DNA of 64,000 nt from Prochlorococcus sp. AG-402-C09 (GTDB lineage: Bacteria > Cyanobacteriota > Cyanobacteriia > PCC-6307 > Cyanobiaceae): positions 1 to 64,000 of the forward strand of contig QCHN01000004.1 in the NCBI GenBank assembly GCA_003279565.1. The letters are read 5' to 3'. Shown here piece by piece: positions 1-64,000 of this stretch. Both the position numbers and the translations under genes were made by a program. Below the pieces are notes generated by a model. The model saw only the letters and a program-made list of their open reading frames with translations, ran no database searches and was not told where the DNA came from. Position 1 is the first letter of the stretch. Each line of letters opens with the position of its first letter.

Positions 1-4
1 TTAA

Positions 5-118
5 GAGCAGCTAATTAGACTGCCAGCTGAGATAATAAAGGAGAACGATCCCTTCCGTGGCCAATATGTAGGACAATTCATGAAGAGAATAAGTAAGTAT
101 CGTCAAAAGAGCACTTAA
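5..118 (+). pseudogene. C-terminal coding scrap, unidentified
   Basis: An open frame without a usable start runs from just after a stop at positions 2-4 to a TAA at 116-118. It encodes a peptide containing RLPAEIIKEND and FRGQYVGQFM and ending KRISKYRQKST, which looks like genuine protein rather than random sequence. I do not recognise the family. All three forward frames have stops within the first 20 bases, so this is either a frameshifted or cut-off gene end, or low-quality sequence at a contig edge. Confidence 0.3.
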
Positions 119-162
119 AGGAGCTTAAGATTCTTTTAATATTTAGCCTTTGAGGTCGCGAA

Positions 163-273
163 TTGGTTCTAATTAAGTGGCTGATCAATGGAAATAGGCT
201 TGAAGAGAGAGTTCCTCTGACTGATGCACGTCACAGGAAATATGAATTAGAGGCTCAAGGGGCATGGTGTTGA
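163..273 (+). pseudogene. Small unknown gene cut at the ileS junction
   Basis: A TTG-started frame, with GAGG about 10 bases upstream, encodes about 36 residues including KWLINGNRLEERVPLTDARH and [10 protein letters not shown], then stops at 271-273. The phrase '[17 protein letters not shown]' resembles small uncharacterised proteins I associate with Prochlorococcus genomic islands, but I cannot name a family. Its last codons (259-267) lie on the same bases that begin recognisable ileS coding in another frame, so its natural C-terminus has probably been replaced by ileS sequence. No function is proposed. Confidence 0.35.
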
Positions 274-2089
274 TGATTTTAATACTTGTAAGAAATATAA
301 ATTGCCAATTACATGTCCAGTCGATGCAAAAGGTTTCCTAACAAAGGAAGCTGGAAAATTTGAAGGACTAAATGTACTAAAAGATGCTAATAAAATCATA
401 ATAAATGATCTCCTTAATAATGGATCTTTGCTTAAAGAAATTCCATACGAGCATAGGTATCCCTATGATTGGAGAACTAAAAAACCAACTATTTTTAGAG
501 CTACAGAGCAATGGTTCGCATCTGTTGAAGGATTTAGGGATAAAGCACTTTCTGCAATAGAAGATGTTATTTGGCTTCCTGAATCTGGAAAAAATAGAAT
601 TGATTCTATGGTTAGAGAAAGAGGAGATTGGTGTATTTCAAGACAAAGGACTTGGGGGGTGCCAATACCAGTATTTTATGAGAAAAATGGAAAAGAAATT
701 TTACTCAATAAAGAAACTATTTCTCACATAGCTGATTTATTCTCTATTCATGGAGCAGATATTTGGTGGGAATATGATGTATCTCAGCTATTACCTCCTA
801 CTTATTTAAATGAGGCAGATAGATGGAAAAAAGGTACTGATACTATGGATGTTTGGTTTGACTCTGGTTCTAGTTGGTCTTCAGTTGCTTCTAAAAAAGA
901 AAATTTAAATTATCCAGCAGATTTATATTTGGAGGGATCTGATCAACATCGGGGTTGGTTTCAGTCCTCTTTATTAACATCGGTAGCAGTTAATGAACAT
1001 GCACCTTTCAAAAAGGTCCTTACACATGGCTTTGCATTAGATGAGAATGGCAGAAAAATGAGTAAATCCTTAGGAAATATTATTGATCCTTTAGTTATAA
1101 TTAATGGTGGTTCAAATAAGAAATTAGATCCTGCATACGGCGCTGATGTTTTGAGGCTTTGGGTTAGTTCTGTTGATTACTCTACAGATGTTCCTATTGG
1201 ATCGAATATACTTAAGCAAATTTCAGATGTTTATCGTAAGATTCGAAATACTTCTAGGTATTTATTAGGTAACATCTTCGATTTTGACTACAAAACTGAT
1301 GCTATAGATATTTCGGAATTGCCTTTATTAGATAAATGGATGCTGAATAGAACAGCTGAAGTAATCGATGAGATAACCGACGCATACTCTAATTTTGAAT
1401 TTTCGAAGTTTTTTCAAACAATTCAGAATTTTTGTGTAGTTGATCTATCTAATTTTTACTTAGATATTGCAAAAGATAGGTTGTATGTGAGCTCTAAATC
1501 TGATTTTAGGAGAAGAAGTTGTCAGACAGTTCTATCCTTAGTGATTGAGAAAATAGCTGGTTTAATTTCGCCAGTTTTATGTCATATGGCCGAAGATATT
1601 TGGCAAAATATTCCTTATAGCTTAGAGGAGGCCTCAGTCTTTGAGAGAGGATGGCCTAAAGTACCAGAATTATGGCTAAATAATAATCTTAATGTTCATG
1701 TTGCTGAACTCCGCAAGCTTAGAACAGTTATTAATCGTATGTTGGAGAGCTGTAGAAATAATCAAGCACTAGGTTCTTCTTTAGAAGCTTCAGTAAGAGT
1801 CGATATCTCCGATCAAAAAGTTAAAGATGCTGTCGAATGGTTATCTAAAAGCCAATCTAACAAGGTTGATGTTTTGAGAGATTGGTTCCTTGTTTCATCT
1901 CTGCAAATTGGTGGCGAGCCTTGGGCTGAAGTTTTAGTTAGTGAGGACAATGATATTGCTTCAGTGGATATTGCTAAAGCGAAAGGATTCAAATGTGAAA
2001 GATGTTGGCATTACGAAGTTGACATGAGTAGGAATCAAAAGCATCCCAATATTTGTACTAGATGTGAAAAAGTGGTTTTGGCTATTTGA
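260..2089 (+). CDS. ileS: Isoleucyl-tRNA synthetase, 5'-truncated
   Basis: This is the C-terminal two thirds of class I isoleucyl-tRNA synthetase, which charges tRNA-Ile with isoleucine in the cytosol. Homology starts abruptly at GHGVDDFNT (codon at 260) near the end of the editing domain. It continues through the second half of the catalytic domain with the KMSKS loop (GRKMSKSLG, bases about 1052-1078), the anticodon-binding region and a C-terminal four-cysteine zinc-type motif (CERC...CTRC). The family is usually about 960 residues; about 609 remain. The HIGH motif and most of the editing domain are absent, and a stop (248-250) sits four codons upstream in frame, so no intact enzyme can be made from here. 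The first in-frame start-like codon is TTG at 302. Either the chromosome is rearranged here or the sequence is chimeric; see findings. Confidence 0.9.
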
Positions 2090-2108
2090 ATATTAAATTA
2101 ATTATTGT

Positions 2109-2738
2109 TTAAAACTTACCAGCAAAACGTCCATTTTTTGGAAATTGGATAAGTAGCCACTGGAGTAAACCTATGAAATATAATATCAGAGCCAAATATG
2201 CAAAAAATGTTGCTAATCCTGTAGTCCAATTACCATCTAAAATAAATTTTATAATGATTTTAGTTGTAATAAATGAGTTGTAAGGGATTTCTCTCCATGA
2301 ATCGCAATAGTTTCCATTGATTGAATTTAGACACCTCCAACTAAATATATGTAGTCCAGTATTTAAAATCCCCCAAAAAGATAAGGTCCAGCGCCAAATT
2401 CTTGTTGTTAATGAAATTGGGTTGTATTTATAGGTCTCGTCAATCTCTTCATTCAGATCAACCCAAAACCAAATCGAAGTAACCATTAGAATGGGTGAGA
2501 TTAGAGATATTGATTGGCCTAACTGGCTATCACCACTCAGAAATAGAATATTTATGGCGTAAAGACTAGAAACTTTCCAATAAATTGATAACAGTCGATC
2601 AATAGAGCTTGAATTAGAAATCTTTGCCCAAATGAAAAGAAACAAAGGAAGCCCAAATGCGAAAGTGGCTGCAATTCGATATGAAAGCCAAACTAGAATT
2701 TGGAATTGGGGTTCAGTCAAGAAAATAATCTCGTTCAT
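2109..2738 (-). CDS. DUF3177-type membrane protein
   Basis: A 209-residue, strongly hydrophobic protein with about five membrane-spanning stretches (around residues 14-38, 58-74, 78-92, 115-132 and 172-198). It matches the cyanobacterial DUF3177 type in length and in lying between ileS and trmB. No catalytic motif is visible and the function is unknown. Aromatic residues cluster near the membrane ends, and one soluble loop holds two cysteines (RCLNSINGNYCDSW). It converges on ileS with a 19-base gap, so the strand change is at the ileS 3' end. The ATG start at 2738 is the only sensible one. Confidence 0.7.
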   Translation of the reverse strand: MNEIIFLTEPQFQILVWLSYRIAATFAFGLPLFLFIWAKISNSSSIDRLLSIYWKVSSLYAINILFLSGDSQLGQSISLISPILMVTSIWFWVDLNEEIDETYKYNPISLTTRIWRWTLSFWGILNTGLHIFSWRCLNSINGNYCDSWREIPYNSFITTKIIIKFILDGNWTTGLATFFAYLALILYFIGLLQWLLIQFPKNGRFAGKF

Positions 2739-2967
2739 ATGTATTATCAGCCTTTATCTATTGTTTTCATCTTTATTCCTAATTATTAAAGAGTTTTCTC
2801 TATATTTATAGAAGAACCTTAAGTCGAAAAATCTATTTTTTCTATATTTTTATTGATGATTAGCAGCCTATAAATAATAAAGTTTACCTTCTTAAGACTT
2901 TTTCCCTGAATTTTTAAGTGAACTTGCTAGGATATCAATTTTATTTATTAATATCAGGTTTTATTTT

Positions 2968-3612
2968 GTGAGACAGCATGTAAATCCTCTAAGCCATTTT
3001 TTTCAGTTACCTTTATCACTACCAAGTAAGTCTATTCTTTTCAAGAATTCTCATCATCCAATTCATTTAGATATTGGATCTGCTAAAGGCGAATTTCTAA
3101 TAGAGTTAGCAGTGAAAAATCCAAACTGGAATTTTGTAGGACTCGAGATAAGAGAATCTCTTGTTAGTTCATCTGAAAAAAAAAGAAAACAAGTGGGATT
3201 GCAAAATTTAAGATTCCTATATTGCAATGTGAATATAAGTTTAGATGAATGGTTGTCTGATTTAGATCTTGAGCAATTAAAAAGAGTTTCGATTCAATTC
3301 CCAGATCCTTGGTTTAAACGAAAACATCTCAAAAGAAGAGTTTTAAACAAAAGTCTTCTTTATTCAATTGCAAGATCTATGAGTAAGGATGGTGAACTAT
3401 TCATCCAAAGCGATATATTTAAACTGATTGAATATATGTCTAATGTCATTGATGATAGTATTTATTTTGATAGAAAAGTTTTTAAGGGATTAAAATGGCT
3501 CGAACAAAATCCTTATCAAGTATCTACAGATAGAGAATTATTTGTTCTTAAGCAGAATTTACCAATATATAGAGCAATGTATATTAGAAATAGTGCACTA
3601 TTCATAAACTAA
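2968..3612 (+). CDS. trmB: tRNA (guanine-N7-)-methyltransferase
   Basis: TrmB methylates N7 of G46 in the variable loop of tRNAs, using S-adenosylmethionine. The 214-residue product has the SAM-binding glycine motif (LDIGSAKGEFLIELA, residues about 31-45), the acidic end of the next strand (VGLEIRESL) and the family signature FPDPWFKRKHLKRRVLN (about 112-128). The start is a GTG at 2968, giving MRQHVNPLS, which agrees with the usual N-terminus in this lineage. It is a single gene with 229 bases upstream and 82 bases before the next gene. Length is normal for the family. Confidence 0.93.
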   Translation: MRQHVNPLSHFFQLPLSLPSKSILFKNSHHPIHLDIGSAKGEFLIELAVKNPNWNFVGLEIRESLVSSSEKKRKQVGLQNLRFLYCNVNISLDEWLSDLDLEQLKRVSIQFPDPWFKRKHLKRRVLNKSLLYSIARSMSKDGELFIQSDIFKLIEYMSNVIDDSIYFDRKVFKGLKWLEQNPYQVSTDRELFVLKQNLPIYRAMYIRNSALFIN

Positions 3613-3694
3613 GTTAATTTATGATTTATACAATCAAATACTTTTTGGATTCAATAATTTTGTATATAATTAGTTTTGAGAATAATTATCTCTG

Positions 3695-4270
3695 ATGATT
3701 GATACTACTAATGCAGGTAAAGACCTTAGTGCCTTTCAAAAATATTTTTTAGTTTTCCTGAGTATTTGTCTGGTGATTTCGTTATTCTTTATACGCAATG
3801 GCTTTAAGGCAAACACAATACTTGACCAATTAGCAAAAAACTCTCTTTTACCTGAAATTGCCTTGTCAAACGGGAAACCTACAGTTTTTGAATTTTATGC
3901 AGACTGGTGTGAAGCTTGTAAGGAAATGGCTCCTGACATGAATAATGCTATCAAGCAAAATGACAATAAAGTCGACATTGTTTTATTGAATGTTGATAAT
4001 TCTAGATGGAGTGATTTAATTGAGAAATATGATGTAAATGGTATTCCTAAGCTCACATTTTTTGACGATAAGGGTGAATTTAAAGGTTTTTCATTAGGGA
4101 TTAGGAAATATAATGAACTTAATGAAATACTTCTTGCTTTAATTAATAATTCAGAATTACCATCTTTTACTCAAGTATCAAATTCAAGTAGTTTAATCTC
4201 AGAAACTTTATCTAACGAGGAAAGTTTTAACAACATTGCTAAAACTGAAACTCCTAGGAGTCATAGCTAA
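3695..4270 (+). CDS. txlA: TxlA/HCF164-like membrane-anchored thioredoxin
   Basis: A 191-residue thioredoxin-fold protein tethered by one N-terminal transmembrane helix (about residues 16-34). The active site WCEAC (71-75) follows the typical EFYADWC strand, and the cis-proline region is GIPKLTFFD. In cyanobacteria such proteins (TxlA, related to plastid HCF164) reduce disulfides on the lumenal or periplasmic side, for example during cytochrome maturation; that role is inferred from the family. The C-terminal 40 residues are a serine- and asparagine-rich tail without domain features. Its stop interlocks with the thyX stop on the other strand: the bases CTAA at 4267-4270 serve both genes. Confidence 0.8.
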   Translation: MIDTTNAGKDLSAFQKYFLVFLSICLVISLFFIRNGFKANTILDQLAKNSLLPEIALSNGKPTVFEFYADWCEACKEMAPDMNNAIKQNDNKVDIVLLNVDNSRWSDLIEKYDVNGIPKLTFFDDKGEFKGFSLGIRKYNELNEILLALINNSELPSFTQVSNSSSLISETLSNEESFNNIAKTETPRSHS

Positions 4271-4905
4271 TCTATCCATTCTAAGGCCGAAGCAACTACT
4301 GGATATTCTTGTGAAAAAATATGTTTGCATTCTTGCGCAATATCCATATGTTCTTTTTGCGTCCCATGGCCAGTTCTTAGAGTTATGTAATGAATCCAAG
4401 AACGACATGACCCTGTCATATAAATCCGAGTTGGTGTGGCAAGTGGAAGTACAAATCTCGCACATTCTTTTGCTATTCCAGCTTCTAGCATTTCTTCATA
4501 AAGTTGTTTATTTAGATTGAATTGAAATTTAATCTTTTCATTAAATTGATTAATAACTTCTTCCGATAAATCTGAAATAGAATTTTGTCTATTTTTATTA
4601 TCTTGTCTTCTTAATTCAGGTATCGGTATTTCTCCTAATTGTCTACTATCTGCATAACGTTGTGAGAATTCTTGAAAAGTAAATGATCGATGTCTTAATA
4701 TTTGTGCTGCAATTCCTCTTGTGGTTTCTATTTGTAAAGTCATATAAGCCTGCTCAAATACACTCCAATGTTCATTCTTAATGCAATATGCCAATAATTT
4801 ACTAAAGTCGTTATTTCCTTGATTGTTTGGATTACTAACTCTGGCAATGTATGCCATGCTTTTCTCAGCATTTGGTGTAGAAGTTATTAATTGAACAAGA
4901 CTCAT
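4267..4905 (-). CDS. thyX: FAD-dependent thymidylate synthase
   Basis: ThyX makes dTMP from dUMP using methylenetetrahydrofolate, with FAD and NADPH. The 212-residue product carries the diagnostic motif RHRSFTFQEFSQRY (residues 71-84), matching RHRx7SxRY. The C-terminal substrate-contacting region SCRSWIHYITLR is also present. It is the last gene of a tight minus-strand run, cobO-like, dcd, thyX, with only 2 bases after dcd. dCTP deaminase and ThyX act in sequence towards dTMP, so the pair is a functional module. Confidence 0.94.
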   Translation of the reverse strand: MSLVQLITSTPNAEKSMAYIARVSNPNNQGNNDFSKLLAYCIKNEHWSVFEQAYMTLQIETTRGIAAQILRHRSFTFQEFSQRYADSRQLGEIPIPELRRQDNKNRQNSISDLSEEVINQFNEKIKFQFNLNKQLYEEMLEAGIAKECARFVLPLATPTRIYMTGSCRSWIHYITLRTGHGTQKEHMDIAQECKHIFSQEYPVVASALEWID

Positions 4906-4907
4906 AT

Positions 4908-5501
4908 TTAAACTTTTGCTAGAGTTACTTTTTCTTGCTGATGTTGATATTTGCCTTGCCTATCACTATAAGTAGTCTCACAAGGGTCGCCTTCAAAGAA
5001 AAGTAATTGACAAATTCCTTCATCAGCATAAATTCTGCAATCGGCACCAGAACTGTTACTAAATTCAAGAGTTAAATGACCTTCCCAACTAGCTTCTGCA
5101 GGGGTTGTATTGACAATTATCCCCAAGCGAGCGTAAGTGCTTTTACCAAGGCAAATAACAGTAATATTTGGCGGAACTTTCATTTTCTCTAATGCCACTC
5201 CAAGGCCATAAGAGTGGGCAGGTAAAATAAAATATTTACCATCCTCATCTTCTTTTAAATCAGTAGATTCTAGATTTGCAGGATTAAATTTTTTTGGGTT
5301 CATCACTGTCCCAGGAACATGCTTGAAGATCAAAAACTCTTTTGAAGAAAGACGAAGATCATATCCATACGATGAACAACCAAAGCTTAAAACAGGGGAT
5401 TTTTTTGATTCAGGTTCAAGATGCCTTATTAGTTTTTCCTGGAATGGTTCAAGCATTCCCAAAGAAGCTTGCTGTGAAATCCAACGGTCGTTCTTTAACA
5501 T
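4908..5501 (-). CDS. dcd: dCTP deaminase
   Basis: Dcd deaminates dCTP to dUTP, the precursor of dUMP for thymidylate synthesis. The 197-residue protein shows the trimeric dUTPase-like fold signature GKSTYARLGI, followed by TTPAEASWEGHLTLEFSN with the catalytic glutamate. Length is typical. It begins on the base directly after the cobO-like stop (5502) and ends 2 bases before thyX, so the three are surely co-transcribed. The ATG at 5501 gives MLKNDRWISQQ, a normal Dcd N-terminus. Confidence 0.92.
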   Translation of the reverse strand: MLKNDRWISQQASLGMLEPFQEKLIRHLEPESKKSPVLSFGCSSYGYDLRLSSKEFLIFKHVPGTVMNPKKFNPANLESTDLKEDEDGKYFILPAHSYGLGVALEKMKVPPNITVICLGKSTYARLGIIVNTTPAEASWEGHLTLEFSNSSGADCRIYADEGICQLLFFEGDPCETTYSDRQGKYQHQQEKVTLAKV

Positions 5502-6098
5502 TTAATTACAGCGTAATTCGGTAATTTGATCAGCCATCTCAATCACTTTAGGAGGAATTGAATGTCCTGTAAGAATAATATCTGTAGAGGATGGACGATT
5601 ACTGATCATAGAAATCAAATCATTTTCTTCAATGAAACCAAGGCTAATTGCTAAACCAATCTCATCAAGTACAACTTTATCTAATTTTTTTTCAACTATA
5701 CGTTTTTTACTAAATTCCCATAGTTCTTTAATTGCTTTCTCTTCATATTTTTTCTTAAAAGACAAATTTTCTTCAGGACACTCTCCTGGTAAGCAAGTTT
5801 CAATAGCTGGTCTTAACCACTCCAAGCGGCCACAAAGATTGATTGCTCCATTTGGACCTTGATTAACTCCTCCTTTCAAAAATTGAGATATTAAAACAGT
5901 ACTTCCTAATCCTGCAGATCGTAGAGCTTCGCTTAAAACAACAGAAAAACTACCTCTAAAAGTAGAGGTATGTATTTGAAGTTGGCCTTGAGTTTTGACT
6001 AGTTGTAAAGGGGCTCTATTGGGGATAGCTCTAAGCGAAGTCCCCTTGGCCGGTGATACCCCCTCTCGTTGAGCATTAATGCTTGATCCTGCATTCAT
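5502..6098 (-). CDS. CobO/BtuR-like P-loop protein with degenerate Walker A
   Basis: The 198-residue product aligns by eye with corrinoid adenosyltransferases of the CobO/BtuR type: QIHTSTFRGSFS (41-52), LRSAGLGSTVLISQFLKGG (59-77), LDEIGLAISLGFI, and ILTGHSIPP near the C-terminus. In active enzymes the first segment is a Walker A loop of the form GNGKGKTT. Here the Gly-Lys-Thr core is missing (STFRGSFS). ATP handling may therefore differ or be lost, and the adenosyltransferase call should be treated with care. It is the first gene of the cobO-like, dcd, thyX run. The N-terminal 30 residues are low in structure, and a later start is possible. Confidence 0.65.
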   Translation of the reverse strand: MNAGSSINAQREGVSPAKGTSLRAIPNRAPLQLVKTQGQLQIHTSTFRGSFSVVLSEALRSAGLGSTVLISQFLKGGVNQGPNGAINLCGRLEWLRPAIETCLPGECPEENLSFKKKYEEKAIKELWEFSKKRIVEKKLDKVVLDEIGLAISLGFIEENDLISMISNRPSSTDIILTGHSIPPKVIEMADQITELRCN

Positions 6099-6346
6099 CT
6101 CAAATTTGCTTTTAATTTCCTCGTTTTAATCTAGCGCTATAAAATTTCTCATCAACCAAATCAACACTATCTGTGGTGTAAGAAGTAAAAAACTTTGGAT
6201 TGCAAGATTATTTTTAGAGTGCGGAAGCGGTTGAAAGAAGAGATGAAATTTTTTAATAATTTTCAGAAGTATTCTGAGATTTTATAATTTCAAGAGTAAA
6301 ATTCTAAAAAGAAAATGAAATGCGTTGGGGATCAAGGGTGAAAAAG

Positions 6347-6360
6347 GTCGCCATGGCTAC
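6347..6360 (+). promoter_or_regulatory. Putative NtcA-binding site of ntcA (autoregulation)
   Basis: GTC-N8-TAC (GTCGCCATGGCTAC) fits the GTN10AC core and differs from the consensus GTA-N8-TAC at one base. A TAN3T-type -10 box (TAATGT, 6383-6388) lies 22 bases downstream, which places the predicted transcription start near 6395. The box centre is then at -41.5, the classic class II NtcA arrangement. Confidence 0.7.
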
Positions 6361-6382
6361 ATATCGTTTGTTCACAACTAAT

Positions 6383-6388
6383 TAATGT
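6383..6388 (+). promoter_or_regulatory. -10 element of ntcA promoter
   Basis: TAATGT matches TAN3T and sits 22 bases after the NtcA box. The predicted start of transcription (about 6395) lies downstream of the TTG at 6392. This supports the ATG at 6410 as the ntcA start codon. Confidence 0.55.
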
Positions 6389-6409
6389 TCTTTGAACAAT
6401 CAATTCAAT

Positions 6410-7144
6410 ATGGTCACTTCATTTCGTGGCTTTACCCGTTTCAATCAACAAAAAAATAGCCAAATGGCTGTTAATTCATCATCAACTTCCTTGCCTCCAA
6501 ACAAATCTCTTTTGGATGTAATTAAGTCTCTTGATGGTGTTTCTACTGAAATCGTAGATAGGTCAAAAACAATTTTTTTCCCTGGCGACCCTGCGGAAAG
6601 GGTTTATTTGATTAGACGTGGCGCTGTTCGCTTAAGCAGGGTATACGAAACAGGTGAAGAAATTACAGTTGCTTTATTGAGAGAAAATAGTCTCTTTGGG
6701 GTTTTATCTTTATTAACAGGGAATAGATCAGATCGTTTTTACCATGCTGTTGCTTTTACTCGTGTGGAACTCGTGGCGGCTCCAGCAACCTCTGTAAGGA
6801 ATGCAATTGAGCAAGATGCTTCTGTTGGGTTGCTACTTCTACAAGGTTTATCAAGCCGAGTACTTCAAACTGAAACAATGATTGAAACCTTAACTCATAG
6901 AGATATGTCTTCTCGGCTGGCAAGTTTTTTGCTTGTTTTATGTAGGGACTTTGGTGTCCCCGGGGAAAAAGGAGTAACAATTGACTTAAGACTTTCACAT
7001 CAAGCTATTGCTGAAGCAATAGGATCAACCAGAGTTACTATTACTCGACTTCTTGGTGAGTTGAAAAGCTCCTCATTGTTGGCAATAGATAGGAAAAAAA
7101 TAACTATATTTGATCCAATAGCGCTAGCCAAAAGATTTAATTGA
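6410..7144 (+). CDS. ntcA: Global nitrogen regulator NtcA
   Basis: NtcA is the CRP/FNR-family activator of nitrogen-assimilation genes in cyanobacteria, responding to 2-oxoglutarate and PipX. The product (244 residues from this ATG) has the effector-binding beta-roll ([21 protein letters not shown]), the long dimerisation helix and a C-terminal helix-turn-helix ([20 protein letters not shown]) that reads GTA-N8-TAC sites. The frame is open to a TTG at 6392, but the promoter geometry and the [11 protein letters not shown]-terminus favour 6410. It is likely autoregulated. The next gene begins 55 bases downstream on the same strand. Confidence 0.95.
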
Positions 7145-7199
7145 AGGCCATAACATACTAAGGTTTAGGAGGTTTGATTAATTCTTCTTCTTTCTCTCT

Positions 7200-8126
7200 G
7201 TGACTGTCTGGCTTAAAATTCTTTTAATATTAATCCTAGGTGGAATACTTTCTACTCTGGGAGATCGCTTAGGTTCCAGAGTTGGTAAGGCTCGTTTAAG
7301 TATTTTTAAACTAAGACCAAAAAGTACGGCTGTTTTAATAACTGTTTTCACTGGAAGTATTATTAGTGCTATTTCATTTGCAACTATGATTGTATTTGAT
7401 AGGGATTTAAGGGTGGGATTATTTCAATTAGAGGATATTCGAGAAAAAATTATAGATAGTGAAAAAGAATTAAAAAAATTAGAAAAAAATTTGTATGCTT
7501 TTCGAAGCGGAAATGTAGTTATAAGTAGCGGCCAAACTTTAGTAACTAAGACTATTAAATTAAATAAAAATAGTGATATAAAAAAAATTATAGAAAGTAT
7601 ATTACAGCAAGCTAATCTTTATGCTTTTAATTTAGTAAAAACAAATCAATCTAATTATCGTCGAATATTATTAGTTCGTAAAGATGATATTGAGAAGCTT
7701 GAAAATAAAATAGCTGATAACAGGAGTTGGGTAGTAAGGATTAAATCAGCAGGTAATATACTTAGAGGCGAGAATTATGTTTATGCATTCCCTGAAGTCA
7801 CATTGAATAAAATTATTACAAGAAAAGGAGAAGTTATTGCTCTAGAAAATATATCTTTATTAGATTCTGATGCTGAATCTATAAGTAAAAAGATTAATCT
7901 TCTAATGGCTTCAACTTTGGCTGAGGTGAGGCGACGAGGATCTTTGAGCTCTGAGTTGCAAATTAATGCTAATCAAATTAATAATTTAGGAAAATATCTA
8001 GTTATTCAAAAAAAGGGAGATTTTAAAATTATTGCTAGAGCTGTTGCTAATCATCAAACTGCAGACAAAGTTTCAGTATCATTAGAGTTACAATCTTCAG
8101 AAGAAATTATAAGAAGCAATAGTTAA
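7200..8126 (+). CDS. DUF3084 membrane-anchored coiled-coil protein
   Basis: A 308-residue cyanobacterial protein of the DUF3084 type, starting with GTG. Two membrane segments lie at the N-terminus (about residues 4-20 and 44-68) around a basic loop (GDRLGSRVGKARLSIFKLRP). A predicted coiled coil follows (LEDIREKIIDSEKELKKLEK, about 77-96), then a soluble alpha/beta region. The function is unknown. Its TGA overlaps the next start (8126/8127 are adjacent), so it is coupled to the RuvC-like gene. An AGGTTTAGGAGG stretch sits about 25 bases before the GTG, rather far for a ribosome-binding site. Confidence 0.75.
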   Translation: MTVWLKILLILILGGILSTLGDRLGSRVGKARLSIFKLRPKSTAVLITVFTGSIISAISFATMIVFDRDLRVGLFQLEDIREKIIDSEKELKKLEKNLYAFRSGNVVISSGQTLVTKTIKLNKNSDIKKIIESILQQANLYAFNLVKTNQSNYRRILLVRKDDIEKLENKIADNRSWVVRIKSAGNILRGENYVYAFPEVTLNKIITRKGEVIALENISLLDSDAESISKKINLLMASTLAEVRRRGSLSSELQINANQINNLGKYLVIQKKGDFKIIARAVANHQTADKVSVSLELQSSEEIIRSNS

Positions 8127-8564
8127 ATGAGTTTTTATATATCGATAGATCCAGGTAATAAGAAATGTGGCTTATTATTGGCTGATATCCAATCTGGAAA
8201 AGTAATTGAGGCGGGAATAGCTTCTTTAAATAAATTTTCTGATATAGTTACATTTTGGAATGAAAATTATAATATTAGTAAGGTAATAATTGGTGATGGA
8301 ACTAATTGTAAGTATATAAAGAATGAATTAAAAATAAAAAATTTTTTTAATCTAAATTATGTTAACGAAAAAGGATCAACATTAAGAGCAAGATTTAGAT
8401 ATTGGGAAATTTGGCCTCCAAATTATTTTATTCGTTGGCTTCCAAAAGAAATTCTTTTTCCTCCTGACAATCTTGATGCAATTGTCGCGTTGATTTTATT
8501 GGAAGATTTTTTAAAAATCTCATTAATTTGGCCAGCAGAAGTAGATATTAAAATTTGGCCCTAA
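8127..8564 (+). CDS. RuvC/YqgF-like nuclease-fold protein
   Basis: A 145-residue protein that begins FYISIDPGNKKCGLLLAD, the first strand of an RNase H-like (RuvC/YqgF) fold with its catalytic aspartate (IDPG). A later acidic segment, PPDNLDAIVALILLEDFL, would supply the C-terminal aspartate typical of RuvC. It is shorter than true RuvC and lies directly after DUF3084, a pairing conserved in picocyanobacteria. Holliday-junction or rRNA-processing activity is only a family-level guess. The 3' end overlaps the convergent DUF3146 gene by 17 bases. Confidence 0.7.
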   Translation: MSFYISIDPGNKKCGLLLADIQSGKVIEAGIASLNKFSDIVTFWNENYNISKVIIGDGTNCKYIKNELKIKNFFNLNYVNEKGSTLRARFRYWEIWPPNYFIRWLPKEILFPPDNLDAIVALILLEDFLKISLIWPAEVDIKIWP

Positions 8565-8811
8565 CTGTAAAAATATAATCTCCACCAGTCTCAAGTTTGT
8601 AATCAGCTTTGACTAAATAGCGTTCTAAGGCATCTTTTATTAGCGCTCTTCCTAGTGGTGGTTCTACAAAAAGTTGTCCCTTGTGAAAAGCCCAAATAAA
8701 ATTCCATTCAAAATTCCCTGCACGGACAATTCCCTCAACTTTCTTTTGATTGAAGCATTGCTTATGAATCTGAAGATATGCAGTAGTTGATGGTTTGTTA
8801 TTCATTGTCAA
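8548..8811 (-). CDS. DUF3146 family protein
   Basis: An 87-residue soluble protein of the cyanobacterial DUF3146 type, with conserved-looking blocks GNFEWNFIWAFHKGQL and PLGRALIKDALERYL. The function is unknown. It starts 3 bases after the pth stop and is therefore likely co-transcribed with pth. It overlaps the RuvC-like gene tail to tail. Confidence 0.75.
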   Translation of the reverse strand: MTMNNKPSTTAYLQIHKQCFNQKKVEGIVRAGNFEWNFIWAFHKGQLFVEPPLGRALIKDALERYLVKADYKLETGGDYIFTVRAKF

Positions 8812-8814
8812 AAC

Positions 8815-9426
8815 CTATGAATTTTCTGGCTTATAAGAATTCAGTCGAGTAGTTATTTTTTCCCAATTATTAGTTGTGATTGAGTCAATACAACTAATAA
8901 TTTCCTGAATGATCAAATTTAATACCGTAAATTCTTCTTTTGAAAAGCGACCTAAAACGTGAGAGACCGTATTAGATTTTCTGTCTTTTTGAAGGTCACT
9001 TGGAGGTCCTATCCCAATCTTTAATCGCTTAAACTCAGCAGTACCTAGATGATTGATAATGCTTTTTAATCCATTATGACCTCCTGAGCTCCCTTTAGAG
9101 CGGACTCTGATTTTCCCAAGAGGTAGATCCATGTCATCGACTAGGACGATTAATTGATGATTTTCAAAATTAAACCAATCCTTAGCTGATCTAACTGATT
9201 TCCCACTTTCATTCATGTATGTATTAGGCATTAAAAGCCTTGTCTTTGTGATACCTGTTCCATATTCACAAGTTCGCCCAAAGAGTTTTTTGCTTTCACG
9301 AAAGTTACAGTTATTTCTTCTTGAAATTTCTTCTAAAACCATAAATCCAACATTATGGCGAGTTTTATTGTACTCAGTTCCTGGATTGCCTAAGCCAACT
9401 AATAATTTCAAGTCATTACCCAACAT
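8815..9426 (-). CDS. pth: Peptidyl-tRNA hydrolase
   Basis: Pth releases tRNA from prematurely ended peptidyl-tRNAs. The 203-residue product has the N-terminal signature VGLGNPGTEYNKTRHNVGF, including the catalytic histidine and the asparagine of the substrate cleft. It also has the second family block VDDMDLPLGKIRVRSKGSSG followed by GGHNGLKSI. Length is normal. It is the first gene of the pth-DUF3146 pair on the minus strand. Confidence 0.95.
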   Translation of the reverse strand: MLGNDLKLLVGLGNPGTEYNKTRHNVGFMVLEEISRRNNCNFRESKKLFGRTCEYGTGITKTRLLMPNTYMNESGKSVRSAKDWFNFENHQLIVLVDDMDLPLGKIRVRSKGSSGGHNGLKSIINHLGTAEFKRLKIGIGPPSDLQKDRKSNTVSHVLGRFSKEEFTVLNLIIQEIISCIDSITTNNWEKITTRLNSYKPENS

Positions 9427-9489
9427 ACCAATTGGACAAAATCGTTATTGATTCTAAAAGTTAGACATATCTATTTATTTTTGGAGAAA

Positions 9490-9705
9490 TTAACTTTCTT
9501 TCTCCACAATGTCTTCATTTGAAGACTCTTCTTCTGTCATGGCATTTTTTATTTCACGTTCAAATTCAGTAGAGGCGCTCTGAAGACCTTTGAGGGTTTT
9601 TCCAATGGTTCGTCCAAGTTCAGGAAGACGTTTTGGACCAAAAATAACAAGTGCTAATCCAGCAATAACTGCTATTTCAGGCAAACCAACCCCAAAAACA
9701 TTCAT
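9490..9705 (-). CDS. tatA: Twin-arginine translocase subunit TatA/E
   Basis: A 71-residue Tat component that forms the pore for folded, twin-arginine-tagged proteins in the thylakoid or plasma membrane. It has one N-terminal membrane helix (about residues 5-21, LPEIAVIAGLALVIFGP), the hinge FGPKRLPELGR and an amphipathic helix (TIGKTLKGLQSASTEFEREI). A short acidic tail follows. It is downstream of psbH on the same strand with a 33-base gap. Confidence 0.9.
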   Translation of the reverse strand: MNVFGVGLPEIAVIAGLALVIFGPKRLPELGRTIGKTLKGLQSASTEFEREIKNAMTEEESSNEDIVEKES

Positions 9706-9738
9706 GAGCGAAACTCAACTACTCAGAATTTAATCAAT

Positions 9739-9936
9739 TCAGCCGTTCCAGTCGACGGAAAAACCTTGTAATAGTAGTGATTGGTTATAAATTTGGAGCA
9801 TAATCACTAGAAAAACTAGTAGTAAAATTCCTATAAAGGCCATTACAGGTACCGCGCCCCATCCTGGCACAACTTTTCCTTGTCCAGAATTGCCAATGGA
9901 TTTAAGCAAAGATCCAAGTGCTGTTTTTTGTCCCAT
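9739..9936 (-). CDS. psbH: Photosystem II protein H
   Basis: PsbH is a small single-span subunit of photosystem II near the CP47 and Q(A)/Q(B) side. The 65-residue product shows [21 protein letters not shown], the membrane helix (about residues 31-48) and [15 protein letters not shown] at the end, all typical of cyanobacterial PsbH. It is followed by tatA. In related genomes I expect psbN next to it on the opposite strand, but none is recognisable here. Confidence 0.95.
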
Positions 9937-10323
9937 GTCGTTTCTCTTAGCTCAGATTTGTATGAGTCAAGATATTGTATGAGAACTTGTCCAAAAGAAG
10001 AAGAGACTGTAGAAACTTGTGATGGAATGACCTAAAAAAATATGATATTTGAGAAATATGCTTTAGAAAAAAGCTGAAAAAAGCTGAAAAAAGCTGAAAA
10101 AGCTGAAAATGAGTATAAAAAAGGAAAGTTAAGGATTTGAGAAATTCGAATGAGAAAAAAATTGACCTTTCTAGCTATATTCCTTGCGCTTATTGGTGTT
10201 TTTGGCTTTTGTGGGAGTTAAAATTTTTCCCCATTTCCAAAAGTCTGTAACACCTTTGGTTTTTTCATTGGAGTTATTGACTTCATAGGATAGGTTTAAT
10301 TTCTAATTAATTGGTTAGGATTC
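9937..10323. other. psbH-psbI intergenic region without recognisable psbN
   Basis: A 387-base AT-rich gap, long for this genome. It contains the psbH upstream region, a short tandem repeat (10063-10109) and a 23-codon frame at 10150-10221 (MRKKLTFLAIF...GFCGS) that does not resemble PsbN. The conserved PsbN C-terminal motif (FGPPS followed by DPF and HED) is not found in any frame. Confidence 0.55.
10063..10109. repeat. Short tandem repeat, unit GCTGAAAAAA
   Basis: About four copies of a 9-10 base unit (GCTGAAAAAA, shortened to GCTGAAAAA in a later copy) run in tandem from about 10073, preceded by a diverged start. The copies are near-identical, which suggests recent slippage. No protein repeat results, because each forward frame soon reaches a stop. 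Confidence 0.8.
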
Positions 10324-10452
10324 ATGCTTGCCCTCAAGATTTCCGTCTATACGGTCGTCTTTTTCTTTGTCGGAATCTTTCTATTTGGTTTCTTGGCAAG
10401 TGATCCAACAAGGACTCCAAATAGAAAAGATTTGGAAAGTCCTCAGGATTAA
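10324..10452 (+). CDS. psbI: Photosystem II protein I
   Basis: A 42-residue protein, [20 protein letters not shown] through to KDLESPQD, matching PsbI almost residue for residue in its membrane span (about 4-26) and the following [12 protein letters not shown]. PsbI binds the photosystem II reaction centre next to D1 and CP43 and helps early assembly. It has its own terminator directly downstream. Confidence 0.95.
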
Positions 10453-10462
10453 AATGACACGC

Positions 10463-10501
10463 AAATTACTGGACTAAAAAAGCTCCTGTAATTTATTTTT
10501 T
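10463..10501 (+). terminator. Intrinsic terminator of psbI
   Basis: Arms AAATTACTGGA (10463-10473) and TCCTGTAATTT (10484-10494) pair with one T-T mismatch around a 10-base loop, followed by a T-rich tract (ATTTTTTC). It starts 10 bases after the psbI stop. Confidence 0.75.
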
Positions 10502-10531
10502 CAGTATTATCTTTTCGTCGACTTAACTGAT

Positions 10532-12520
10532 TTGACGGCGAAGAGTAAATATTTGTTTCTTGTAAACCTTGGTTTCCTAGGGTTTACAATATTTTCGTCT
10601 TTATTTGAGATTGCTACTGGCAAAGAGAATCTTCTTGCAAATTTAAATATTGAGACCTCTGTAAAATCACCATTAGATAAGTTAAAAGTAGAACAAAACG
10701 AAAATATATTTTTAACTCTCAAGGTTTTTGCTGATAAGCAATATGATTATGATCAAAATATTTATCTAGCTAAGGGTAATGTTAAGGCTACAATAAATGG
10801 TTGGATCTTAAGGTCTGACTTATTAAGTTATGAAAAATCAACTGGTATTTTAGCTGCTGAAGGTAATATTAGATTTAGCAAAGGAGGACAATACTTTAGA
10901 GGTGAAGAATTTCAATTTAATTTATTAAAAAAAGAAGGAATTATTAAAAATGTATATGGGATATTAGATGTTGAAAATGTTTTAGATGATTTAAAGATTG
11001 ATTCTAATATAAATAAAATAGAACCTCAAAATAGTCCTGATATTCATCTAAAAAATACTTATAATGATGGTATAGAATTTGCTTTTGGAAATATTAAATT
11101 ACCAAAAAATAAAATCACTAAATCTGATAAATCAATAGGTTTAATTAATAATTGGAGATTTAAATCTGATTTAATAAATATTAATCAAAATGGCTGGACA
11201 TCTAATAGAATTAATTTTACAAATGATCCATTCGATCCTCATCAAATTGCTTTTGAGGGCATAGATGTCATCGCAGAAGAAGACGATGAAGGTAAATTAC
11301 TTATTACTACTTCCAAAACTAATTTAATTCTCGAGAATAGGACGAGAATCTTTTTTGGTAAAAGAATATTTAGAAATGAGAAGAAAAAGAAAAATAAATT
11401 TGGGTTAATATTAGATGGAAAAGATCGTGATGGATTAGTCTTAGTAAGAAGAAGTAATAAAACAAAGATTAATGATAATGTAGAACTTCAATTTCAGCCT
11501 CAGTTCCTAATTAGTAGAGCTCTTTCAGGTAAAACAAATAGTTACGATCGTGATAAAAGTAAAGATAATAAAGCTGTTAATTTAGCTGATGTCTTTGGTT
11601 TAAATCTAAAAGTAGAAGCAAATTATAAAGATTGGGAATTTTATAGCGTAAATGATCTAAGCACATTAAATACCAAATGGATTTTTAGTGGATTGAGGCA
11701 TTCATCCTCTTTGAAAAAGTATTTTAAAATGCCTATTATAGATAATTCAAGTTTTAATATTTTTACTAGATATAGATCTAGAGCTTGGAATGGAACAATA
11801 GGTGAGACTGAGATTAAATCTGCCTATGGAGGCTTTCTTGAAAAGACGTATCCTTTTGAAGTTGCTGAAGTTAAAAATAACTTAAATATTCGTTTGGGAA
11901 CGGGTAAATACGAGGCGGAACAACTTGAAAACACTGAAATTATTAGTCTTTGGCGCTCTAGCTTTTTTGCTTCTTTAGATAGTGAGTATCAAATATGGAA
12001 GAGTAATAGAAGAAAAATTGATCAAAAGAAATACATGCTTTTATCTCCAGTTCTAATTAATCCTGAATTAATACTAAGAACTAATATTAACTCAGCTTAT
12101 TTTAAATATGAAGATAGTAGCGATCAGAGCTTCCTTAAGCTTAGTTTTGGTCCCGAAATTAGATTAGGGAAATTAGAGAAGAGATTTTTTGATTACACAA
12201 AACTTTCTGTTATGCCAGGCGTGAAAGTCAAATCTGGAAATAGTCCATTTAAATTTGATAATGCAATTGATTTAAAAACAGTCAATATAAGTATGCTTCA
12301 ACAAATATATGGCCCTTTAATGGTTGATATTACTTCTAATTTAAATATTGATAATAATTCCAAAAACTATGGAGAATATTACGATACGAAGTTAGGTCTT
12401 TTATATCAGAAAAGAGCCTATGAATTTGGTATTTACTATCATCCTAACAATGATGCAGGAGGAATATATTTCCGTCTAAATGGATTTGAATTTGGTAATT
12501 CTGTTAACCCAGTATTTTAG
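10532..12520 (+). CDS. DUF3769, LptD/OstA-like outer-membrane protein
   Basis: A 662-residue protein starting with TTG, with an N-terminal hydrophobic segment (about residues 5-24). An OstA-type repeat region follows (IYLAKGNVKATINGWILRSD and TGILAAEGNIRFSKGGQYFR). The long C-terminal part has alternating beta-strand patterns ending in an aromatic residue (NPVF), as expected for a beta-barrel. This is the cyanobacterial DUF3769 type, probably the local counterpart of LptD for lipopolysaccharide export; that role is inferred. Its codon use is markedly AT-rich. The 3' end overlaps leuD tail to tail by 4 bases. Confidence 0.75.
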   Translation: MTAKSKYLFLVNLGFLGFTIFSSLFEIATGKENLLANLNIETSVKSPLDKLKVEQNENIFLTLKVFADKQYDYDQNIYLAKGNVKATINGWILRSDLLSYEKSTGILAAEGNIRFSKGGQYFRGEEFQFNLLKKEGIIKNVYGILDVENVLDDLKIDSNINKIEPQNSPDIHLKNTYNDGIEFAFGNIKLPKNKITKSDKSIGLINNWRFKSDLININQNGWTSNRINFTNDPFDPHQIAFEGIDVIAEEDDEGKLLITTSKTNLILENRTRIFFGKRIFRNEKKKKNKFGLILDGKDRDGLVLVRRSNKTKINDNVELQFQPQFLISRALSGKTNSYDRDKSKDNKAVNLADVFGLNLKVEANYKDWEFYSVNDLSTLNTKWIFSGLRHSSSLKKYFKMPIIDNSSFNIFTRYRSRAWNGTIGETEIKSAYGGFLEKTYPFEVAEVKNNLNIRLGTGKYEAEQLENTEIISLWRSSFFASLDSEYQIWKSNRRKIDQKKYMLLSPVLINPELILRTNINSAYFKYEDSSDQSFLKLSFGPEIRLGKLEKRFFDYTKLSVMPGVKVKSGNSPFKFDNAIDLKTVNISMLQQIYGPLMVDITSNLNIDNNSKNYGEYYDTKLGLLYQKRAYEFGIYYHPNNDAGGIYFRLNGFEFGNSVNPVF

Positions 12521-13137
12521 ATGTCTAATTTGAAATTATTTAGATAAGGCAGATTATTAAATGTTTTATTTATTTTTTCTTCTTCATCTAGTAGTTGAGA
12601 GGTCGCATCCCATTTGCCTGAAAAAAGCATATTGTAGGGGCCTTCATCAAGATGAAGTTTGATAATTTCTTTTTGATTAGAAATGGATAGGTTCTTAAGA
12701 TTAAAATTCCAAATTTGAGTGTTAGTTTTTTCAACTAGATTTTGCAATTTAACTATTTTTTCTTTTGAGGCTGTTAGACAAGGTATCCCAAGAGCAAGGC
12801 AATTCCCAAAGAAAATTTCAGCAAAGCTTTCCCCAATAATTAATCTTATCCCCCATCTCATAAGAGCCTGAGGTGCATGCTCACGACTTGAACCACAGCC
12901 AAAATTGTCATTAACAACGAGGATATTGGCTCCTTTATTATGATCAAGATCAAATGGGTGATTACCCTTTAGTTCTTTCCTATCATCAGCAAAGACTTGT
13001 TCTCCTAAAGCGGAAAAACTTACACATTTGAGAAATCTTGCAGGAATGATTCTGTCGGTATCAATATCGTCGCCTCTAATTGTAAAGCTACGTCCTTGTA
13101 TTGATTTGATTTCACCTTTTGGGAACTCTTGTTTCAT
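12517..13137 (-). CDS. leuD: 3-isopropylmalate dehydratase small subunit
   Basis: LeuD carries the swivelling domain of isopropylmalate isomerase, which converts 2-isopropylmalate to 3-isopropylmalate in leucine synthesis. The 206-residue product contains DDIDTDRIIPARFL, the active-site block GCGSSREHAPQAL and FAEIFFGNCLALGIP. It follows leuC with a 30-base gap on the same strand. Length is normal. Confidence 0.94.
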   Translation of the reverse strand: MKQEFPKGEIKSIQGRSFTIRGDDIDTDRIIPARFLKCVSFSALGEQVFADDRKELKGNHPFDLDHNKGANILVVNDNFGCGSSREHAPQALMRWGIRLIIGESFAEIFFGNCLALGIPCLTASKEKIVKLQNLVEKTNTQIWNFNLKNLSISNQKEIIKLHLDEGPYNMLFSGKWDATSQLLDEEEKINKTFNNLPYLNNFKLDI

Positions 13138-13167
13138 CTTTCAATAAGTTTATTTTTAGTTTTACTC

Positions 13168-14571
13168 TTACAGGAAATTTCTTACATCTGTAACCTTCCC
13201 ATTTATTGCAGCAGCAGCAACCATAGCAGGGCTCATTAATAAGGTTCTCCCATTTGCAGACCCTTGCCTTCCTTTGAAATTTCTATTACTTGAACTAGCA
13301 CTTATTTGTCTCCCCTCAAGTTTGTCTGGGTTCATCGCCAGACACATTGAGCATCCTGGTTCTCGCCATTCAAAACCTGCTTTGAGAAATATTTTATCTA
13401 TTCCTTTTTCTTTAGCCTCCTTAGCTACTTTTTGAGAGCCAGGGACGACAAATGCTCGAATTCCTGTGGCGACTGAATGACCTTTAACAATTTTAGATGC
13501 CTCTTGGAGATCACTTAATCTTCCATTGGTACAGCTTCCTATAAAGCAAACATCAATTGATTTTCCTTCTATGGGTTCATCTGGTTTTAGATTCATGTAT
13601 TTGCATGCGTCTTTTGCGATTTGTTGCTCATTTTGGGGTAGTAACTCAGGGTTTGGAATTGTTTCTTTGATTGAAATACCTTGCCCAGGAGTGATACCCC
13701 AAGTAATGGTGGGTTCTATTGATGATCCATCTAATTGAATCTCATCGTCGAATGTAGCTTTTGAATCACTAGCTAAACTTTTCCACCAAGAAACAGCTTT
13801 ATCCCATTCTGGACCTTTGGGCGCGTGTTCTTTTCCTTTGATATATCTAAAAGTAGTTTCATCTGGGTTGATATAACCGCATCTTGCACCACCTTCTATA
13901 GCCATATTGCATATAGTCATGCGCCCCTCCATTGATAGTTTTTCTATTGCAGGCCCTGCAAATTCATATGCAAATCCAACACCTCCTTTAACTCCAAGAT
14001 GACGAATGATATGAAGAATTAGGTCTTTTGCATAGACTCCCTTTTGTAATGCACCATCCACCCATATTCTTCTTACTTTTAATTTGTTCATTGCCAAACT
14101 TTGACTGGCTAAAACATCTCGCACTTGACTAGTTCCAATACCAAATGCGATTGCTCCAAATGCTCCATGAGTTGAGGTATGTGAATCTCCGCAAGCTACC
14201 GTCATTCCAGGCTGGGTTAAACCTAATTCTGGAGCCATAACATGAACTACACCTTGCGAATCACTTCCAATTCCGTGAAATTTTATCCCATGAGTTTTGC
14301 AGTTATTTTCTAAAGTAGCCAACATTTCCTCAGCAAGAGGATCACTAAAAGGACGTTGCTGATTTGAGGTTGGGACTATATGGTCAACTGTTGCGACAGT
14401 GAGATTGGGAAACTTGACTCCAAGGTTCTTTTCATTAAGAGCTGAAAAAGCTTGAGGACTCGTAACTTCGTGAATTAAATGAAGGCCAATAAAAAGTTGA
14501 GTTGATCCCCCAGGTAGCTGTTTTACCTGATGGAAGTTCCAAACTTTGTCGTAGAGGGTTCCAGAACTCAA
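13168..14571 (-). CDS. leuC: 3-isopropylmalate dehydratase large subunit
   Basis: LeuC is the [4Fe-4S] aconitase-like subunit of isopropylmalate isomerase. The 467-residue product has [20 protein letters not shown] and the three cluster cysteines, in [14 protein letters not shown] and in [11 protein letters not shown]. The C-terminal block [12 protein letters not shown] is typical. It sits between cinA (22 bases upstream) and leuD (30 bases downstream), so glyA, cinA, leuC and leuD may form one leftward transcript. Confidence 0.95.
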
Positions 14572-14593
14572 CTTTCAAATCCAATAATTAGGA

Positions 14594-15886
14594 TTAATTT
14601 CCCATGATTATAGATAAACGTAATCTATCAAGAGCATTTAAAACGCTTAATTTTTGAATATCTTCTCTTGTCTTATTAGATCCAAATCTTTCTTCCCATG
14701 TAATAAGGGTTTTCGGACCCTTAATACAAAAATTGACTAAACCAACTGGTTTTAATTTGCTGCCCCCAGTGGGCCCTGCAATTCCACTGACAGAGATAGC
14801 CCAGTTAACTTTGAATTTTTTTTGGACGCCTTTCGCCATTGCTTCAACAACTTGCTTTGAGACTGCACCATGGGTATTAATTATTTCCTCAGAGACTTCT
14901 AATATGTTCTGTTTTATTGAATTGTTATATGCGATGACTCCTCCATAAAAAATTTTTGAAGATCCAGGGATTTTTGTAAGTTTAGAACCTATTCCACCTC
15001 CAGTGCATGATTCTGCAACTGCAATTGTTTCTTTTCTACTAAGTAATAATTTAATTACTACTTCTTCAAGAGTTGTATTATCTATACCAAAGCATTTTAA
15101 TCCAGTTATTTTAGTTAATTCGTTTTCTATAGGTTTTATAGATCTATTAGTTTCTTCTAAACTATCTCCTTTGGCTGTGATTCGTACCTTCACCTCCCCC
15201 GTGCTTGCATAAGTTGCGACAGTAGGGTTGTTCGCTTTCAGTAAATGTGGAATTTTATCTGCTAGTAATGATTCACTTATGCCCGCAAAATGTAAAATTT
15301 TACTAGAAATAATTTTTTTTGAAAAATTATTATTAATTAACCAGTTTGAAGCTTCTTTACTCCACATTTCTTTTAATTCACTTGGAACACCAGGAAAAGT
15401 TAGTATTGTAAAATTATCTTTAGGACTCCAAATAATTCCAGGTGCTGTACCTGAGTAATTGTTTATAATTTCAGCCCCTTTTGGGACTAATGATTGCTTC
15501 TTTTGACTTTCAGATAATTTACTACAATTATTTTTTATTTTTTTTTTCAAGTCCATTAAAATATTATTTCTTTGTTCAAGTGGTGTATTAAAAGCATCAG
15601 CAATTATCTGTGTTGTAATATCATCTGGTGTTGGTCCAAGACCACCAGTTGTTATTAGAATTTGAGATCGATTAGATGACTCTAGTATTGCTTCTCTTAA
15701 TCTTGCAGGGTTATCTCCAATAACGGTTTGTCTAAAATGTGGAATACCTAAAATCGCTAATTGCTCTGCTATCCATTGAGAATTAGTGTTAATAATATTT
15801 CCAAGAAGCAGCTCACTTCCAATGCATAATATCTCTGCTCCAAATTTATTCTTTTTGTCTATATTAATTTCTTTAGATGTTTTCAC
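14594..15886 (-). CDS. cinA: CinA-like protein, nicotinamide-nucleotide amidase
   Basis: A 430-residue two-domain CinA. The N-terminal molybdopterin-binding-like domain ([18 protein letters not shown] and [11 protein letters not shown]) acts in the family as an ADP-ribose or NMN-related pyrophosphatase. The C-terminal PncC-type domain ([20 protein letters not shown], then GVIAYNN and [11 protein letters not shown]) is a nicotinamide mononucleotide deamidase in characterised relatives, serving NAD recycling. The start overlaps the glyA end by 14 bases, so the two are translationally linked. Confidence 0.9.
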
Positions 15887-17129
15887 TATATAAAGGAAAT
15901 TTGTTGCAAAGTTCAGATACTTTTTTGGTTGACTTCTCCTTTATGTCTTCATCGTTAGGGTTAAGCAGTCTATCGGCAATGATATTCCCAACATCCTTAA
16001 AGGCTTCTTCGTCAAAACCTCTAGTCGTAAGGGCTGCTGAACCTAGCCTTAGCCCACTAGTAACGAATGGGGACTCGGGGTCAAAAGGTACAGTATTTTT
16101 GTTCGCAGTTATTTTGATATCGCTTACCAATTGGTCAGCAATTTTACCTGTCATACCAATGCTCCTAAGGTCAAGAAGAACTATATGATTATCAGTTCCT
16201 TTGCTTACAATTGAAATGCCTCTTTTTTGAAGTTGATTAGAAAGAACTTGTGCATTTGAGATTACTCTTTGGCTGTAGAGTTTGAATTCGGATTCAGAAG
16301 CTTCTTTAAATGCCACAGCCTTAGCTGCTATTACATGTTCCAAAGGACCTCCTTGGGTGCCTGGGAATACTGCCTTATCAAGCTTTTTCCCAAGCTCTTC
16401 GTCTTTTGAGAGTATTAGTCCTCCTCTTGGACCTCTTAGAGTTTTGTGAGTGGTTGTCGTAACTACATCACAATATGGAATTGGACTTGGGTGAAGACCA
16501 CTTGCCACTAAGCCAGCTATGTGAGCAATATCAGCTAATAAATAGGCATTTACCTCCTCAGCTATTGATCTAAAAGCCTGGAAGTCAATTTCCCTTGGAT
16601 AAGCAGAGAATCCACAAATTATTAGGTTAGGTTGATTTTCAATAGCTTTTTTTCTTATTGCATCCATATCAAGCATTTCGGTCGTTTTATCAACTTCGTA
16701 GTGGCATGTCTTAAACCACTTGCCACTGACATTTACAGGTGAACCATGAGTGAGATGACCTCCATGAGATAGATCCATTCCCATAATTGTGTCACCAGGT
16801 TTTAGAAGGCTTAAGAAAACTGCAAAGTTAGCTTGAGCCCCACTGTGCGGTTGAACATTTGCCCAGTTAGCACCAAAAAGTTTTTTTGCTCTATCAATTG
16901 CTAGCTGTTCAATTTCATCGACGTACTCACACCCTCCGTAATAACGTTTATTAGGAAGACCTTCAGCATATTTATTTGTTAGAACTGATCCCTGGGCTTC
17001 CATTACTGCCTTGGAGGCGAAATTCTCGCTTGCAATAAGTTCTAAATGACTTTCTTGTCTTGATAATTCATTGTTTATTAATGTCTTAATACTTGGATCA
17101 CATTCCATCAACGAAGATTTAATAGTCAC
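15873..17129 (-). CDS. glyA: Serine hydroxymethyltransferase
   Basis: GlyA interconverts serine and glycine while loading methylenetetrahydrofolate; it needs PLP. The 418-residue product shows [40 protein letters not shown], and [14 protein letters not shown] with the PLP lysine. Length is standard. It is the first gene of the leftward glyA-cinA-leuC-leuD group and lies just downstream (on the minus strand) of the tRNA-Arg gene. Confidence 0.96.
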
Positions 17130-17488
17130 TTTATTCCTTTATTTATGATTTGATAGTAAGCATATGTTTAGTCCAATGAGGCAAAACTTTCTCTTATTTT
17201 CTGTTTATATAAGGATTTACATATTTTTTAAACGCGCCTGGAGAGATTCGAACTCCCGACCCTCTGATCCGTAGTCAGATGCTCTAATCCGCTGAGCTAC
17301 AGGCGCACAAAAAAACAATATCAGATTGTCTCCCAAAGAATAGAAAAATATGTTTGTATCTATGCCTAAAAATTCATTGAAATTTGATTGTGAAAGCTAA
17401 AAAGTTATTTTCTTATTAATTTTTTTCAAATTGTGATAGCAACCAATCTTTATCTAAGGTCGTTAATAATAGAAAAAACCATCTTTTT
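17130..17488. other. Intergenic region containing tRNA-Arg
   Basis: A 359-base gap between divergent glyA and the DUF3181 gene. It holds the minus-strand tRNA-Arg (17233-17306). The remaining AT-rich flanks must carry the two divergent promoters. I see no additional gene. Confidence 0.6.
17233..17306 (-). tRNA. tRNA-Arg (ACG)
   Basis: A 74-base cloverleaf on the minus strand: acceptor GCGCCTG with CAGGCGC, D-stem GCTC/GAGC, anticodon stem TCTGA/TCAGA with loop CTACGGA (anticodon ACG), T-arm GGGAG-TTCGAAT-CTCTC, discriminator G. CCA is not encoded. It reads CGN arginine codons after A34-to-inosine editing. Confidence 0.95.
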
Positions 17489-17785
17489 ATGTCCACTTCT
17501 ATAGATTCATCTCAAATTAATGAGCTTGCGGTCTCAATAGCTGACAGATTATTTATTCAAGTTGGAAGTTGGAACCTTTATCTTGGAGATGCTGGCCTTG
17601 CAAAGGATTTGGCTATTGAATGTCAGGCTTACTTTGCAAAAGGTGCAAATGTTGCAGCCACAAAAGGCCTTGAAGCGATTCAAGTAAAGCTTGGTGGAGG
17701 AAAGACGAGTTTGCCATTATCAACATTAATTCCACCAAATCAATTTTTTGACCTTGAGGAGATTTTAGAACCCTATTGCGGATAA
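17489..17785 (+). CDS. DUF3181 family protein
   Basis: A 98-residue soluble protein of the cyanobacterial DUF3181 type, with LAVSIADRLFIQVGSWNLYL, GDAGLAKDLAIECQA and a C-terminal PPNQFFDLEEILEPYCG. The function is unknown. The next small gene follows on the same strand 40 bases later, and the two may be co-transcribed. Confidence 0.75.
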   Translation: MSTSIDSSQINELAVSIADRLFIQVGSWNLYLGDAGLAKDLAIECQAYFAKGANVAATKGLEAIQVKLGGGKTSLPLSTLIPPNQFFDLEEILEPYCG

Positions 17786-17825
17786 GATTTGATCAATTGC
17801 TTTCTTATTCTTGCTAATCATTCAG

Positions 17826-18074
17826 GTGACTAATGCCAGAGAGGTTGTAAGGAAGCGAATTGGTCGCTTAGGAGAAAGACTTATAGGGAAAGTTGCAGAT
17901 GCTGATGCACAGGTTGAAAAGGAATTGATGAAAGAGATGGAAATAGCTTTTCAAGAATTTGGTATCGAAGCAAGAATTCTCTCAGTAAGTGGAGTAAAAA
18001 CTGATGAGACAAATCTTTTAGAAATCCCACTTAAAGTTAGATCAGAAAAAGATGTTTTTCTTAAAGACGAATAA
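17826..18074 (+). CDS. Small conserved unknown protein
   Basis: An 82-residue charged alpha/beta protein beginning (from GTG) MTNAREVVRKRIGRLGERLI, with EKELMKEMEIAFQEFGIEAR and ILSVSGVKTDETNLLEIPL. The frame is open to a TTG at 17811, but the GTG gives a more natural N-terminus. I recognise the position, between DUF3181 and murJ in picocyanobacteria, but no named domain. The 3' end overlaps murJ tail to tail by 14 bases. Confidence 0.65.
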   Translation: MTNAREVVRKRIGRLGERLIGKVADADAQVEKELMKEMEIAFQEFGIEARILSVSGVKTDETNLLEIPLKVRSEKDVFLKDE

Positions 18075-19668
18075 ATTTATTTTTTAAATACTTATTAAGA
18101 TTCATAATACTATCAATTTTAAGAATAATTGCTAGATAGTAAAATATAACAAGACTTATTGCAGAAGATACTAAGATTTTAAATAATAAATATAAAAAGC
18201 TATAAGGTAAATTAATTATGTTGAAAATATAAGATGAGCAATTTCCACAGATAATACCTGTTAAAATAATTCTAATATTTTGAGATAATATTATAGATAA
18301 ACTGAAGTTATCTAGTTTTTTATTTAATTTTAATAATAAAAGTATACAAGAAAAAAAGTTGACAAATGTAGTTGAAAATACTAATCCATTTACCCCTAGA
18401 TTCAAAGGTGATAGTTCACCCCAAGGACTTGAACCTCCTATTAAAAACCAATCTAAAAATACATTTAGGAATATTGCTATAGTTGATATTCTAAATGGTG
18501 TTTTTGCATCTTCAATGCCATAGAAAACTCTAACTAATAGATCTCTCGATAGATAAAAAGGCATTCCTATTCCATACGCAATTAATAGTTGACCTACAAT
18601 ATCTATAGCATCTTGATTAAAAGAGCCTCTTCCGTAGATCGTGATAACTATTGGAGTAGAAAGTGAAATAAATATAGACCCTAAAAATACCATCGAAGTG
18701 AATGAAAGATTTAATCCTTGATGAATCTTTTCTATCAACTTTGTATGATTTTCTCGTGCCCTTAAACTTACAAAGACTGGTAATAATGGAATTAAAATAG
18801 TACTTGATATTATTCCAAGAGGAGCTTGTACTAAAAAGTTTGCATAACTTAAAGAGGCCGCGGCTCCAACTATTTTTGATGCGAAGAACAAATCAGTAAA
18901 AACATTAATTTGAATCATTCCTGCAGAAAGTGATGCAGGAGCAATCATTCTCCATGCCCTTCTTATTTCTGAATATTGTGCTTGGATTGAAATACTTATT
19001 GTAAATATACCCTTTTTAATTAAGTAGGGTATTTGAATTAAATATTGAGATAGAGCTCCAATAAATGTTGCTTTTGCAAGGATCATTCCTCCTCTAATAT
19101 TCAATTCATATGAATCAATTAAGTTTACTTTGTTGATCCAAAAGTTTGATATCCAGATTATGATTATTAGACTTGAAATTAATGGCGCTATAGAGGGGAT
19201 GAAAAATTCTTTTTTGGCATTCAGTGATCCAAATCCTAGACCTATTAACCCAGAAAGGAATATTATTGGTGACATTATTTTTAACTGAGAGGATGCTATT
19301 TCTTTGATCTCAGGAGTTAAATTTGGGCCTACTAGATTGATTAATAAATCAGATGAAAAAAATATAAAAAAACTGATCAATAATAAAAATAGAGTTAAAA
19401 TAGTATTTAATGAATTTATAAATAACTTGCTATCAACTTTGTTTTTATCTGCCAATAGGGTAACCATTGAATTATGTAATGGTCCATTAATGCCTCCTAA
19501 AAGAACTAAGAAAAAACCAGGTATAATGTAAGCATAATTATATGCATCATATGCAGCACTGATTCCGAAAGCACCAGCAATAACTAATTGCCTCACCATG
19601 CCTCCAAACTTGCTTAATAAAGTTCCTAAGCTTACGACGAAAGCAATTTCTTTTATTGATTTTGACAT
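18061..19668 (-). CDS. murJ: Lipid II flippase MurJ (MviN)
   Basis: A 535-residue polytopic membrane protein of the MOP/MATE-like exporter superfamily, with about 14 hydrophobic helices spread over its length. Family blocks include GTLLSKFGGMVRQLVIAGAF near the N-terminus, FFLVLLGGINGPLHNSMV, and YGIGMPFYLSRDLLVRVFYG in the second half. MurJ moves lipid II across the plasma membrane for peptidoglycan synthesis. Charged residues in the first helix (KFGGMVRQ) match those needed for transport in characterised MurJ. It is a single gene on the minus strand. Confidence 0.9.
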   Translation of the reverse strand: MSKSIKEIAFVVSLGTLLSKFGGMVRQLVIAGAFGISAAYDAYNYAYIIPGFFLVLLGGINGPLHNSMVTLLADKNKVDSKLFINSLNTILTLFLLLISFFIFFSSDLLINLVGPNLTPEIKEIASSQLKIMSPIIFLSGLIGLGFGSLNAKKEFFIPSIAPLISSLIIIIWISNFWINKVNLIDSYELNIRGGMILAKATFIGALSQYLIQIPYLIKKGIFTISISIQAQYSEIRRAWRMIAPASLSAGMIQINVFTDLFFASKIVGAAASLSYANFLVQAPLGIISSTILIPLLPVFVSLRARENHTKLIEKIHQGLNLSFTSMVFLGSIFISLSTPIVITIYGRGSFNQDAIDIVGQLLIAYGIGMPFYLSRDLLVRVFYGIEDAKTPFRISTIAIFLNVFLDWFLIGGSSPWGELSPLNLGVNGLVFSTTFVNFFSCILLLLKLNKKLDNFSLSIILSQNIRIILTGIICGNCSSYIFNIINLPYSFLYLLFKILVSSAISLVIFYYLAIILKIDSIMNLNKYLKNKFIRL

Positions 19669-19741
19669 GTTAGATTTGAAAATAGGGGACTTTCATTGTT
19701 TAAATATTTTGTAGTTCTTGTTTCAATTGGATGTTAATTAA

Positions 19742-20503
19742 GTGATAAAAACTGGAAAAACTATTATTGAGTTTCCCCCCCTTATAGAGGGGGTTTTAAT
19801 TAAGAGATATAAGAGATTTCTGGCTGATATTGAGTTGGATCATGGAGAAGTTGTAACGGCCCATTGTGCAAATACAGGACCAATGAAAGGGGTCTTATGG
19901 CCTGGTGGCCGAGTCAGGCTTAAGTACTCTCCTTCACCTAAACGTAAATTAGATTGGTCTTGGGAGCAAGCTGAGGTTCCAAGCCATAATGAACTTAAGA
20001 AATGCTGGGTCGGTATCAATACATCTTTACCTAATAAATTGATTAGACGTTTAATAGAAGCAAATTGTTTAGAAAAAGAATTGGGGGTAATTTCAAATAT
20101 CAAACCTGAAGTTAAATATGGTTTAGAAGGTAAAAGTCGAATTGATTTATTGCTTGAACCAGAAAATAGCAATTTAGATAATAGAAAAATTTATATAGAG
20201 GTAAAAAATACAACTTGGTGTTCTCATTCATTAGCTTTGTTTCCAGATACTGTCACTACTAGAGGCCAAAAACATCTAAGAGAGCTAATGAGTGTTTGTC
20301 CTAATTCAAGAGCAGTATTAATTCCTTGTATTAGCAGGTCTGATATGGAGGTTTTTGCACCTGCTGATTCCGCTGATCCGCTTTATGGAGATCTATTTAG
20401 AGAGGCTTTGTCTAATGGAATTGAGGTGATTCCATGCTCGTTTGGTTTTTTTAATGATCATATTTCTTGGGAGGGAGTTAAGCCTTATAGAAGTTTTCAG
20501 TAA
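19742..20503 (+). CDS. sfsA: SfsA-like DNA/RNA nuclease-fold protein
   Basis: A 253-residue member of the sugar fermentation stimulation protein family. The N-terminal part is OB-like ([20 protein letters not shown] and [13 protein letters not shown]). The C-terminal part has a restriction-endonuclease-like core (RIDLLL...[10 protein letters not shown]). The acidic and lysine residues of the D-ExK type nuclease site (D in RIDLLL, EVK) are visible. Its role in cyanobacteria is unknown. It starts with GTG at 19742, diverging from murJ with 73 bases between. Confidence 0.85.
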
Positions 20504-20651
20504 AATTTTTATTGCAATCAATTTAGATTTAAAGTCTTTTAAAGCTTTATTTATATTTAATCTATAACTTCTAGCCAGGATTTCAAAGAATTCAATTCTT
20601 TTTGAAAATATTTTTAAAAAATTAAAAGTTATTCAATGAACACAAAGAAAT

Positions 20652-20665
20652 GTATCGGTGAATAC
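20652..20665 (+). promoter_or_regulatory. NtcA-binding site of amt1
   Basis: GTATCGGTGAATAC is a perfect GTA-N8-TAC NtcA box, 129 bases before the amt1 ATG. A -10 of the TAN3T type is not obvious at the expected 22-base spacing. The best candidate is TTGTAT or TATCAA at 20691-20699, implying a start near 20700 and a leader of about 90 bases. Confidence 0.75.
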
Positions 20666-20793
20666 ATTTTTAAGATATTAAAGTCTTTTTTTGTATCAAC
20701 ACGTACATCTTTCTTCCCTATGTTGCGTGCATATTCATAAATGTATAAATTCTGGATTAACTATCCATCTCTTTCCCGCAGTAAGCATTATTT

Positions 20794-22284
20794 ATGACCA
20801 CTGCTTTGCAATCGCCTCCCAGGCGAACTACTTCTCGTCTTCAAGACGCAAGTCTTTTAAACGGGCCAATGCTTCTTCTAAGAAGTATTAAGGGTTTCAG
20901 AAGAAGTCAGTCTTGGGCATGGCTAGCTTCTATCCCATTAGCTCTTTTGGGATTAGGTGTTTTCACTTTCTCTGCTCGAGCTGAGGTTGCACTTTCAGAC
21001 TTGACTGGACCTCAAGCGGCAGCATTCTTGGCTGACAACCTTTGGTTATTTATAGCCACAATCCTTGTGATTTTTATGAACGCAGGATTTGCAATGGTTG
21101 AAGCTGGTATGTGCCGCCAAAAAAATGCGGTCAACATTTTAGCTAAAAATTTATTTGTTTTTGCTCTTGCTGTTACTGCCTACTGGGTAATTGGATATTC
21201 CCTTATGTATGGCGGATCAGTAATTGATGGTTGGCTTTATTTCCAAGGATTATTTGTTGATCCTGACCCTTCAGGAGCACTAGAGTGTGCAGCTGCTGGT
21301 GATACAGGTTGCCTGGTTCCCGCAGTTGATTTCCTTTTTCAATCTGCTTTTGCTGGTACTGCTGCAACTATCGTCTCTGGATTGGTTGCTGAAAGAGTCA
21401 AATTTGGCGAATTCGTCGTTTTCTCTGTAGTCCTAACTGCCTTTATTTATCCAATTGCTGGAAGTTGGCAGTGGAATGGTGGTTGGCTTTCTGAGCTTGG
21501 ATTTATTGATTTTGCTGGTTCATCTATTGTTCATTCTGTTGGAGGATGGGCAGGTCTTGTGGGAGCAATGCTTCTTGGACCACGTATCGGCAAGTTTGTA
21601 GATGGTAAAGCTCAAGCGATGCCTGGTCACAATATGGCCATTGCGACTTTAGGAGCTCTTATCCTTTGGATTGGTTGGTATGGATTCAACCCTGGCTCCG
21701 AGTTGGCTATGGATCAATACGTTGCTTACGTTGCTGTAACAACAACTTTGGCAGCAGCTGGCGGAGCAATCGCGGCTACAGTTTTATCTACAATCACTTC
21801 TGGAAAACCTGATCTAACAATGATCATCAATGGTATTCTTGCTGGATTAGTAAGTATTACTGCTGGTTGTGGCAATATGACTTTTGCTGGATCTTGGCTT
21901 GCTGGTGCAGTAGGGGGACTAATTGTAGTAGTTGCAGTAGCTGCTTTGGACTCAGCAGGTATTGATGATCCAGTTGGTGCTTTCTCAGTGCACGGTGTTT
22001 GTGGCGTTTGGGGAACTGTTGTTATCGGCCTTTGGGGAGTTGATGGCATGGATCCAGGTGCTGCAGGAATTGGTCTTCTCAATGGAGGAGGAATTAGCCA
22101 ATTCTTAATTCAAGCATTAGGTGCAGCTGCTTATGGCATCTGGACTGTTATTACATGTTGGATTGCTTGGCAAATTATTGGTGGCTTCTTCGGAGGTATC
22201 AGAGTTAGCGAAGCAGAAGAGACACAGGGCCTTGATATTGGCGAGCATGGAATGGAGGCTTATCCTGACTTTGCCTCTAGTTAG
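20794..22284 (+). CDS. amt1: Ammonium transporter Amt1
   Basis: A 496-residue Amt/MEP/Rh channel for ammonium uptake across the plasma membrane. After a 45-residue basic N-terminal stretch and a signal-like helix (WAWLASIPLALLGLGVFTFS), the eleven-span core follows. It contains VIFMNAGFAMVEAGMCRQKN, AFAGTAATIVSGLVAERVKF, IDFAGSSIVHSVGGWAG, and DDPVGAFSVHGVCGVWGT with the twin pore histidines. The Amt signature region is complete. A perfect NtcA box lies upstream and a strong terminator downstream. Expression is therefore expected to rise under nitrogen limitation. GC content is visibly higher than in its neighbours, in line with high expression. Confidence 0.95.
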   Translation: MTTALQSPPRRTTSRLQDASLLNGPMLLLRSIKGFRRSQSWAWLASIPLALLGLGVFTFSARAEVALSDLTGPQAAAFLADNLWLFIATILVIFMNAGFAMVEAGMCRQKNAVNILAKNLFVFALAVTAYWVIGYSLMYGGSVIDGWLYFQGLFVDPDPSGALECAAAGDTGCLVPAVDFLFQSAFAGTAATIVSGLVAERVKFGEFVVFSVVLTAFIYPIAGSWQWNGGWLSELGFIDFAGSSIVHSVGGWAGLVGAMLLGPRIGKFVDGKAQAMPGHNMAIATLGALILWIGWYGFNPGSELAMDQYVAYVAVTTTLAAAGGAIAATVLSTITSGKPDLTMIINGILAGLVSITAGCGNMTFAGSWLAGAVGGLIVVVAVAALDSAGIDDPVGAFSVHGVCGVWGTVVIGLWGVDGMDPGAAGIGLLNGGGISQFLIQALGAAAYGIWTVITCWIAWQIIGGFFGGIRVSEAEETQGLDIGEHGMEAYPDFASS

Positions 22285-22316
22285 TTTGCCTTGTTTAATT
22301 GTCTTACATTAAATCT

Positions 22317-22347
22317 AAAAAAGCCCGGATATATTCCGGGCTTTTTT
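22317..22347 (+). terminator. Intrinsic terminator of amt1
   Basis: A-tract, then GCCCGGA (22323-22329), loop TATAT, TCCGGGC (22335-22341) and six Ts. It is a perfect GC-rich stem 33 bases after the amt1 stop. Confidence 0.92.
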
Positions 22348-22404
22348 AGTGTGGTTTAATAGTGATGAGATTCCTATCAATTTGTTTTTTACTATTTAAT
22401 TGAA

Positions 22405-23610
22405 ATGGATACTCAAGCCTTTAAGCAAACTCTTCATAAATCAGATCGTTATAACCGAAGAGGATTTGGCTCTGCAAATAAGAGAGCTCAAGCCCTTGCA
22501 GAAGCTTATCAAAGTGGATTGATTGGATCCATTAGAGAAAATGGAAATCTTTTAGAGCATGGAAGACTAAAAGTTAAACTTGCAGAAGCTTTTGGATTTT
22601 GTTGGGGCGTAGAAAGATCCGTAGCAATGGCTTACGAGACAAGGAAGCATTATCCAAATGAAAGAATATGGATAACTAATGAAATAATTCATAACCCTTC
22701 AGTGAATGATCATTTAAGGAAAATGAATGTTCTTTTCATTGCTGAGGAAAAAGGGATAAAAGATTTTTCGGGTGTAAAAGATGGAGATGTTGTAATTCTT
22801 CCTGCATTTGGAGCGACGGTACAAGATATGCAGCTCCTACACGATCGAGGTTGTCATATTATTGATACAACTTGCCCATGGGTTTCAAAAGTTTGGCATA
22901 CAGTTGAAAAGCATAAAAAACATACTTTCACATCAATTATTCATGGTAAATATAAACATGAAGAAACTCTAGCAACTAGTTCTTTTGCAGGAACTTATCT
23001 AGTCCTCTTCGACCTCGATGAGGCTAATTATGTCGCTGATTATATTTTAGGTAATGGAAATAGAGAAGATTTCTTAAATCGTTTTTCAAAAGCCTCTTCA
23101 GCAGGATTTGATCCAGATAAGGATTTGCAAAAAGTTGGAGTTGCTAATCAGACCACAATGTTAAAAAGCGAAACTGAAGAAATAGGAAGATTATTTGAGA
23201 AAACAATGTTGAAAAGATTTGGTCCTGCTGAATTGAACGAACATTTTATAGCTATCAATACCATTTGTGATGCTACTGAAGAAAGACAAGGAGCAATGTT
23301 TTCTCTTGTTGATGAACCTCTTGATCTTATGGTCGTAATTGGTGGATTCAATTCTTCTAATACAACTCACCTTCAAGAAATTGCAATCAGTAGAGGGATT
23401 CGTTCATTTCATATTGATACGCCAGAGCGAATTGGAGAAGAGACGAATACTATTACCCATATGCCACTAGAGGGAGGAGAATTGCTCACTGATGAAACTT
23501 TTCTTCAAAAGGGAAATATTAGTGTAGGAATTACTTCGGGCGCTTCAACTCCTGACCGTGTAGTTGAACATGTTATTCACAAGCTCATGAAATTAAGCGA
23601 AAATTTTTGA
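22405..23610 (+). CDS. ispH: 4-hydroxy-3-methylbut-2-enyl diphosphate reductase
   Basis: IspH (LytB) makes IPP and DMAPP in the last step of the MEP isoprenoid pathway, feeding chlorophyll and carotenoid synthesis. The 401-residue product is the long cyanobacterial/plastid form. The three cluster cysteines are in [30 protein letters not shown] and [16 protein letters not shown]. The [12 protein letters not shown] block near the end is typical. It follows the amt1 terminator and so has its own promoter. Confidence 0.95.
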
Positions 23611-23672
23611 TAAGAAAAAAACACAATTTTGCCCCTATCTCTCGTAGGATAGTTGATAGTTTTTAGTGGAAG

Positions 23673-24206
23673 ATGACTCAAGCAAACAAATCTAATCTTA
23701 AAGATCCTGATTCTCAAAAGGTTGAAGTCGTTGTTCAAAGTCCTGAAGGGGAAGTAAATATTTTTGGTGAACTGTCAATATTAGTTCTTAGAGTTAGCTT
23801 TAGTTTATTGATGGTTCATCACGGTTTAGAAAAATTAAATGATCCAGGTGGATTCGCTGAATTTGTCGTTGGTAAATACTTCAGTTTCCTTCCTGGCGAT
23901 CCTGTGATTTGGACTTATATGGCGGCGGTAACTCAAATAGTTTGTCCAATTGGCTTAGCGTCTGGAGTGTTGGCGAGATTATCCTCCTTAGGTCTATTAT
24001 CAACAATGGTATTTGCTTTGTATTTCCATTTTATAGATACTGGCTTAGAGGGATTTCCTTTCGCAGTGGTAGAAAATCACAATTATATATTCGAATTGTC
24101 TGCAATTTACGCAGCAATATCATTTTATTTCTTATGCGCTGGCCCTGGAAGATTATCACTTTTTAGAAAGTCAAATAAAATAACTTATTATCCAAAAGGT
24201 ACGTGA
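23673..24206 (+). CDS. DoxX family membrane protein
   Basis: A 177-residue protein with four hydrophobic helices (about residues 31-50, 78-100, 104-124 and 138-158) and the DoxX-like phrase RVSFSLLMVHHGLEKLNDPGG. Family members are quinone- or redox-associated membrane proteins of uncertain role; the function here is unknown. The first 25 residues are charged and soluble. It converges on purH. Confidence 0.8.
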   Translation: MTQANKSNLKDPDSQKVEVVVQSPEGEVNIFGELSILVLRVSFSLLMVHHGLEKLNDPGGFAEFVVGKYFSFLPGDPVIWTYMAAVTQIVCPIGLASGVLARLSSLGLLSTMVFALYFHFIDTGLEGFPFAVVENHNYIFELSAIYAAISFYFLCAGPGRLSLFRKSNKITYYPKGT

Positions 24207-24268
24207 TTAAGTATAAATTTAAAAGCTAAATATTAATATTTGAATAAAGACTATTAGTTCTAAAAATA

Positions 24269-25825
24269 TCAATGTAAAAAATGCCTTTTGCCAGTTATTA
24301 CCATTTTTATACCTAATTCATTGCAAGCTTTAATTGAATCTTCATCTCTAATACTTCCACCCGGTTGAATAATTGAACTAATACCGTAATCAGCTGCCAT
24401 TTTTACAGTGTCATCGAATGGAAAAAAACCATCACTAGCTAAGACCGCACCTTTTGATTTGCTTCCAGCAGCATCTAATGCAAGCTTGGCTGATCCTATT
24501 CTATTCATTTGTCCTGCTCCAATCCCTAAACTTTGTTCATTAGATGCAACCGCTATTGCATTAGAACGTATATGTTTTACAATTTTCCATGCGAAGGATA
24601 AATCATTCATTTCTTCTTTAGTTGGTATTAATTTAGTAACGTTTTTCCACTCTTTTTGATCTATATTTGGTTCATCTAAATCTTGAATTAATAAACCACC
24701 TAGAATGCTTCTAATATGATTTTTAGGTGCTTTTTTAATTGATTCAGCTTTTAATTCTAAGAGCCTTAGATTTTTCTTTTTTGAGAGTATTGCTTTGGCA
24801 TTGTTATCAAAATATGGAGCAACAACGCATTCAATAAATATATCTTCAAGTTCTTTCGCCACAGCTTCGTCTACAGGACAATTAATAGCAACGATTCCAC
24901 CAAAGGAACTTATCCTATCGCAATCTAATGCTCTTTTTAGAGCTAAATATGGAGAATCTCCAATAGCAACTCCACAAGGATTTGTATGTTTGATTACTAC
25001 TGCTGCTTTTTGATATGAATCACTCTTAATAGTGTTTTCATATCCAAATTCACGGAGAGTAGATAATGCGGATTCTAGGTCTAGAAGATTATTTGTACTT
25101 AATTCTTTCCCTTGCAATTGTTTGGCGCCACTCCATCCTTTTTCAGACTCTCCGTACCAGGAGGCTTTTTGATGTGGATTCTCTCCATACCTAAGTTCTT
25201 GTTTTAATGATACGCTTTGTAGCCAAGAAGCTTTTTCGGAAGAGATATTGTTAGCAATCCATTTACTTATTGTTATGTCATAAATGGCAGTATGCTCAAA
25301 AGCTTGTTGTGAATATTTTTTTCGTAATTCATTAGTTATTCTCTTTGATTTGTATGCATCTATCAACCCTGAGTATTGACTTGGATTAGTTACTACAAGA
25401 ACATCTTGGTGATTTTTTGCTGCTGCTCTGATCATTGTTGGACCACCAATATCAATATTCTCTATGGCCTCTTCCCATGAAACATTTTCTTTTGAAATGG
25501 TTTGTTCAAAAGGATATAAGTTAACAACCACTAAATCTATTGGATTGATGTTTTGTTTATTTAAATCATCCAAATGAGATTGCTGATCTCTTCTAGCCAA
25601 TATTCCACCATGAATTTTTGGGTTTAGGGTTTTCACTCTTCCACCCAGAATTTCAGGAAATCCTGTGTAATCTGCTACTCGTTTAACAGGAAGATTTTCA
25701 CTCTCAATTAACTTTGCGGTCCCGCCACTTGAAATAATTTCGAATCCCAATTCATTAACTAATGCTTTAGCGAGAGGAATTAAACCAGTTTTGTCTGAGA
25801 CACTTAGCAGAGCTATTGGTGACAT
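24269..25825 (-). CDS. purH: Bifunctional AICAR transformylase/IMP cyclohydrolase
   Basis: PurH performs the last two steps of IMP synthesis. The 518-residue product has the N-terminal MGS-like IMP cyclohydrolase domain ([44 protein letters not shown]) and the C-terminal formyl-transfer domain ([27 protein letters not shown], and [11 protein letters not shown] near the end). The catalytic Lys-His pair of the transformylase (KHTNPCG) is intact. It diverges from the esterase gene with a 64-base gap. Confidence 0.96.
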
Positions 25826-25889
25826 CTTTATTGTTGGAAATCGATTCTTCTCGATAACCTACGCATCAAAGAAAGATATTGCATTTAAG

Positions 25890-26495
25890 ATGACTGAACT
25901 TATCTCCTTAAATTCTGAATCCGCAACAAATAGATTGGTTTTACTTCATGGTTGGGGAGCCGACGCAAATGATCTATTACCTTTTGGGAAATTATTAACT
26001 CATGGGTTAAAGGATAGTTTTGAAATAGTTTCTGTCTCTGCTCCTCAGCCTCATCCAAGTGGATCAGGTAGGCAATGGTATCCCCTGTACCCTCATGAAT
26101 GGGAACAGGTTCCAAATGCAGTAATAGATTTGGAAAGGCGCCTAAATAATCTTTGCTATAAAAATATCACTTTAAATAAAACAATGCTCTTGGGTTTCTC
26201 TCAAGGAGGTGCAATGGCGCTAGAGATTGCGACAAGAATTAAATTTAAGGGGGTTTTTGCAATCAGCTCTTATCCACACCCAGATTGGAAACCGTTAAAA
26301 GATATACCACCCATTTTTCTTTACCATGGAAATATGGATCAGGTGGTCCCTAAGGAAGCTTCTCAGAAAAGCTTAGATATTTTATTGAAAAATGAGGCTA
26401 AATCAGAGTTATATCTTTTTGATGGAGGCCATGAATTAACTATTGATCTTATTGATCATTGTCGTGGAAAAATTAAAGAACAATTTCTAAGCTAA
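25890..26495 (+). CDS. Alpha/beta hydrolase, phospholipase/carboxylesterase type
   Basis: A 201-residue serine hydrolase. The nucleophile elbow is GFSQGGAMA, the oxyanion region HGWGADANDLLPFG, the acid is in GNMDQVVP and the histidine in DGGHELT, so the triad is complete. The substrate is unknown; relatives cleave short-chain or acyl-protein esters. The frame is open upstream to 25791, inside the purH start, but the ATG at 25890 (MTELISLN) gives the usual length. It ends overlapping the convergent DUF3155 gene by 4 bases. Confidence 0.82.
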   Translation: MTELISLNSESATNRLVLLHGWGADANDLLPFGKLLTHGLKDSFEIVSVSAPQPHPSGSGRQWYPLYPHEWEQVPNAVIDLERRLNNLCYKNITLNKTMLLGFSQGGAMALEIATRIKFKGVFAISSYPHPDWKPLKDIPPIFLYHGNMDQVVPKEASQKSLDILLKNEAKSELYLFDGGHELTIDLIDHCRGKIKEQFLS

Positions 26496-26860
26496 ACAAA
26501 AGCGTACTCGTACTCTTCAATCTCTTCCCAATCATCTGCTGTAAGTTCTAAACCAGCAAAAATTTTGTCCTCACCAAGGAATTCAACGATAACTCTAAGA
26601 GAAGGGAAAAGAAAGTGATTCTCCTCAGCGTATTGAGCACTAAACAAACCTTTCTCTCCCCAAAAGAAGCGATCAGTAGTGTGTTCATTACGACGTACAT
26701 TTAGTATGGCGGGCGCATATAAACCCTCTTCGGCAATAAAGCGTCTCGCTGCGGTTACAGGCTTATGCTGACCAGTTCCTAAATGAAAAATAGGAACATG
26801 TGACATAACACGCTGACCAGCGAGTCTGCGTCTGCTAATTCTTTTACGCTTCTTTGACAT
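26492..26860 (-). CDS. DUF3155 family protein
   Basis: A 122-residue protein of the cyanobacterial DUF3155 type. It has a very basic N-terminus (MSKKRKRISRRRLAGQRVMS), a central block TAARRFIAEEGLYAPAILNV and an acidic tail (DDWEEIEEYEYAFV). The function is unknown. The basic head suggests nucleic-acid or ribosome contact, but that is speculation. It is transcribed away from the sensor-kinase gene across a 309-base region. Confidence 0.75.
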   Translation of the reverse strand: MSKKRKRISRRRLAGQRVMSHVPIFHLGTGQHKPVTAARRFIAEEGLYAPAILNVRRNEHTTDRFFWGEKGLFSAQYAEENHFLFPSLRVIVEFLGEDKIFAGLELTADDWEEIEEYEYAFV

Positions 26861-27169
26861 GAAAAAACAACCTTTTTTTTGGGGAGAGTGTTAGAGACTT
26901 TTCTTTTGTATTAGCTCTGGCTGAAGCTAGAGTAAATTAAAAAAAAGTTGAACTGATATGGAAAGTTTTTCTCAAACAATCAAAAGTTGACTACAGAGGT
27001 TACCCACCAATCTCTGCCGGAGCCTCAGAATCACTCAGAGTGCTCACTTTTGAATTAAATTTGAGATAGCCTCCTTACAGATAATCTAAATTCTTTATTA
27101 ACATCTTAATACTTTTTTCAAATTTTTCAAGTTTTTGAGTACTTCGTTTTCCTTGTTTAAGATTGCATA
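26861..27169. other. Divergent DUF3155/kinase intergenic region with GC-rich island
   Basis: A 309-base gap. Its middle (about 26990-27048) is clearly richer in G and C than the AT-rich flanks and folds into two hairpins (see the ncRNA candidate). The ends are AT-rich and should hold the two divergent promoters. No protein gene is evident; a 15-codon minus-strand GTG frame inside the island is too short to support. Confidence 0.55.
26994..27045. ncRNA. Candidate structured RNA or regulatory element
   Basis: A GC-rich island with two hairpins: CAGAG (26994-26998) with CTCTG (27012-27016), and GAGCCTC (27020-27026) with GAG-T-GCTC (27038-27045, one bulged T). The strand is uncertain. No run of Ts follows directly, so it is not a simple terminator. 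It may be a small RNA, a 5' leader of one divergent gene, or a protein-binding site. Confidence 0.3.
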
Positions 27170-28291
27170 ATGAGCTTAATGCAGTATTCAGAAAGGTTCT
27201 TAAATTTTGTTCAACAACAGTTGATGAGCTATCAAGCTGATCAAGAACTTGAACATGTCGTTGTTTATGTAGCGAGATCTGGAGACAGTGGATCCCCTAC
27301 TTTGGAAGTAGTTGGTCAATGGCCTAAGTCGGAAAAAGTATTACAGCCAGTAGAAACTGATACTGCCCTTCGAACACCTTCGTCTAACAGGAGATGGTAC
27401 CCGTTGCAAGAAGGATCAATACTATTAGGTGTTATTCGTGCGGAAAGAATTGCTTCTGAGGAGGAATGGCCTGAGTCTCTTGATCAGCGCTTGCAATCTA
27501 TGTCAATTTTATTGGCCAACTCTCTTGCCTCTGAGCTTGATAGAAAAAGATTGTTAGATCAATTAGATGATCAAAAGGAACAGATATCTTTAATGGTTCA
27601 TCAGCTAAGGAATCCATTGGCTGCCCTTGGAACCTATGCGAAACTTCTTTTGAGAAAGATTGGCCCTGAAAGTGAGCATGAGAATCTTGTGAAAGGCCTA
27701 ATGACTGAACAGGCGCAAGTTAATAAATACCTCTCAGCGCTTGATCAACTTAGTCAAGTCAAATTACCTCAAGCTGATGATGGATCAAATAGGTTACTCT
27801 TGCCTCCGCTTCTGCCAACTGAGACTTATATAAGTGTAAAAAGCTTGATAGAACCTTTGATAGAGAGAGCTAAGGCAAGAGCCAACTTGCAAGGAAGAGA
27901 TTGGTTTAGTCCTTCAGAGTGGCCAGAATGGATGGAATCAAGATCGATCTCAGAAGGTGTTATTGCTGAAATAGTCGCGAATCTTTTGGAGAACGCATTT
28001 CGTTATAGCCCTCCTCAATCCTCTATTGGTATAGAGGTTATTGAAGAAGGAATATGTATTTGGGATGAGGGGGATCCCATTAAGGAGGAAGAAAGAGAAA
28101 AGATTTTTGAGAAAGGTTTTAGGGGTGATAGTGGTTCAAAAATGTCTGGGAGTGGAATAGGTCTTGCTCTTGCTAGGGATTTAGCTAGGCAATTAGGCGG
28201 AGATTTAAAGTTAAATGTTAATCCAAGCCAATTTAAAAAATCTTTGCCTGAATCAGGGAATGCTTTCGTTTTTAATTTGGAACCAAAATGA
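27170..28291 (+). CDS. Hik2/CSK-like sensor histidine kinase
   Basis: A 373-residue soluble histidine kinase without membrane helices. Residues about 1-125 look like a GAF-type sensor. The phosphoacceptor helix contains MVHQLRNPLAALGTYAKLLL with His144. The ATPase domain has the N box (IVANLLENAFRYSPP, about 268-282) and the G box (GSGIGLALARDLA, about 327-339). The HQLRNPL motif and layout match Hik2, the cyanobacterial relative of chloroplast sensor kinase, thought to sense plastoquinone redox state. No response regulator is adjacent, as expected for Hik2. The last 20 bases overlap the convergent cobS gene. Confidence 0.75.
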   Translation: MSLMQYSERFLNFVQQQLMSYQADQELEHVVVYVARSGDSGSPTLEVVGQWPKSEKVLQPVETDTALRTPSSNRRWYPLQEGSILLGVIRAERIASEEEWPESLDQRLQSMSILLANSLASELDRKRLLDQLDDQKEQISLMVHQLRNPLAALGTYAKLLLRKIGPESEHENLVKGLMTEQAQVNKYLSALDQLSQVKLPQADDGSNRLLLPPLLPTETYISVKSLIEPLIERAKARANLQGRDWFSPSEWPEWMESRSISEGVIAEIVANLLENAFRYSPPQSSIGIEVIEEGICIWDEGDPIKEEEREKIFEKGFRGDSGSKMSGSGIGLALARDLARQLGGDLKLNVNPSQFKKSLPESGNAFVFNLEPK

Positions 28292-28994
28292 TACTTAATA
28301 GTAATAAATTAGTTGTTTCTGTTATTACTAAACTTGCTCCATAACTATCACCACTATGACCTCCTAAAGATTTATTTATTAAGTGTGGAATGAGTATTGA
28401 AGTGATCAAGCCTGATGAAATAGAAAATATTAATAATAAAGTATTAGATATACTTGACTTAGTTAAAAATAAAAAAAATATTATTCCTATAGAAATAGTT
28501 ATCAATGATGGTCTGATTTCACTTGATATGCCTTTCCAGCTTTGATGATGAAAGGAAAGAGATTCTTTCTTGAAAATATATTCATAATTTTCAATTGCAA
28601 AAATTTGTGAGAGTCTTCCCCAAAATGCAGCTAAAGGGAATGCAAAGGGGGCAAATACCCCAAGTTTGATGATTGCTGCTATTTGAAGAATTAAAATGAT
28701 TATTAAACTTTGTACACCTATGGAGCCCACTCTGCTGTCTTTCATTGCTTCAATTCGTTTTGATGGACCTGCGCCAATCCCATCAGCCGTATCCATTAAA
28801 CCGTCAATATGAAGTCCACCAGTTATGAAGATGCTAATTGCAAAAGATATCAAGGCGATGGAAATATTTGGCCAATTAAAGTATTTCAATAAAAGCCAAG
28901 AAAATGATTGTAAAAAGCCAATTAAAGCTCCTATTAAAGGAGCAAAACGAGCAATTCTTTTGAAGCTTGGTTTGATTATTGGCCATTGAGGCAA
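28272..28994 (-). CDS. cobS: Adenosylcobinamide-GDP ribazoletransferase
   Basis: CobS joins adenosylcobinamide-GDP and alpha-ribazole in the final steps of cobalamin assembly, at the membrane. The 240-residue product is mostly helical membrane protein and carries the conserved GGLHIDGLMDTADGIGAG motif with its metal-binding aspartates, followed by MKDSRVGSIGV. Length is typical. It shares the divergent 133-base region with tgt. This is consistent with a complete cobalamin pathway in the organism. Confidence 0.9.
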   Translation of the reverse strand: MPQWPIIKPSFKRIARFAPLIGALIGFLQSFSWLLLKYFNWPNISIALISFAISIFITGGLHIDGLMDTADGIGAGPSKRIEAMKDSRVGSIGVQSLIIILILQIAAIIKLGVFAPFAFPLAAFWGRLSQIFAIENYEYIFKKESLSFHHQSWKGISSEIRPSLITISIGIIFFLFLTKSSISNTLLLIFSISSGLITSILIPHLINKSLGGHSGDSYGASLVITETTNLLLLSIILVPN

Positions 28995-29127
28995 AATTGT
29001 GTAAAAAACCCATGCACCTGCAAGGTCTCTTAGCCAGTTTTTAAAAATCAGAATTACAACCTCAACTGTTTCTTAAGTCTCAAATTAGTTATATAACTAG
29101 TTTAAGTTATGGAACATTTAGGACTAA

Positions 29128-30258
29128 TTGAAAAAGCCCTTCTTTGATTTCCAAATTAAAAGCAGATGCCATTCGACATTAGCTCGTGTCTGTTCTTTTA
29201 AAACGCCAAATGGAATTGTAAATACTCCTAGATTTATGCCAGTAGGAACTTTAGGAACAGTCAAGGGCGTTACATCTAAGCAGCTTAAGAAAACAGGAGC
29301 TGAAATGATTCTTGCTAATACTTTTCATCTTCATCTGCAGCCTGGAGAAAAAATTGTTCAAGATGCAGGTGGTCTACATGAATTTATGAGTTGGAATAAC
29401 CCAATACTTACTGATTCAGGGGGCTTTCAAGTCTTTAGTTTGGCAAAGTTAAATAAAATTGATGATGAAGGAGTTTCGTTTCAAAGTCCAAGAGATGGTA
29501 AACATATTTTTTTGACTCCTGAAAAAGCTATTGAAATTCAAATGGCTCTAGGATCAGATATTGCCATGGCTTTTGATCAATGCCCCCCTTACTCAGCGAG
29601 TGAATCAGAAGTAGAGGAGGCTTGTAAAAGGACTCATCTTTGGTTAGAGAGATGTCTAAACGCTCATAAGAAAGATAATCAAGCAGTCTTTGGAATAGTT
29701 CAAGGGGGCTGCTTCCCTCATTTGAGGGAATTGAGTGCAAAAATTGTCGCAGGATTCGATTTACCTGGAATTGCTATTGGAGGAGTAAGTGTAGGTGAAC
29801 CCATAGATCAAATGCACAAAATCGTACGAGAAACCTGTCCTCTATTACCTCAAGATCGACCTAGATACTTAATGGGAATTGGAACCTTAAGAGAAATGGC
29901 TATCGCAGTAGCAAATGGAGTTGATCTGTTCGATTGTGTTATTCCAACGCGTTTAGGAAGGCATGGAAGTGCACTAGTTAATGGTGAGACATGGAATTTA
30001 AGAAATTCTCGTTTTAAAGACGATTACAGGCCATTGGATTCATCTTGTACTTGTGAAGCATGTACTGGATATACAAGGGCGTACATACATCATTTAATTC
30101 GCAACAAAGAATTACTTGGTCTTACACTTTTGAGCTTGCACAATCTTACTCATTTGATCCGTTTTACAGGTGCTATGAGGCGAGCAATCATTGAAGGTTG
30201 TTTTTCAGAGGATTTCGCTCCGTGGCAGAGTGACTCTAAAGCGCGTCATACGTGGTAG
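29128..30258 (+). CDS. tgt: tRNA-guanine transglycosylase
   Basis: Tgt exchanges guanine 34 for preQ1 in GUN-anticodon tRNAs during queuosine synthesis. The 376-residue product has [29 protein letters not shown] with a catalytic aspartate, [27 protein letters not shown] and the zinc site [17 protein letters not shown]. The start is TTG at 29128; no ATG is in frame nearby. It is followed by psbK 35 bases later. Confidence 0.94.
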
Positions 30259-30292
30259 CGTGCGTGCTTAATACGTCCATTATTTCTTAGGG

Positions 30293-30436
30293 ATGGCACT
30301 GATTAATCTCGACTTGCTTGCTGAACTTCCGGTTGCATACCAGGCTTTTGCACCAACAGTGGATGTACTTCCGCTAATACCTCTTTTCTTCTTTCTGCTT
30401 GTTTTTGTATGGCAAGCGGCAGTTGGCTTTCGTTAA
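30293..30436 (+). CDS. psbK: Photosystem II protein K
   Basis: A 47-residue precursor, too short for routine ORF calls. It starts [20 protein letters not shown], continues into the conserved mature region [20 protein letters not shown] and ends QAAVGFR. PsbK binds CP43 in photosystem II and is cleaved after the leader. GGG just before the ATG may serve as a weak ribosome-binding site. It is downstream of tgt and ends in a strong terminator region. Confidence 0.95.
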
Positions 30437-30499
30437 AAGCGAAGTTTTTTCTTTTAGATTTTTTAAAATTTAAGTAATCGATTAGAGGTTCTTAACAAA

Positions 30500-30550
30500 A
30501 TAAAATTTTTGCTCGAATTAAAACATCGGGCAAAAGTTTTATTTTTTTTT
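30500..30550. terminator. Bidirectional terminator between psbK and oxidoreductase gene
   Basis: Arms ATAAAATTTTTGCTCGA (30500-30516) and TCGGGCAAAAGTTTTAT (30526-30542) pair over 17 positions with two G-T pairs. A T tract follows on the plus strand, and the A-rich left side gives Ts on the minus strand. It can serve both convergent genes. Confidence 0.85.
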
Positions 30551-30572
30551 GGAATGCGTCAAACAGGTTTAT

Positions 30573-31598
30573 CTAGATCCCTTTGCTTAGTAAAATGTCT
30601 TCACTTGGAGTTGATACTGCCTTTTCAATTAAATCAGCCAGATGAAGTGCTCTAGATGCTTGAAGCCCTCCAACAGCAGGTTTCTCCTTGCCTCTTACGC
30701 ATTGCAGAAAATGCTCCAGTTCTGCATACAACGGCTCAATTGACGTTGTACTTACTTCTTCAATAAAACCATCGTTTCTATAAAGTAATTCCCCATGATC
30801 CGCTGAATACCATTCATGAGCCTTTCTATGAATGTGAATATTGTGATTTAGGAAATCTGTTTCTATTAGACTTTGTTTACAATGAGCGCTCAGGCTTCTA
30901 ATTTTTTTGTGACTCATTTTGCTTGCAGTCAGACTCGCAACCACCCCGTTTTGAAACCCTAGTGTCGCGTTAACGTAATCCATAGGTCCATCATCTCCAC
31001 TGCAACCTCCTACTGCAGCAAGCCTTATTACTTTTGAATTTGCCAGTTCAATAACTAAATCAATATCGTGAATCATTAAGTCTAATACGACTGAAACATC
31101 ATTAGCTCTCTCCGGATGAGGGCTATGCCTTCGAGCTTCTAGAACAACAACTTCTTCATTAGCAACTACTTTTGTTAATTCTCGAAAAGCAGGATTAAAT
31201 CTTTCTATATGTCCAACTTGTAATAATTTTTTTGCATTGTTTGAAGCATTTATCAACGATGAAGCTTCATCTTTATTAGCTGCTATCGGTTTTTCAATTA
31301 GTACATGTTTGCCTGAGTTTAGACATTCTAGACCTACTTCATGGTGAAACAACGTAGGGACAGCAACACATACAGCTTCAACTTGATTTAGTAAATCCTT
31401 GTAATTTCTATACCAATTACAATTAAATTGCTCCATAGCCAACTTTCCTCGTTCTTCGTCTAAATCTGCAACTCCTACTAACTCAGCATCTTTTAGAAGA
31501 CTTAATACTCTCGCATGGTGCCAACCCATATTCCCAATTCCTATTACCCCAACTTTTACAGGAATAATATTTTTGTTGGCCTTGGAAATTGTTTTCAT
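30573..31598 (-). CDS. Gfo/Idh/MocA family oxidoreductase
   Basis: A 341-residue NAD(P)-dependent sugar or sugar-derivative dehydrogenase. The Rossmann motif is GVIGIGNMGWHHARVLSLL, and the conserved EKPIA lysine segment follows at about residues 97-101. The C-terminal part is the usual beta-sheet substrate domain, with the histidine-containing DLMIHDIDLV block. The substrate cannot be read from sequence; several relatives oxidise UDP-sugars in polysaccharide synthesis. It is followed on the minus strand's upstream side by the CNNM-type transporter gene (37-base gap). Confidence 0.85.
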   Translation of the reverse strand: MKTISKANKNIIPVKVGVIGIGNMGWHHARVLSLLKDAELVGVADLDEERGKLAMEQFNCNWYRNYKDLLNQVEAVCVAVPTLFHHEVGLECLNSGKHVLIEKPIAANKDEASSLINASNNAKKLLQVGHIERFNPAFRELTKVVANEEVVVLEARRHSPHPERANDVSVVLDLMIHDIDLVIELANSKVIRLAAVGGCSGDDGPMDYVNATLGFQNGVVASLTASKMSHKKIRSLSAHCKQSLIETDFLNHNIHIHRKAHEWYSADHGELLYRNDGFIEEVSTTSIEPLYAELEHFLQCVRGKEKPAVGGLQASRALHLADLIEKAVSTPSEDILLSKGI

Positions 31599-31635
31599 GT
31601 TTTCCTTCTTATTAATTAATAGGTTTTTTCATAAA

Positions 31636-32904
31636 TTATTTAGGTAGGATTATTTTTACTTTGTTTACTCTTGGACCTTTCATAGAGATGATTTCAAATA
31701 TAATTTCATTATGAACGAACGTTTCTCCTGTGTTGGGAATCTCTTGAAGTTTTTCTAAAACAAATCCAGCAAGAGTGTAATGATCATCAGCTTCTGGTAA
31801 TTCTAATTTAAGCTCTCTATTTATTTCTATTACTTCTATCTCACCAGAAGTAATCCATATTTTTTTTGAGTCATCAATAGGTCTTAACTCAGATTCTTTA
31901 TTATCAAATTGAATCTCATCACCAACAATTTCACCTGTTAAGTCTGCTGATGTTATTAATCCTTCAGTCCCTCCATATTCATCAACAACCAACAGAAGTG
32001 GGTTCCCATTTTTTATCAGGGGTAGTAATTCTGCCAAAGTAGAAGTTTCTAAAACACGAACAACTGGTTTTATATAAGGCTCTAAAGATGAGTTGGCTTG
32101 CATTTCCCCTTTGGCTATTGGATCAGCAAGTTGCCTTAAATCTAAAACTCCAAGAACATTATCAAGTGAATCATCAATTACTAAGTATCTTGCATGACGA
32201 GTTTTATGAACTTCTTCCATCATTTGAGTGAAGGAAACCTCTCTTGGAAGAGTAACCATTCCTGACCTGGGAACCATGACTTCTCTGACTTGTGTATCTC
32301 TTAAAGCAAAAACACCTTCAAGTATGTTTCTTTCATCAGGTTTTAATCCTGTTACACCACCAGTTTCAATTAATTTTTCTAATTCTCCTGCGGAGAATGC
32401 AGCTGTAGTAAGACTTTCTGATTGAGTATTAAGTCTAAATAATCTAAGAATTAATAAAGAAAGTCCTTCTAGTAAAGAAAGGAATGGTGACATCCATTTT
32501 ATCGCTGCCTCAATTAGAGGTGATAATTTTAGGGCAGAAGTCTCTGGTTGATTCAGAACAAGTGCTTTCGGAAGGAGACCAGATATGAGGGTTGCTAAAA
32601 GTACAACAGTAATAAAAAGTCCTAGATCTAAAAAATAGTTAATCGATGCATTTTTTCCCCACCATTGACTTGCGAAATTTTTGCAGATCCAACCTATTGA
32701 AATTAATGAAATAGTTATCCCTAACTCTGCTATTAAAAGCGTTCTTCTCAACTTTTTCTGGAGTCGAATTATGGAATTAGAACCAGGTAGTCCATCTTCT
32801 ACAAGTCTTTGAACCTTAGTTGAACGAAGTCGCAAAATGGCAAACTGACCTGCATTAAAAAATGCTGGTATTACAAGTAATATACAAAGAAGTAATAAAC
32901 TCAT
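31636..32904 (-). CDS. CNNM/CorC-type membrane protein (DUF21-CBS-CorC)
   Basis: A 422-residue protein with an N-terminal DUF21 membrane domain of about four helices (residues about 1-160). A CBS pair follows (VMVPRSGMVTLPREVSFTQM, HARYLVIDDSLDNVLGVLDL and later LLLVVDEYGGTEGLITSADL). The C-terminal CorC_HlyC domain has DDHYTLAGFVLEKL. Relatives are magnesium or cobalt efflux proteins; 'hemolysin' annotations are historical. It lies between the oxidoreductase gene and tRNA-Met on the same strand. Confidence 0.87.
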   Translation of the reverse strand: MSLLLLCILLVIPAFFNAGQFAILRLRSTKVQRLVEDGLPGSNSIIRLQKKLRRTLLIAELGITISLISIGWICKNFASQWWGKNASINYFLDLGLFITVVLLATLISGLLPKALVLNQPETSALKLSPLIEAAIKWMSPFLSLLEGLSLLILRLFRLNTQSESLTTAAFSAGELEKLIETGGVTGLKPDERNILEGVFALRDTQVREVMVPRSGMVTLPREVSFTQMMEEVHKTRHARYLVIDDSLDNVLGVLDLRQLADPIAKGEMQANSSLEPYIKPVVRVLETSTLAELLPLIKNGNPLLLVVDEYGGTEGLITSADLTGEIVGDEIQFDNKESELRPIDDSKKIWITSGEIEVIEINRELKLELPEADDHYTLAGFVLEKLQEIPNTGETFVHNEIIFEIISMKGPRVNKVKIILPK

Positions 32905-32918
32905 TAATAATTTTTCTA

Positions 32919-32991
32919 TGGGGGTGGCGAGGATCGAACTCGCCTAAGGCGAATTATGAGTTCGCTGCATTCACCAGATTGCTACACCCCC
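32919..32991 (-). tRNA. tRNA-Met (CAT), elongator type
   Basis: A 73-base cloverleaf on the minus strand: acceptor GGGGGTG with CACCCCC, a short 3-bp D-stem (GCA/TGC), anticodon stem GCGAA/TTCGC with loop CTCATAA (anticodon CAT), T-arm GCGAG-TTCGATC-CTCGC, discriminator A. The paired first position and the lack of three G-C pairs in the anticodon stem argue against the initiator. A lysidine-modified tRNA-Ile(CAT) cannot be excluded. Confidence 0.88.
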
Positions 32992-33103
32992 CAAAAAAAA
33001 GCAGAACTCAAACTTTTTTTGATAATAGTTAATTAGTTTGCCTAAAGTAAATATATATCCAATCCCACCAAGATGTTTAATAATTAAACTTGCATATAAA
33101 GAT

Positions 33104-33682
33104 ATGAACCCATTGCATCCTTCATTAGTTGGTTTAAAAGAAAATCTTTTAACCTTATTAGCTCAAAAAGCTTATAGGTTTGGCGATTTCTCTTTGGCTT
33201 CCGGAAAAAAAAGTTCTCATTACGTCAATTGCAAGCCAGTTTCTCTATCAGGTTCAGGTCTTTTGTCGATAAGTTCACTATTCCTGAAACAAATAAATGA
33301 AAGTGATAGTGGCGTAGCTGGCTTGACTTTGGGTGCTGACCCCCTTGTTAGTGGCGTTGTCATGTTGGCAGCTCAAAAAAATATTAATTTAAGCGGTTTG
33401 ATAGTAAGGAAAGAAGCTAAAGGTCATGGGACTGAAGCATGGTTAGAAGGCCCTTTACCTCCAAAGGGTTCTGTGATTACTGTCCTAGAAGATGTAGTTA
33501 CTACTGGTGGTTCTTCTTTAAAAGCTGTTGAACAACTTAGAAGACAAGGGTATTTAGTTAACCAAGTACTAGCAATAGTCGATAGAGAAGAAGGAGGAGA
33601 AGATGCCATGACTAAAGCTGATTTAAATTTAAATAGTCTTTTCTTTTTAAAAGAGGTTGTTGAGAGAGCTAAAAGCTTGTAA
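33104..33682 (+). CDS. pyrE: Orotate phosphoribosyltransferase
   Basis: PyrE joins orotate to PRPP to make OMP in pyrimidine synthesis. From the ATG at 33104 the product has 192 residues, the normal length. The frame is open upstream to 33038, but that extra segment is not PyrE-like. Motifs include [54 protein letters not shown], and the PRPP loop [19 protein letters not shown]. The stop overlaps the ygfZ start (TAATG), so the two are translationally coupled. Confidence 0.93.
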
Positions 33683-34530
33683 TGAAAGAAACTAAATCAT
33701 TGCTTTGGGATGAAACATTCCCTTCATTACTTCTAAAAGGAGAGGGGACGGCTGCTTTTTTACAGGGCCAAACTACTGCAGATATTTTTGCTCAGAGACA
33801 ACTAGAGAGAACCTTCTTGAGCTGTTGGTTATCAACTAAAGGAAGCTTGAAGGCGTTATTAGAAATTCGAATGTCAAATGATAGGGCTGAAATAGTTGTA
33901 ATCGGTGGTGAAATTAATTCTATAATTGATGGATTTGAATCAGTAATATTTCCAGCCGATAAAGTAAAATTAGACTTTATTCAATCAATAAGAAGAATAC
34001 AAGAAATAAATAATTATAAGTCATGGAAGGAGTCAAATTCTATTTGGGTAGGTAATAGCGATGTGATTGACAATGAAATTTCTGACTTTGCTAAGGCAAC
34101 ACAAGAAGAGTTAGAAATATGGAAAATAAGACAAGGGATACCTAGATTTGATAGAGAGATCAATGGAGAAACAAATCCTTATGAATTAGGTTTGGGAGAT
34201 CTCATAAATCTTGATAAAGGTTGTTATCTAGGTCAAGAAGCAATTGCAAGATTTTGTAGATCTAAATCTTTAAAATATCAACTTCGTTATTGGGAAGCTT
34301 ATGGAGAATCTAATGAGTTTGATATTGGTAAAAAGTTTTTTAGCAGTAATCAAGATGAAGGATTAAAGAAAAATGTAGGAGTTATTACTTCTTCAAGTAG
34401 GGTTAATAATGATTTTTTTAATGGACTGGCATTAATCAAGAAAAATTTTCTTGATCAGGATTTTTGTTTTTCTGAAAATGGTGACTCCATAACTATAAAA
34501 AAAACAATCTCTTTTACCAATCCGTTTTAA
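33682..34530 (+). CDS. ygfZ: Folate-binding YgfZ/GcvT-like protein
   Basis: A 282-residue YgfZ-type protein, a folate-dependent helper in Fe-S cluster enzyme maintenance. The family signature DKGCYLGQEAIARF (about residues 179-192), with its conserved cysteine, is intact. The N-terminal GcvT-like part has LLLKGEGTAAFLQGQTTADI. Its start overlaps the pyrE stop by one base. Confidence 0.87.
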   Translation: MKETKSLLWDETFPSLLLKGEGTAAFLQGQTTADIFAQRQLERTFLSCWLSTKGSLKALLEIRMSNDRAEIVVIGGEINSIIDGFESVIFPADKVKLDFIQSIRRIQEINNYKSWKESNSIWVGNSDVIDNEISDFAKATQEELEIWKIRQGIPRFDREINGETNPYELGLGDLINLDKGCYLGQEAIARFCRSKSLKYQLRYWEAYGESNEFDIGKKFFSSNQDEGLKKNVGVITSSSRVNNDFFNGLALIKKNFLDQDFCFSENGDSITIKKTISFTNPF

Positions 34531-34545
34531 TCTATTGCGATTTTT

Positions 34546-36000
34546 TCATTCATTATCTATTAACCACTTCGCGATCATTAAGGTGGCTATGCAATCATCA
34601 CGATTATATTCAAAAATTGAATTTAAATTCCTAGAATACGTTTTATTTATTTTACGTGATTTCTTCCATTGTCTCCACCATAAAAGAGCTCTAGCTCCAT
34701 CTACATTAGTTTGTTTCCATTCAAACCCAATCCATTCTGCTATTGATTTAAGACCATAATTTCTTACTGGAAGACACCAGTATTCTCTAATTAATAAATG
34801 TATATCAATAAATCTTCTTTTTAATGCTTCAATTTCACTAGGGCTAGCTCCTTGACGTAATCCTAGCTTTAGCAAAGATATTGGTTCTGTTTCACCAAAA
34901 TGGATAATGGGATAGTCTTTATTAAGACTTAATTTTTTGGTTATTCTTTTCCAGAGAAAACTTTCAGTATTTTTTTCAAGATTAAGTAATGGTGAATATT
35001 TTGTTTCTTGTAAACTTATTTCGGTTTTAATATTTTTTGGTAATCGAATAAATCCATGCAAAAAGTCATGTTTAATATCTGGGTCAGATTCAATGTCATA
35101 AATATATAAACCTTTTGCTTCCTTTAAATTATTTAGTGTTATTTGTGAATTTAGTTTGATTGCCTTATTACTTGTTTGCGATTGCGATTGTAAAATAATT
35201 TGTTTTGCAATATCACCATGTTGTGTGCCAAATCTTTCAAGCTTTTCCTTTAATTTATAATCCTTAATCATTGCTAATTCTCCTATACTATTAATTCCAA
35301 TTTTATTTAATAAAAGTTCTCTTTTTGCTCCAATTCCGCTAACTTCACTTAGACTTCCTTCTCTTATTGATATAGAATCGCAATCTTTTCTCCATGAACA
35401 TATTGTGCATTTTTTTCTATTTGAAGTTATGGGTGGAGGAGTTTTTGATATAATATCTTTTTCTAGATTTAATAATGAATCGATTAATTCTTTATTAATA
35501 CTTTCACTTAATCTTATCTTTTCGACTTTGAAAATTTCATTTTCTTTGTGTAATATCAACCCTTTTTCGACTTGATATTTCTGTAAATTATTAATTAATA
35601 AACCTTTCATTGCAAGTAATAATCTGTGCTCTCTTGTGATTTTTTTGCCTTGCCTAGCTACAACAGGTTGGTAAGAAAAATCACCCCAAATACTCTCTCC
35701 TGATGTCTTCTTAAGGATCGGTAAATTTCCTTTGATAAGTCTATTTTTAATAAGAGGATATTTAAGTCTGACCCCATAGGCGATATTTTTCCCCTCTTTA
35801 CATGCTTGAATTCCTATCCCATAACTTTTTTTTGAGAGATTATGAAAGCAGTCGATTTGATGATTTAATTGAAGTGTGCTATGAGCAGTCCACAACTTTT
35901 TTTGTTGATCACCATAAATTTCGAGCCACGCTTTTCTTCTGCATCGAATCCAACTCCTTAAAAGGTGATCATTAATTGGTTTGGATTTATTACATTTCAT
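34546..36000 (-). CDS. TM0106-type RecB-like nuclease with RNase H-like C-terminus
   Basis: A 484-residue protein. The N-terminal half (RSWIRCRRKAWLEIYGD at residues 15-31, and a cysteine cluster KKCTICSWRKDCD near 195-207) matches a RecB-family nuclease with an iron-sulfur-like cysteine set. A helix-hairpin-helix-like stretch follows (LSEVSGIGAKRELLLNKIGI). The C-terminal half shows a DEDD exonuclease pattern: YIYDIESDPD, a central HFGE, and YNRDDCIATLMIAKWL at the end. The role is unknown; DNA repair is plausible. It converges on ygfZ with a 15-base gap. Confidence 0.8.
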   Translation of the reverse strand: MKCNKSKPINDHLLRSWIRCRRKAWLEIYGDQQKKLWTAHSTLQLNHQIDCFHNLSKKSYGIGIQACKEGKNIAYGVRLKYPLIKNRLIKGNLPILKKTSGESIWGDFSYQPVVARQGKKITREHRLLLAMKGLLINNLQKYQVEKGLILHKENEIFKVEKIRLSESINKELIDSLLNLEKDIISKTPPPITSNRKKCTICSWRKDCDSISIREGSLSEVSGIGAKRELLLNKIGINSIGELAMIKDYKLKEKLERFGTQHGDIAKQIILQSQSQTSNKAIKLNSQITLNNLKEAKGLYIYDIESDPDIKHDFLHGFIRLPKNIKTEISLQETKYSPLLNLEKNTESFLWKRITKKLSLNKDYPIIHFGETEPISLLKLGLRQGASPSEIEALKRRFIDIHLLIREYWCLPVRNYGLKSIAEWIGFEWKQTNVDGARALLWWRQWKKSRKINKTYSRNLNSIFEYNRDDCIATLMIAKWLIDNE

Positions 36001-36052
36001 ACTTAGAGATTAATCCGAATTTCTTTAAGAACAAAGTTTCGCCAACATAAAG

Positions 36053-37513
36053 ATGAAAAAGAAAAAGTTGAGTCTCACTAAAGAGGAAATTTCTTTCGGA
36101 ACAGATGGATGGAGAGGGATATTAGGTGTTGATTTCACTTTGGAAAGATTACTTAAAGTTGCAGCAGCAGCAGCTCAAGAGCTTGCTTATGTGAAGGAGA
36201 AAAAAAATAATAAAATAATCATTGGTTATGACCGACGTTTTCTCGCAGAGGAGATGGCTGAGGCGGTTGCATCTGCAGTTAGAGGCGTAGGTTTAGTACC
36301 TTTGTTGTCTTCTTCTGCGCTGCCAACTCCCTCTTGTAGCTGGGGAATAGTTGAAGAAAATGCACTTGGTGCACTGGTGATTACAGCAAGTCATAACCCA
36401 TGCGAATGGTTGGGTTTGAAAATAAAAGGTCCTTTTGGAGGCTCAGTTGATAGCTCTTTTACCGATTCCGTTCAAAAAAGATTAGATGCTGGAGGGATAT
36501 CAATTCCAATAGAAGACGCAACTGAGAGAGTTGATTTTCGAAAACAACATCTATTAGGTATTAGTCAGAAATTTGACATACCTTTGATTTCTAATGGCTT
36601 GAGAAAATTAGGTGTAAAAATATTTGTTGATCCAATGCATGGATCTGCTGCGGGCTGCATGTCTGAATTATTTGGCTCTAATGGTGATGAGCTTATTTAT
36701 GAATTAAGAACAAAAGAAGATCCTTGCTTTGGCGGGAACCCTCCAGAACCTATGAAGGCTTATCTATCGCAATTAATAGAAGAAGTAAAGGATTCGTACA
36801 AAGAAGGTAAGTTGTCCATGGGCATAGTTTTTGATGGAGATGGAGACCGAATTGCCGCAATAGATGAAAAAGGTAGATATTGCAATACACAGTTGTTAAT
36901 GCCTGTTCTGATAGATCATCTAGCCAGATTCAAAAATATGGCAGGTTGTGTTGTTAAAACGGTAAGTGGTTCGGATTTGATGAGATTGGTTGCGGAGGAC
37001 TTGGGGAGAGAAGTGCTCGAGAAGCCAGTTGGGTTTAAATATATTGCTGAAGAAATGCTTTCAAGAGAAGTTCTCATTGGAGGAGAGGAGTCAGGGGGAG
37101 TTGGATTTGGACATCATTTGCCAGAACGTGATGCTTTGTTTACTGCTTTGCTTTTGATGGAGTCAATAGTTGCTGATAGTAAATGTTTAGGTGAGAAAAT
37201 AGATTCTCTTCATGCTCGTTTTGGCGAGAGTCATTTTGAACGTATTGATTTAACTCTCAAAGATATGGAAATGAGAAGGAACTTGGAAAATTTTTTAAAA
37301 CAGAAAACTCCATCTTCAATAGGTCATAAAGCAGTTCTAGAGGTTATTTCAACTGATGGAATAAAACTTGTACTTCATAAAAGTCATTGGGTTATGTTCC
37401 GCTTCTCTGGGACAGAACCTCTTTTAAGAATTTATTGTGAAGCTCCATCCAGTGCAGAAGTTACTTCAACTTTGTATTATGCAAAGCAACTAATAGATAA
37501 TAGTTTTGGATAA
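36053..37513 (+). CDS. Phosphoglucomutase/phosphomannomutase family protein
   Basis: A 486-residue alpha-D-phosphohexomutase. It has the N-terminal substrate loop (FGTDGWRGILG), the catalytic phosphoserine loop (VITASHNPCEWLGLKIKG), the metal-binding loop VFDGDGDRIAAID, the sugar-binding GGEESGG and the phosphate-binding FRFSGTEPLLRIYCEAP. All four domains are present. It probably interconverts glucose 1- and 6-phosphate, or mannose phosphates, for glycogen and polysaccharide metabolism. It overlaps the rdgB start by 8 bases. Confidence 0.9.
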   Translation: MKKKKLSLTKEEISFGTDGWRGILGVDFTLERLLKVAAAAAQELAYVKEKKNNKIIIGYDRRFLAEEMAEAVASAVRGVGLVPLLSSSALPTPSCSWGIVEENALGALVITASHNPCEWLGLKIKGPFGGSVDSSFTDSVQKRLDAGGISIPIEDATERVDFRKQHLLGISQKFDIPLISNGLRKLGVKIFVDPMHGSAAGCMSELFGSNGDELIYELRTKEDPCFGGNPPEPMKAYLSQLIEEVKDSYKEGKLSMGIVFDGDGDRIAAIDEKGRYCNTQLLMPVLIDHLARFKNMAGCVVKTVSGSDLMRLVAEDLGREVLEKPVGFKYIAEEMLSREVLIGGEESGGVGFGHHLPERDALFTALLLMESIVADSKCLGEKIDSLHARFGESHFERIDLTLKDMEMRRNLENFLKQKTPSSIGHKAVLEVISTDGIKLVLHKSHWVMFRFSGTEPLLRIYCEAPSSAEVTSTLYYAKQLIDNSFG

Positions 37514-38096
37514 TCTCCCTCTAGTAATTGCTAGTGGCAATCAAGGTAAAATCGGAGAATTTAAAAAACTTTTGGATGATTTTCCATTTGCTTTATTAAC
37601 TCAACCTGTTGGATTTGAGATTGAGGAAACAGGAAATACATTTATGGAAAATGCAAGAATCAAAGCCATTGCTGTTAGTCAAGAAACAGGTAATTTGTCT
37701 CTTGCTGACGACTCTGGCTTAAGTGTTGAGGCTCTTGGAGGGGCACCAGGTATTTATTCTTCTAGGTATGCAAATTCAGATAAGGAAAGAATTGAAAAAC
37801 TATTAGCAGAGCTAAAACCTTTTCCAAATAGAAAAGCTAAATTTGAATGTGCATTATGTATAGCTAGTGGGGCAAAAGTGTTGATAGAAGTCTCAGGCTT
37901 TTGCGAAGGTCTAATAACTTTTTCCCCAAAAGGGAAAAATGGGTTTGGTTATGATCCTATTTTTGAAGTTTCTGGATTAGGTGAGACTTATGCAGAGATG
38001 GACCATGTAAAAAAGAAGCATATTGGGCACAGGGGGAACGCATTCAAACTGCTTATACCAGAATTGAAAAAACTATTGGATTTAATAAAAAAGTAG
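37506..38096 (+). CDS. rdgB: RdgB/HAM1 non-canonical purine NTP pyrophosphatase
   Basis: RdgB hydrolyses ITP, dITP and XTP to monophosphates, keeping damaged purines out of DNA and RNA. The 196-residue product has LVIASGNQGKIGEFKKLL, IEETGNTFMENARIKA, LADDSGLSVEALGGAPGIYS and the FGYDPIFEV block. The start is TTG at 37506, overlapping the mutase stop by 8 bases. It converges on the carotenoid oxygenase gene. Confidence 0.92.
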   Translation: MDNLPLVIASGNQGKIGEFKKLLDDFPFALLTQPVGFEIEETGNTFMENARIKAIAVSQETGNLSLADDSGLSVEALGGAPGIYSSRYANSDKERIEKLLAELKPFPNRKAKFECALCIASGAKVLIEVSGFCEGLITFSPKGKNGFGYDPIFEVSGLGETYAEMDHVKKKHIGHRGNAFKLLIPELKKLLDLIKK

Positions 38097-38117
38097 TTTT
38101 TGTTTTCTTACAAAACT
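38095..38117. terminator. Weak bidirectional hairpin after rdgB
   Basis: AGTTTTTGT and ACAAAACT pair with one bulged T, around the loop TTTCTT. It is A/T-rich and lies exactly between the convergent rdgB and carotenoid oxygenase genes. Terminator function is plausible but not strong. Confidence 0.35.
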
Positions 38118-38125
38118 TTTAGGTT

Positions 38126-39619
38126 TTAATTTTCAACCCAGCTTCCGTGTAATCCATGTGGAATTGAAATTGGAACTTCAAGAATAGCTTTTTCAGTCAG
38201 ATCTTTAGAATCAAGGATTATTAAATCAGTTCCAGATCTAATACTATTCCAAACCAATGCAACAACCCATCCATTGTCTTCTTCAGAATTTGATTCTTGG
38301 GTTGGAATAAATATAGGTTCACTTACAAAACCTCTTGGAGCAGCACTCCAACTTATCTCTTTATTATTAGATAAATCGATTTTTTTTATAGCTTGCAGTG
38401 GCCCATTCCCTTCTTTTTCTTCTGCAGTTGCCATCCAGCTGAAGCGGGCCTTTAATCCTTCGAAATGAGGATTGACCATTGCAAATTCACAACATTGATT
38501 GCTTATTGTTGAACAGGTAAATGTATTTTCTATTGGATTGATTTCACTTCTTTTCAAGATTCCTTCCGGTAAAAGATCAAAATCAATTTCTCTAAAATTA
38601 TCCTCCGGTCCAATACTAGGAAAATCATCATAAAAAATACTTTCAATATTGATCTTTTCATTATCTTCCCATGCATTTAGATGATGAAAAACAAAACCCT
38701 TTGGAGCATTAATTGATTTTGGAGGTTGACCAGCAAATTTGCCAGCGTCCCTAGGAATTAATAAAAATTTTGGAGTCCCATTGGGTTTGGAAGCTAAACA
38801 TTGTGCGGCTCCTTTTTGTCCAAGGAGGAATGGGAGAGGATTAAAACTAATAGCATTTTGCAGAAATATTGCCCAGTTTGGAGTTATGGCAAAATCATGC
38901 AAGAACGCAAATCCATTAAAAGAATCTTTTCTATCACTTAACAGAGAACCAATATTTTCCCCTTCTGTGGAGAATTCCATCAATCTAATTGTGCTTTTAG
39001 GACCTGTAGATACCCCAAATGTGACCATTCTTTGACTTCCATGATGGCCAGGATCAAATCGTGGATGAGCACTAAATGCTTCACCTTTTTTTAAAACTCC
39101 TTTTAAATCAGATAAACCATTGGTCTCAAGGGTATTTGGATTAAGTGAATATGGACTGGATGCTTCCCACAAGGCTAGTAGATCATCTCCAAGTTTTATT
39201 ACGTGAGTATTGGCAATATTTTTTAGCCTTACATCAAAAGCATTAGCTAATACCCCGCCTTCTTTTTGAGTTCCAAATACACCTCTATATAAAAATTTCT
39301 GGGATTTCTCTTCTTCTGTCCATTCCTTTGTGCGAACAAAACGATTCGTCAGGTTTATTTTCCCATTTTCAAATTTGAAGGCAGCAATCATTCCATCTCC
39401 ATCAAATGGATGATGGACCCATCTTCCACCTCTCTCTAATCTGCCAGGCCCGTTTCGATAAAAGGTACCAGAAATTTGTTCAGGAATAGACCCTTTTACC
39501 AGTTTGAGTTCAGCGTGATCTAATTCTTTTTCAACATTGCAATATGCACTTGACCAATCTTCTTTGTTGAAGATTTTTTGCTGTGGTGATGTTTCTCTTT
39601 TTAAATAACTAACTGCCAC
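38126..39619 (-). CDS. Carotenoid cleavage oxygenase (RPE65/CCD family)
   Basis: A 497-residue non-heme iron dioxygenase. The early block GTFYRNGPGRLERGGRWVHH and PFDGDGMIAAFKF match the family. The iron-binding histidines are seen in SAHPRFDPGHHG, FLHDFAITPNWAIF, FVFHHLNAWED and SIPHGLHGSWVEN at the very end. Cyanobacterial relatives cleave apocarotenoids or carotenoids to aldehydes; the exact substrate is unknown. It is a single gene on the minus strand. Confidence 0.88.
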   Translation of the reverse strand: MAVSYLKRETSPQQKIFNKEDWSSAYCNVEKELDHAELKLVKGSIPEQISGTFYRNGPGRLERGGRWVHHPFDGDGMIAAFKFENGKINLTNRFVRTKEWTEEEKSQKFLYRGVFGTQKEGGVLANAFDVRLKNIANTHVIKLGDDLLALWEASSPYSLNPNTLETNGLSDLKGVLKKGEAFSAHPRFDPGHHGSQRMVTFGVSTGPKSTIRLMEFSTEGENIGSLLSDRKDSFNGFAFLHDFAITPNWAIFLQNAISFNPLPFLLGQKGAAQCLASKPNGTPKFLLIPRDAGKFAGQPPKSINAPKGFVFHHLNAWEDNEKINIESIFYDDFPSIGPEDNFREIDFDLLPEGILKRSEINPIENTFTCSTISNQCCEFAMVNPHFEGLKARFSWMATAEEKEGNGPLQAIKKIDLSNNKEISWSAAPRGFVSEPIFIPTQESNSEEDNGWVVALVWNSIRSGTDLIILDSKDLTEKAILEVPISIPHGLHGSWVEN

Positions 39620-39708
39620 TATTTTTCTTAGATTGAAACTTGATTTTCGCTTAAACTTCTTGCTTTTGCGAGTTCATGGTCAAAATGATTTATTTAAATA
39701 TGGAGTTT

Positions 39709-40320
39709 TTATTGACCAGCCTGTTCAAGAACTCCTTTGCTGCTTGGAATTTGTCTTGATCTTCTAGGGTCAATTTCAGTGGCCATTCTAAGGGCTCTTG
39801 CAAAAGATTTGAAAGTAGCCTCAATTATGTGGTGAGTATTATTTCCCTCAAGTTGTCTTATGTGGAGAGTTAACCCAGCATTACTAACAACAGCACCAAA
39901 AAATTCTTTAACTAACTCGGTATCATAAGTGCCCACTTTTTGAGAAGGAATATCTAAATTAAAACTTAAATGAGGCCGACCGGAACAATCAACCACAACC
40001 TGAATAAGAGCTTCATCAAGCGGAGCTAAAAAATGACCAAAGCGTTTTATTCCAACTCGATCACCTAATGCTTTTGACAAAGCTTGTCCAATAGCAATCC
40101 CAACATCTTCATTGCTGTGATGATCGTCTATGTGAGTATCTCCATTAGCTCTTACTTCAATATCAAATAATCCATGACTAGATAATTGTTGGATCATATG
40201 ATCTAGAAAACCAATCCCGGTAACTGAACTGCATTTCCCAGAACCATCAAGATCAATTTTCACAAAAACATCAGTTTCCTTAGTTTTCCTGCTAATTACT
40301 CCTTCTCTATTCTTTTTCAT
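39709..40320 (-). CDS. hisB: Imidazoleglycerol-phosphate dehydratase
   Basis: HisB performs the sixth step of histidine synthesis. The 203-residue monofunctional enzyme has the paired metal-binding motifs [34 protein letters not shown], and [20 protein letters not shown]. Length is right for the plant/cyanobacterial form without the phosphatase domain. It lies downstream of fabI with a 30-base gap. Confidence 0.95.
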
Positions 40321-40350
40321 ATTTGATTGGTAATTTGAGTTGGCTTGAAA

Positions 40351-41133
40351 TTACATTCCATTTATGCAATAACCTGCATCAACATAAACAGTTTGTCCTG
40401 ATATACCACTCGAAAGATCACTAAGCAAGAAAGCAGCGGTATTACCTACCTCGATTTGAGTAACGGTTCTCCTTAGGGGCGCTTTTTCTTCGACGTTATG
40501 AATCATGTCCAGAATTCCTCCAATAGCTGAACTCGCGAGAGTTCTTATTGGTCCAGCACTAATAGCATTTACTCGAACCTGATTTTCAGGACCAAGTTCT
40601 TCCGAAAGATATCTAACGGATGCCTCCAAAGCTGCTTTGGCAACTCCCATTACGTTGTAATTGGGAATCGCTCTTTCTGCTCCTAAATAAGTCAAGGTGA
40701 CTACGCCTGCACCTTTACTGAATAGAGGTTTTGCATATTTACATAGTGGGGCGAGTGAGTAAGCACTAATTTCTAGAGCTCTTGAGAATCCCTCTGAAGA
40801 AGTTGCACTGTAATTACCTACTAATTCTTCTTTCCCTGCGAAGGCTAGACAATGAACTAATCCATCAAGCTGGCCCCATTGATTTTTAATGGCTTCAAAA
40901 ACTTCTTCAATCTGAGAAGAGTTTTGAACATTAAGTGGTAAGAACAGGCTTGGATTTAAAGGAGAAGTAAGTTCTTTTACTTTTGCTTCAAATCTACCTT
41001 TTTCATCGGGCAAGTATGTAATTCCTAGTTCAGCTCCAGCTGCTTTTAACTGTTGTGCAATGCCCCAGGCAATTGATCTATTGTTTGCTATTCCTGTAAC
41101 AAGGATTTTTTTGCCACTAAGATCGAGAAGCAT
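40351..41133 (-). CDS. fabI: Enoyl-[acyl-carrier-protein] reductase (NADH)
   Basis: FabI reduces enoyl-ACP in each round of fatty-acid elongation. The 260-residue short-chain dehydrogenase has the FabI-type cofactor motif (GIANNRSIAWGIAQQLKAAG) and the catalytic Tyr-x6-Lys pair (YNVMGVAKAALE, preceded by TYLGAERAIPN). The end of the protein (GQTVYVDAGYCINGM) is typical. It is followed by hisB on the same strand. Confidence 0.95.
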   Translation of the reverse strand: MLLDLSGKKILVTGIANNRSIAWGIAQQLKAAGAELGITYLPDEKGRFEAKVKELTSPLNPSLFLPLNVQNSSQIEEVFEAIKNQWGQLDGLVHCLAFAGKEELVGNYSATSSEGFSRALEISAYSLAPLCKYAKPLFSKGAGVVTLTYLGAERAIPNYNVMGVAKAALEASVRYLSEELGPENQVRVNAISAGPIRTLASSAIGGILDMIHNVEEKAPLRRTVTQIEVGNTAAFLLSDLSSGISGQTVYVDAGYCINGM

Positions 41134-41251
41134 CTTTCGGATTCATTTGGTTAGTATTACTAATTGTCCCTTATTTAGGGCTAAGACTCATAGTTAAATG
41201 AATATATAGTTAAAAGTTCTTTAATCCATTAACCCTAAAAGTATAAGAATC

Positions 41252-41872
41252 ATGGTTCGAACAGCCTCAACAATGCTTCCATTAGGAACTCAATTACCTG
41301 CGTTTGAGTTAGGTGTAGTTTCAGGCGTGAACCTCGCTCCAGATGATTCTTTAATAGGTCTTAGTCATATTAGTAGTTTTGAATTAACAAAAAGACCATT
41401 GTTTTTGATGGTCATATGCGCTCATTGTCCATTTGTTAAACATGTAGAAAGTGGAATCACAAATTTATTCAATTCTTTTGGTGATGACGTTCAATTTTTG
41501 GCTATTTCTAGCAATAGCTTAAAAACACACCCGCAAGACGCGCCGGAATTCCTAGCCTCTCAAGCTAATCAACTGGGATGGAAGTTTCCATATTTATTTG
41601 ATTCTGATCAAAAATTAGCAAAGGCGCTTAAAGCCGCATGTACGCCCGATTTTTATATTTTTTGGCCTTCTCCAGATGGAGGCTCAACATTGAGATACAG
41701 GGGACAAATGGACGGAAGTCGTCCTGGCAATGAAATACCTGTTTCTGGTGATGATATTCGTCTAGCACTCAGATCATTATTAAAGGGGGAAGATATTTCA
41801 GCTAATCAAAAACCTTCTATTGGTTGCAACATCAAATGGCATCCTGGTATGGAGCCTGAGTGGTTTGGATGA
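41252..41872 (+). CDS. Thioredoxin-fold redoxin (AhpC/TSA type)
   Basis: A 206-residue cytosolic protein of the redoxin superfamily. The active site lies in LMVICAHCPFVKHVESGI with a CxxC pair (CAHC). Later ACTPDFYIFWPS holds the cis-proline region, and a C-terminal RYRGQMDGSRPGNE is typical of this thioredoxin-like group. The electron donor and substrate are unknown. It diverges from fabI with a 118-base gap. Confidence 0.82.
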   Translation: MVRTASTMLPLGTQLPAFELGVVSGVNLAPDDSLIGLSHISSFELTKRPLFLMVICAHCPFVKHVESGITNLFNSFGDDVQFLAISSNSLKTHPQDAPEFLASQANQLGWKFPYLFDSDQKLAKALKAACTPDFYIFWPSPDGGSTLRYRGQMDGSRPGNEIPVSGDDIRLALRSLLKGEDISANQKPSIGCNIKWHPGMEPEWFG

Positions 41873-41924
41873 ATTAATGAGTTTCTTTTTGATTGTTCAT
41901 CGTTGCAATTTAATTTAAATAGTT

Positions 41925-43094
41925 ATGCAAATACCTCCTTTTAGCCTTGAAGCTCAAATTTCTGAAATTGGAGAAGAGATTGAAGAAGCTTTAATAAAGG
42001 TTTTTAGAAGTGGAAAATATATTGGAGGTGAAGAGGTGAATTCCTTCGAAAAAGCTTTTGCCTTAGCTACAGAAACTTCTTACTCAGTTAGTTGTAATAG
42101 TGGAACTGATGCATTAATTCTTGCTTTAAGAGCACTAAATATTGGACAAGGTGATGAGGTGATCACCTCATCATTTAGTTTTTTTGCTACTGCAGAAGCA
42201 ATTACAAGTGTTGGCGCTAGGCCAGTTTTTGTAGATATTGAGCCTGAAAATTATCTTATGGATCTTGATTTAATAGAAAAAGCAATAACTCCTAGAACAA
42301 AAGCTATTTTGCCTGTGCATTTGTTTGGTAATCCAATAGATATGGATAAAATAATGGCAATTGCTGAAGGAAATAATCTAAAGGTTATAGAAGATTGTGC
42401 GCAAGCAGCTGGTGCTCATTGGCGAGGTAAACCCGTAGGAAGTTATGGAGATGTAGGTTGTTTTAGTTTTTTCCCTACTAAAAACTTAGGTGCAGCTGGA
42501 GATGGAGGAGCTATAATTACTAATGATTTTGATCTGGCAAAAACAATTAGGGAATTAGCTATTCATGGGATGCCAAAGAGATATTTTCATACAAACATTG
42601 GATATAATAGTAGACTTGATTCATTACAAGCTGCAATCTTAAATGTTAAGTTAGGTCGATTAAATAAATGGGTCGAGCAAAGAAAAGTAATAGCAATTAA
42701 TTATATAAATAAGTTATCAACAATAAAATCAATTAAATTGCCATCTAATACTTTTATCAATAATTCTTGTCATTCTTGGAATCAATTTGCAATAAGAATA
42801 ATAGACAATTCTTTTATTAAAAACATAAAATTTACTTCCGAGGATGTTCTTGATACTCCAAGTAGAGATCTATTTAAAATTGAACTTCAAGGGCTTGGAG
42901 TAAATACAATAATTTATTACCCAATACCCATACATCTTCAACCTGCATATAAAGAGTTAGGGTATAAAGAAGGTTCTCTTCCTGTCACTGAAAAGGTATG
43001 CAGTCAGGTTATTAGTCTACCTATTTTCCCCGAGTTAAAATCTATAGAACAATCATATATAATTGATAAAATAAAGGAAATTTATAGAAAATAA
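41925..43094 (+). CDS. DegT/DnrJ/EryC1-type sugar aminotransferase
   Basis: A 389-residue PLP enzyme of the family that aminates nucleotide-linked keto-sugars for surface polysaccharides. It has SGKYIGGEEVNSFEKAFA, SCNSGTDALILALRAL, VIEDCAQAAGAHW and the PLP lysine in FFPTKNLGAAGDGGAII. The C-terminal half is AT-rich and more divergent. It follows the redoxin gene by 52 bases. Exact sugar unknown. Confidence 0.88.
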   Translation: MQIPPFSLEAQISEIGEEIEEALIKVFRSGKYIGGEEVNSFEKAFALATETSYSVSCNSGTDALILALRALNIGQGDEVITSSFSFFATAEAITSVGARPVFVDIEPENYLMDLDLIEKAITPRTKAILPVHLFGNPIDMDKIMAIAEGNNLKVIEDCAQAAGAHWRGKPVGSYGDVGCFSFFPTKNLGAAGDGGAIITNDFDLAKTIRELAIHGMPKRYFHTNIGYNSRLDSLQAAILNVKLGRLNKWVEQRKVIAINYINKLSTIKSIKLPSNTFINNSCHSWNQFAIRIIDNSFIKNIKFTSEDVLDTPSRDLFKIELQGLGVNTIIYYPIPIHLQPAYKELGYKEGSLPVTEKVCSQVISLPIFPELKSIEQSYIIDKIKEIYRK

Positions 43095-43095
43095 T

Positions 43096-44577
43096 CTACT
43101 TAATACTCGAATATAATTCTTTGAAGATTGATGTTTGATTTTTATGGTTTATTATAGGTTTTGGGTAGCCATTTCTGTCCGTCGAAATTATTTCACCTGA
43201 AAGTAAATTAGGCGTCGAAATGTGTGATAGCTCTGGAATCCATTTTCGGATATAATTACCATCTTCGTCAAATTTAGAAGCTTGTCTAAAAGGATTAAAT
43301 ATTCTCATAGGCTTTGGATCCATCCCACTGCTAGCACTCCATTGCCAACCTCCATTGTTTGATGCTAAGTCACCATCAACTAAGCTTTTCATGAAGAAAA
43401 GTTCTCCCCATCTCCAATCAATTAAGAGGTCTTTTACTAGAAAAGAAGCAACAATCATTCTGCATCGATTATGCATCCATCCAGTTTGCCTAAGTTGTCT
43501 CATTGCAGCATCAACTATTGGAATGCCGGTCAATCCATTTCCCCATAATTCAAACCAATCAGACTTATTTTGCCATGGAAAATTTAACCATTTTTCCCTA
43601 TATGGACCTTTCTCAAGTTCTGGAAAATTAATCAGAGCATTTTGATAAAACTCTCTCCACGCAAGTTCCTTTATCCATGTATCAATAGAATTTATTTGAT
43701 ATTCGCTTGTCGCCATATTTTTTGATTGTTGAGCCCCATTCCATACTGCTCTGCAACTTATTGTCCCTAGACTTAAAGCAGCACTTAGATTAGAAGTTGA
43801 GTCTAACGATGGAATATCTCTTGCTTGATTGTATGAATTTATAATTCCTGAATTTATGAAAAAGTTTAATTGCCTTATTGATTCAGACTCGCCTGGTTTA
43901 CAAGGACAAAAATTAGTATCATTAAATCTATTTAAAGAAAGTAAATCATAAACAGGCTTATTTTCTTTGGTAATGCAATAGTTTAAATCTGACTTTTTAA
44001 TTAGTGTTAAGTCTCTGTCATCTAAACCTCGAATTTTGTCAGATGTTCTTGAGATGTGTATTGAATTGTTATTGGCTATATTGGTCTTGTTGATTATATC
44101 AATCCATTTACGATGAAAAGGTCCATATACTTTATATGGTTCATTATTGTTTGTTTTGATGTTAATTGGATTAACAATTAATTGGTCTAAAAATGTATAC
44201 ACTTTTCTCTTATCTTTTAAAAGCTTTTCTGTAACTATTTTGTCTCTATTGATTTCATAAGGCTCAATATTCTCGTTCCAATAAATACATTCAGCTTGGA
44301 TTAAATACGCTAATTTGGAGATTAATTTAACAGGATCTCCATTCAATATTAATAAACGACTTCCTCTGTTTAACCAATTCTTTTGAAGTTCTAAAAGACT
44401 TTCTCCCAAAAACCAATTTTTTGCCTCAGATGTAGTTCTATTGAGATTTAAAAGATAGGGATCTAGAATATATAATCCTATGAGATTTTTTGAATTTTTA
44501 GTTGCTTCAAAAAGACCTATATTGTCGTCAATTCTTAAATCTCTTCTATGCCAAAATATTGATCGAAACTTTGTCAT
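43096..44577 (-). CDS. phrB: Cryptochrome/DNA photolyase family protein
   Basis: A 493-residue flavoprotein of the class I photolyase type. The N-terminal Rossmann domain (IFWHRRDLRIDDNIGLFEAT) would bind the antenna cofactor. The C-terminal FAD domain has ELAWREFYQNALINFP, GIPIVDAAMRQLRQTGWMHN, GDLASNNGGWQWSASSGMDP and FNPFRQASKFDEDG. Key tryptophans of the electron-transfer chain are present in these blocks. It most likely repairs cyclobutane pyrimidine dimers with blue light. It overlaps the Nudix gene by 4 bases (start inside the upstream stop). Confidence 0.9.
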   Translation of the reverse strand: MTKFRSIFWHRRDLRIDDNIGLFEATKNSKNLIGLYILDPYLLNLNRTTSEAKNWFLGESLLELQKNWLNRGSRLLILNGDPVKLISKLAYLIQAECIYWNENIEPYEINRDKIVTEKLLKDKRKVYTFLDQLIVNPINIKTNNNEPYKVYGPFHRKWIDIINKTNIANNNSIHISRTSDKIRGLDDRDLTLIKKSDLNYCITKENKPVYDLLSLNRFNDTNFCPCKPGESESIRQLNFFINSGIINSYNQARDIPSLDSTSNLSAALSLGTISCRAVWNGAQQSKNMATSEYQINSIDTWIKELAWREFYQNALINFPELEKGPYREKWLNFPWQNKSDWFELWGNGLTGIPIVDAAMRQLRQTGWMHNRCRMIVASFLVKDLLIDWRWGELFFMKSLVDGDLASNNGGWQWSASSGMDPKPMRIFNPFRQASKFDEDGNYIRKWIPELSHISTPNLLSGEIISTDRNGYPKPIINHKNQTSIFKELYSSIK

Positions 44578-45152
44578 TTTTTATTCAAGATTTGGCATGC
44601 TCTGAACCATGCAGTAATAGTTTTGCCATCAAGTGATTCCTCTCCACTTGCAATAATTTCATTTAACTTTTCGGGAGCAATTTTCAATACTTCAATATCT
44701 TCATCTGCATCGCCCTCAGGCTTCTGATTAAGTTTAGTTAAATCTCTTGCAAGAAAAAGATGAATTGTTTCGTCTGAATATCCTGGACATGGAAGCATTT
44801 CTCCAAGATTGTCCCATCTTTTGGCAGAGTAACCACTTTCTTCTTGAACTTCTCTTTTGATTGATTCAAGTGGACTTTCACCTGCTTCTAATGTTCCAGC
44901 TGGAAATTCAAGAATTCTTCTAGAGCAAGCAAATCTGTATTGACGAAGAATAACGACTTCTCCAGCATCTGTTATTGGTACTGCTAATGCAGCTCCTGGA
45001 TGCCGAATGACTCCAAATTCGCCCTCCATTGAATTAGGTAAAAGAAATTTATTAATTTCAAAACGAATTTTTTTTGCATCAAGACATGCTTTTGTCTCAA
45101 TAATTTCTGAGGGTTCAGGTCCTGGAATAGACATAAATTTTTTCCTATGCAT
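44574..45152 (-). CDS. Nudix hydrolase, ADP-ribose pyrophosphatase type
   Basis: A 192-residue Nudix hydrolase. The Nudix box is GTLEAGESPLESIKREVQEE followed by SG, with all metal-binding glutamates in place. The upstream strand FGVIRHPGAALAVPITD and a downstream proline-rich CPGYSDETIHLF resemble ADP-ribose pyrophosphatases. It overlaps the photolyase gene by 4 bases, so the two are co-transcribed; some cyanobacterial genomes pair a Nudix gene with photolyase genes. Confidence 0.88.
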   Translation of the reverse strand: MHRKKFMSIPGPEPSEIIETKACLDAKKIRFEINKFLLPNSMEGEFGVIRHPGAALAVPITDAGEVVILRQYRFACSRRILEFPAGTLEAGESPLESIKREVQEESGYSAKRWDNLGEMLPCPGYSDETIHLFLARDLTKLNQKPEGDADEDIEVLKIAPEKLNEIIASGEESLDGKTITAWFRACQILNKK

Positions 45153-45202
45153 ATAGGATGACTGATTTTTTTTGAAAAGGTTAGTGATTTTTGTTACGAG
45201 TT

Positions 45203-45784
45203 TTATTCAGGCCAAATGTTTTGAGAATTGATACGTTTAGGTTTCCCTTGAGACTTTGATAAAACCTCTGCAAGGGGAATTAAAACAAAATTTCTTTCAC
45301 TTAATCTTGGATGAGGCAAAATAAGACTTTCTGTATTTATCTGCAGACCTCCCCAAGAAATAAAGTCAATATCTAAAGATCTTGGCCCCCAAAAAATTTC
45401 TGTCTTTTCTCTTTCCCTTCCTGCAATTTTTTCTAATTCTAAAAATCTTTTCATTAAACATATAGCTGCTTTTTTATTTGGGGTTACTGAGGAAAAATCC
45501 TCTCCCCCTACAACAAGTACGGTATTAACAAATTTCGGTTGATCAACTGGACCTCCTAAAGGATCAGTCTCAAATAGAGGTGCCCATTGAAAAGATAAAG
45601 ACTTATCAATATTTTGAGAGTCGATTTTTGGAGAATTTAAGGCAACATTCCAATCAATTATGCTTTTTTCTATTTGCGGCCTCATGGCAGCGATTGTTCT
45701 TATGGGATCTCCAAGAATTCCAGGGATATTTGCGCCTATTGAGATGACGAGTTTCAATTCTGTTTTTTGTTTTGCATAAGTCAT
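45203..45784 (-). CDS. folK: HPPK, 6-hydroxymethyldihydropterin pyrophosphokinase
   Basis: FolK activates 6-hydroxymethyl-dihydropterin with ATP in folate synthesis. The 193-residue product shows SIGANIPGILGDP, the FVNTVLVV strand, LEKIAGREREKTEIFWGPRS and the signature RSLDIDFISWGG with the catalytic aspartates. LPHPRLSERNFVLIPLAEV completes the fold. It diverges from chlD with a short gap (45785-45831). It is probably co-transcribed with the Nudix and photolyase genes. Confidence 0.93.
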   Translation of the reverse strand: MTYAKQKTELKLVISIGANIPGILGDPIRTIAAMRPQIEKSIIDWNVALNSPKIDSQNIDKSLSFQWAPLFETDPLGGPVDQPKFVNTVLVVGGEDFSSVTPNKKAAICLMKRFLELEKIAGREREKTEIFWGPRSLDIDFISWGGLQINTESLILPHPRLSERNFVLIPLAEVLSKSQGKPKRINSQNIWPE

Positions 45785-45831
45785 GCGAATATTAAAAGAC
45801 TTTTAAAAATTTGCTTGATTTATCCAACCCT

Positions 45832-47985
45832 ATGGTTTCCAGTGGATTGAATAACAACAAGATGTCTTCGGCTTCAAAAGATACTGCTGTAATGGATAGA
45901 GCTAATCGCTCTTTTCCTTTGGCTGCAATTACAGGCCATGGAACATTAAAGCTTGCTTTAATGCTCGCAGCAGTTGATCCAGGCTTGGGAGGAGTGATAA
46001 TTGCCGGTGGTCGTGGTACTGGTAAATCGGTTTTAGCTAGAGGGTTGCATGCTCTTCTCCCTCCGATTGAAATAATTGATTTAGAAAAATTAGCTAATAA
46101 TGATCGTGATGATGATTCATTCATTTATCCAGCAGGTAGAAATTTAGATCCTTCTTTTTCAGGGGAGTGGGATGATTTGACTAAAAAGCTGTTTACAAAA
46201 AATATAGGAAGTCTTGAAATCACTAATGACTTAGAAAATATCCCTAAGAAAGTTGTTCCTGCGCCTTTTATTCAGGTTCCCTTAGGAGTTACTGAGGATA
46301 GGCTTGTTGGCGCTGTGGATGTTGCTGCTTCCTTATCAAGTGGAGCACCAGTCTTTCAGCCTGGGTTGCTAGCTGAAGCTCATAGAGGAGTTTTATACAT
46401 AGACGAATTAAATTTGTTGGATGATGGCATCGTTAATCTTCTTTTGGCTTCAGTTGGAGCAGGTGAAAATAGAGTGGAACGAGAAGGATTGAGCTTAAGT
46501 CACCCATGTCGTCCTTTATTGATTGCCACTTATAACCCTGAAGAGGGGGCATTGAGGGATCATCTTTTGGACAGATTTGCAATTGTGCTATCTGCAGATC
46601 AAATAATTACAAATGAACAAAGAGTGGAAATCACTCAGGCTGCAATTTCTCATGGTCAATCTAGTGAAGCTTTTTCTAAGAAGTGGTCTGAAGAGACAGA
46701 ATCTTTATCTACGCAATTGCTTTTGGCAAGGCAGTGGCTACCAGATGTTCAAATTAATGAGGATCAAATTGAATACTTAGTTGTCGAGGCCATACGTGGT
46801 GGCGTAGAAGGACACAGGTCAGAACTTTATGCAGTAAGAGTCGCAAAGGCTCATGCTGCTTTATGCGGTAGGGATTCAGTGGACGCAGAAGATTTAAAGG
46901 CTGCAGTAAGACTTGTAATTGCACCTAGAGCGATGCAAATGCCCTCTGAAGAGGAAATGGAGCCCCCAGCTCCTGAAGATCAGCAGCCACCACCTCCGCC
47001 TCCTGAAGACTCTGAAGACAATAATGAACAAGAAGAAGAACAAGAAGAAGATCAGGAAGAGGACCAAGATGAAGAGTCTTCCCCTCCGATACCAGAAGAA
47101 TTTATGCTTGATCCAGAAGCATGTGCTGTTGATCCTGATCTATTGCTGTTTTCATCCACTAAATCAAAGAGTGGAAATAGCGGAAGTCGATCAGCTGTTT
47201 TAAGTGATAACCGAGGAAGATACGTAAAACCAATTCTTCCAAGAGGTCCTGTTAGAAGGATTGCAGTAGATGCAACTTTAAGAGCTGCAGCTCCTTATCA
47301 AAAAGCTAGAAGAGAAAGAGAACCTAATAGAAAAGTAATTGTTGAAGAGGGTGATTTGCGCGCAAAATTACTGCAGCGGAAGGCAGGTGCATTAGTTATT
47401 TTCTTGGTTGATGCAAGTGGTTCAATGGCGCTAAACAGAATGGAAAGTGCAAAAGGAGCTGTTATTCGTCTTTTAACAGAAGCTTATGAAAATAGAGATG
47501 AAGTTTCTCTTATCCCTTTCAGAGGAGATCAAGCTGAAGTCTTGCTTCCGCCAACCAGATCAATCACTGCTGCAAAAAGAAGACTTGAGGCAATGCCTTG
47601 CGGTGGTGGATCGCCACTTGCTCATGGTTTGACTCAAGCTGCACGAGTAGGAGCAAATGCATTGGCAACAGGAGATCTTGGTCAGGTGGTAGTGGTCGCG
47701 ATTACTGATGGAAGAGGGAATGTTCCATTAAGTACTTCATTAGGTCAACCAGTTCTTGAGGGAGAAGAACCTCCTGATTTGAAGCAAGAAGTACTTGATG
47801 TTGCTTCGCGCTATCAAGGCCTGGGTATTAAATTACTTGTAATTGATACAGAAAGAAAGTTTATCGCAAGTGGTATGGGTAAAGACTTGGCTGAGGCTTC
47901 TGGAGGTAAATACGTTCAATTACCGAAGGCAAGCGATAAAGCTATTGCTTCAATCGCAATGGATGCAATTAATAGCGTCACCTGA
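45832..47985 (+). CDS. chlD: Magnesium chelatase subunit D
   Basis: ChlD works with ChlI and ChlH to insert Mg2+ into protoporphyrin IX, the first committed step of chlorophyll synthesis. The product (717 residues from this ATG) has an N-terminal AAA+ domain with Walker [15 protein letters not shown] and Walker [15 protein letters not shown] proline-then-glutamate-rich linker follows (about residues 370-430). The C-terminal integrin I domain carries the MIDAS motif [14 protein letters not shown] at 45811 and ATG at 45862 are alternative starts. Length and layout are normal for cyanobacteria. Confidence 0.95.
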
Positions 47986-47998
47986 AACTAGTTATTTA

Positions 47999-48844
47999 TT
48001 AAGGATATATGTCATCAAATAATTTACCTAAACCTATAGTCACTCTTTTTAAAGCATCTAAAAGTTCTTTGTCTTCCATTATATTCCCTATATCTGAACT
48101 CATTTGATCAATTTTCTTGCTTAGTGAACTAGATGTGGAGGCAAGTTCCTGAATATCTTTTAAAGTATCGGGGTTGTCGAGGCTTTCAAGAATATTATTT
48201 AAATGAAAAGAAGCTTTGGTTAATTCGGAAATTATAGGTTTTGCTCTTAAAAGTTCTGATTTAGATAATAAGACAAATTCGTCAAGATTGGCTTGAGTTC
48301 TATCAAATTGTTTAATAGATTCTGATACTTTATTCACTATTGCTTGCCTATCGGCTTCATCAATAATTCCATTTATACCCTCTGTCAAACTAGATATGCT
48401 AGCCATTTCAACACCTTTAATATTATCTCCACTACATAAAATTCTTTTATTAGGACAATCTTTTTTGACTGTAATTAGTTCGTCTTTATTTAATGATTCA
48501 CCTAATGAGACTAGAGATAGTTGTGCATCTCCTCCAAGGATAGAGCTAGTAACTATTTTAGCAATTACAGGTTTTGGTAAAATTAAATTATCATTGTTTA
48601 ATTTGATTTTAGTGTCAACAGTGTTTGGGGTGAAATTTATTTTTTGAATAGAGCCAACAATGATTCCCCTATAAGTAACTGGAGATAGCTCTGCGAGACC
48701 ACTTGCATCTTTAAAGCTTGCAGAAATTTCCCAGGCTTTAGAACCTAAACGAAAATCTCTTAACCAAAGCATTGCACCAGAAAAGATAATCAATCCACCT
48801 AATAGTGAAAATCCAACAAATGCATCTCGTAAACTTCTACGCAT
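47999..48844 (-). CDS. MCE/MlaD-type lipid transport substrate-binding protein
   Basis: A 281-residue protein with one N-terminal membrane anchor (about residues 9-28). An MCE domain follows (AWEISASFKDASGLAELSPV, TYRGIIVGSI), then a long helical, coiled-coil-like C-terminal region (TEGINGIIDEADRQAIVNKV onward). It matches MlaD/TGD2-like components that move phospholipids between membranes. It is encoded directly after its ABC ATPase with a 4-base gap. The permease is not in this window. Confidence 0.85.
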   Translation of the reverse strand: MRRSLRDAFVGFSLLGGLIIFSGAMLWLRDFRLGSKAWEISASFKDASGLAELSPVTYRGIIVGSIQKINFTPNTVDTKIKLNNDNLILPKPVIAKIVTSSILGGDAQLSLVSLGESLNKDELITVKKDCPNKRILCSGDNIKGVEMASISSLTEGINGIIDEADRQAIVNKVSESIKQFDRTQANLDEFVLLSKSELLRAKPIISELTKASFHLNNILESLDNPDTLKDIQELASTSSSLSKKIDQMSSDIGNIMEDKELLDALKRVTIGLGKLFDDIYP

Positions 48845-48848
48845 GAAT

Positions 48849-49634
48849 TTATAAGTCCTCAGGTTGCATTGGTCCTTGAAGATTACCTGTGCGAAATTGT
48901 TTTACATAGGAATTTTCACTTTGTTTAAATTGATCTATAGATCCATCCCATTGAAACTTCCCGTCGTAAAGCAAAATAACTCTACTAGCTGTTCTTTCAA
49001 TTGTACTTGAAACGTGACTTACTACGATTGAACAGCCATCCGCAGCATCAGTTGTTTTTATAATTAGATCCTCAATTCGGGTACAAGCTATGGGGTCTAA
49101 CCCAGCAGTTGGTTCGTCATATAGAAGAAGTGGAATTGACTCTTTTCCTTTCTTGGAGTCACTAATTAATGCTCGAGCAAAACTTACTCTTTTTTGCATC
49201 CCTCCACTAAGTTGATTCGGAAATTTGTCGGCGACATCATATAAGCCAACTTTCTGTAAACAATTTATGACTCTTTGGTTGATAATTTCTTCGGAAAAAG
49301 TTTTTTGCTTTTCAAGCAAAAAACCTACGTTTTCCCTAACAGTTAATGATGCCAACAATGCTGGATTTTGAAAAACCAACCTCACGTCGGGAGGGCTATT
49401 TTGATCCAGCCTTAAATAATTTTGGTTAATGCCTGATATTTGAAGGCTCCCGCTGGAGGGTAAAAGTAATCCAGCTAGTAGGCGAAGTATTGTTGACTTG
49501 CCTGAGCCAGATGGACCAACAATTGCCAGTCTCTCACCAGCACGCATGGCAAGATTGACTTCATTGAGAACTTTATTTGATCCCAGTTTTACACTGAGAT
49601 TTTTCATCAACATTACCTGAGTGTTTTTTGGCAC
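48849..49634 (-). CDS. MlaF/TGD3-type ABC transporter ATPase
   Basis: A 261-residue ABC ATPase: Walker A GPSGSGKSTILRLLAGLLLP, Q-loop VFQNPALLASLTVRENVG, signature LSGGMQKRVSFARAL and Walker B LLLYDEPTAGLDP. The QKR after the signature and the paired MCE gene point to a phospholipid transport system (Mla or TGD type). It is the first gene of a two-gene operon with the MCE protein. Confidence 0.88.
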   Translation of the reverse strand: MPKNTQVMLMKNLSVKLGSNKVLNEVNLAMRAGERLAIVGPSGSGKSTILRLLAGLLLPSSGSLQISGINQNYLRLDQNSPPDVRLVFQNPALLASLTVRENVGFLLEKQKTFSEEIINQRVINCLQKVGLYDVADKFPNQLSGGMQKRVSFARALISDSKKGKESIPLLLYDEPTAGLDPIACTRIEDLIIKTTDAADGCSIVVSHVSSTIERTASRVILLYDGKFQWDGSIDQFKQSENSYVKQFRTGNLQGPMQPEDL

Positions 49635-49752
49635 ACTCTCTCCTAATGTTTGTTTACCTATCTCATTTTGTATGAGATAGGTGAATTGGGAAGATTAATT
49701 AGCTTTTTTGTGAATTAATTATTTAGGTCTCTTTGGTGAAATTTCCTCTAAC

Positions 49753-51159
49753 TTGAATCCATTGAAAAAAAGAAGGAAAAGAAAATTAAGAAGTTCTACT
49801 TTGCGTAAAACCTTTTTCGCTAGTTTGTCTTTTCAACTTTATACACGCTTTAAAAGAGCTGTTAGATGGCTTTTGCCAGGTCTTGTGGTCAAAAGGTGGA
49901 TGATTACATCTGGCTTGGGCTTATTAATTGCTTTGATTGGAGCCTCGATTTGGACTGACCTTCGTCCAATTTATTGGGTTGTAGAAATACTATTTTGGTT
50001 TTTAGGCTTTTTAACTACTTTTGTCCCAAGAACTATATCTGGACCAATAGTCTTTTTTATAGGCATATTTCTTTTAATTTGGGGTCAAGGAAGAAGTTTT
50101 GAATCTATTAAGCAGGCTTTAGGTTCCAAAAAAGATACTTTTTTAGTTGATGCATTAAGAGCTAAACAAAAATTAAATAGAGGTCCAAATATTGTGGCTA
50201 TTGGAGGAGGAACAGGCTTATCTTCATTACTTAAAGGTTTAAAAAGATATAGCAGTCGAATCACAGCAATAGTTACTGTTGCAGATGATGGAGGCAGTAG
50301 TGGAGTACTTAGGAGAGAACTTGGAGTTCAGCCTCCAGGAGATATTAGAAATTGTTTAGCAGCTTTAGCAACGGAAGAGCCACTAATAACAGGCCTTTTT
50401 CAGTATCGATTTCCTTCGGGAAGTGGACTTAAGGGACATAGCTTTGGGAATCTTTTCCTTTCAGCTTTGACCGCAATAACTGGAAGTTTAGAGACAGCTA
50501 TAACTGCATCAAGTAGGGTTTTAGCAGTTCAGGGTCAAGTTGTACCAGCAACTAATGTAGATGTCCAATTGTGGGCTGAACTTGAAAATGGTGACCGAAT
50601 AGAAGGTGAATCAGCTATCGGGAATGCCCGCCTACCAATAATGAGAATCGGCTGTTATCCATCACGCCCCCCCGCTTTGCCTAGGGCTCTGGAAGCTATC
50701 AGAAATGCTGAAATTATTTTGATAGGCCCAGGAAGCTTGTATACATCAATTCTCCCCAACTTGCTTGTCCCTGAAATAGTGGAAGAGATAGAGAAGAGTA
50801 AAGCTCCAAAATTATATATATGTAATTTAATGACTCAACCAGGTGAAACTGATGGACTTGATGTTACTGGTCATGTTAGGGCTGTTGAAGCTCAATTGGC
50901 GTCAATAGGAATTACTAGGAAAATATTTAGTTCAATCCTTGCTCAAGATGAATTAGGTCCGTCTCCATTGGTTGATTATTACAAATCAAAAGGGTCTGAA
51001 CCAGTCAAATGCAATAAAAATGATCTTATGTCTAGAGGCTATAAGGTTTATCTTGCTTCTCTTCAAGGTTCAAAGATTACTCCTACTTTGAGGCATGATC
51101 CAAAGAGTCTTGCTTTAGCAATAATGAGATTTTATAGAAGATATAAAAAAAAGAAATAA
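49753..51159 (+). CDS. YvcK/CofD-like protein with N-terminal membrane region
   Basis: A 468-residue protein starting with TTG. After a very basic head (KKRRKRKLRSSTLRKTFF) come about two to three membrane segments (residues about 50-70, 75-93 and 96-115). A cytosolic YvcK/CofD-like domain follows, with AIGGGTGLSSLLKGLKRYSS, TVADDGGSSGVLRRELG, PPGDIRNCLAALA and IGPGSLYTSILPNLLV. Bacterial YvcK binds UDP-sugars and affects cell shape and carbon metabolism. The membrane extension is usual in cyanobacteria. The function here is inferred from the family only. Confidence 0.85.
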   Translation: MNPLKKRRKRKLRSSTLRKTFFASLSFQLYTRFKRAVRWLLPGLVVKRWMITSGLGLLIALIGASIWTDLRPIYWVVEILFWFLGFLTTFVPRTISGPIVFFIGIFLLIWGQGRSFESIKQALGSKKDTFLVDALRAKQKLNRGPNIVAIGGGTGLSSLLKGLKRYSSRITAIVTVADDGGSSGVLRRELGVQPPGDIRNCLAALATEEPLITGLFQYRFPSGSGLKGHSFGNLFLSALTAITGSLETAITASSRVLAVQGQVVPATNVDVQLWAELENGDRIEGESAIGNARLPIMRIGCYPSRPPALPRALEAIRNAEIILIGPGSLYTSILPNLLVPEIVEEIEKSKAPKLYICNLMTQPGETDGLDVTGHVRAVEAQLASIGITRKIFSSILAQDELGPSPLVDYYKSKGSEPVKCNKNDLMSRGYKVYLASLQGSKITPTLRHDPKSLALAIMRFYRRYKKKK

Positions 51160-51160
51160 A

Positions 51161-51685
51161 TTAGTATGCATCCTGCATTTCATAAAAATCTGGCTGAACG
51201 TAGTCTTTTCTTAGTGGCCAACCTTTCCAGTCTTCAGGCATTAAAAGTCTTTTAGGATGAGGATGTCCTTTGAAATTAACACCATACATATCAAAGGTTT
51301 CTCTTTCTTGCCAATCGGCCCCCCTGAAAAGACTATATAAACTTGGTACAGTCATTGCACCATCACGATTAAGGAATATTTTTAACCTTACTTCGCGAGG
51401 AGAAATATCTTTTTTAAACTCACTCATTTCTATTAAATTATAAAAACAAACTATATTTAAACCAGGACCTTCATCGTATCCACCTTGGCATTGAAGATAA
51501 TTAAATCCTTCACCTTTTAATGCTTCAACTATTGCTAAAAGATTATTTGGCATTATTTTTATAACTTCAACTCCCAGATGGTCGTCTTCCAAAGGAATAT
51601 GTTCAAAGTTATTCTCAGAAAGCCATTTGCTTATCGGACCTAAGCTTTTTTCTTCAACTGCTATATCTTCTGATTTGTTTGTCAT
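51161..51685 (-). CDS. ndhJ: NAD(P)H-quinone oxidoreductase subunit J
   Basis: NdhJ is a hydrophilic subunit of thylakoid NDH-1, which drives cyclic electron flow and respiration. The 174-residue product has [20 protein letters not shown], the family signature [20 protein letters not shown] and LPRKDY-like [17 protein letters not shown] at the end. It is the last gene of ndhC-ndhK-ndhJ. Confidence 0.95.
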
Positions 51686-51702
51686 GTTTTTATAGGAGAG
51701 AA

Positions 51703-52452
51703 TTAATTATTTGAAAGTTCTTCAGATATTTTTTGAACTTCTTTTAAAGATTGATCAAATTCTTCAGATAAGGAAGGGTTTAGAGCAATTAATTGTGTTT
51801 TTGCTTTTAAATATTGTCCATTGACTTTAGAATCGACTCTCTTCATTTTATGAGGAATAGTTAGATACCTATGAGTTTGAGTAATCTTTGATCTCTCAGA
51901 GATTGATTCGTTAGCAACTTTTTTCCTTAATTTAATAACCGCATCAAATATTGCTTCTGGTCTTGGAGGACATCCAGGGAGGTAAAGGTCTACTGGTATT
52001 AATTTGTCAACGCCTCTAACTGCAGTTGTTGAATCTGCGCTAAACATGCCACCAGTAATAGTGCAAGCTCCCATCGCAATTACGTACTTTGGATCTGGCA
52101 TTTGCTCATAAAGCCTTACAAGAGCAGGTGCCATTTTCATTGTGACAGTGCCAGCCACTATTAGTAGATCAGCTTGCCTAGGAGAACTTCTTGGTACTAA
52201 TCCAAATCTGTCAAAATCAAATCGAGATCCAATGAGAGCTGCAAATTCAATAAAACAGCAAGCAGTTCCATAAAGAAGAGGCCATAAACTGCTTAATCTT
52301 GCCCAGTTGTGAAGATCTTCCAGGCTAGTAAGAATTATGTTTTCGCTTAAATCGTTAGTTACTGTTGGCGATCCAACAGGGCCACAAGAAGCTTCTCTAA
52401 GATTTCTTACTGCTTCAGAAGAAGGAGAGTTATTCAAGGGATTTAACTCCAT
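51703..52452 (-). CDS. ndhK: NAD(P)H-quinone oxidoreductase subunit K
   Basis: NdhK carries the terminal [4Fe-4S] cluster N2 of NDH-1. The 249-residue product holds the cluster cysteines in [28 protein letters not shown] and [13 protein letters not shown]. It overlaps ndhC by 10 bases at its start and precedes ndhJ by 17 bases. Length is normal, with a variable charged tail. Confidence 0.96.
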
Positions 52453-52805
52453 TCAAGGGCACCTTTTCTCCATGCATATGCTAATGCCACAACCAATATT
52501 GTGATAAAAACAAGTGCTTCTATAAATGCTAATAACCCAAGTTTGTGAAATGCAACTGCCCATGGGTAAAGGAACACTGTTTCGACATCAAATATAACGA
52601 AAACAAGTGCAAACATGTAGTAACGAATATTAAATTGGATCCATGCTCCTCCAATGGGCTCCATGCCAGATTCGTATGTAAGCTGTCTTTCTCCTGCTTT
52701 GCTTTTAGGAGCTATAAGCTTATTTGTTGTAAGAGCAAGAATGGGAACTGCTCCTGAAATAAGAAGAAATCCTAAAAAATACTCATAACCCTGAAGGGAA
52801 AACAT
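52443..52805 (-). CDS. ndhC: NAD(P)H-quinone oxidoreductase subunit 3
   Basis: NdhC is a three-span membrane subunit of NDH-1. The 120-residue product shows [20 protein letters not shown], the conserved [15 protein letters not shown] and a hydrophobic C-terminal helix. It heads the leftward ndhC-ndhK-ndhJ operon and diverges from the rubredoxin gene. Confidence 0.96.
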
Positions 52806-52889
52806 GAATGAATTACTGATTTCAATATCAGTCTGACAGTCATTTTCTAGATTAGTGCCATACAGTTGTTATATGTGAAAGTGAAAACT

Positions 52890-53315
52890 GTGAGTGAAGA
52901 CAACAAAACAAAATCAAATCCTTTGGAAGATTTGAATCCTGATGAAAAACAAAATCAAGTTATTTCATTTGAACCAAAAAGCTCAATCGAGGAAGTTGAT
53001 CCCAAATTAAATCGCTTCGAGTGCATTAGCTGTGGTTTTATTTATGATCCTGATGAGGGCATAAAAAAGCTAAATATTGAACCAGGAACGGCATTCTTAG
53101 ACATCGATAGAGAGAAGTTTAGATGTCCTGTCTGTCGAGTAGGATTTGGTGGATATAAGGATATTGGACCTAAATCAAAGCCTAGTGGATTTGAAGAAAA
53201 CCTTACTTATGGCTTTGGATTTAATAAACTTCCTTCAGGCCAGAAAAACGTTCTTATTTTTGGAAGCCTGGCTTTAGCCGCTGCCTGTTTTCTCTCTCTT
53301 TATTCTTTGAAATGA
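52890..53315 (+). CDS. rubA: Membrane-anchored rubredoxin (RubA)
   Basis: A cyanobacterial RubA needed for photosystem assembly. From the GTG at 52890 it has 141 residues (the frame is open to a TTG at 52866). An acidic N-terminal arm is followed by the rubredoxin fold with four iron-binding cysteines ([14 protein letters not shown] and [11 protein letters not shown]). The protein ends in a single membrane helix. Its stop overlaps the ycf48 start by 4 bases. The rubA-ycf48-psbE-psbL-psbJ order groups photosystem II assembly factors with cytochrome b559. Confidence 0.9.
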
Positions 53316-54328
53316 AACGCCTGTTTTCAAATGTCATTAATTTGACTCTTGTCTTTATAGTTGGTGTAGTTCTTACTGGTTGTACTGTTAGCAATGCTTC
53401 CATGGGCTCATCAAGTCCGTGGTCAATAGTTGACCTCGATACTGAGGCAAATCCATTAGATGCTGACTTTGTCGATGATAAAAATGGGTTTTTAGTTGGT
53501 ACAAATAGGCTGATTCTTGAAACAAACGATGGTGGTATTACTTGGAAAGAAAGAAATTTGGATATTCCAAGCGAAGGTAACTTTCGTTTAATAAGTGTCG
53601 ATTTTAAAGGGCAAGAAGGTTGGATTGCAGGTCAGCCAGGATTGATTCTTCATACAACTGATGGAGGTAAAAATTGGACCCGTCTCGATTTGGGAAATAA
53701 GTTGCCTGGAGATCCATATTTGATAACAACAATTGATATTGATTCTGCTGAGTTGGCAACTACGGCTGGAGCAATTTATAAAACAACTGATGCTGGTATA
53801 AATTGGGAAGCTATAGTTGTTGATACTTCAGGCTCTGGAGGGATCAGAGAATTAAGACGGACAAATAACGGTGGTTATATAAGTGTAAGTAGTCTTGGCA
53901 ATTTTTTCTCAGTTTTAAGCCCAGGAGAGGAGATATGGAGCCCCCATCAAAGAGCAAGTAGTAAAAGAGTCCAAAGTGTGGGTGAACAGCCAAATGGAGA
54001 TTTATGGATGCTTTCTAGAGGAGCTGAAATCAGATTTAACTCAGATCCTAATGATATTGACTCCTGGTCCAAGCCCATTATCCCAATCGTGAATGGCTAT
54101 AACTATCAAGATCTTGTTTGGGATCCATCTAAATCGATTTGGGCCGCTGGAGGAAATGGAACTTTATTAGTTAGCAATGATGATGGAAAAACTTGGGAAA
54201 AAGATCCTGTTGGTGAATCTGTTCCAACAAACTTCATCAGAATTTTGTTCGTGGACAATTCTAATAGTGACATTCCTAAGGGATTTGTATTCGGAGAAAG
54301 GGGCAATTTATTGCGATGGCAGGGTTGA
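53312..54328 (+). CDS. ycf48: Photosystem II assembly protein Ycf48 (HCF136)
   Basis: Ycf48 is a lumenal seven-bladed beta-propeller that binds early photosystem II intermediates and pre-D1. The 338-residue product has a lipoprotein signal ([15 protein letters not shown], cysteine about residue 24). BNR-type blades follow, with repeated DGGxTW motifs: [42 protein letters not shown]. It overlaps rubA by 4 bases and is followed by psbE after 107 bases. Confidence 0.95.
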
Positions 54329-54435
54329 AATCATAAATTTTTGATGATTTCCATGACTCTGTGTAACCACCTTGCAACAGAGATCGTTTCTTTTGATTTC
54401 GCTTGATAAGATCACTGAGCTGATTAAGTGAGGCT

Positions 54436-54684
54436 ATGGCTGCCGGCTCTACCGGGGAACGCCCGTTTTTTGAGATCATTACTAGTGTCCGCTATTGGAT
54501 CATCCATGCGGTTGCACTTCCTGCGATCTTCGTGGCAGGATTCCTATTTGTGTCTTCTGGGCTTGCCTACGACGCTTTTGGAACTCCTAGACCAGATACG
54601 TATTTTCAGGCTGGAGAAAGCAAAGCTCCTGTTGTAGTTCAGCGCTTTGATTCCAAGGCTGAACTTGACACGCGTCTGAAATAA
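54436..54684 (+). CDS. psbE: Cytochrome b559 subunit alpha
   Basis: PsbE supplies one of the two heme-ligating histidines of cytochrome b559 in photosystem II. The complete 82-residue product has [20 protein letters not shown] with the ligand His, [18 protein letters not shown], and the normal C-terminus ([10 protein letters not shown]). The partner subunit PsbF, normally encoded directly downstream, is absent here; psbL follows after only 29 bases. Confidence 0.95.
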
Positions 54685-54713
54685 CCAAATTTCATCTGAT
54701 TGCTTTTTTATCC

Positions 54714-54833
54714 ATGCAAGTCAATCCAAATCCAAATAAAGTTCCGGTCGAATTAAACCGAACAAGTCTTTATCTTGGACTCTTACTTGTTTTTGTAATG
54801 GGAATTCTTTTTTCCAGTTACTTCTTTAACTAA
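54714..54833 (+). CDS. psbL: Photosystem II protein L
   Basis: A 39-residue single-span protein, [20 protein letters not shown] then [19 protein letters not shown], identical in layout to PsbL. It stabilises the photosystem II dimer and Q(A) binding. It lies 29 bases after psbE and 11 bases before psbJ. It is too short for ordinary ORF thresholds. Confidence 0.95.
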
Positions 54834-54844
54834 ATCTCTTTATC

Positions 54845-55042
54845 ATGAGCAAATTAAAAGGACCTGATGGGCGAGTAGGAGATCGTCTACCAGATGGTAG
54901 GCCTGCAATCTCCTGGGAAAGACGGTGGACAGAGGGAGCACTTCCTTTATGGTTAGTAGCTACTGCAGGTGGAACAGCTGTTATTTTTGTTCTTGGTATT
55001 TTCTTCTACGGTTCATACACTGGTATTGGTAACGCTGGTTAG
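54845..55042 (+). CDS. psbJ: Photosystem II protein J
   Basis: A 65-residue PsbJ, with [20 protein letters not shown], then [13 protein letters not shown]. PsbJ is a single-span subunit near the quinone exchange channel. The soluble N-terminal part ([20 protein letters not shown]) is the longer form seen in picocyanobacteria. It is the last gene of the cluster and is followed by a terminator. Confidence 0.95.
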
Positions 55043-55080
55043 TTTTAACTAGAAAAATACTATTTAATTGAAATAACATA

Positions 55081-55117
55081 AAAACCAACCCACATTTATT
55101 GTCGGTTGGTTTTTTTA
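55081..55117. terminator. Terminator between psbJ and mtnP
   Basis: AAAACCAACC (55081-55090) and GGTTGGTTTT (about 55104-55113) pair perfectly and lead into a T run on the plus strand. The symmetric A/T flanks make it usable in both directions. It touches the mtnP stop. Confidence 0.88.
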
Positions 55118-56047
55118 AAGCCAATATTTATCTGTAAATAATTTGATCTTGCTTTTAGTTTGATTGGGTACATACTCTTTTGGAGTAACTAGGGCATCTT
55201 TCAATGCATTATGAAAAGAGCTTGAAGGCCTTAATGATGAGATTCTTTTAGCGGCAGCAGAGATTATTGATTTTGCGAAATTTGCATTTTCCTGAAGATT
55301 CTCAATAACCATCTCGACAGATACATTTTCGCAATTTTGATTCCAACAATCATAATCAGTAACCATAGATAGGCTTGAGTAAGCGATTTCGGCTTCTTTT
55401 GCCAATCTTGCTTCTGTATGGTTTGTCATACCTATGATTGAGCATCCCCAATCTCTATATAAGTTTGATTCTGCTTTTGTTGAAAATGCTGGCCCCTCCA
55501 TAGCAAGATATGTTCCACCAATATGCATTTTTTTTTCTTTGGTTAAAAGTTTTTCTATTTCTTGCGAAAGTATTTGAGAAAGAATTTCGCAAAAAGGATT
55601 TGCCATGCTTATGTGAGCTACAACTCCATTGTTGAAAAAAGTTAATGGCCTTTGATGAGTTCGATCAATAAATTGATCAGGGATAACAATGTCGCAAGGT
55701 TTGATATTTTCTTTTAACGATCCCACAGCTGAAGCCGATATTAACCATCTAACATTTAGAAAGCGCATAGCCCAGATATTTGCTTTGTATGGAATTTCGC
55801 TTGGATTTAAAGTATGTTTTTCTCCATGGCGAGCTAGAAAAACAATCTCTATTCCAAATAGATTGCCTATTAGTAACTTATTAGAAGGTTTTCCATAGGG
55901 AGTGTCTAAGCTTAACTCGACTATATTTTTAAGGTTGTCCATCCTATATAGTCCGCTTCCTCCAATAATTCCTAATCTTGCTTTTTTGAAATCATAGGCA
56001 TCTGATTGTGTTCCAGAAATATTCAAAAAATCATGTTCAGTGATCAT
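55115..56047 (-). CDS. mtnP: S-methyl-5'-thioadenosine phosphorylase
   Basis: MtnP splits methylthioadenosine from polyamine and related metabolism into adenine and methylthioribose phosphate. It has LGIIGGSGLYRMDNLKN, FLARHGEKHTLNPSEIPYKA, LISASAVGSLKE, YLAMEGPAFSTKAES and GMTNHTEARLAKEAEIAYSS. From this ATG it has 310 residues; upstream ATGs at 56071 and 56077 are possible. Every one of these starts overlaps the divergent selD-fusion start (56033), so the two genes share promoter DNA with coding DNA. Confidence 0.9.
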   Translation of the reverse strand: MITEHDFLNISGTQSDAYDFKKARLGIIGGSGLYRMDNLKNIVELSLDTPYGKPSNKLLIGNLFGIEIVFLARHGEKHTLNPSEIPYKANIWAMRFLNVRWLISASAVGSLKENIKPCDIVIPDQFIDRTHQRPLTFFNNGVVAHISMANPFCEILSQILSQEIEKLLTKEKKMHIGGTYLAMEGPAFSTKAESNLYRDWGCSIIGMTNHTEARLAKEAEIAYSSLSMVTDYDCWNQNCENVSVEMVIENLQENANFAKSIISAAAKRISSLRPSSSFHNALKDALVTPKEYVPNQTKSKIKLFTDKYWL

Positions 56048-58213
56048 CTCGTTCTTGCTGGTGGTGGTCATACTCATGCCCTTGTGTTGCGCAGATGGGC
56101 AATGAATCCAAAATTGAAGCCTGCTGGAATGATTACTTTAGTAAATAAAGCAAGTACAACTATTTATTCTGGGATGTTTCCAGGTGTCCTAGCAGGTAAA
56201 TACAAGATTGATGAAATACTAATAGATTTGAGGAGCCTTGCTTCAAAAGCAGGAGTTTCATTTGTGATGGCAGAAATTGAGGGGATTGATTCTAAGAAAA
56301 AAAGATTACTTTTAGCAGGTCGCCCAGAAATTGAATATTCGTTATTGTCCCTAAATATAGGGACAATGACGAACTTAAATTCTAAATTTTTAATTAGCGG
56401 AGATAAAGATTTAGCTGTTCCAATTAAACCTTTTTCTGAATCTTATAAATTTATTATCGATCAAGATATCCACAATGATAATTCTTTTGCGAAACCGTTT
56501 GTAATTATCGGTGGTGGATTTGCTGGTATAGAAATAGCTTTTTCTTTGAGAAAAAGATGGCCAAAAAGATCTATTATATTAAAAGTTAAATCACGAAGAA
56601 AACTTAATAAAAATCTATTAAAAAAATTAAAAGAGTTAAAGATTGAGATCACTCAAGAGGATACATCTATTTTATATCCAAAATTAATATGTACTGGTAA
56701 TAAATCATTTGATTGGATAAAGGCCAGTGGTTTTCCTGTGGATGAAGATGGGAGGATATTAACTAAAAATACTCTTCAAGTTCTTAATCATCCTGATTTG
56801 TTTGCTGTTGGAGATTGTGGAGTCATTAAGGATTGTCCGCGACCTTCCTCTGGTGTTTGGGCAGTTCGTTCCGCAAAACCACTGGCAAAGAATTTAGAGG
56901 CTATTAGTAAAGGTTTAAAACTTGAGGGATGGAAACCTCAAAGGAAAGCAATACAACTTTTAGATATCAACTCCATAAACAACGACTCTAAAGCTTTTAT
57001 GTCGTTAGGTAAAATTATTATTGGACCTTTTGATTTTCTATCAGGACTGAAAGAATTAATTGATAAAAAATTTATATATAAATTTCATCTTATTAAAGAC
57101 ATGGATTCAGAAAATTTTTCTGAAAAAGAGATGATTAAATGTAGAGGTTGTGCAGCAAAATTAGGGTATTCTCCATTAAACTCAGCCTTAAATAAATTAG
57201 ACTTAATAGAATCTTTAACAGATGATTCTATTCCTATAGGAAAATCAAATTCTAATAAGACTTTAATACAAAGTGTAGACGGATTTCCTGCTTTAATTAG
57301 TGATCCATGGCTCAATGGGAGGCTTTTGGCATTACATTCTTGCTCTGATGTTTGGGCATGCGGAGGATCTGTAATTTCTGCACAATCTGTTGTGAACTTA
57401 CCATCAATACCTAATATTTTACAGAAAGAATTGTTGTTTCAAGTATTGGAAGGTATTAATTCTGCTTTGAATGTTCAGGGGGCAAAACTTATAGGCGGGC
57501 ATACATTGGAATCAAGAAAAATATCTGAAGAACCTTTCTCTTTAGGTATTGAAAGCTCATTAACTATAAATGGGATTATCGATGATAAAAAATATTTTTG
57601 GTCTAAGGGAGGAATGAAAAAGGGAGACCAAATATTAATTAGTCGACCTTTAGGTACTGGCATAATTTTTTCTGCATTTATGAATGGCCAAGTAAAACCT
57701 TATATACTTGATTCTGTTTTAAAGGAAATGAACAAGAGTCAACATTATATTGTTAATTCTATTAATCAATTAACAAATATAAATTTAAACTCAAAAGTTG
57801 TAAATGCATGTACTGACATAACTGGTTTTGGTTTGCTTGGTCATTTATCTGAAATGCTAGAAGCTACAAATAGTGACCAATTAAAGTTGAATTTAGACCC
57901 CTTGAAAATCATTCTTAAGCTTGATCATATACCTGTATATGATGGAGTAGAAGAACTTTTAGATAAGGGCTTTGAAAGTACTTTGGCACCTGCAAATAAA
58001 GTTTTTTTGAAAAATATTAATGGCGATAAAAACTTAAGATTCGAGCTCATCTTTAATGATTTTATTTCTAATGGCTCTATTTATAAAACTATGCTAAAAA
58101 TTTTAGTAGACCCACAAACTTGTGGCCCTTTAGTTGTTAGTTGCTCACCTGTTAATTCAGAAAAACTTATAAAGCAAGGACCTTGGATAAAAATTGGATT
58201 TGTCTCTGAATAA
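56033..58213 (+). CDS. selD: NDH-2-like oxidoreductase fused to selenide, water dikinase (SelD)
   Basis: A two-domain, 726-residue fusion. Residues about 1-350 are an FAD/NAD(P) pyridine-nucleotide oxidoreductase (LVLAGGGHTHALVLRRWAMN, FVIIGGGFAGIEIAFSLRKR, LFAVGDCGVI). Residues about 365-726 are SelD: active-site cysteine segment MIKCRGCAAKLGYSP, DDSIPIGKS, LIGGHTLESRK, DITGFGLLGHLSEML and DPQTCGPLVV. SelD makes selenophosphate, used for selenouridine in tRNA or for selenocysteine. The fusion suggests the oxidoreductase supplies reduced selenium. ATG at 56033 fits the FAD motif; the frame is open to 56006. Confidence 0.9.
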   Translation: MFSDHLVLAGGGHTHALVLRRWAMNPKLKPAGMITLVNKASTTIYSGMFPGVLAGKYKIDEILIDLRSLASKAGVSFVMAEIEGIDSKKKRLLLAGRPEIEYSLLSLNIGTMTNLNSKFLISGDKDLAVPIKPFSESYKFIIDQDIHNDNSFAKPFVIIGGGFAGIEIAFSLRKRWPKRSIILKVKSRRKLNKNLLKKLKELKIEITQEDTSILYPKLICTGNKSFDWIKASGFPVDEDGRILTKNTLQVLNHPDLFAVGDCGVIKDCPRPSSGVWAVRSAKPLAKNLEAISKGLKLEGWKPQRKAIQLLDINSINNDSKAFMSLGKIIIGPFDFLSGLKELIDKKFIYKFHLIKDMDSENFSEKEMIKCRGCAAKLGYSPLNSALNKLDLIESLTDDSIPIGKSNSNKTLIQSVDGFPALISDPWLNGRLLALHSCSDVWACGGSVISAQSVVNLPSIPNILQKELLFQVLEGINSALNVQGAKLIGGHTLESRKISEEPFSLGIESSLTINGIIDDKKYFWSKGGMKKGDQILISRPLGTGIIFSAFMNGQVKPYILDSVLKEMNKSQHYIVNSINQLTNINLNSKVVNACTDITGFGLLGHLSEMLEATNSDQLKLNLDPLKIILKLDHIPVYDGVEELLDKGFESTLAPANKVFLKNINGDKNLRFELIFNDFISNGSIYKTMLKILVDPQTCGPLVVSCSPVNSEKLIKQGPWIKIGFVSE

Positions 58214-58228
58214 ATATTTTTAACTTAT

Positions 58229-59485
58229 TCATAAAAGATGTTTTTCATCAATTAATTTCATTCTTTGTCGCTTTATTTCTATTCCTATTGCCGGTCCAGG
58301 TGGCCAACCTTTAGCTAATAAATCATCTCCTTTTATAGGAGATTCTATATGCTTCCAATTGTATAGCCAAGATTTCAAATATTCTTTTAGAGGGTTTTCT
58401 TTACATATTTCAAGTATGAATGAAGATTCATTAGCATTAATTTCCTCTAGAAAACTTGTCCACTTCGATGGAGACCACTTTTTATATAAAGCACTATCTG
58501 TTAGATGTTCTAGATACTTGTTTAATTGACAAGCTCCTTCTATTATTTCTTTTTGTTGTTGATCCAAGTGTAATCTTTTAGCAAGATAGATAGGGTTTTT
58601 AGATTCATAAACTAATGCTGTTAGAGCTTCAATATTAGACTTCTTTGCGATGAATATTTTTTCGATAAGTCTCTGATCACTCTGTAAATTTGAATCTAAT
58701 ATTTTTAGTCCTCCCCAATCTTGTAGCTTTTTTAATGAATCCTTCCAATATTTACTTTTTAAAAGCAATTCGACTTCCATTTTTAATCTTATTGATAATG
58801 CTGAAGGGGCTAAATCAGTATTATCTCCAATATGCCAATTCCAAGGCCATCGATTTAATGTATCTCTTATTTGTCTTATGGCTTGATTTGATATACTAAA
58901 ATCTAACTTGGCTGAATACCGAGAAGCTCTAATAATTCTAGTTGGGTCTTCTAGAACGCTTGACTCATGTAAAAAGTCCATTTTCTTATTATAAATTGCA
59001 TCTGATCCTGAAAATAAGTCTATCAGTTTATTACTTTTTAGTTCAATTGCCATAGAATTTATATTAAAGTCTCTTCTTATTAGATCATTTTTGATTGTTG
59101 ATGATTCGACTATTGGATTTTCTCCAGGTATAGGATAAGCTTCTTCACGAGCACTTGCAATATCAACTTTTATGCCATTAATAATTATTTCTGAAGTTTT
59201 ATATGTTGTATTATTACGTATGACTTTTATTCTTTTTGGCCCGAGAACTTTTTGTAATTCTTTTACATAGATTGAAGTCTCACCTTCAATGATCAAATCT
59301 AAATCATTAAAGATAATTTCATAATCTTTGTTTTTAGACTTCGTTATTAAGTCTCTAACAATTCCTCCAACTATTGCTATTGAATTTATATTAGCTGAGA
59401 CTGCTGCATCTAATAAGGTAGTTAGAATTCCATCGGGTAATTCTCGTATCTCTTGTTCAATTTTAGATTTATCGAATAATTCCAT
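58229..59485 (-). CDS. CCA tRNA nucleotidyltransferase/poly(A) polymerase family
   Basis: A 418-residue class II nucleotidyltransferase. It has the catalytic head (SIAIVGGIVRDLI, NDLDLIIEG), the template-like block NDLIRRDFNINSMAIEL and the neck motif DPTRIIRASRYSAKLDFSIS. It adds or repairs the CCA end of tRNAs, or adds A only; neither tRNA in this window encodes CCA, so a CCA-adding enzyme is required. It converges on selD with a 15-base gap. Confidence 0.88.
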   Translation of the reverse strand: MELFDKSKIEQEIRELPDGILTTLLDAAVSANINSIAIVGGIVRDLITKSKNKDYEIIFNDLDLIIEGETSIYVKELQKVLGPKRIKVIRNNTTYKTSEIIINGIKVDIASAREEAYPIPGENPIVESSTIKNDLIRRDFNINSMAIELKSNKLIDLFSGSDAIYNKKMDFLHESSVLEDPTRIIRASRYSAKLDFSISNQAIRQIRDTLNRWPWNWHIGDNTDLAPSALSIRLKMEVELLLKSKYWKDSLKKLQDWGGLKILDSNLQSDQRLIEKIFIAKKSNIEALTALVYESKNPIYLAKRLHLDQQQKEIIEGACQLNKYLEHLTDSALYKKWSPSKWTSFLEEINANESSFILEICKENPLKEYLKSWLYNWKHIESPIKGDDLLAKGWPPGPAIGIEIKRQRMKLIDEKHLL

Positions 59486-59533
59486 GAGAAATATGATTTT
59501 TAATTGATTAACATTTTTTTTATTTGAATTTTA

Positions 59534-61957
59534 CTAATGTATTAATTTCAATGGAGCTAGTCTTGGGTCTAATATTTTGGGTCCAATTCCTGGGAATTTT
59601 ATAGCAAGTGAGATTTTCTCTCCTGAACCAAAAATATGTGTTATTTTTCCTTCTCCAAATGAAGAATGTTCAACTCTATCGTTAACTGACCAACTTTTAC
59701 CTGGGGAAGGACCAGAATATGTTTTTCTTACGCCATTTTCAGCTCCACTAAGAAAAGATTTTTTATTACTTTGGCGATCAATTCTAGTGAGTCTGTCTAG
59801 ATTTTTTTCTCTTCTAAGTGTAGCCCCACCAGATAATGGAATATCGCCTTTAACAAGCTCTTCTGGGATTTCGGAAAGAAATATAGATGCGATAGCAGGT
59901 TCTCTCATCCCCCCCCACATTCTTCTCTCAGAGGCATGAAAGAGAAATAGTTTTTCTTTCGCTCTAGTAAGTCCTACGTAACAAAGTCGTCTTTCTTCCT
60001 CAAGTGAAGATGGATCATCAAGTGATCTATAGCTTGGGAATAAGCCTTGCTCCATTCCTACAAGACAAACAACAGGAAATTCCAAACCTTTACTGCTATG
60101 AAGAGTCATTAATGTCACTCGATTTGAAGCAGTGTCTTTATTATCTGCATCGCTTGATAAAGCAGCAGTTGATAAAAAACCTTCTAAATTTGCATCTTCA
60201 CTTTCTTCCTGATATTGCAAAGCGGCATTAACTAATTCTTGAAGATTGCGTCTTCTTTCTTCTGCCTCATCTGTTCCTGTCGCAATTAATTCACTTAAGT
60301 ATCCACTTTTTTCTAAAACTAATTGAACCAACTCGGCTGGGCTTGAAGAAAGAAGATGACTTTGTAATTCATTGATAAGCTCACTAAACAACAAAAGACC
60401 TTTAGCTGATCTTCCGGCGAGAGATCTGACAGCTTCGGGGTCATTTACAACTTCCCAAAGAGGAATTTTTAATTGACTAGCAGCATCACTCAACCTTTGA
60501 ACTGTTGTTTTACCTATTCCTCGTTTAGGAACGTTTAAAACTCTTAGAAGACTGACACTGTCAGATGGATTAATTAAAAGTCTTAAATAACCTAGTAGAT
60601 CTTTAATTTCTCTTCGATCATAAAAACGTAATCCTCCAACCACTATATATGGAATACTCCAGCGAACCAATGAGTCCTCAATTGCCCTTGATTGAGCATT
60701 AGTTCTATAAAGAATAGCCATATCTCCCCAATTTAATTCTGGATTCGAGGCATCTAAAATTCTTAGCCTATGAACAACTGCCTCTGCTTCTGCTATCTCA
60801 TCGTCACACCTTGTTAATTTAATAGGCTCACCTTCTCCTCTAGTTGCTCTAAGAACTTTATCTATTCTTTCTTTATTGTTGGAAATTAGTGAATTGGCTG
60901 CTTCGAGGATGGTAGAGGTAGAGCGATAATTTTCTTCAAGTTTTACGAGAGTTGAATTATTTATATTGTCTAGGCTTTTCTTCCCAAAGTCCTCCTGAAA
61001 TCCCATTAATATCCTAAAGTCCGCAGCTCTAAAACTGTAAATACTTTGATCAGCATCGCCAACAACAAAAACTGATCGATTATTCCAATCCTTAAAAGAC
61101 GATGGATCTTTCCCATTGGTAACCAATTGTTTAATTAATTCGTATTGTGTCCAATTAGTATCTTGATATTCGTCGACTAAAACATGTTTGAAACGACTGT
61201 GCCAATAAGTTCTGATCTTTTCATTTTGCTGTAGTAATTGAACAGGTATTAATAGAAGATCATCAAAATCTAATGCATTATTAGCCGCTAACGCTTTCCT
61301 GTAAAGTCTATAAGTTTCAGCAACTAGTTTACCTCTCTGACCCTCTTGATTCTTCAACAAATCATCAGGAAGTAGGCATTGGTTTTTGGCATTACTTATG
61401 GCCCAGCGGACTTTTTTTGGCTCAAATCTTTTAGGGTCTAATTGTAGGTCTTGTGTAACTATTTCTTTGATCAGACTTTGTGCATCTGTTTCATCATATA
61501 TTGAAAATTGTCTAGTCCATGTTAATCCTTCAGCATCTTTGAACTTATCAATATCAAAGCGCAATAATCTTGCAAATAAAGCGTGAAAAGTTCCTATCCA
61601 TAATTCACGGCTAATTTCACGATATATACGATTACGAATTAGTCTTTGTTCTGCTACATGTAAGGCAGACCAAGGCTTACCATGTATGACATTTGCTAAT
61701 CTTTTTGCTAAAAGTAATTCAAGCCTATCTTTCATTTCTCTTGCAGCTTTATTTGTAAAAGTTACTGCAAGAATAGAGCCTGGATCAACATTATATTCAA
61801 TAATTAAATGTGCAATACGATGAGTAAGAGCTCTAGTCTTTCCGCTTCCTGCTCCGGCTATAACTAATAATGGACCATCAAAATGATCAACTGCTTGAGA
61901 CTGAGCTTGGTTTAATCCATTTAAAAATATATTGTTTGATTTTTTCATTTTATACAC
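59534..61957 (-). CDS. pcrA: UvrD/PcrA-type DNA helicase
   Basis: An 807-residue superfamily 1A helicase for repair and replication restart. Motifs in order: Q-motif GLNQAQSQAVDHFDGPLLVI, Walker A AGAGSGKTRALTHRIAHLI, Ia VTFTNKAAREMKDRLE, II HVLVDEYQDTN, III VFVVGDADQSIYSFRAAD, IV LEENYRSTSTILEAAN, V TLMTLHSSKGLEFPVVCLVG and VI RRLCYVGLTRAKEKLFLFHA. The C-terminal Tudor-like tail (WSVNDRVEHSSFGEGKITHI) matches PcrA. The start is uncertain by a few codons. Confidence 0.95.
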   Translation of the reverse strand: MYKMKKSNNIFLNGLNQAQSQAVDHFDGPLLVIAGAGSGKTRALTHRIAHLIIEYNVDPGSILAVTFTNKAAREMKDRLELLLAKRLANVIHGKPWSALHVAEQRLIRNRIYREISRELWIGTFHALFARLLRFDIDKFKDAEGLTWTRQFSIYDETDAQSLIKEIVTQDLQLDPKRFEPKKVRWAISNAKNQCLLPDDLLKNQEGQRGKLVAETYRLYRKALAANNALDFDDLLLIPVQLLQQNEKIRTYWHSRFKHVLVDEYQDTNWTQYELIKQLVTNGKDPSSFKDWNNRSVFVVGDADQSIYSFRAADFRILMGFQEDFGKKSLDNINNSTLVKLEENYRSTSTILEAANSLISNNKERIDKVLRATRGEGEPIKLTRCDDEIAEAEAVVHRLRILDASNPELNWGDMAILYRTNAQSRAIEDSLVRWSIPYIVVGGLRFYDRREIKDLLGYLRLLINPSDSVSLLRVLNVPKRGIGKTTVQRLSDAASQLKIPLWEVVNDPEAVRSLAGRSAKGLLLFSELINELQSHLLSSSPAELVQLVLEKSGYLSELIATGTDEAEERRRNLQELVNAALQYQEESEDANLEGFLSTAALSSDADNKDTASNRVTLMTLHSSKGLEFPVVCLVGMEQGLFPSYRSLDDPSSLEEERRLCYVGLTRAKEKLFLFHASERRMWGGMREPAIASIFLSEIPEELVKGDIPLSGGATLRREKNLDRLTRIDRQSNKKSFLSGAENGVRKTYSGPSPGKSWSVNDRVEHSSFGEGKITHIFGSGEKISLAIKFPGIGPKILDPRLAPLKLIH

Positions 61958-62036
61958 TGAAAATAAATGGATTTAAATTTAATTTTTTCTATATTAATAG
62001 TGAGCATCTTATATTATTTAATTAGATAAAATAAAT

Positions 62037-62261
62037 TTATGATATTAAGTTGGAAACTACATTTTTCTTTTGTTTATTTAGTTTGGAAAGTATTGTTTTT
62101 ATTTGATTAATCTCTGAATGCGAATCGATAATTGAGTTGATTTTCTTTTGAGGCAATTTTAGCTTATTTGAAATAGTTTTCACCTCTTTTTCTAAACGAT
62201 TTTTGTACTCTGTTAGTTCCTTAATTGATTCTTCTAACTCTTCTTCTGTAGGACTTTGCAT
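62037..62261 (-). CDS. Small coiled-coil protein, unknown
   Basis: A 74-residue, lysine- and glutamate-rich helical protein. The first half forms a heptad pattern (EELEESIKELTEYKNRLEKE), and a second helix follows (SEINQIKTILSKLNKQKKNV). I see no known domain. It lies between the helicase and the phycoerythrin genes, reading away from ppeB. Coding potential is supported by its length, composition and a clean ATG, but not by a family match. Confidence 0.55.
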   Translation of the reverse strand: MQSPTEEELEESIKELTEYKNRLEKEVKTISNKLKLPQKKINSIIDSHSEINQIKTILSKLNKQKKNVVSNLIS

Positions 62262-62363
62262 TTTTTATCTTAACAATAGCTCAAATTAGTGATATACCAT
62301 TTTGCTTATAAGCTTTTTGAGACAACTCTACGAATGATTTTAGTGAGAATTCTTTTGTACAGT

Positions 62364-62383
62364 TAAGAAGCATTGCGTTCTTA
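62364..62383. repeat. Short inverted repeat upstream of ppeB
   Basis: TAAGAA (62364-62369) and TTCTTA (62378-62383) flank an 8-base loop. It is too weak for a terminator, but lies in the 227-base control region between the divergent coiled-coil gene and ppeB. Confidence 0.4.
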
Positions 62384-62428
62384 GATCTCTTTCAGTGAAA
62401 TTTGACTGTAAGTCTTAAGTTGATTAAG

Positions 62429-62461
62429 TAATGAGTAATAAGTCATTACTTTTTACTCATT
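62429..62461. promoter_or_regulatory. Nested inverted repeats in front of ppeB
   Basis: Outer arms AATGAGTAA (62430-62438) and TTACTCATT (62453-62461) are perfect over 9 bases. Two inner pairs compete with them: TAATGA (62429-62434) with TCATTA (62443-62448), and GTAAT (62435-62439) with ATTAC (62445-62449). The element ends 27 bases before the ppeB ATG. It could be an operator or a switching leader hairpin. Confidence 0.5.
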
Positions 62462-62470
62462 TCTTAATAG

Positions 62471-63037
<567 letters not shown>

Positions 63038-63098
63038 ATATTCAACTTAAATTTATTCCTCTTCAAAAGCACTTCAAACTAACTCTTATTAAGTCATT

Positions 63099-63566
63099 AT
63101 GAAATCTGCAGTTACAACCGTTGTTAGCGCAGCTGATGCAGCGGGAAGGTTTCCTAGTATTAGCGATTTTGAGTCTGTGAAAGGTTCTTTTGATAGGGCT
63201 AAAGCTCGTCTAGAGGCTGCAGAAAAACTTGCTTCTTGTCTTGATAAATTCACCAATCTTGCCGTTGATGCTGTGTATCAAAAAGGCTCATATGACCAGG
63301 CTAATAAAGATAAGTGCGTGAGAGATATTCATCATTACTTGCGTCTTATTAATTATTGCTTAGTAACTGGTGGTACTGGCCCTCTAGATGAATGGGGGAT
63401 ATCAGGTATGAGAGAAATTATTCGTATCCAGCTATTACCAACAGCTGCATACATAGAAGCATTTATCTTTATTCGAGATGAAATTGAAATCAATGATGTT
63501 ATGAGTCAGCAAGCAGAAACGGAATTCAAAGGATTATTGGATTATTTAATAAACGCACTTGCATAA
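63099..63566 (+). CDS. ppeA: Phycoerythrin alpha subunit, shortened
   Basis: The alpha chain of phycoerythrin (cpeA homologue). The 155-residue product is about nine residues shorter than typical CpeA (164). The gap falls before the bilin-attachment block KDKCVRDIHHYLRLINYCLV (Cys73 here, equivalent to Cys82). The second usual bilin cysteine (Cys139, in RDRxC of other CpeA) is replaced: RDEIEINDVMSQQ has none. One bilin on this chain is therefore expected. It lies 61 bases after ppeB. Confidence 0.93.
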   Translation: MKSAVTTVVSAADAAGRFPSISDFESVKGSFDRAKARLEAAEKLASCLDKFTNLAVDAVYQKGSYDQANKDKCVRDIHHYLRLINYCLVTGGTGPLDEWGISGMREIIRIQLLPTAAYIEAFIFIRDEIEINDVMSQQAETEFKGLLDYLINALA

Positions 63567-63622
63567 AAATAAATAAATTAAAATATTTTTTTAAGGGTTT
63601 TAAATAATTATTGTTACTTATA

Positions 63623-64000
63623 ATGATTAATTCTTTAGACTTAAATAAATATATAGAACTTTATCAAGATTTCTTGCATCCTAATCCAAATATTAATGCT
63701 CAAGCATTTTTGATTTTAAGAAAAGAATTTGAGACTAAATTTATGAATAATCTTTTAGCTAATCTCAAGGAAGAAGATTTATTTATAAGAAGGAAATCAA
63801 TTTTAGCTTTGGGACGATTTGGTAAAAAAACTTTAAAGTCAATCGTTCCAATTTATATGGATACTAACAATACGACTGTTAAAGTTAGCTGTCTTAAAAC
63901 GATGATCAAAGTTGTCGTGAATTTTAATTTAGAAGAATTAACTCAGGAGGAGATGTTAGTAGTTGATTTAGCACTTAAAGATGGCGCTCCTGAGATAATA
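63623..64000 (+). CDS. cpeZ: CpeZ-like bilin lyase, 3'-truncated by window
   Basis: The first 126 codons of a HEAT-repeat protein. It starts MINSLDLNKYIELYQDFLHP, with the repeat-like helices EEDLFIRRKSILALGRFGKK, TLKSIVPIYMDTNNTTVKVS and a further helix pair before the edge. Position directly after ppeBA and the repeat type fit CpeZ, which with CpeY or alone helps attach bilins to phycoerythrin. The gene is open at base 64000. Confidence 0.8.
   Translation, partial: MINSLDLNKYIELYQDFLHPNPNINAQAFLILRKEFETKFMNNLLANLKEEDLFIRRKSILALGRFGKKTLKSIVPIYMDTNNTTVKVSCLKTMIKVVVNFNLEELTQEEMLVVDLALKDGAPEII

Follow-up and report, generated by a model that had tools for sequence, protein, structure and literature searches.

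Cytochrome b559, in which one His from each of two subunits, PsbE (alpha) and PsbF (beta), ligates the heme, is described as essential to photosystem II (PSII); whether that heme plays any physiological redox role is a matter without consensus (excerpt of PMC12661325). Canonical PsbF (TIGR01333, PF00283) is encoded by a short gene of about 40-50 codons in the psbEFLJ operon, and its axial His lies in an FTVRW-x-x-x-H helix. A longer relative is already named in NCBIfam, under NF002717 ('cytochrome b559 subunit beta, long form') and NF002720; these names, however, are silent on a lost ligand His, on a PsbY-like N-terminal part and on the absence of psbF in LLI Prochlorococcus. In PDB 7ymi, which we take to be the PSII-Pcb complex of Acaryochloris marina, chain F (99 residues, 'Photosystem II protein Y') unites PsbF with a PsbY-like part, and both parts match the long form; unlike the long form, however, this chain has the reverse order (PsbF first) and keeps the His, and its PsbY match is weak, at 9.4 bits. 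Ligand changes have been engineered in the laboratory. In the H23A alpha mutant of T. elongatus one axial His is replaced and PSII with apo-b559 works, and the b559 mutants of Synechocystis and Chlamydomonas were mostly harmful (excerpt of PMC9214863), whereas the change in Prochlorococcus described below is natural and conserved over many species. No report of a natural loss of a b559 heme ligand was found in the titles and abstracts searched, a coverage outside which most subscription journals lie, and such a loss is seemingly unreported.

The window analysed here is a stretch of 64,000 nucleotides (contig QCHN01000004.1, positions 1 to 64,000) from Prochlorococcus sp. AG-402-C09, a draft genome of 34 contigs that is 88.7% complete. 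Its cytochrome b559 locus is composed as follows:

53312..54328, forward strand: ycf48 (PSII assembly factor), next to the operon on its upstream side (PF14870, 439.5 bits)
54436..54684, forward strand: psbE, cytochrome b559 alpha (PF00283, PF00284, TIGR01332)
54490-54492, forward strand: Arg19 of psbE, kept (residue comparison)
54505-54507, forward strand: heme His24 of psbE, kept (residue comparison)
54514-54516, forward strand: Ala27 of psbE (His+3), Thr in most relatives (residue comparison)
54685..54713, no strand: 29-base gap between psbE and psbL, the position of psbF in relatives (sequence and locus comparison)
54714..54833, forward strand: psbL (PF02419, 82 bits)
54845..55042, forward strand: psbJ (PF01788)

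While psbE, psbL and psbJ are intact, the ORFs listed for the 29-base gap include no PsbF-coding frame. These coordinates confirm the sequence-only reading of this DNA, according to which psbE is complete, psbL begins 29 bases further on and psbF is absent from the operon. That reading had also seen no PsbF elsewhere in the window, and had proposed a translated search of the whole genome. When a six-frame search with PF00283 was run, psbE (59.2 bits) was found within the window; a second match above the cut-off lay on another contig (C5:117951-118019, 38.2 bits), and one more was at chance level (12.7 bits). The second match belongs to a single PsbF-like gene:

G000:C5:117774-118067 (L002:1324-1617), forward strand, outside the window: long-form gene, 97 codons (PF00283, TIGR01333, NF002717)

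The C-terminal end of its product reads [39 protein letters not shown]; its second half is a PsbF in which the ligand His has become Asn, and its first half is PsbY-like. It is a member of the NF002717 family (183.5 bits, cut-off 153), stays under the cut-off of NF002720 (108.7, cut-off 127), and scores above those of the PsbF model TIGR01333 (65.1 bits, cut-off 61.15) and of PF00283 (36.1 bits, cut-off 30). The PsbF chains of solved PSII structures align to residues 55-92 of the long form without gaps in three alignments, with Asn71 facing the His and Thr67 facing the Trp. The two proteins share a homologous helix with FTVR and the Arg, but the long form differs from canonical PsbF in having Asn for His and Thr for Trp, in its long N-terminal part, and in its locus, which is not the psbEFLJ operon. 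An intact psbF that had merely moved, one of the ways out left by the sequence-only reading, is therefore ruled out, as what lies elsewhere is a paralogue whose N-terminus is PsbY-like and which has Asn in place of the ligand His. That reading was right, on the other hand, that the absence of psbF bears on the heme; the sole PsbF-like gene encodes Asn, and in the window's genus the heme site has a His from the alpha side only.

The window's genus is taken here to be LLI, and we likewise take genomes G032, G069, G136, G313 and G207 to be NATL2A, SS120, MIT9211, MIT9515 and MED4, respectively. An assembly or sequencing artefact, with psbF really present in the operon, might be suspected of a draft such as the window's genome. 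However, among the 37 genomes of the genus (its own included), psbE was found in 31 and canonical psbF in none, and the long form scored above the PF00283 cut-off in 26. Canonical psbF is likewise missing from G002, G010, G019, G025, G032 and G033, six of these genomes that each consist of one contig and are 99-100% complete. A comparison of the psbE-psbL spacing between close strains had also been proposed, and all 19 of the 19 loci read in the genus have a gap of 27 or 29 bases. Because the absence is genus-wide, extends to six complete chromosomes and comes with such a uniform gap, an assembly deletion is ruled out as its cause, and we consider the chance of any artefact to be negligible.

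Outside the genus, the gap measures 34 bases in MIT1223 (L084), 33 bases in AG-435-K18 (L206), and 2 bases in AG-409-J19 (L171, genome G097), where psbF is absent; in 78 of the 80 loci L139-L218, those with psbF, it spans 141-221 bases. MIT1223 (G062, LLVIII), the only representative of genus g27 as to the state of psbF, has the Asn form and no canonical psbF, and the AG-409-J19 draft, which is 84% complete, yielded neither psbF nor, by profile, the long form. Sole dependence on the Asn form is known just for MIT1223 and for the window's genus (LLI, to which NATL2A belongs). Of the eight other genera with the long form, six (g34, g63, g41, g77, g40 and g58) also showed canonical psbF with its His, and in the drafts of g37 and g60 the psbEFLJ operon is missing. 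Since psbL is absent as well in 7 of 10 genomes checked (G027, G034, G072, G095, G118, G151 and G308), the operon is hidden by draft gaps in these seven, which are uninformative on psbF. A tree of rpoB alone placed g1, the window's genus, and g27 on separate branches. With rpoB and rpoC2 combined they were sisters (support 62.6/69) within a group that also holds HL and LLII/III genomes (99.8/100); a quick tree did not group them, and enforcing the grouping raised its likelihood by 7.8. It is possible that psbF was lost once, or twice. Whatever the number, the drastic effect expected of such a loss is not seen in viability, as both NATL2A (excerpt of PMC6517427) and MIT1223 (excerpt of PMC11559063) are cultured strains.

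The replacement of the ligand is not peculiar to genomes without psbF. A profile built from 16 long forms (A1) and searched against 400 genomes of the family found 101 long-form genes in 100 genomes and in 10 of 59 genera, and Asn occupies the ligand site in all 100 genes in which this site is readable, the gene of G028 meeting a contig end before it. A reading of 59 loci used a pattern that itself required Asn, which all 59 matched, and the count of Asn was redone with any residue allowed: Asn was again present in 99 of 99 genes, encoded by AAT in 82 and AAC in 17, with the Trp kept in one of them (G072) and Thr in the other 98. The 45 distinct DNAs from the 59 loci all encode the same amino acid at 20 of 30 positions, with differing codons at 19 of those 20, which points to selection on the long-form protein; its PsbF half is, in fact, nearly invariant over the ten genera. 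A general pseudogene is rejected on the same ground of synonymous turnover with the protein kept. One copy, that of G269 (L392), has the Asn but goes out of frame directly behind the helix's FF, through either damage to the gene or an error in the draft. A stop near the end of the model is included in at least four of the matches, from HL or other genomes. Carriage by phages was also rejected, as a viral scan gave 53 pattern matches and no relative among them. As to expression, a 'PsbF-like protein' of MIT9312 changed in transcript level (excerpt of PMC6517427), and PSBF_PROMA was detected in SS120 (excerpt of PMC5451487), a protein that could be either of the two that SS120 encodes. One genome of g41, G397, carries two different long forms (C1:1104907-1105197 and C1:1464008-1464298; L375 and L376), both with Asn.

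On the alpha side, PsbE reads [12 protein letters not shown] in 22 of 22 psbF-less loci, 19 of which come from the window's genus. The heme His is kept, as is the Arg in the loci read, and Ala occupies position His+3 in all 22, a residue that the same comparison showed there in 0 of 90 loci with psbF; the 22 loci, however, represent few lineages. By helix geometry, the residue at +3 would point toward the heme side. One locus outside this count, L018, combines Ala at +3 with the presence of psbF, in a helix that is otherwise different.

The first half of the long form was compared with PsbY. A Pfam scan of the protein of the window's genome gave no PsbY family at E <= 1, and matches to PF06298 within the long-form ORFs of G118, G308 and G125 were under threshold (13.5-15.6 bits). 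With a profile built from 20 PsbY proteins (two of 22 PsbY loci were left out, being missed by the motif), 20 of 28 distinct N-terminal parts scored higher (up to 17.8) than any of 1120 shuffles (at most 7.4), the other eight scoring 1.7-7.3. Alignment of the N-terminal part with PsbY by hhalign gave 94.5%, which for so short a helix is supportive rather than proof. An unfused PsbY-like piece in MIT1307 scores 22.5 bits with the Pfam PsbY model, whose cut-off is 24. A PsbY above the Pfam cut-off was present in 22 of 33 genomes tested, and no separate one was found in seven of seven genomes of the window's genus, nor in G062, G118, G085 and G111. Of these, G085 has psbF, no long form and no PsbY match, which indicates that PsbY can be absent without the fusion being there. 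In two genomes of g41, G207 and G076 (L131, L133), a second small PsbY-like protein, under the Pfam cut-off, lies next to the separate PsbY.

Two genes that appear, by look, to encode membrane proteins accompany the long form:

L002:1777-2298: X, with two similar RF..IW..P segments
L002:696-1133: Y, with a WHT..MFP motif

Neither X nor Y matched Pfam or NCBIfam at E <= 1. In a set of 32 genomes, each was present in 15 of the 17 with the long form; among the 15 without it, X was found in 6, in some as fragments, and Y in 3. A pentapeptide-repeat gene adjoins the long form in g37 and g58, a similar-looking one adjoins the unfused piece of MIT1307, and none was seen in g1. At L336 (G253:C4:19500-23000), X and Y are present and the long form is neither between nor beside them, an arrangement which suggests that the long form can be lost alone from its locus.

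Taken together, these comparisons of genes and residues lead us to favour, with a probability of roughly 0.6, the reading that in LLI and MIT1223 a PsbY-PsbF fusion takes the places of psbF and psbY beside PsbE, leaving a cytochrome b559 that is either one-His or heme-free. Canonical psbF is gone from these genomes and a separate psbY was not found. The fusion, encoded elsewhere, would fill the positions of both PsbF and PsbY in PSII, and its PsbF helix would offer the heme site an Asn in place of the His, so that the heme might be held by the single His of PsbE or be missing from a purely structural b559. A one-His heme seems to us somewhat more likely than none, because PsbE keeps its His and Arg without psbF, and because PsbF keeps its His in genomes where PsbE carries Gln, as described below. 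PsbY adjoins PsbE and PsbF in PSII (excerpt of PMC4823308), and Arabidopsis without PsbY has b559 in the low-potential form only (excerpt of PMC9214863); the fusion would link PsbF to a protein required for the high-potential form in that plant. Against this proposal, the ligand mutants of Synechocystis and Chlamydomonas were mostly without PSII accumulation (excerpt of PMC9214863). Moreover, most genera with the fusion also have canonical psbF, and the original role of the fusion would therefore have been a different one. Also at odds with the proposal are AG-409-J19, in which neither psbF nor a long form was found, L018, where Ala at +3 and psbF occur together, and G085, which has psbF but neither PsbY match nor long form.

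This coexistence, seen in six genera, also speaks for an antenna- or assembly-linked long form that is not the b559 beta subunit at all, in which case PSII of LLI would work without PsbF, with PsbE alone or as an alpha-alpha dimer supplying two His. The PsbE His kept in all psbF-less loci would fit such a dimer, and the neighbourhood would fit an antenna or assembly role: in LLI it contains X and Y, with a flavodoxin gene following, and the gene between X and Y in MIT1307 encodes a CP43/Pcb-family protein of 354 residues (PF00421, 150 bits). We nevertheless hold this to be unlikely: dependence on the two-part protein alone goes together with the loss of psbF and the absence of any separate psbY, and the near-invariance of the PsbF half across ten genera is what one would expect if it occupied the same packing site. 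It is far less probable still that another protein, for instance Y, provides the second heme ligand. In LLI, MIT1223 and some HL genomes the gene for Y sits next to the long form, and the WHT..MFP motif of Y, His included, is invariant in four of four aligned sequences. But Y is also encoded by 3 of the 15 genomes tested that lack the long form, as well as by genomes whose PsbF is normal; G324 and G095, which do have the long form, are without Y; and nothing puts it near PsbE.

If abundant wild cyanobacteria do live with a half-dismantled heme site, bis-His ligation would not be required in nature. The cultured natural variants NATL2A, MIT1223 and MIT1307 and their bis-His relatives MIT1300, MIT1341 and MED4 would allow a direct test.

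In other lineages, of the LLVII grade, a one-His site would have arisen from the opposite side. In MIT1307 (G111), G060 and G080, PsbE has Gln for the heme His and PsbF keeps its His, so that only the beta His is present in genomes of this type, whereas both His are kept in MIT1300 and MIT1341 (G116 and G090), also of the LLVII grade. The pattern of PsbE with Gln was found in 14 of the 400 family genomes and in 10 of the 59 genera, none of them g1, and in 9 of 80 named loci (80 kept of 306), all from Prochlorococcus single cells. Among 158 distinct PsbE DNAs, 13 encode Gln and 145 His at the heme site, and five positions before it the 13 with Gln have Lys (12) or Asp (1), while all 145 others have Arg. 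A single clade of the Gln variants is absent from the tree, and constraining it lowered the likelihood by 12.4 log units; with a p-AU of 0.371, however, a single origin is not rejected and is compatible with the data. Extending the argument to both subunits, we tentatively propose, at somewhat less than even odds, that Prochlorococcus gave up bis-His ligation of b559 at least twice, once per subunit, each time with an amide in place of His (Asn in beta, Gln in alpha) and with the other half-site kept. The product would be a one-His heme with the amide facing the sixth position, which might bind O2 or superoxide and not just pass electrons on, or else the cytochrome would be dispensable as a heme protein in dim deep water; that the amides of Asn and Gln could hydrogen-bond a small ligand is speculation. 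The PsbE Gln variant of the LLVII grade may merit a separate finding, and the loci in which it was seen, from MIT1307 and single cells, are L134:654-902, L135:515-763, L136:666-914, L139-L146 and L157.
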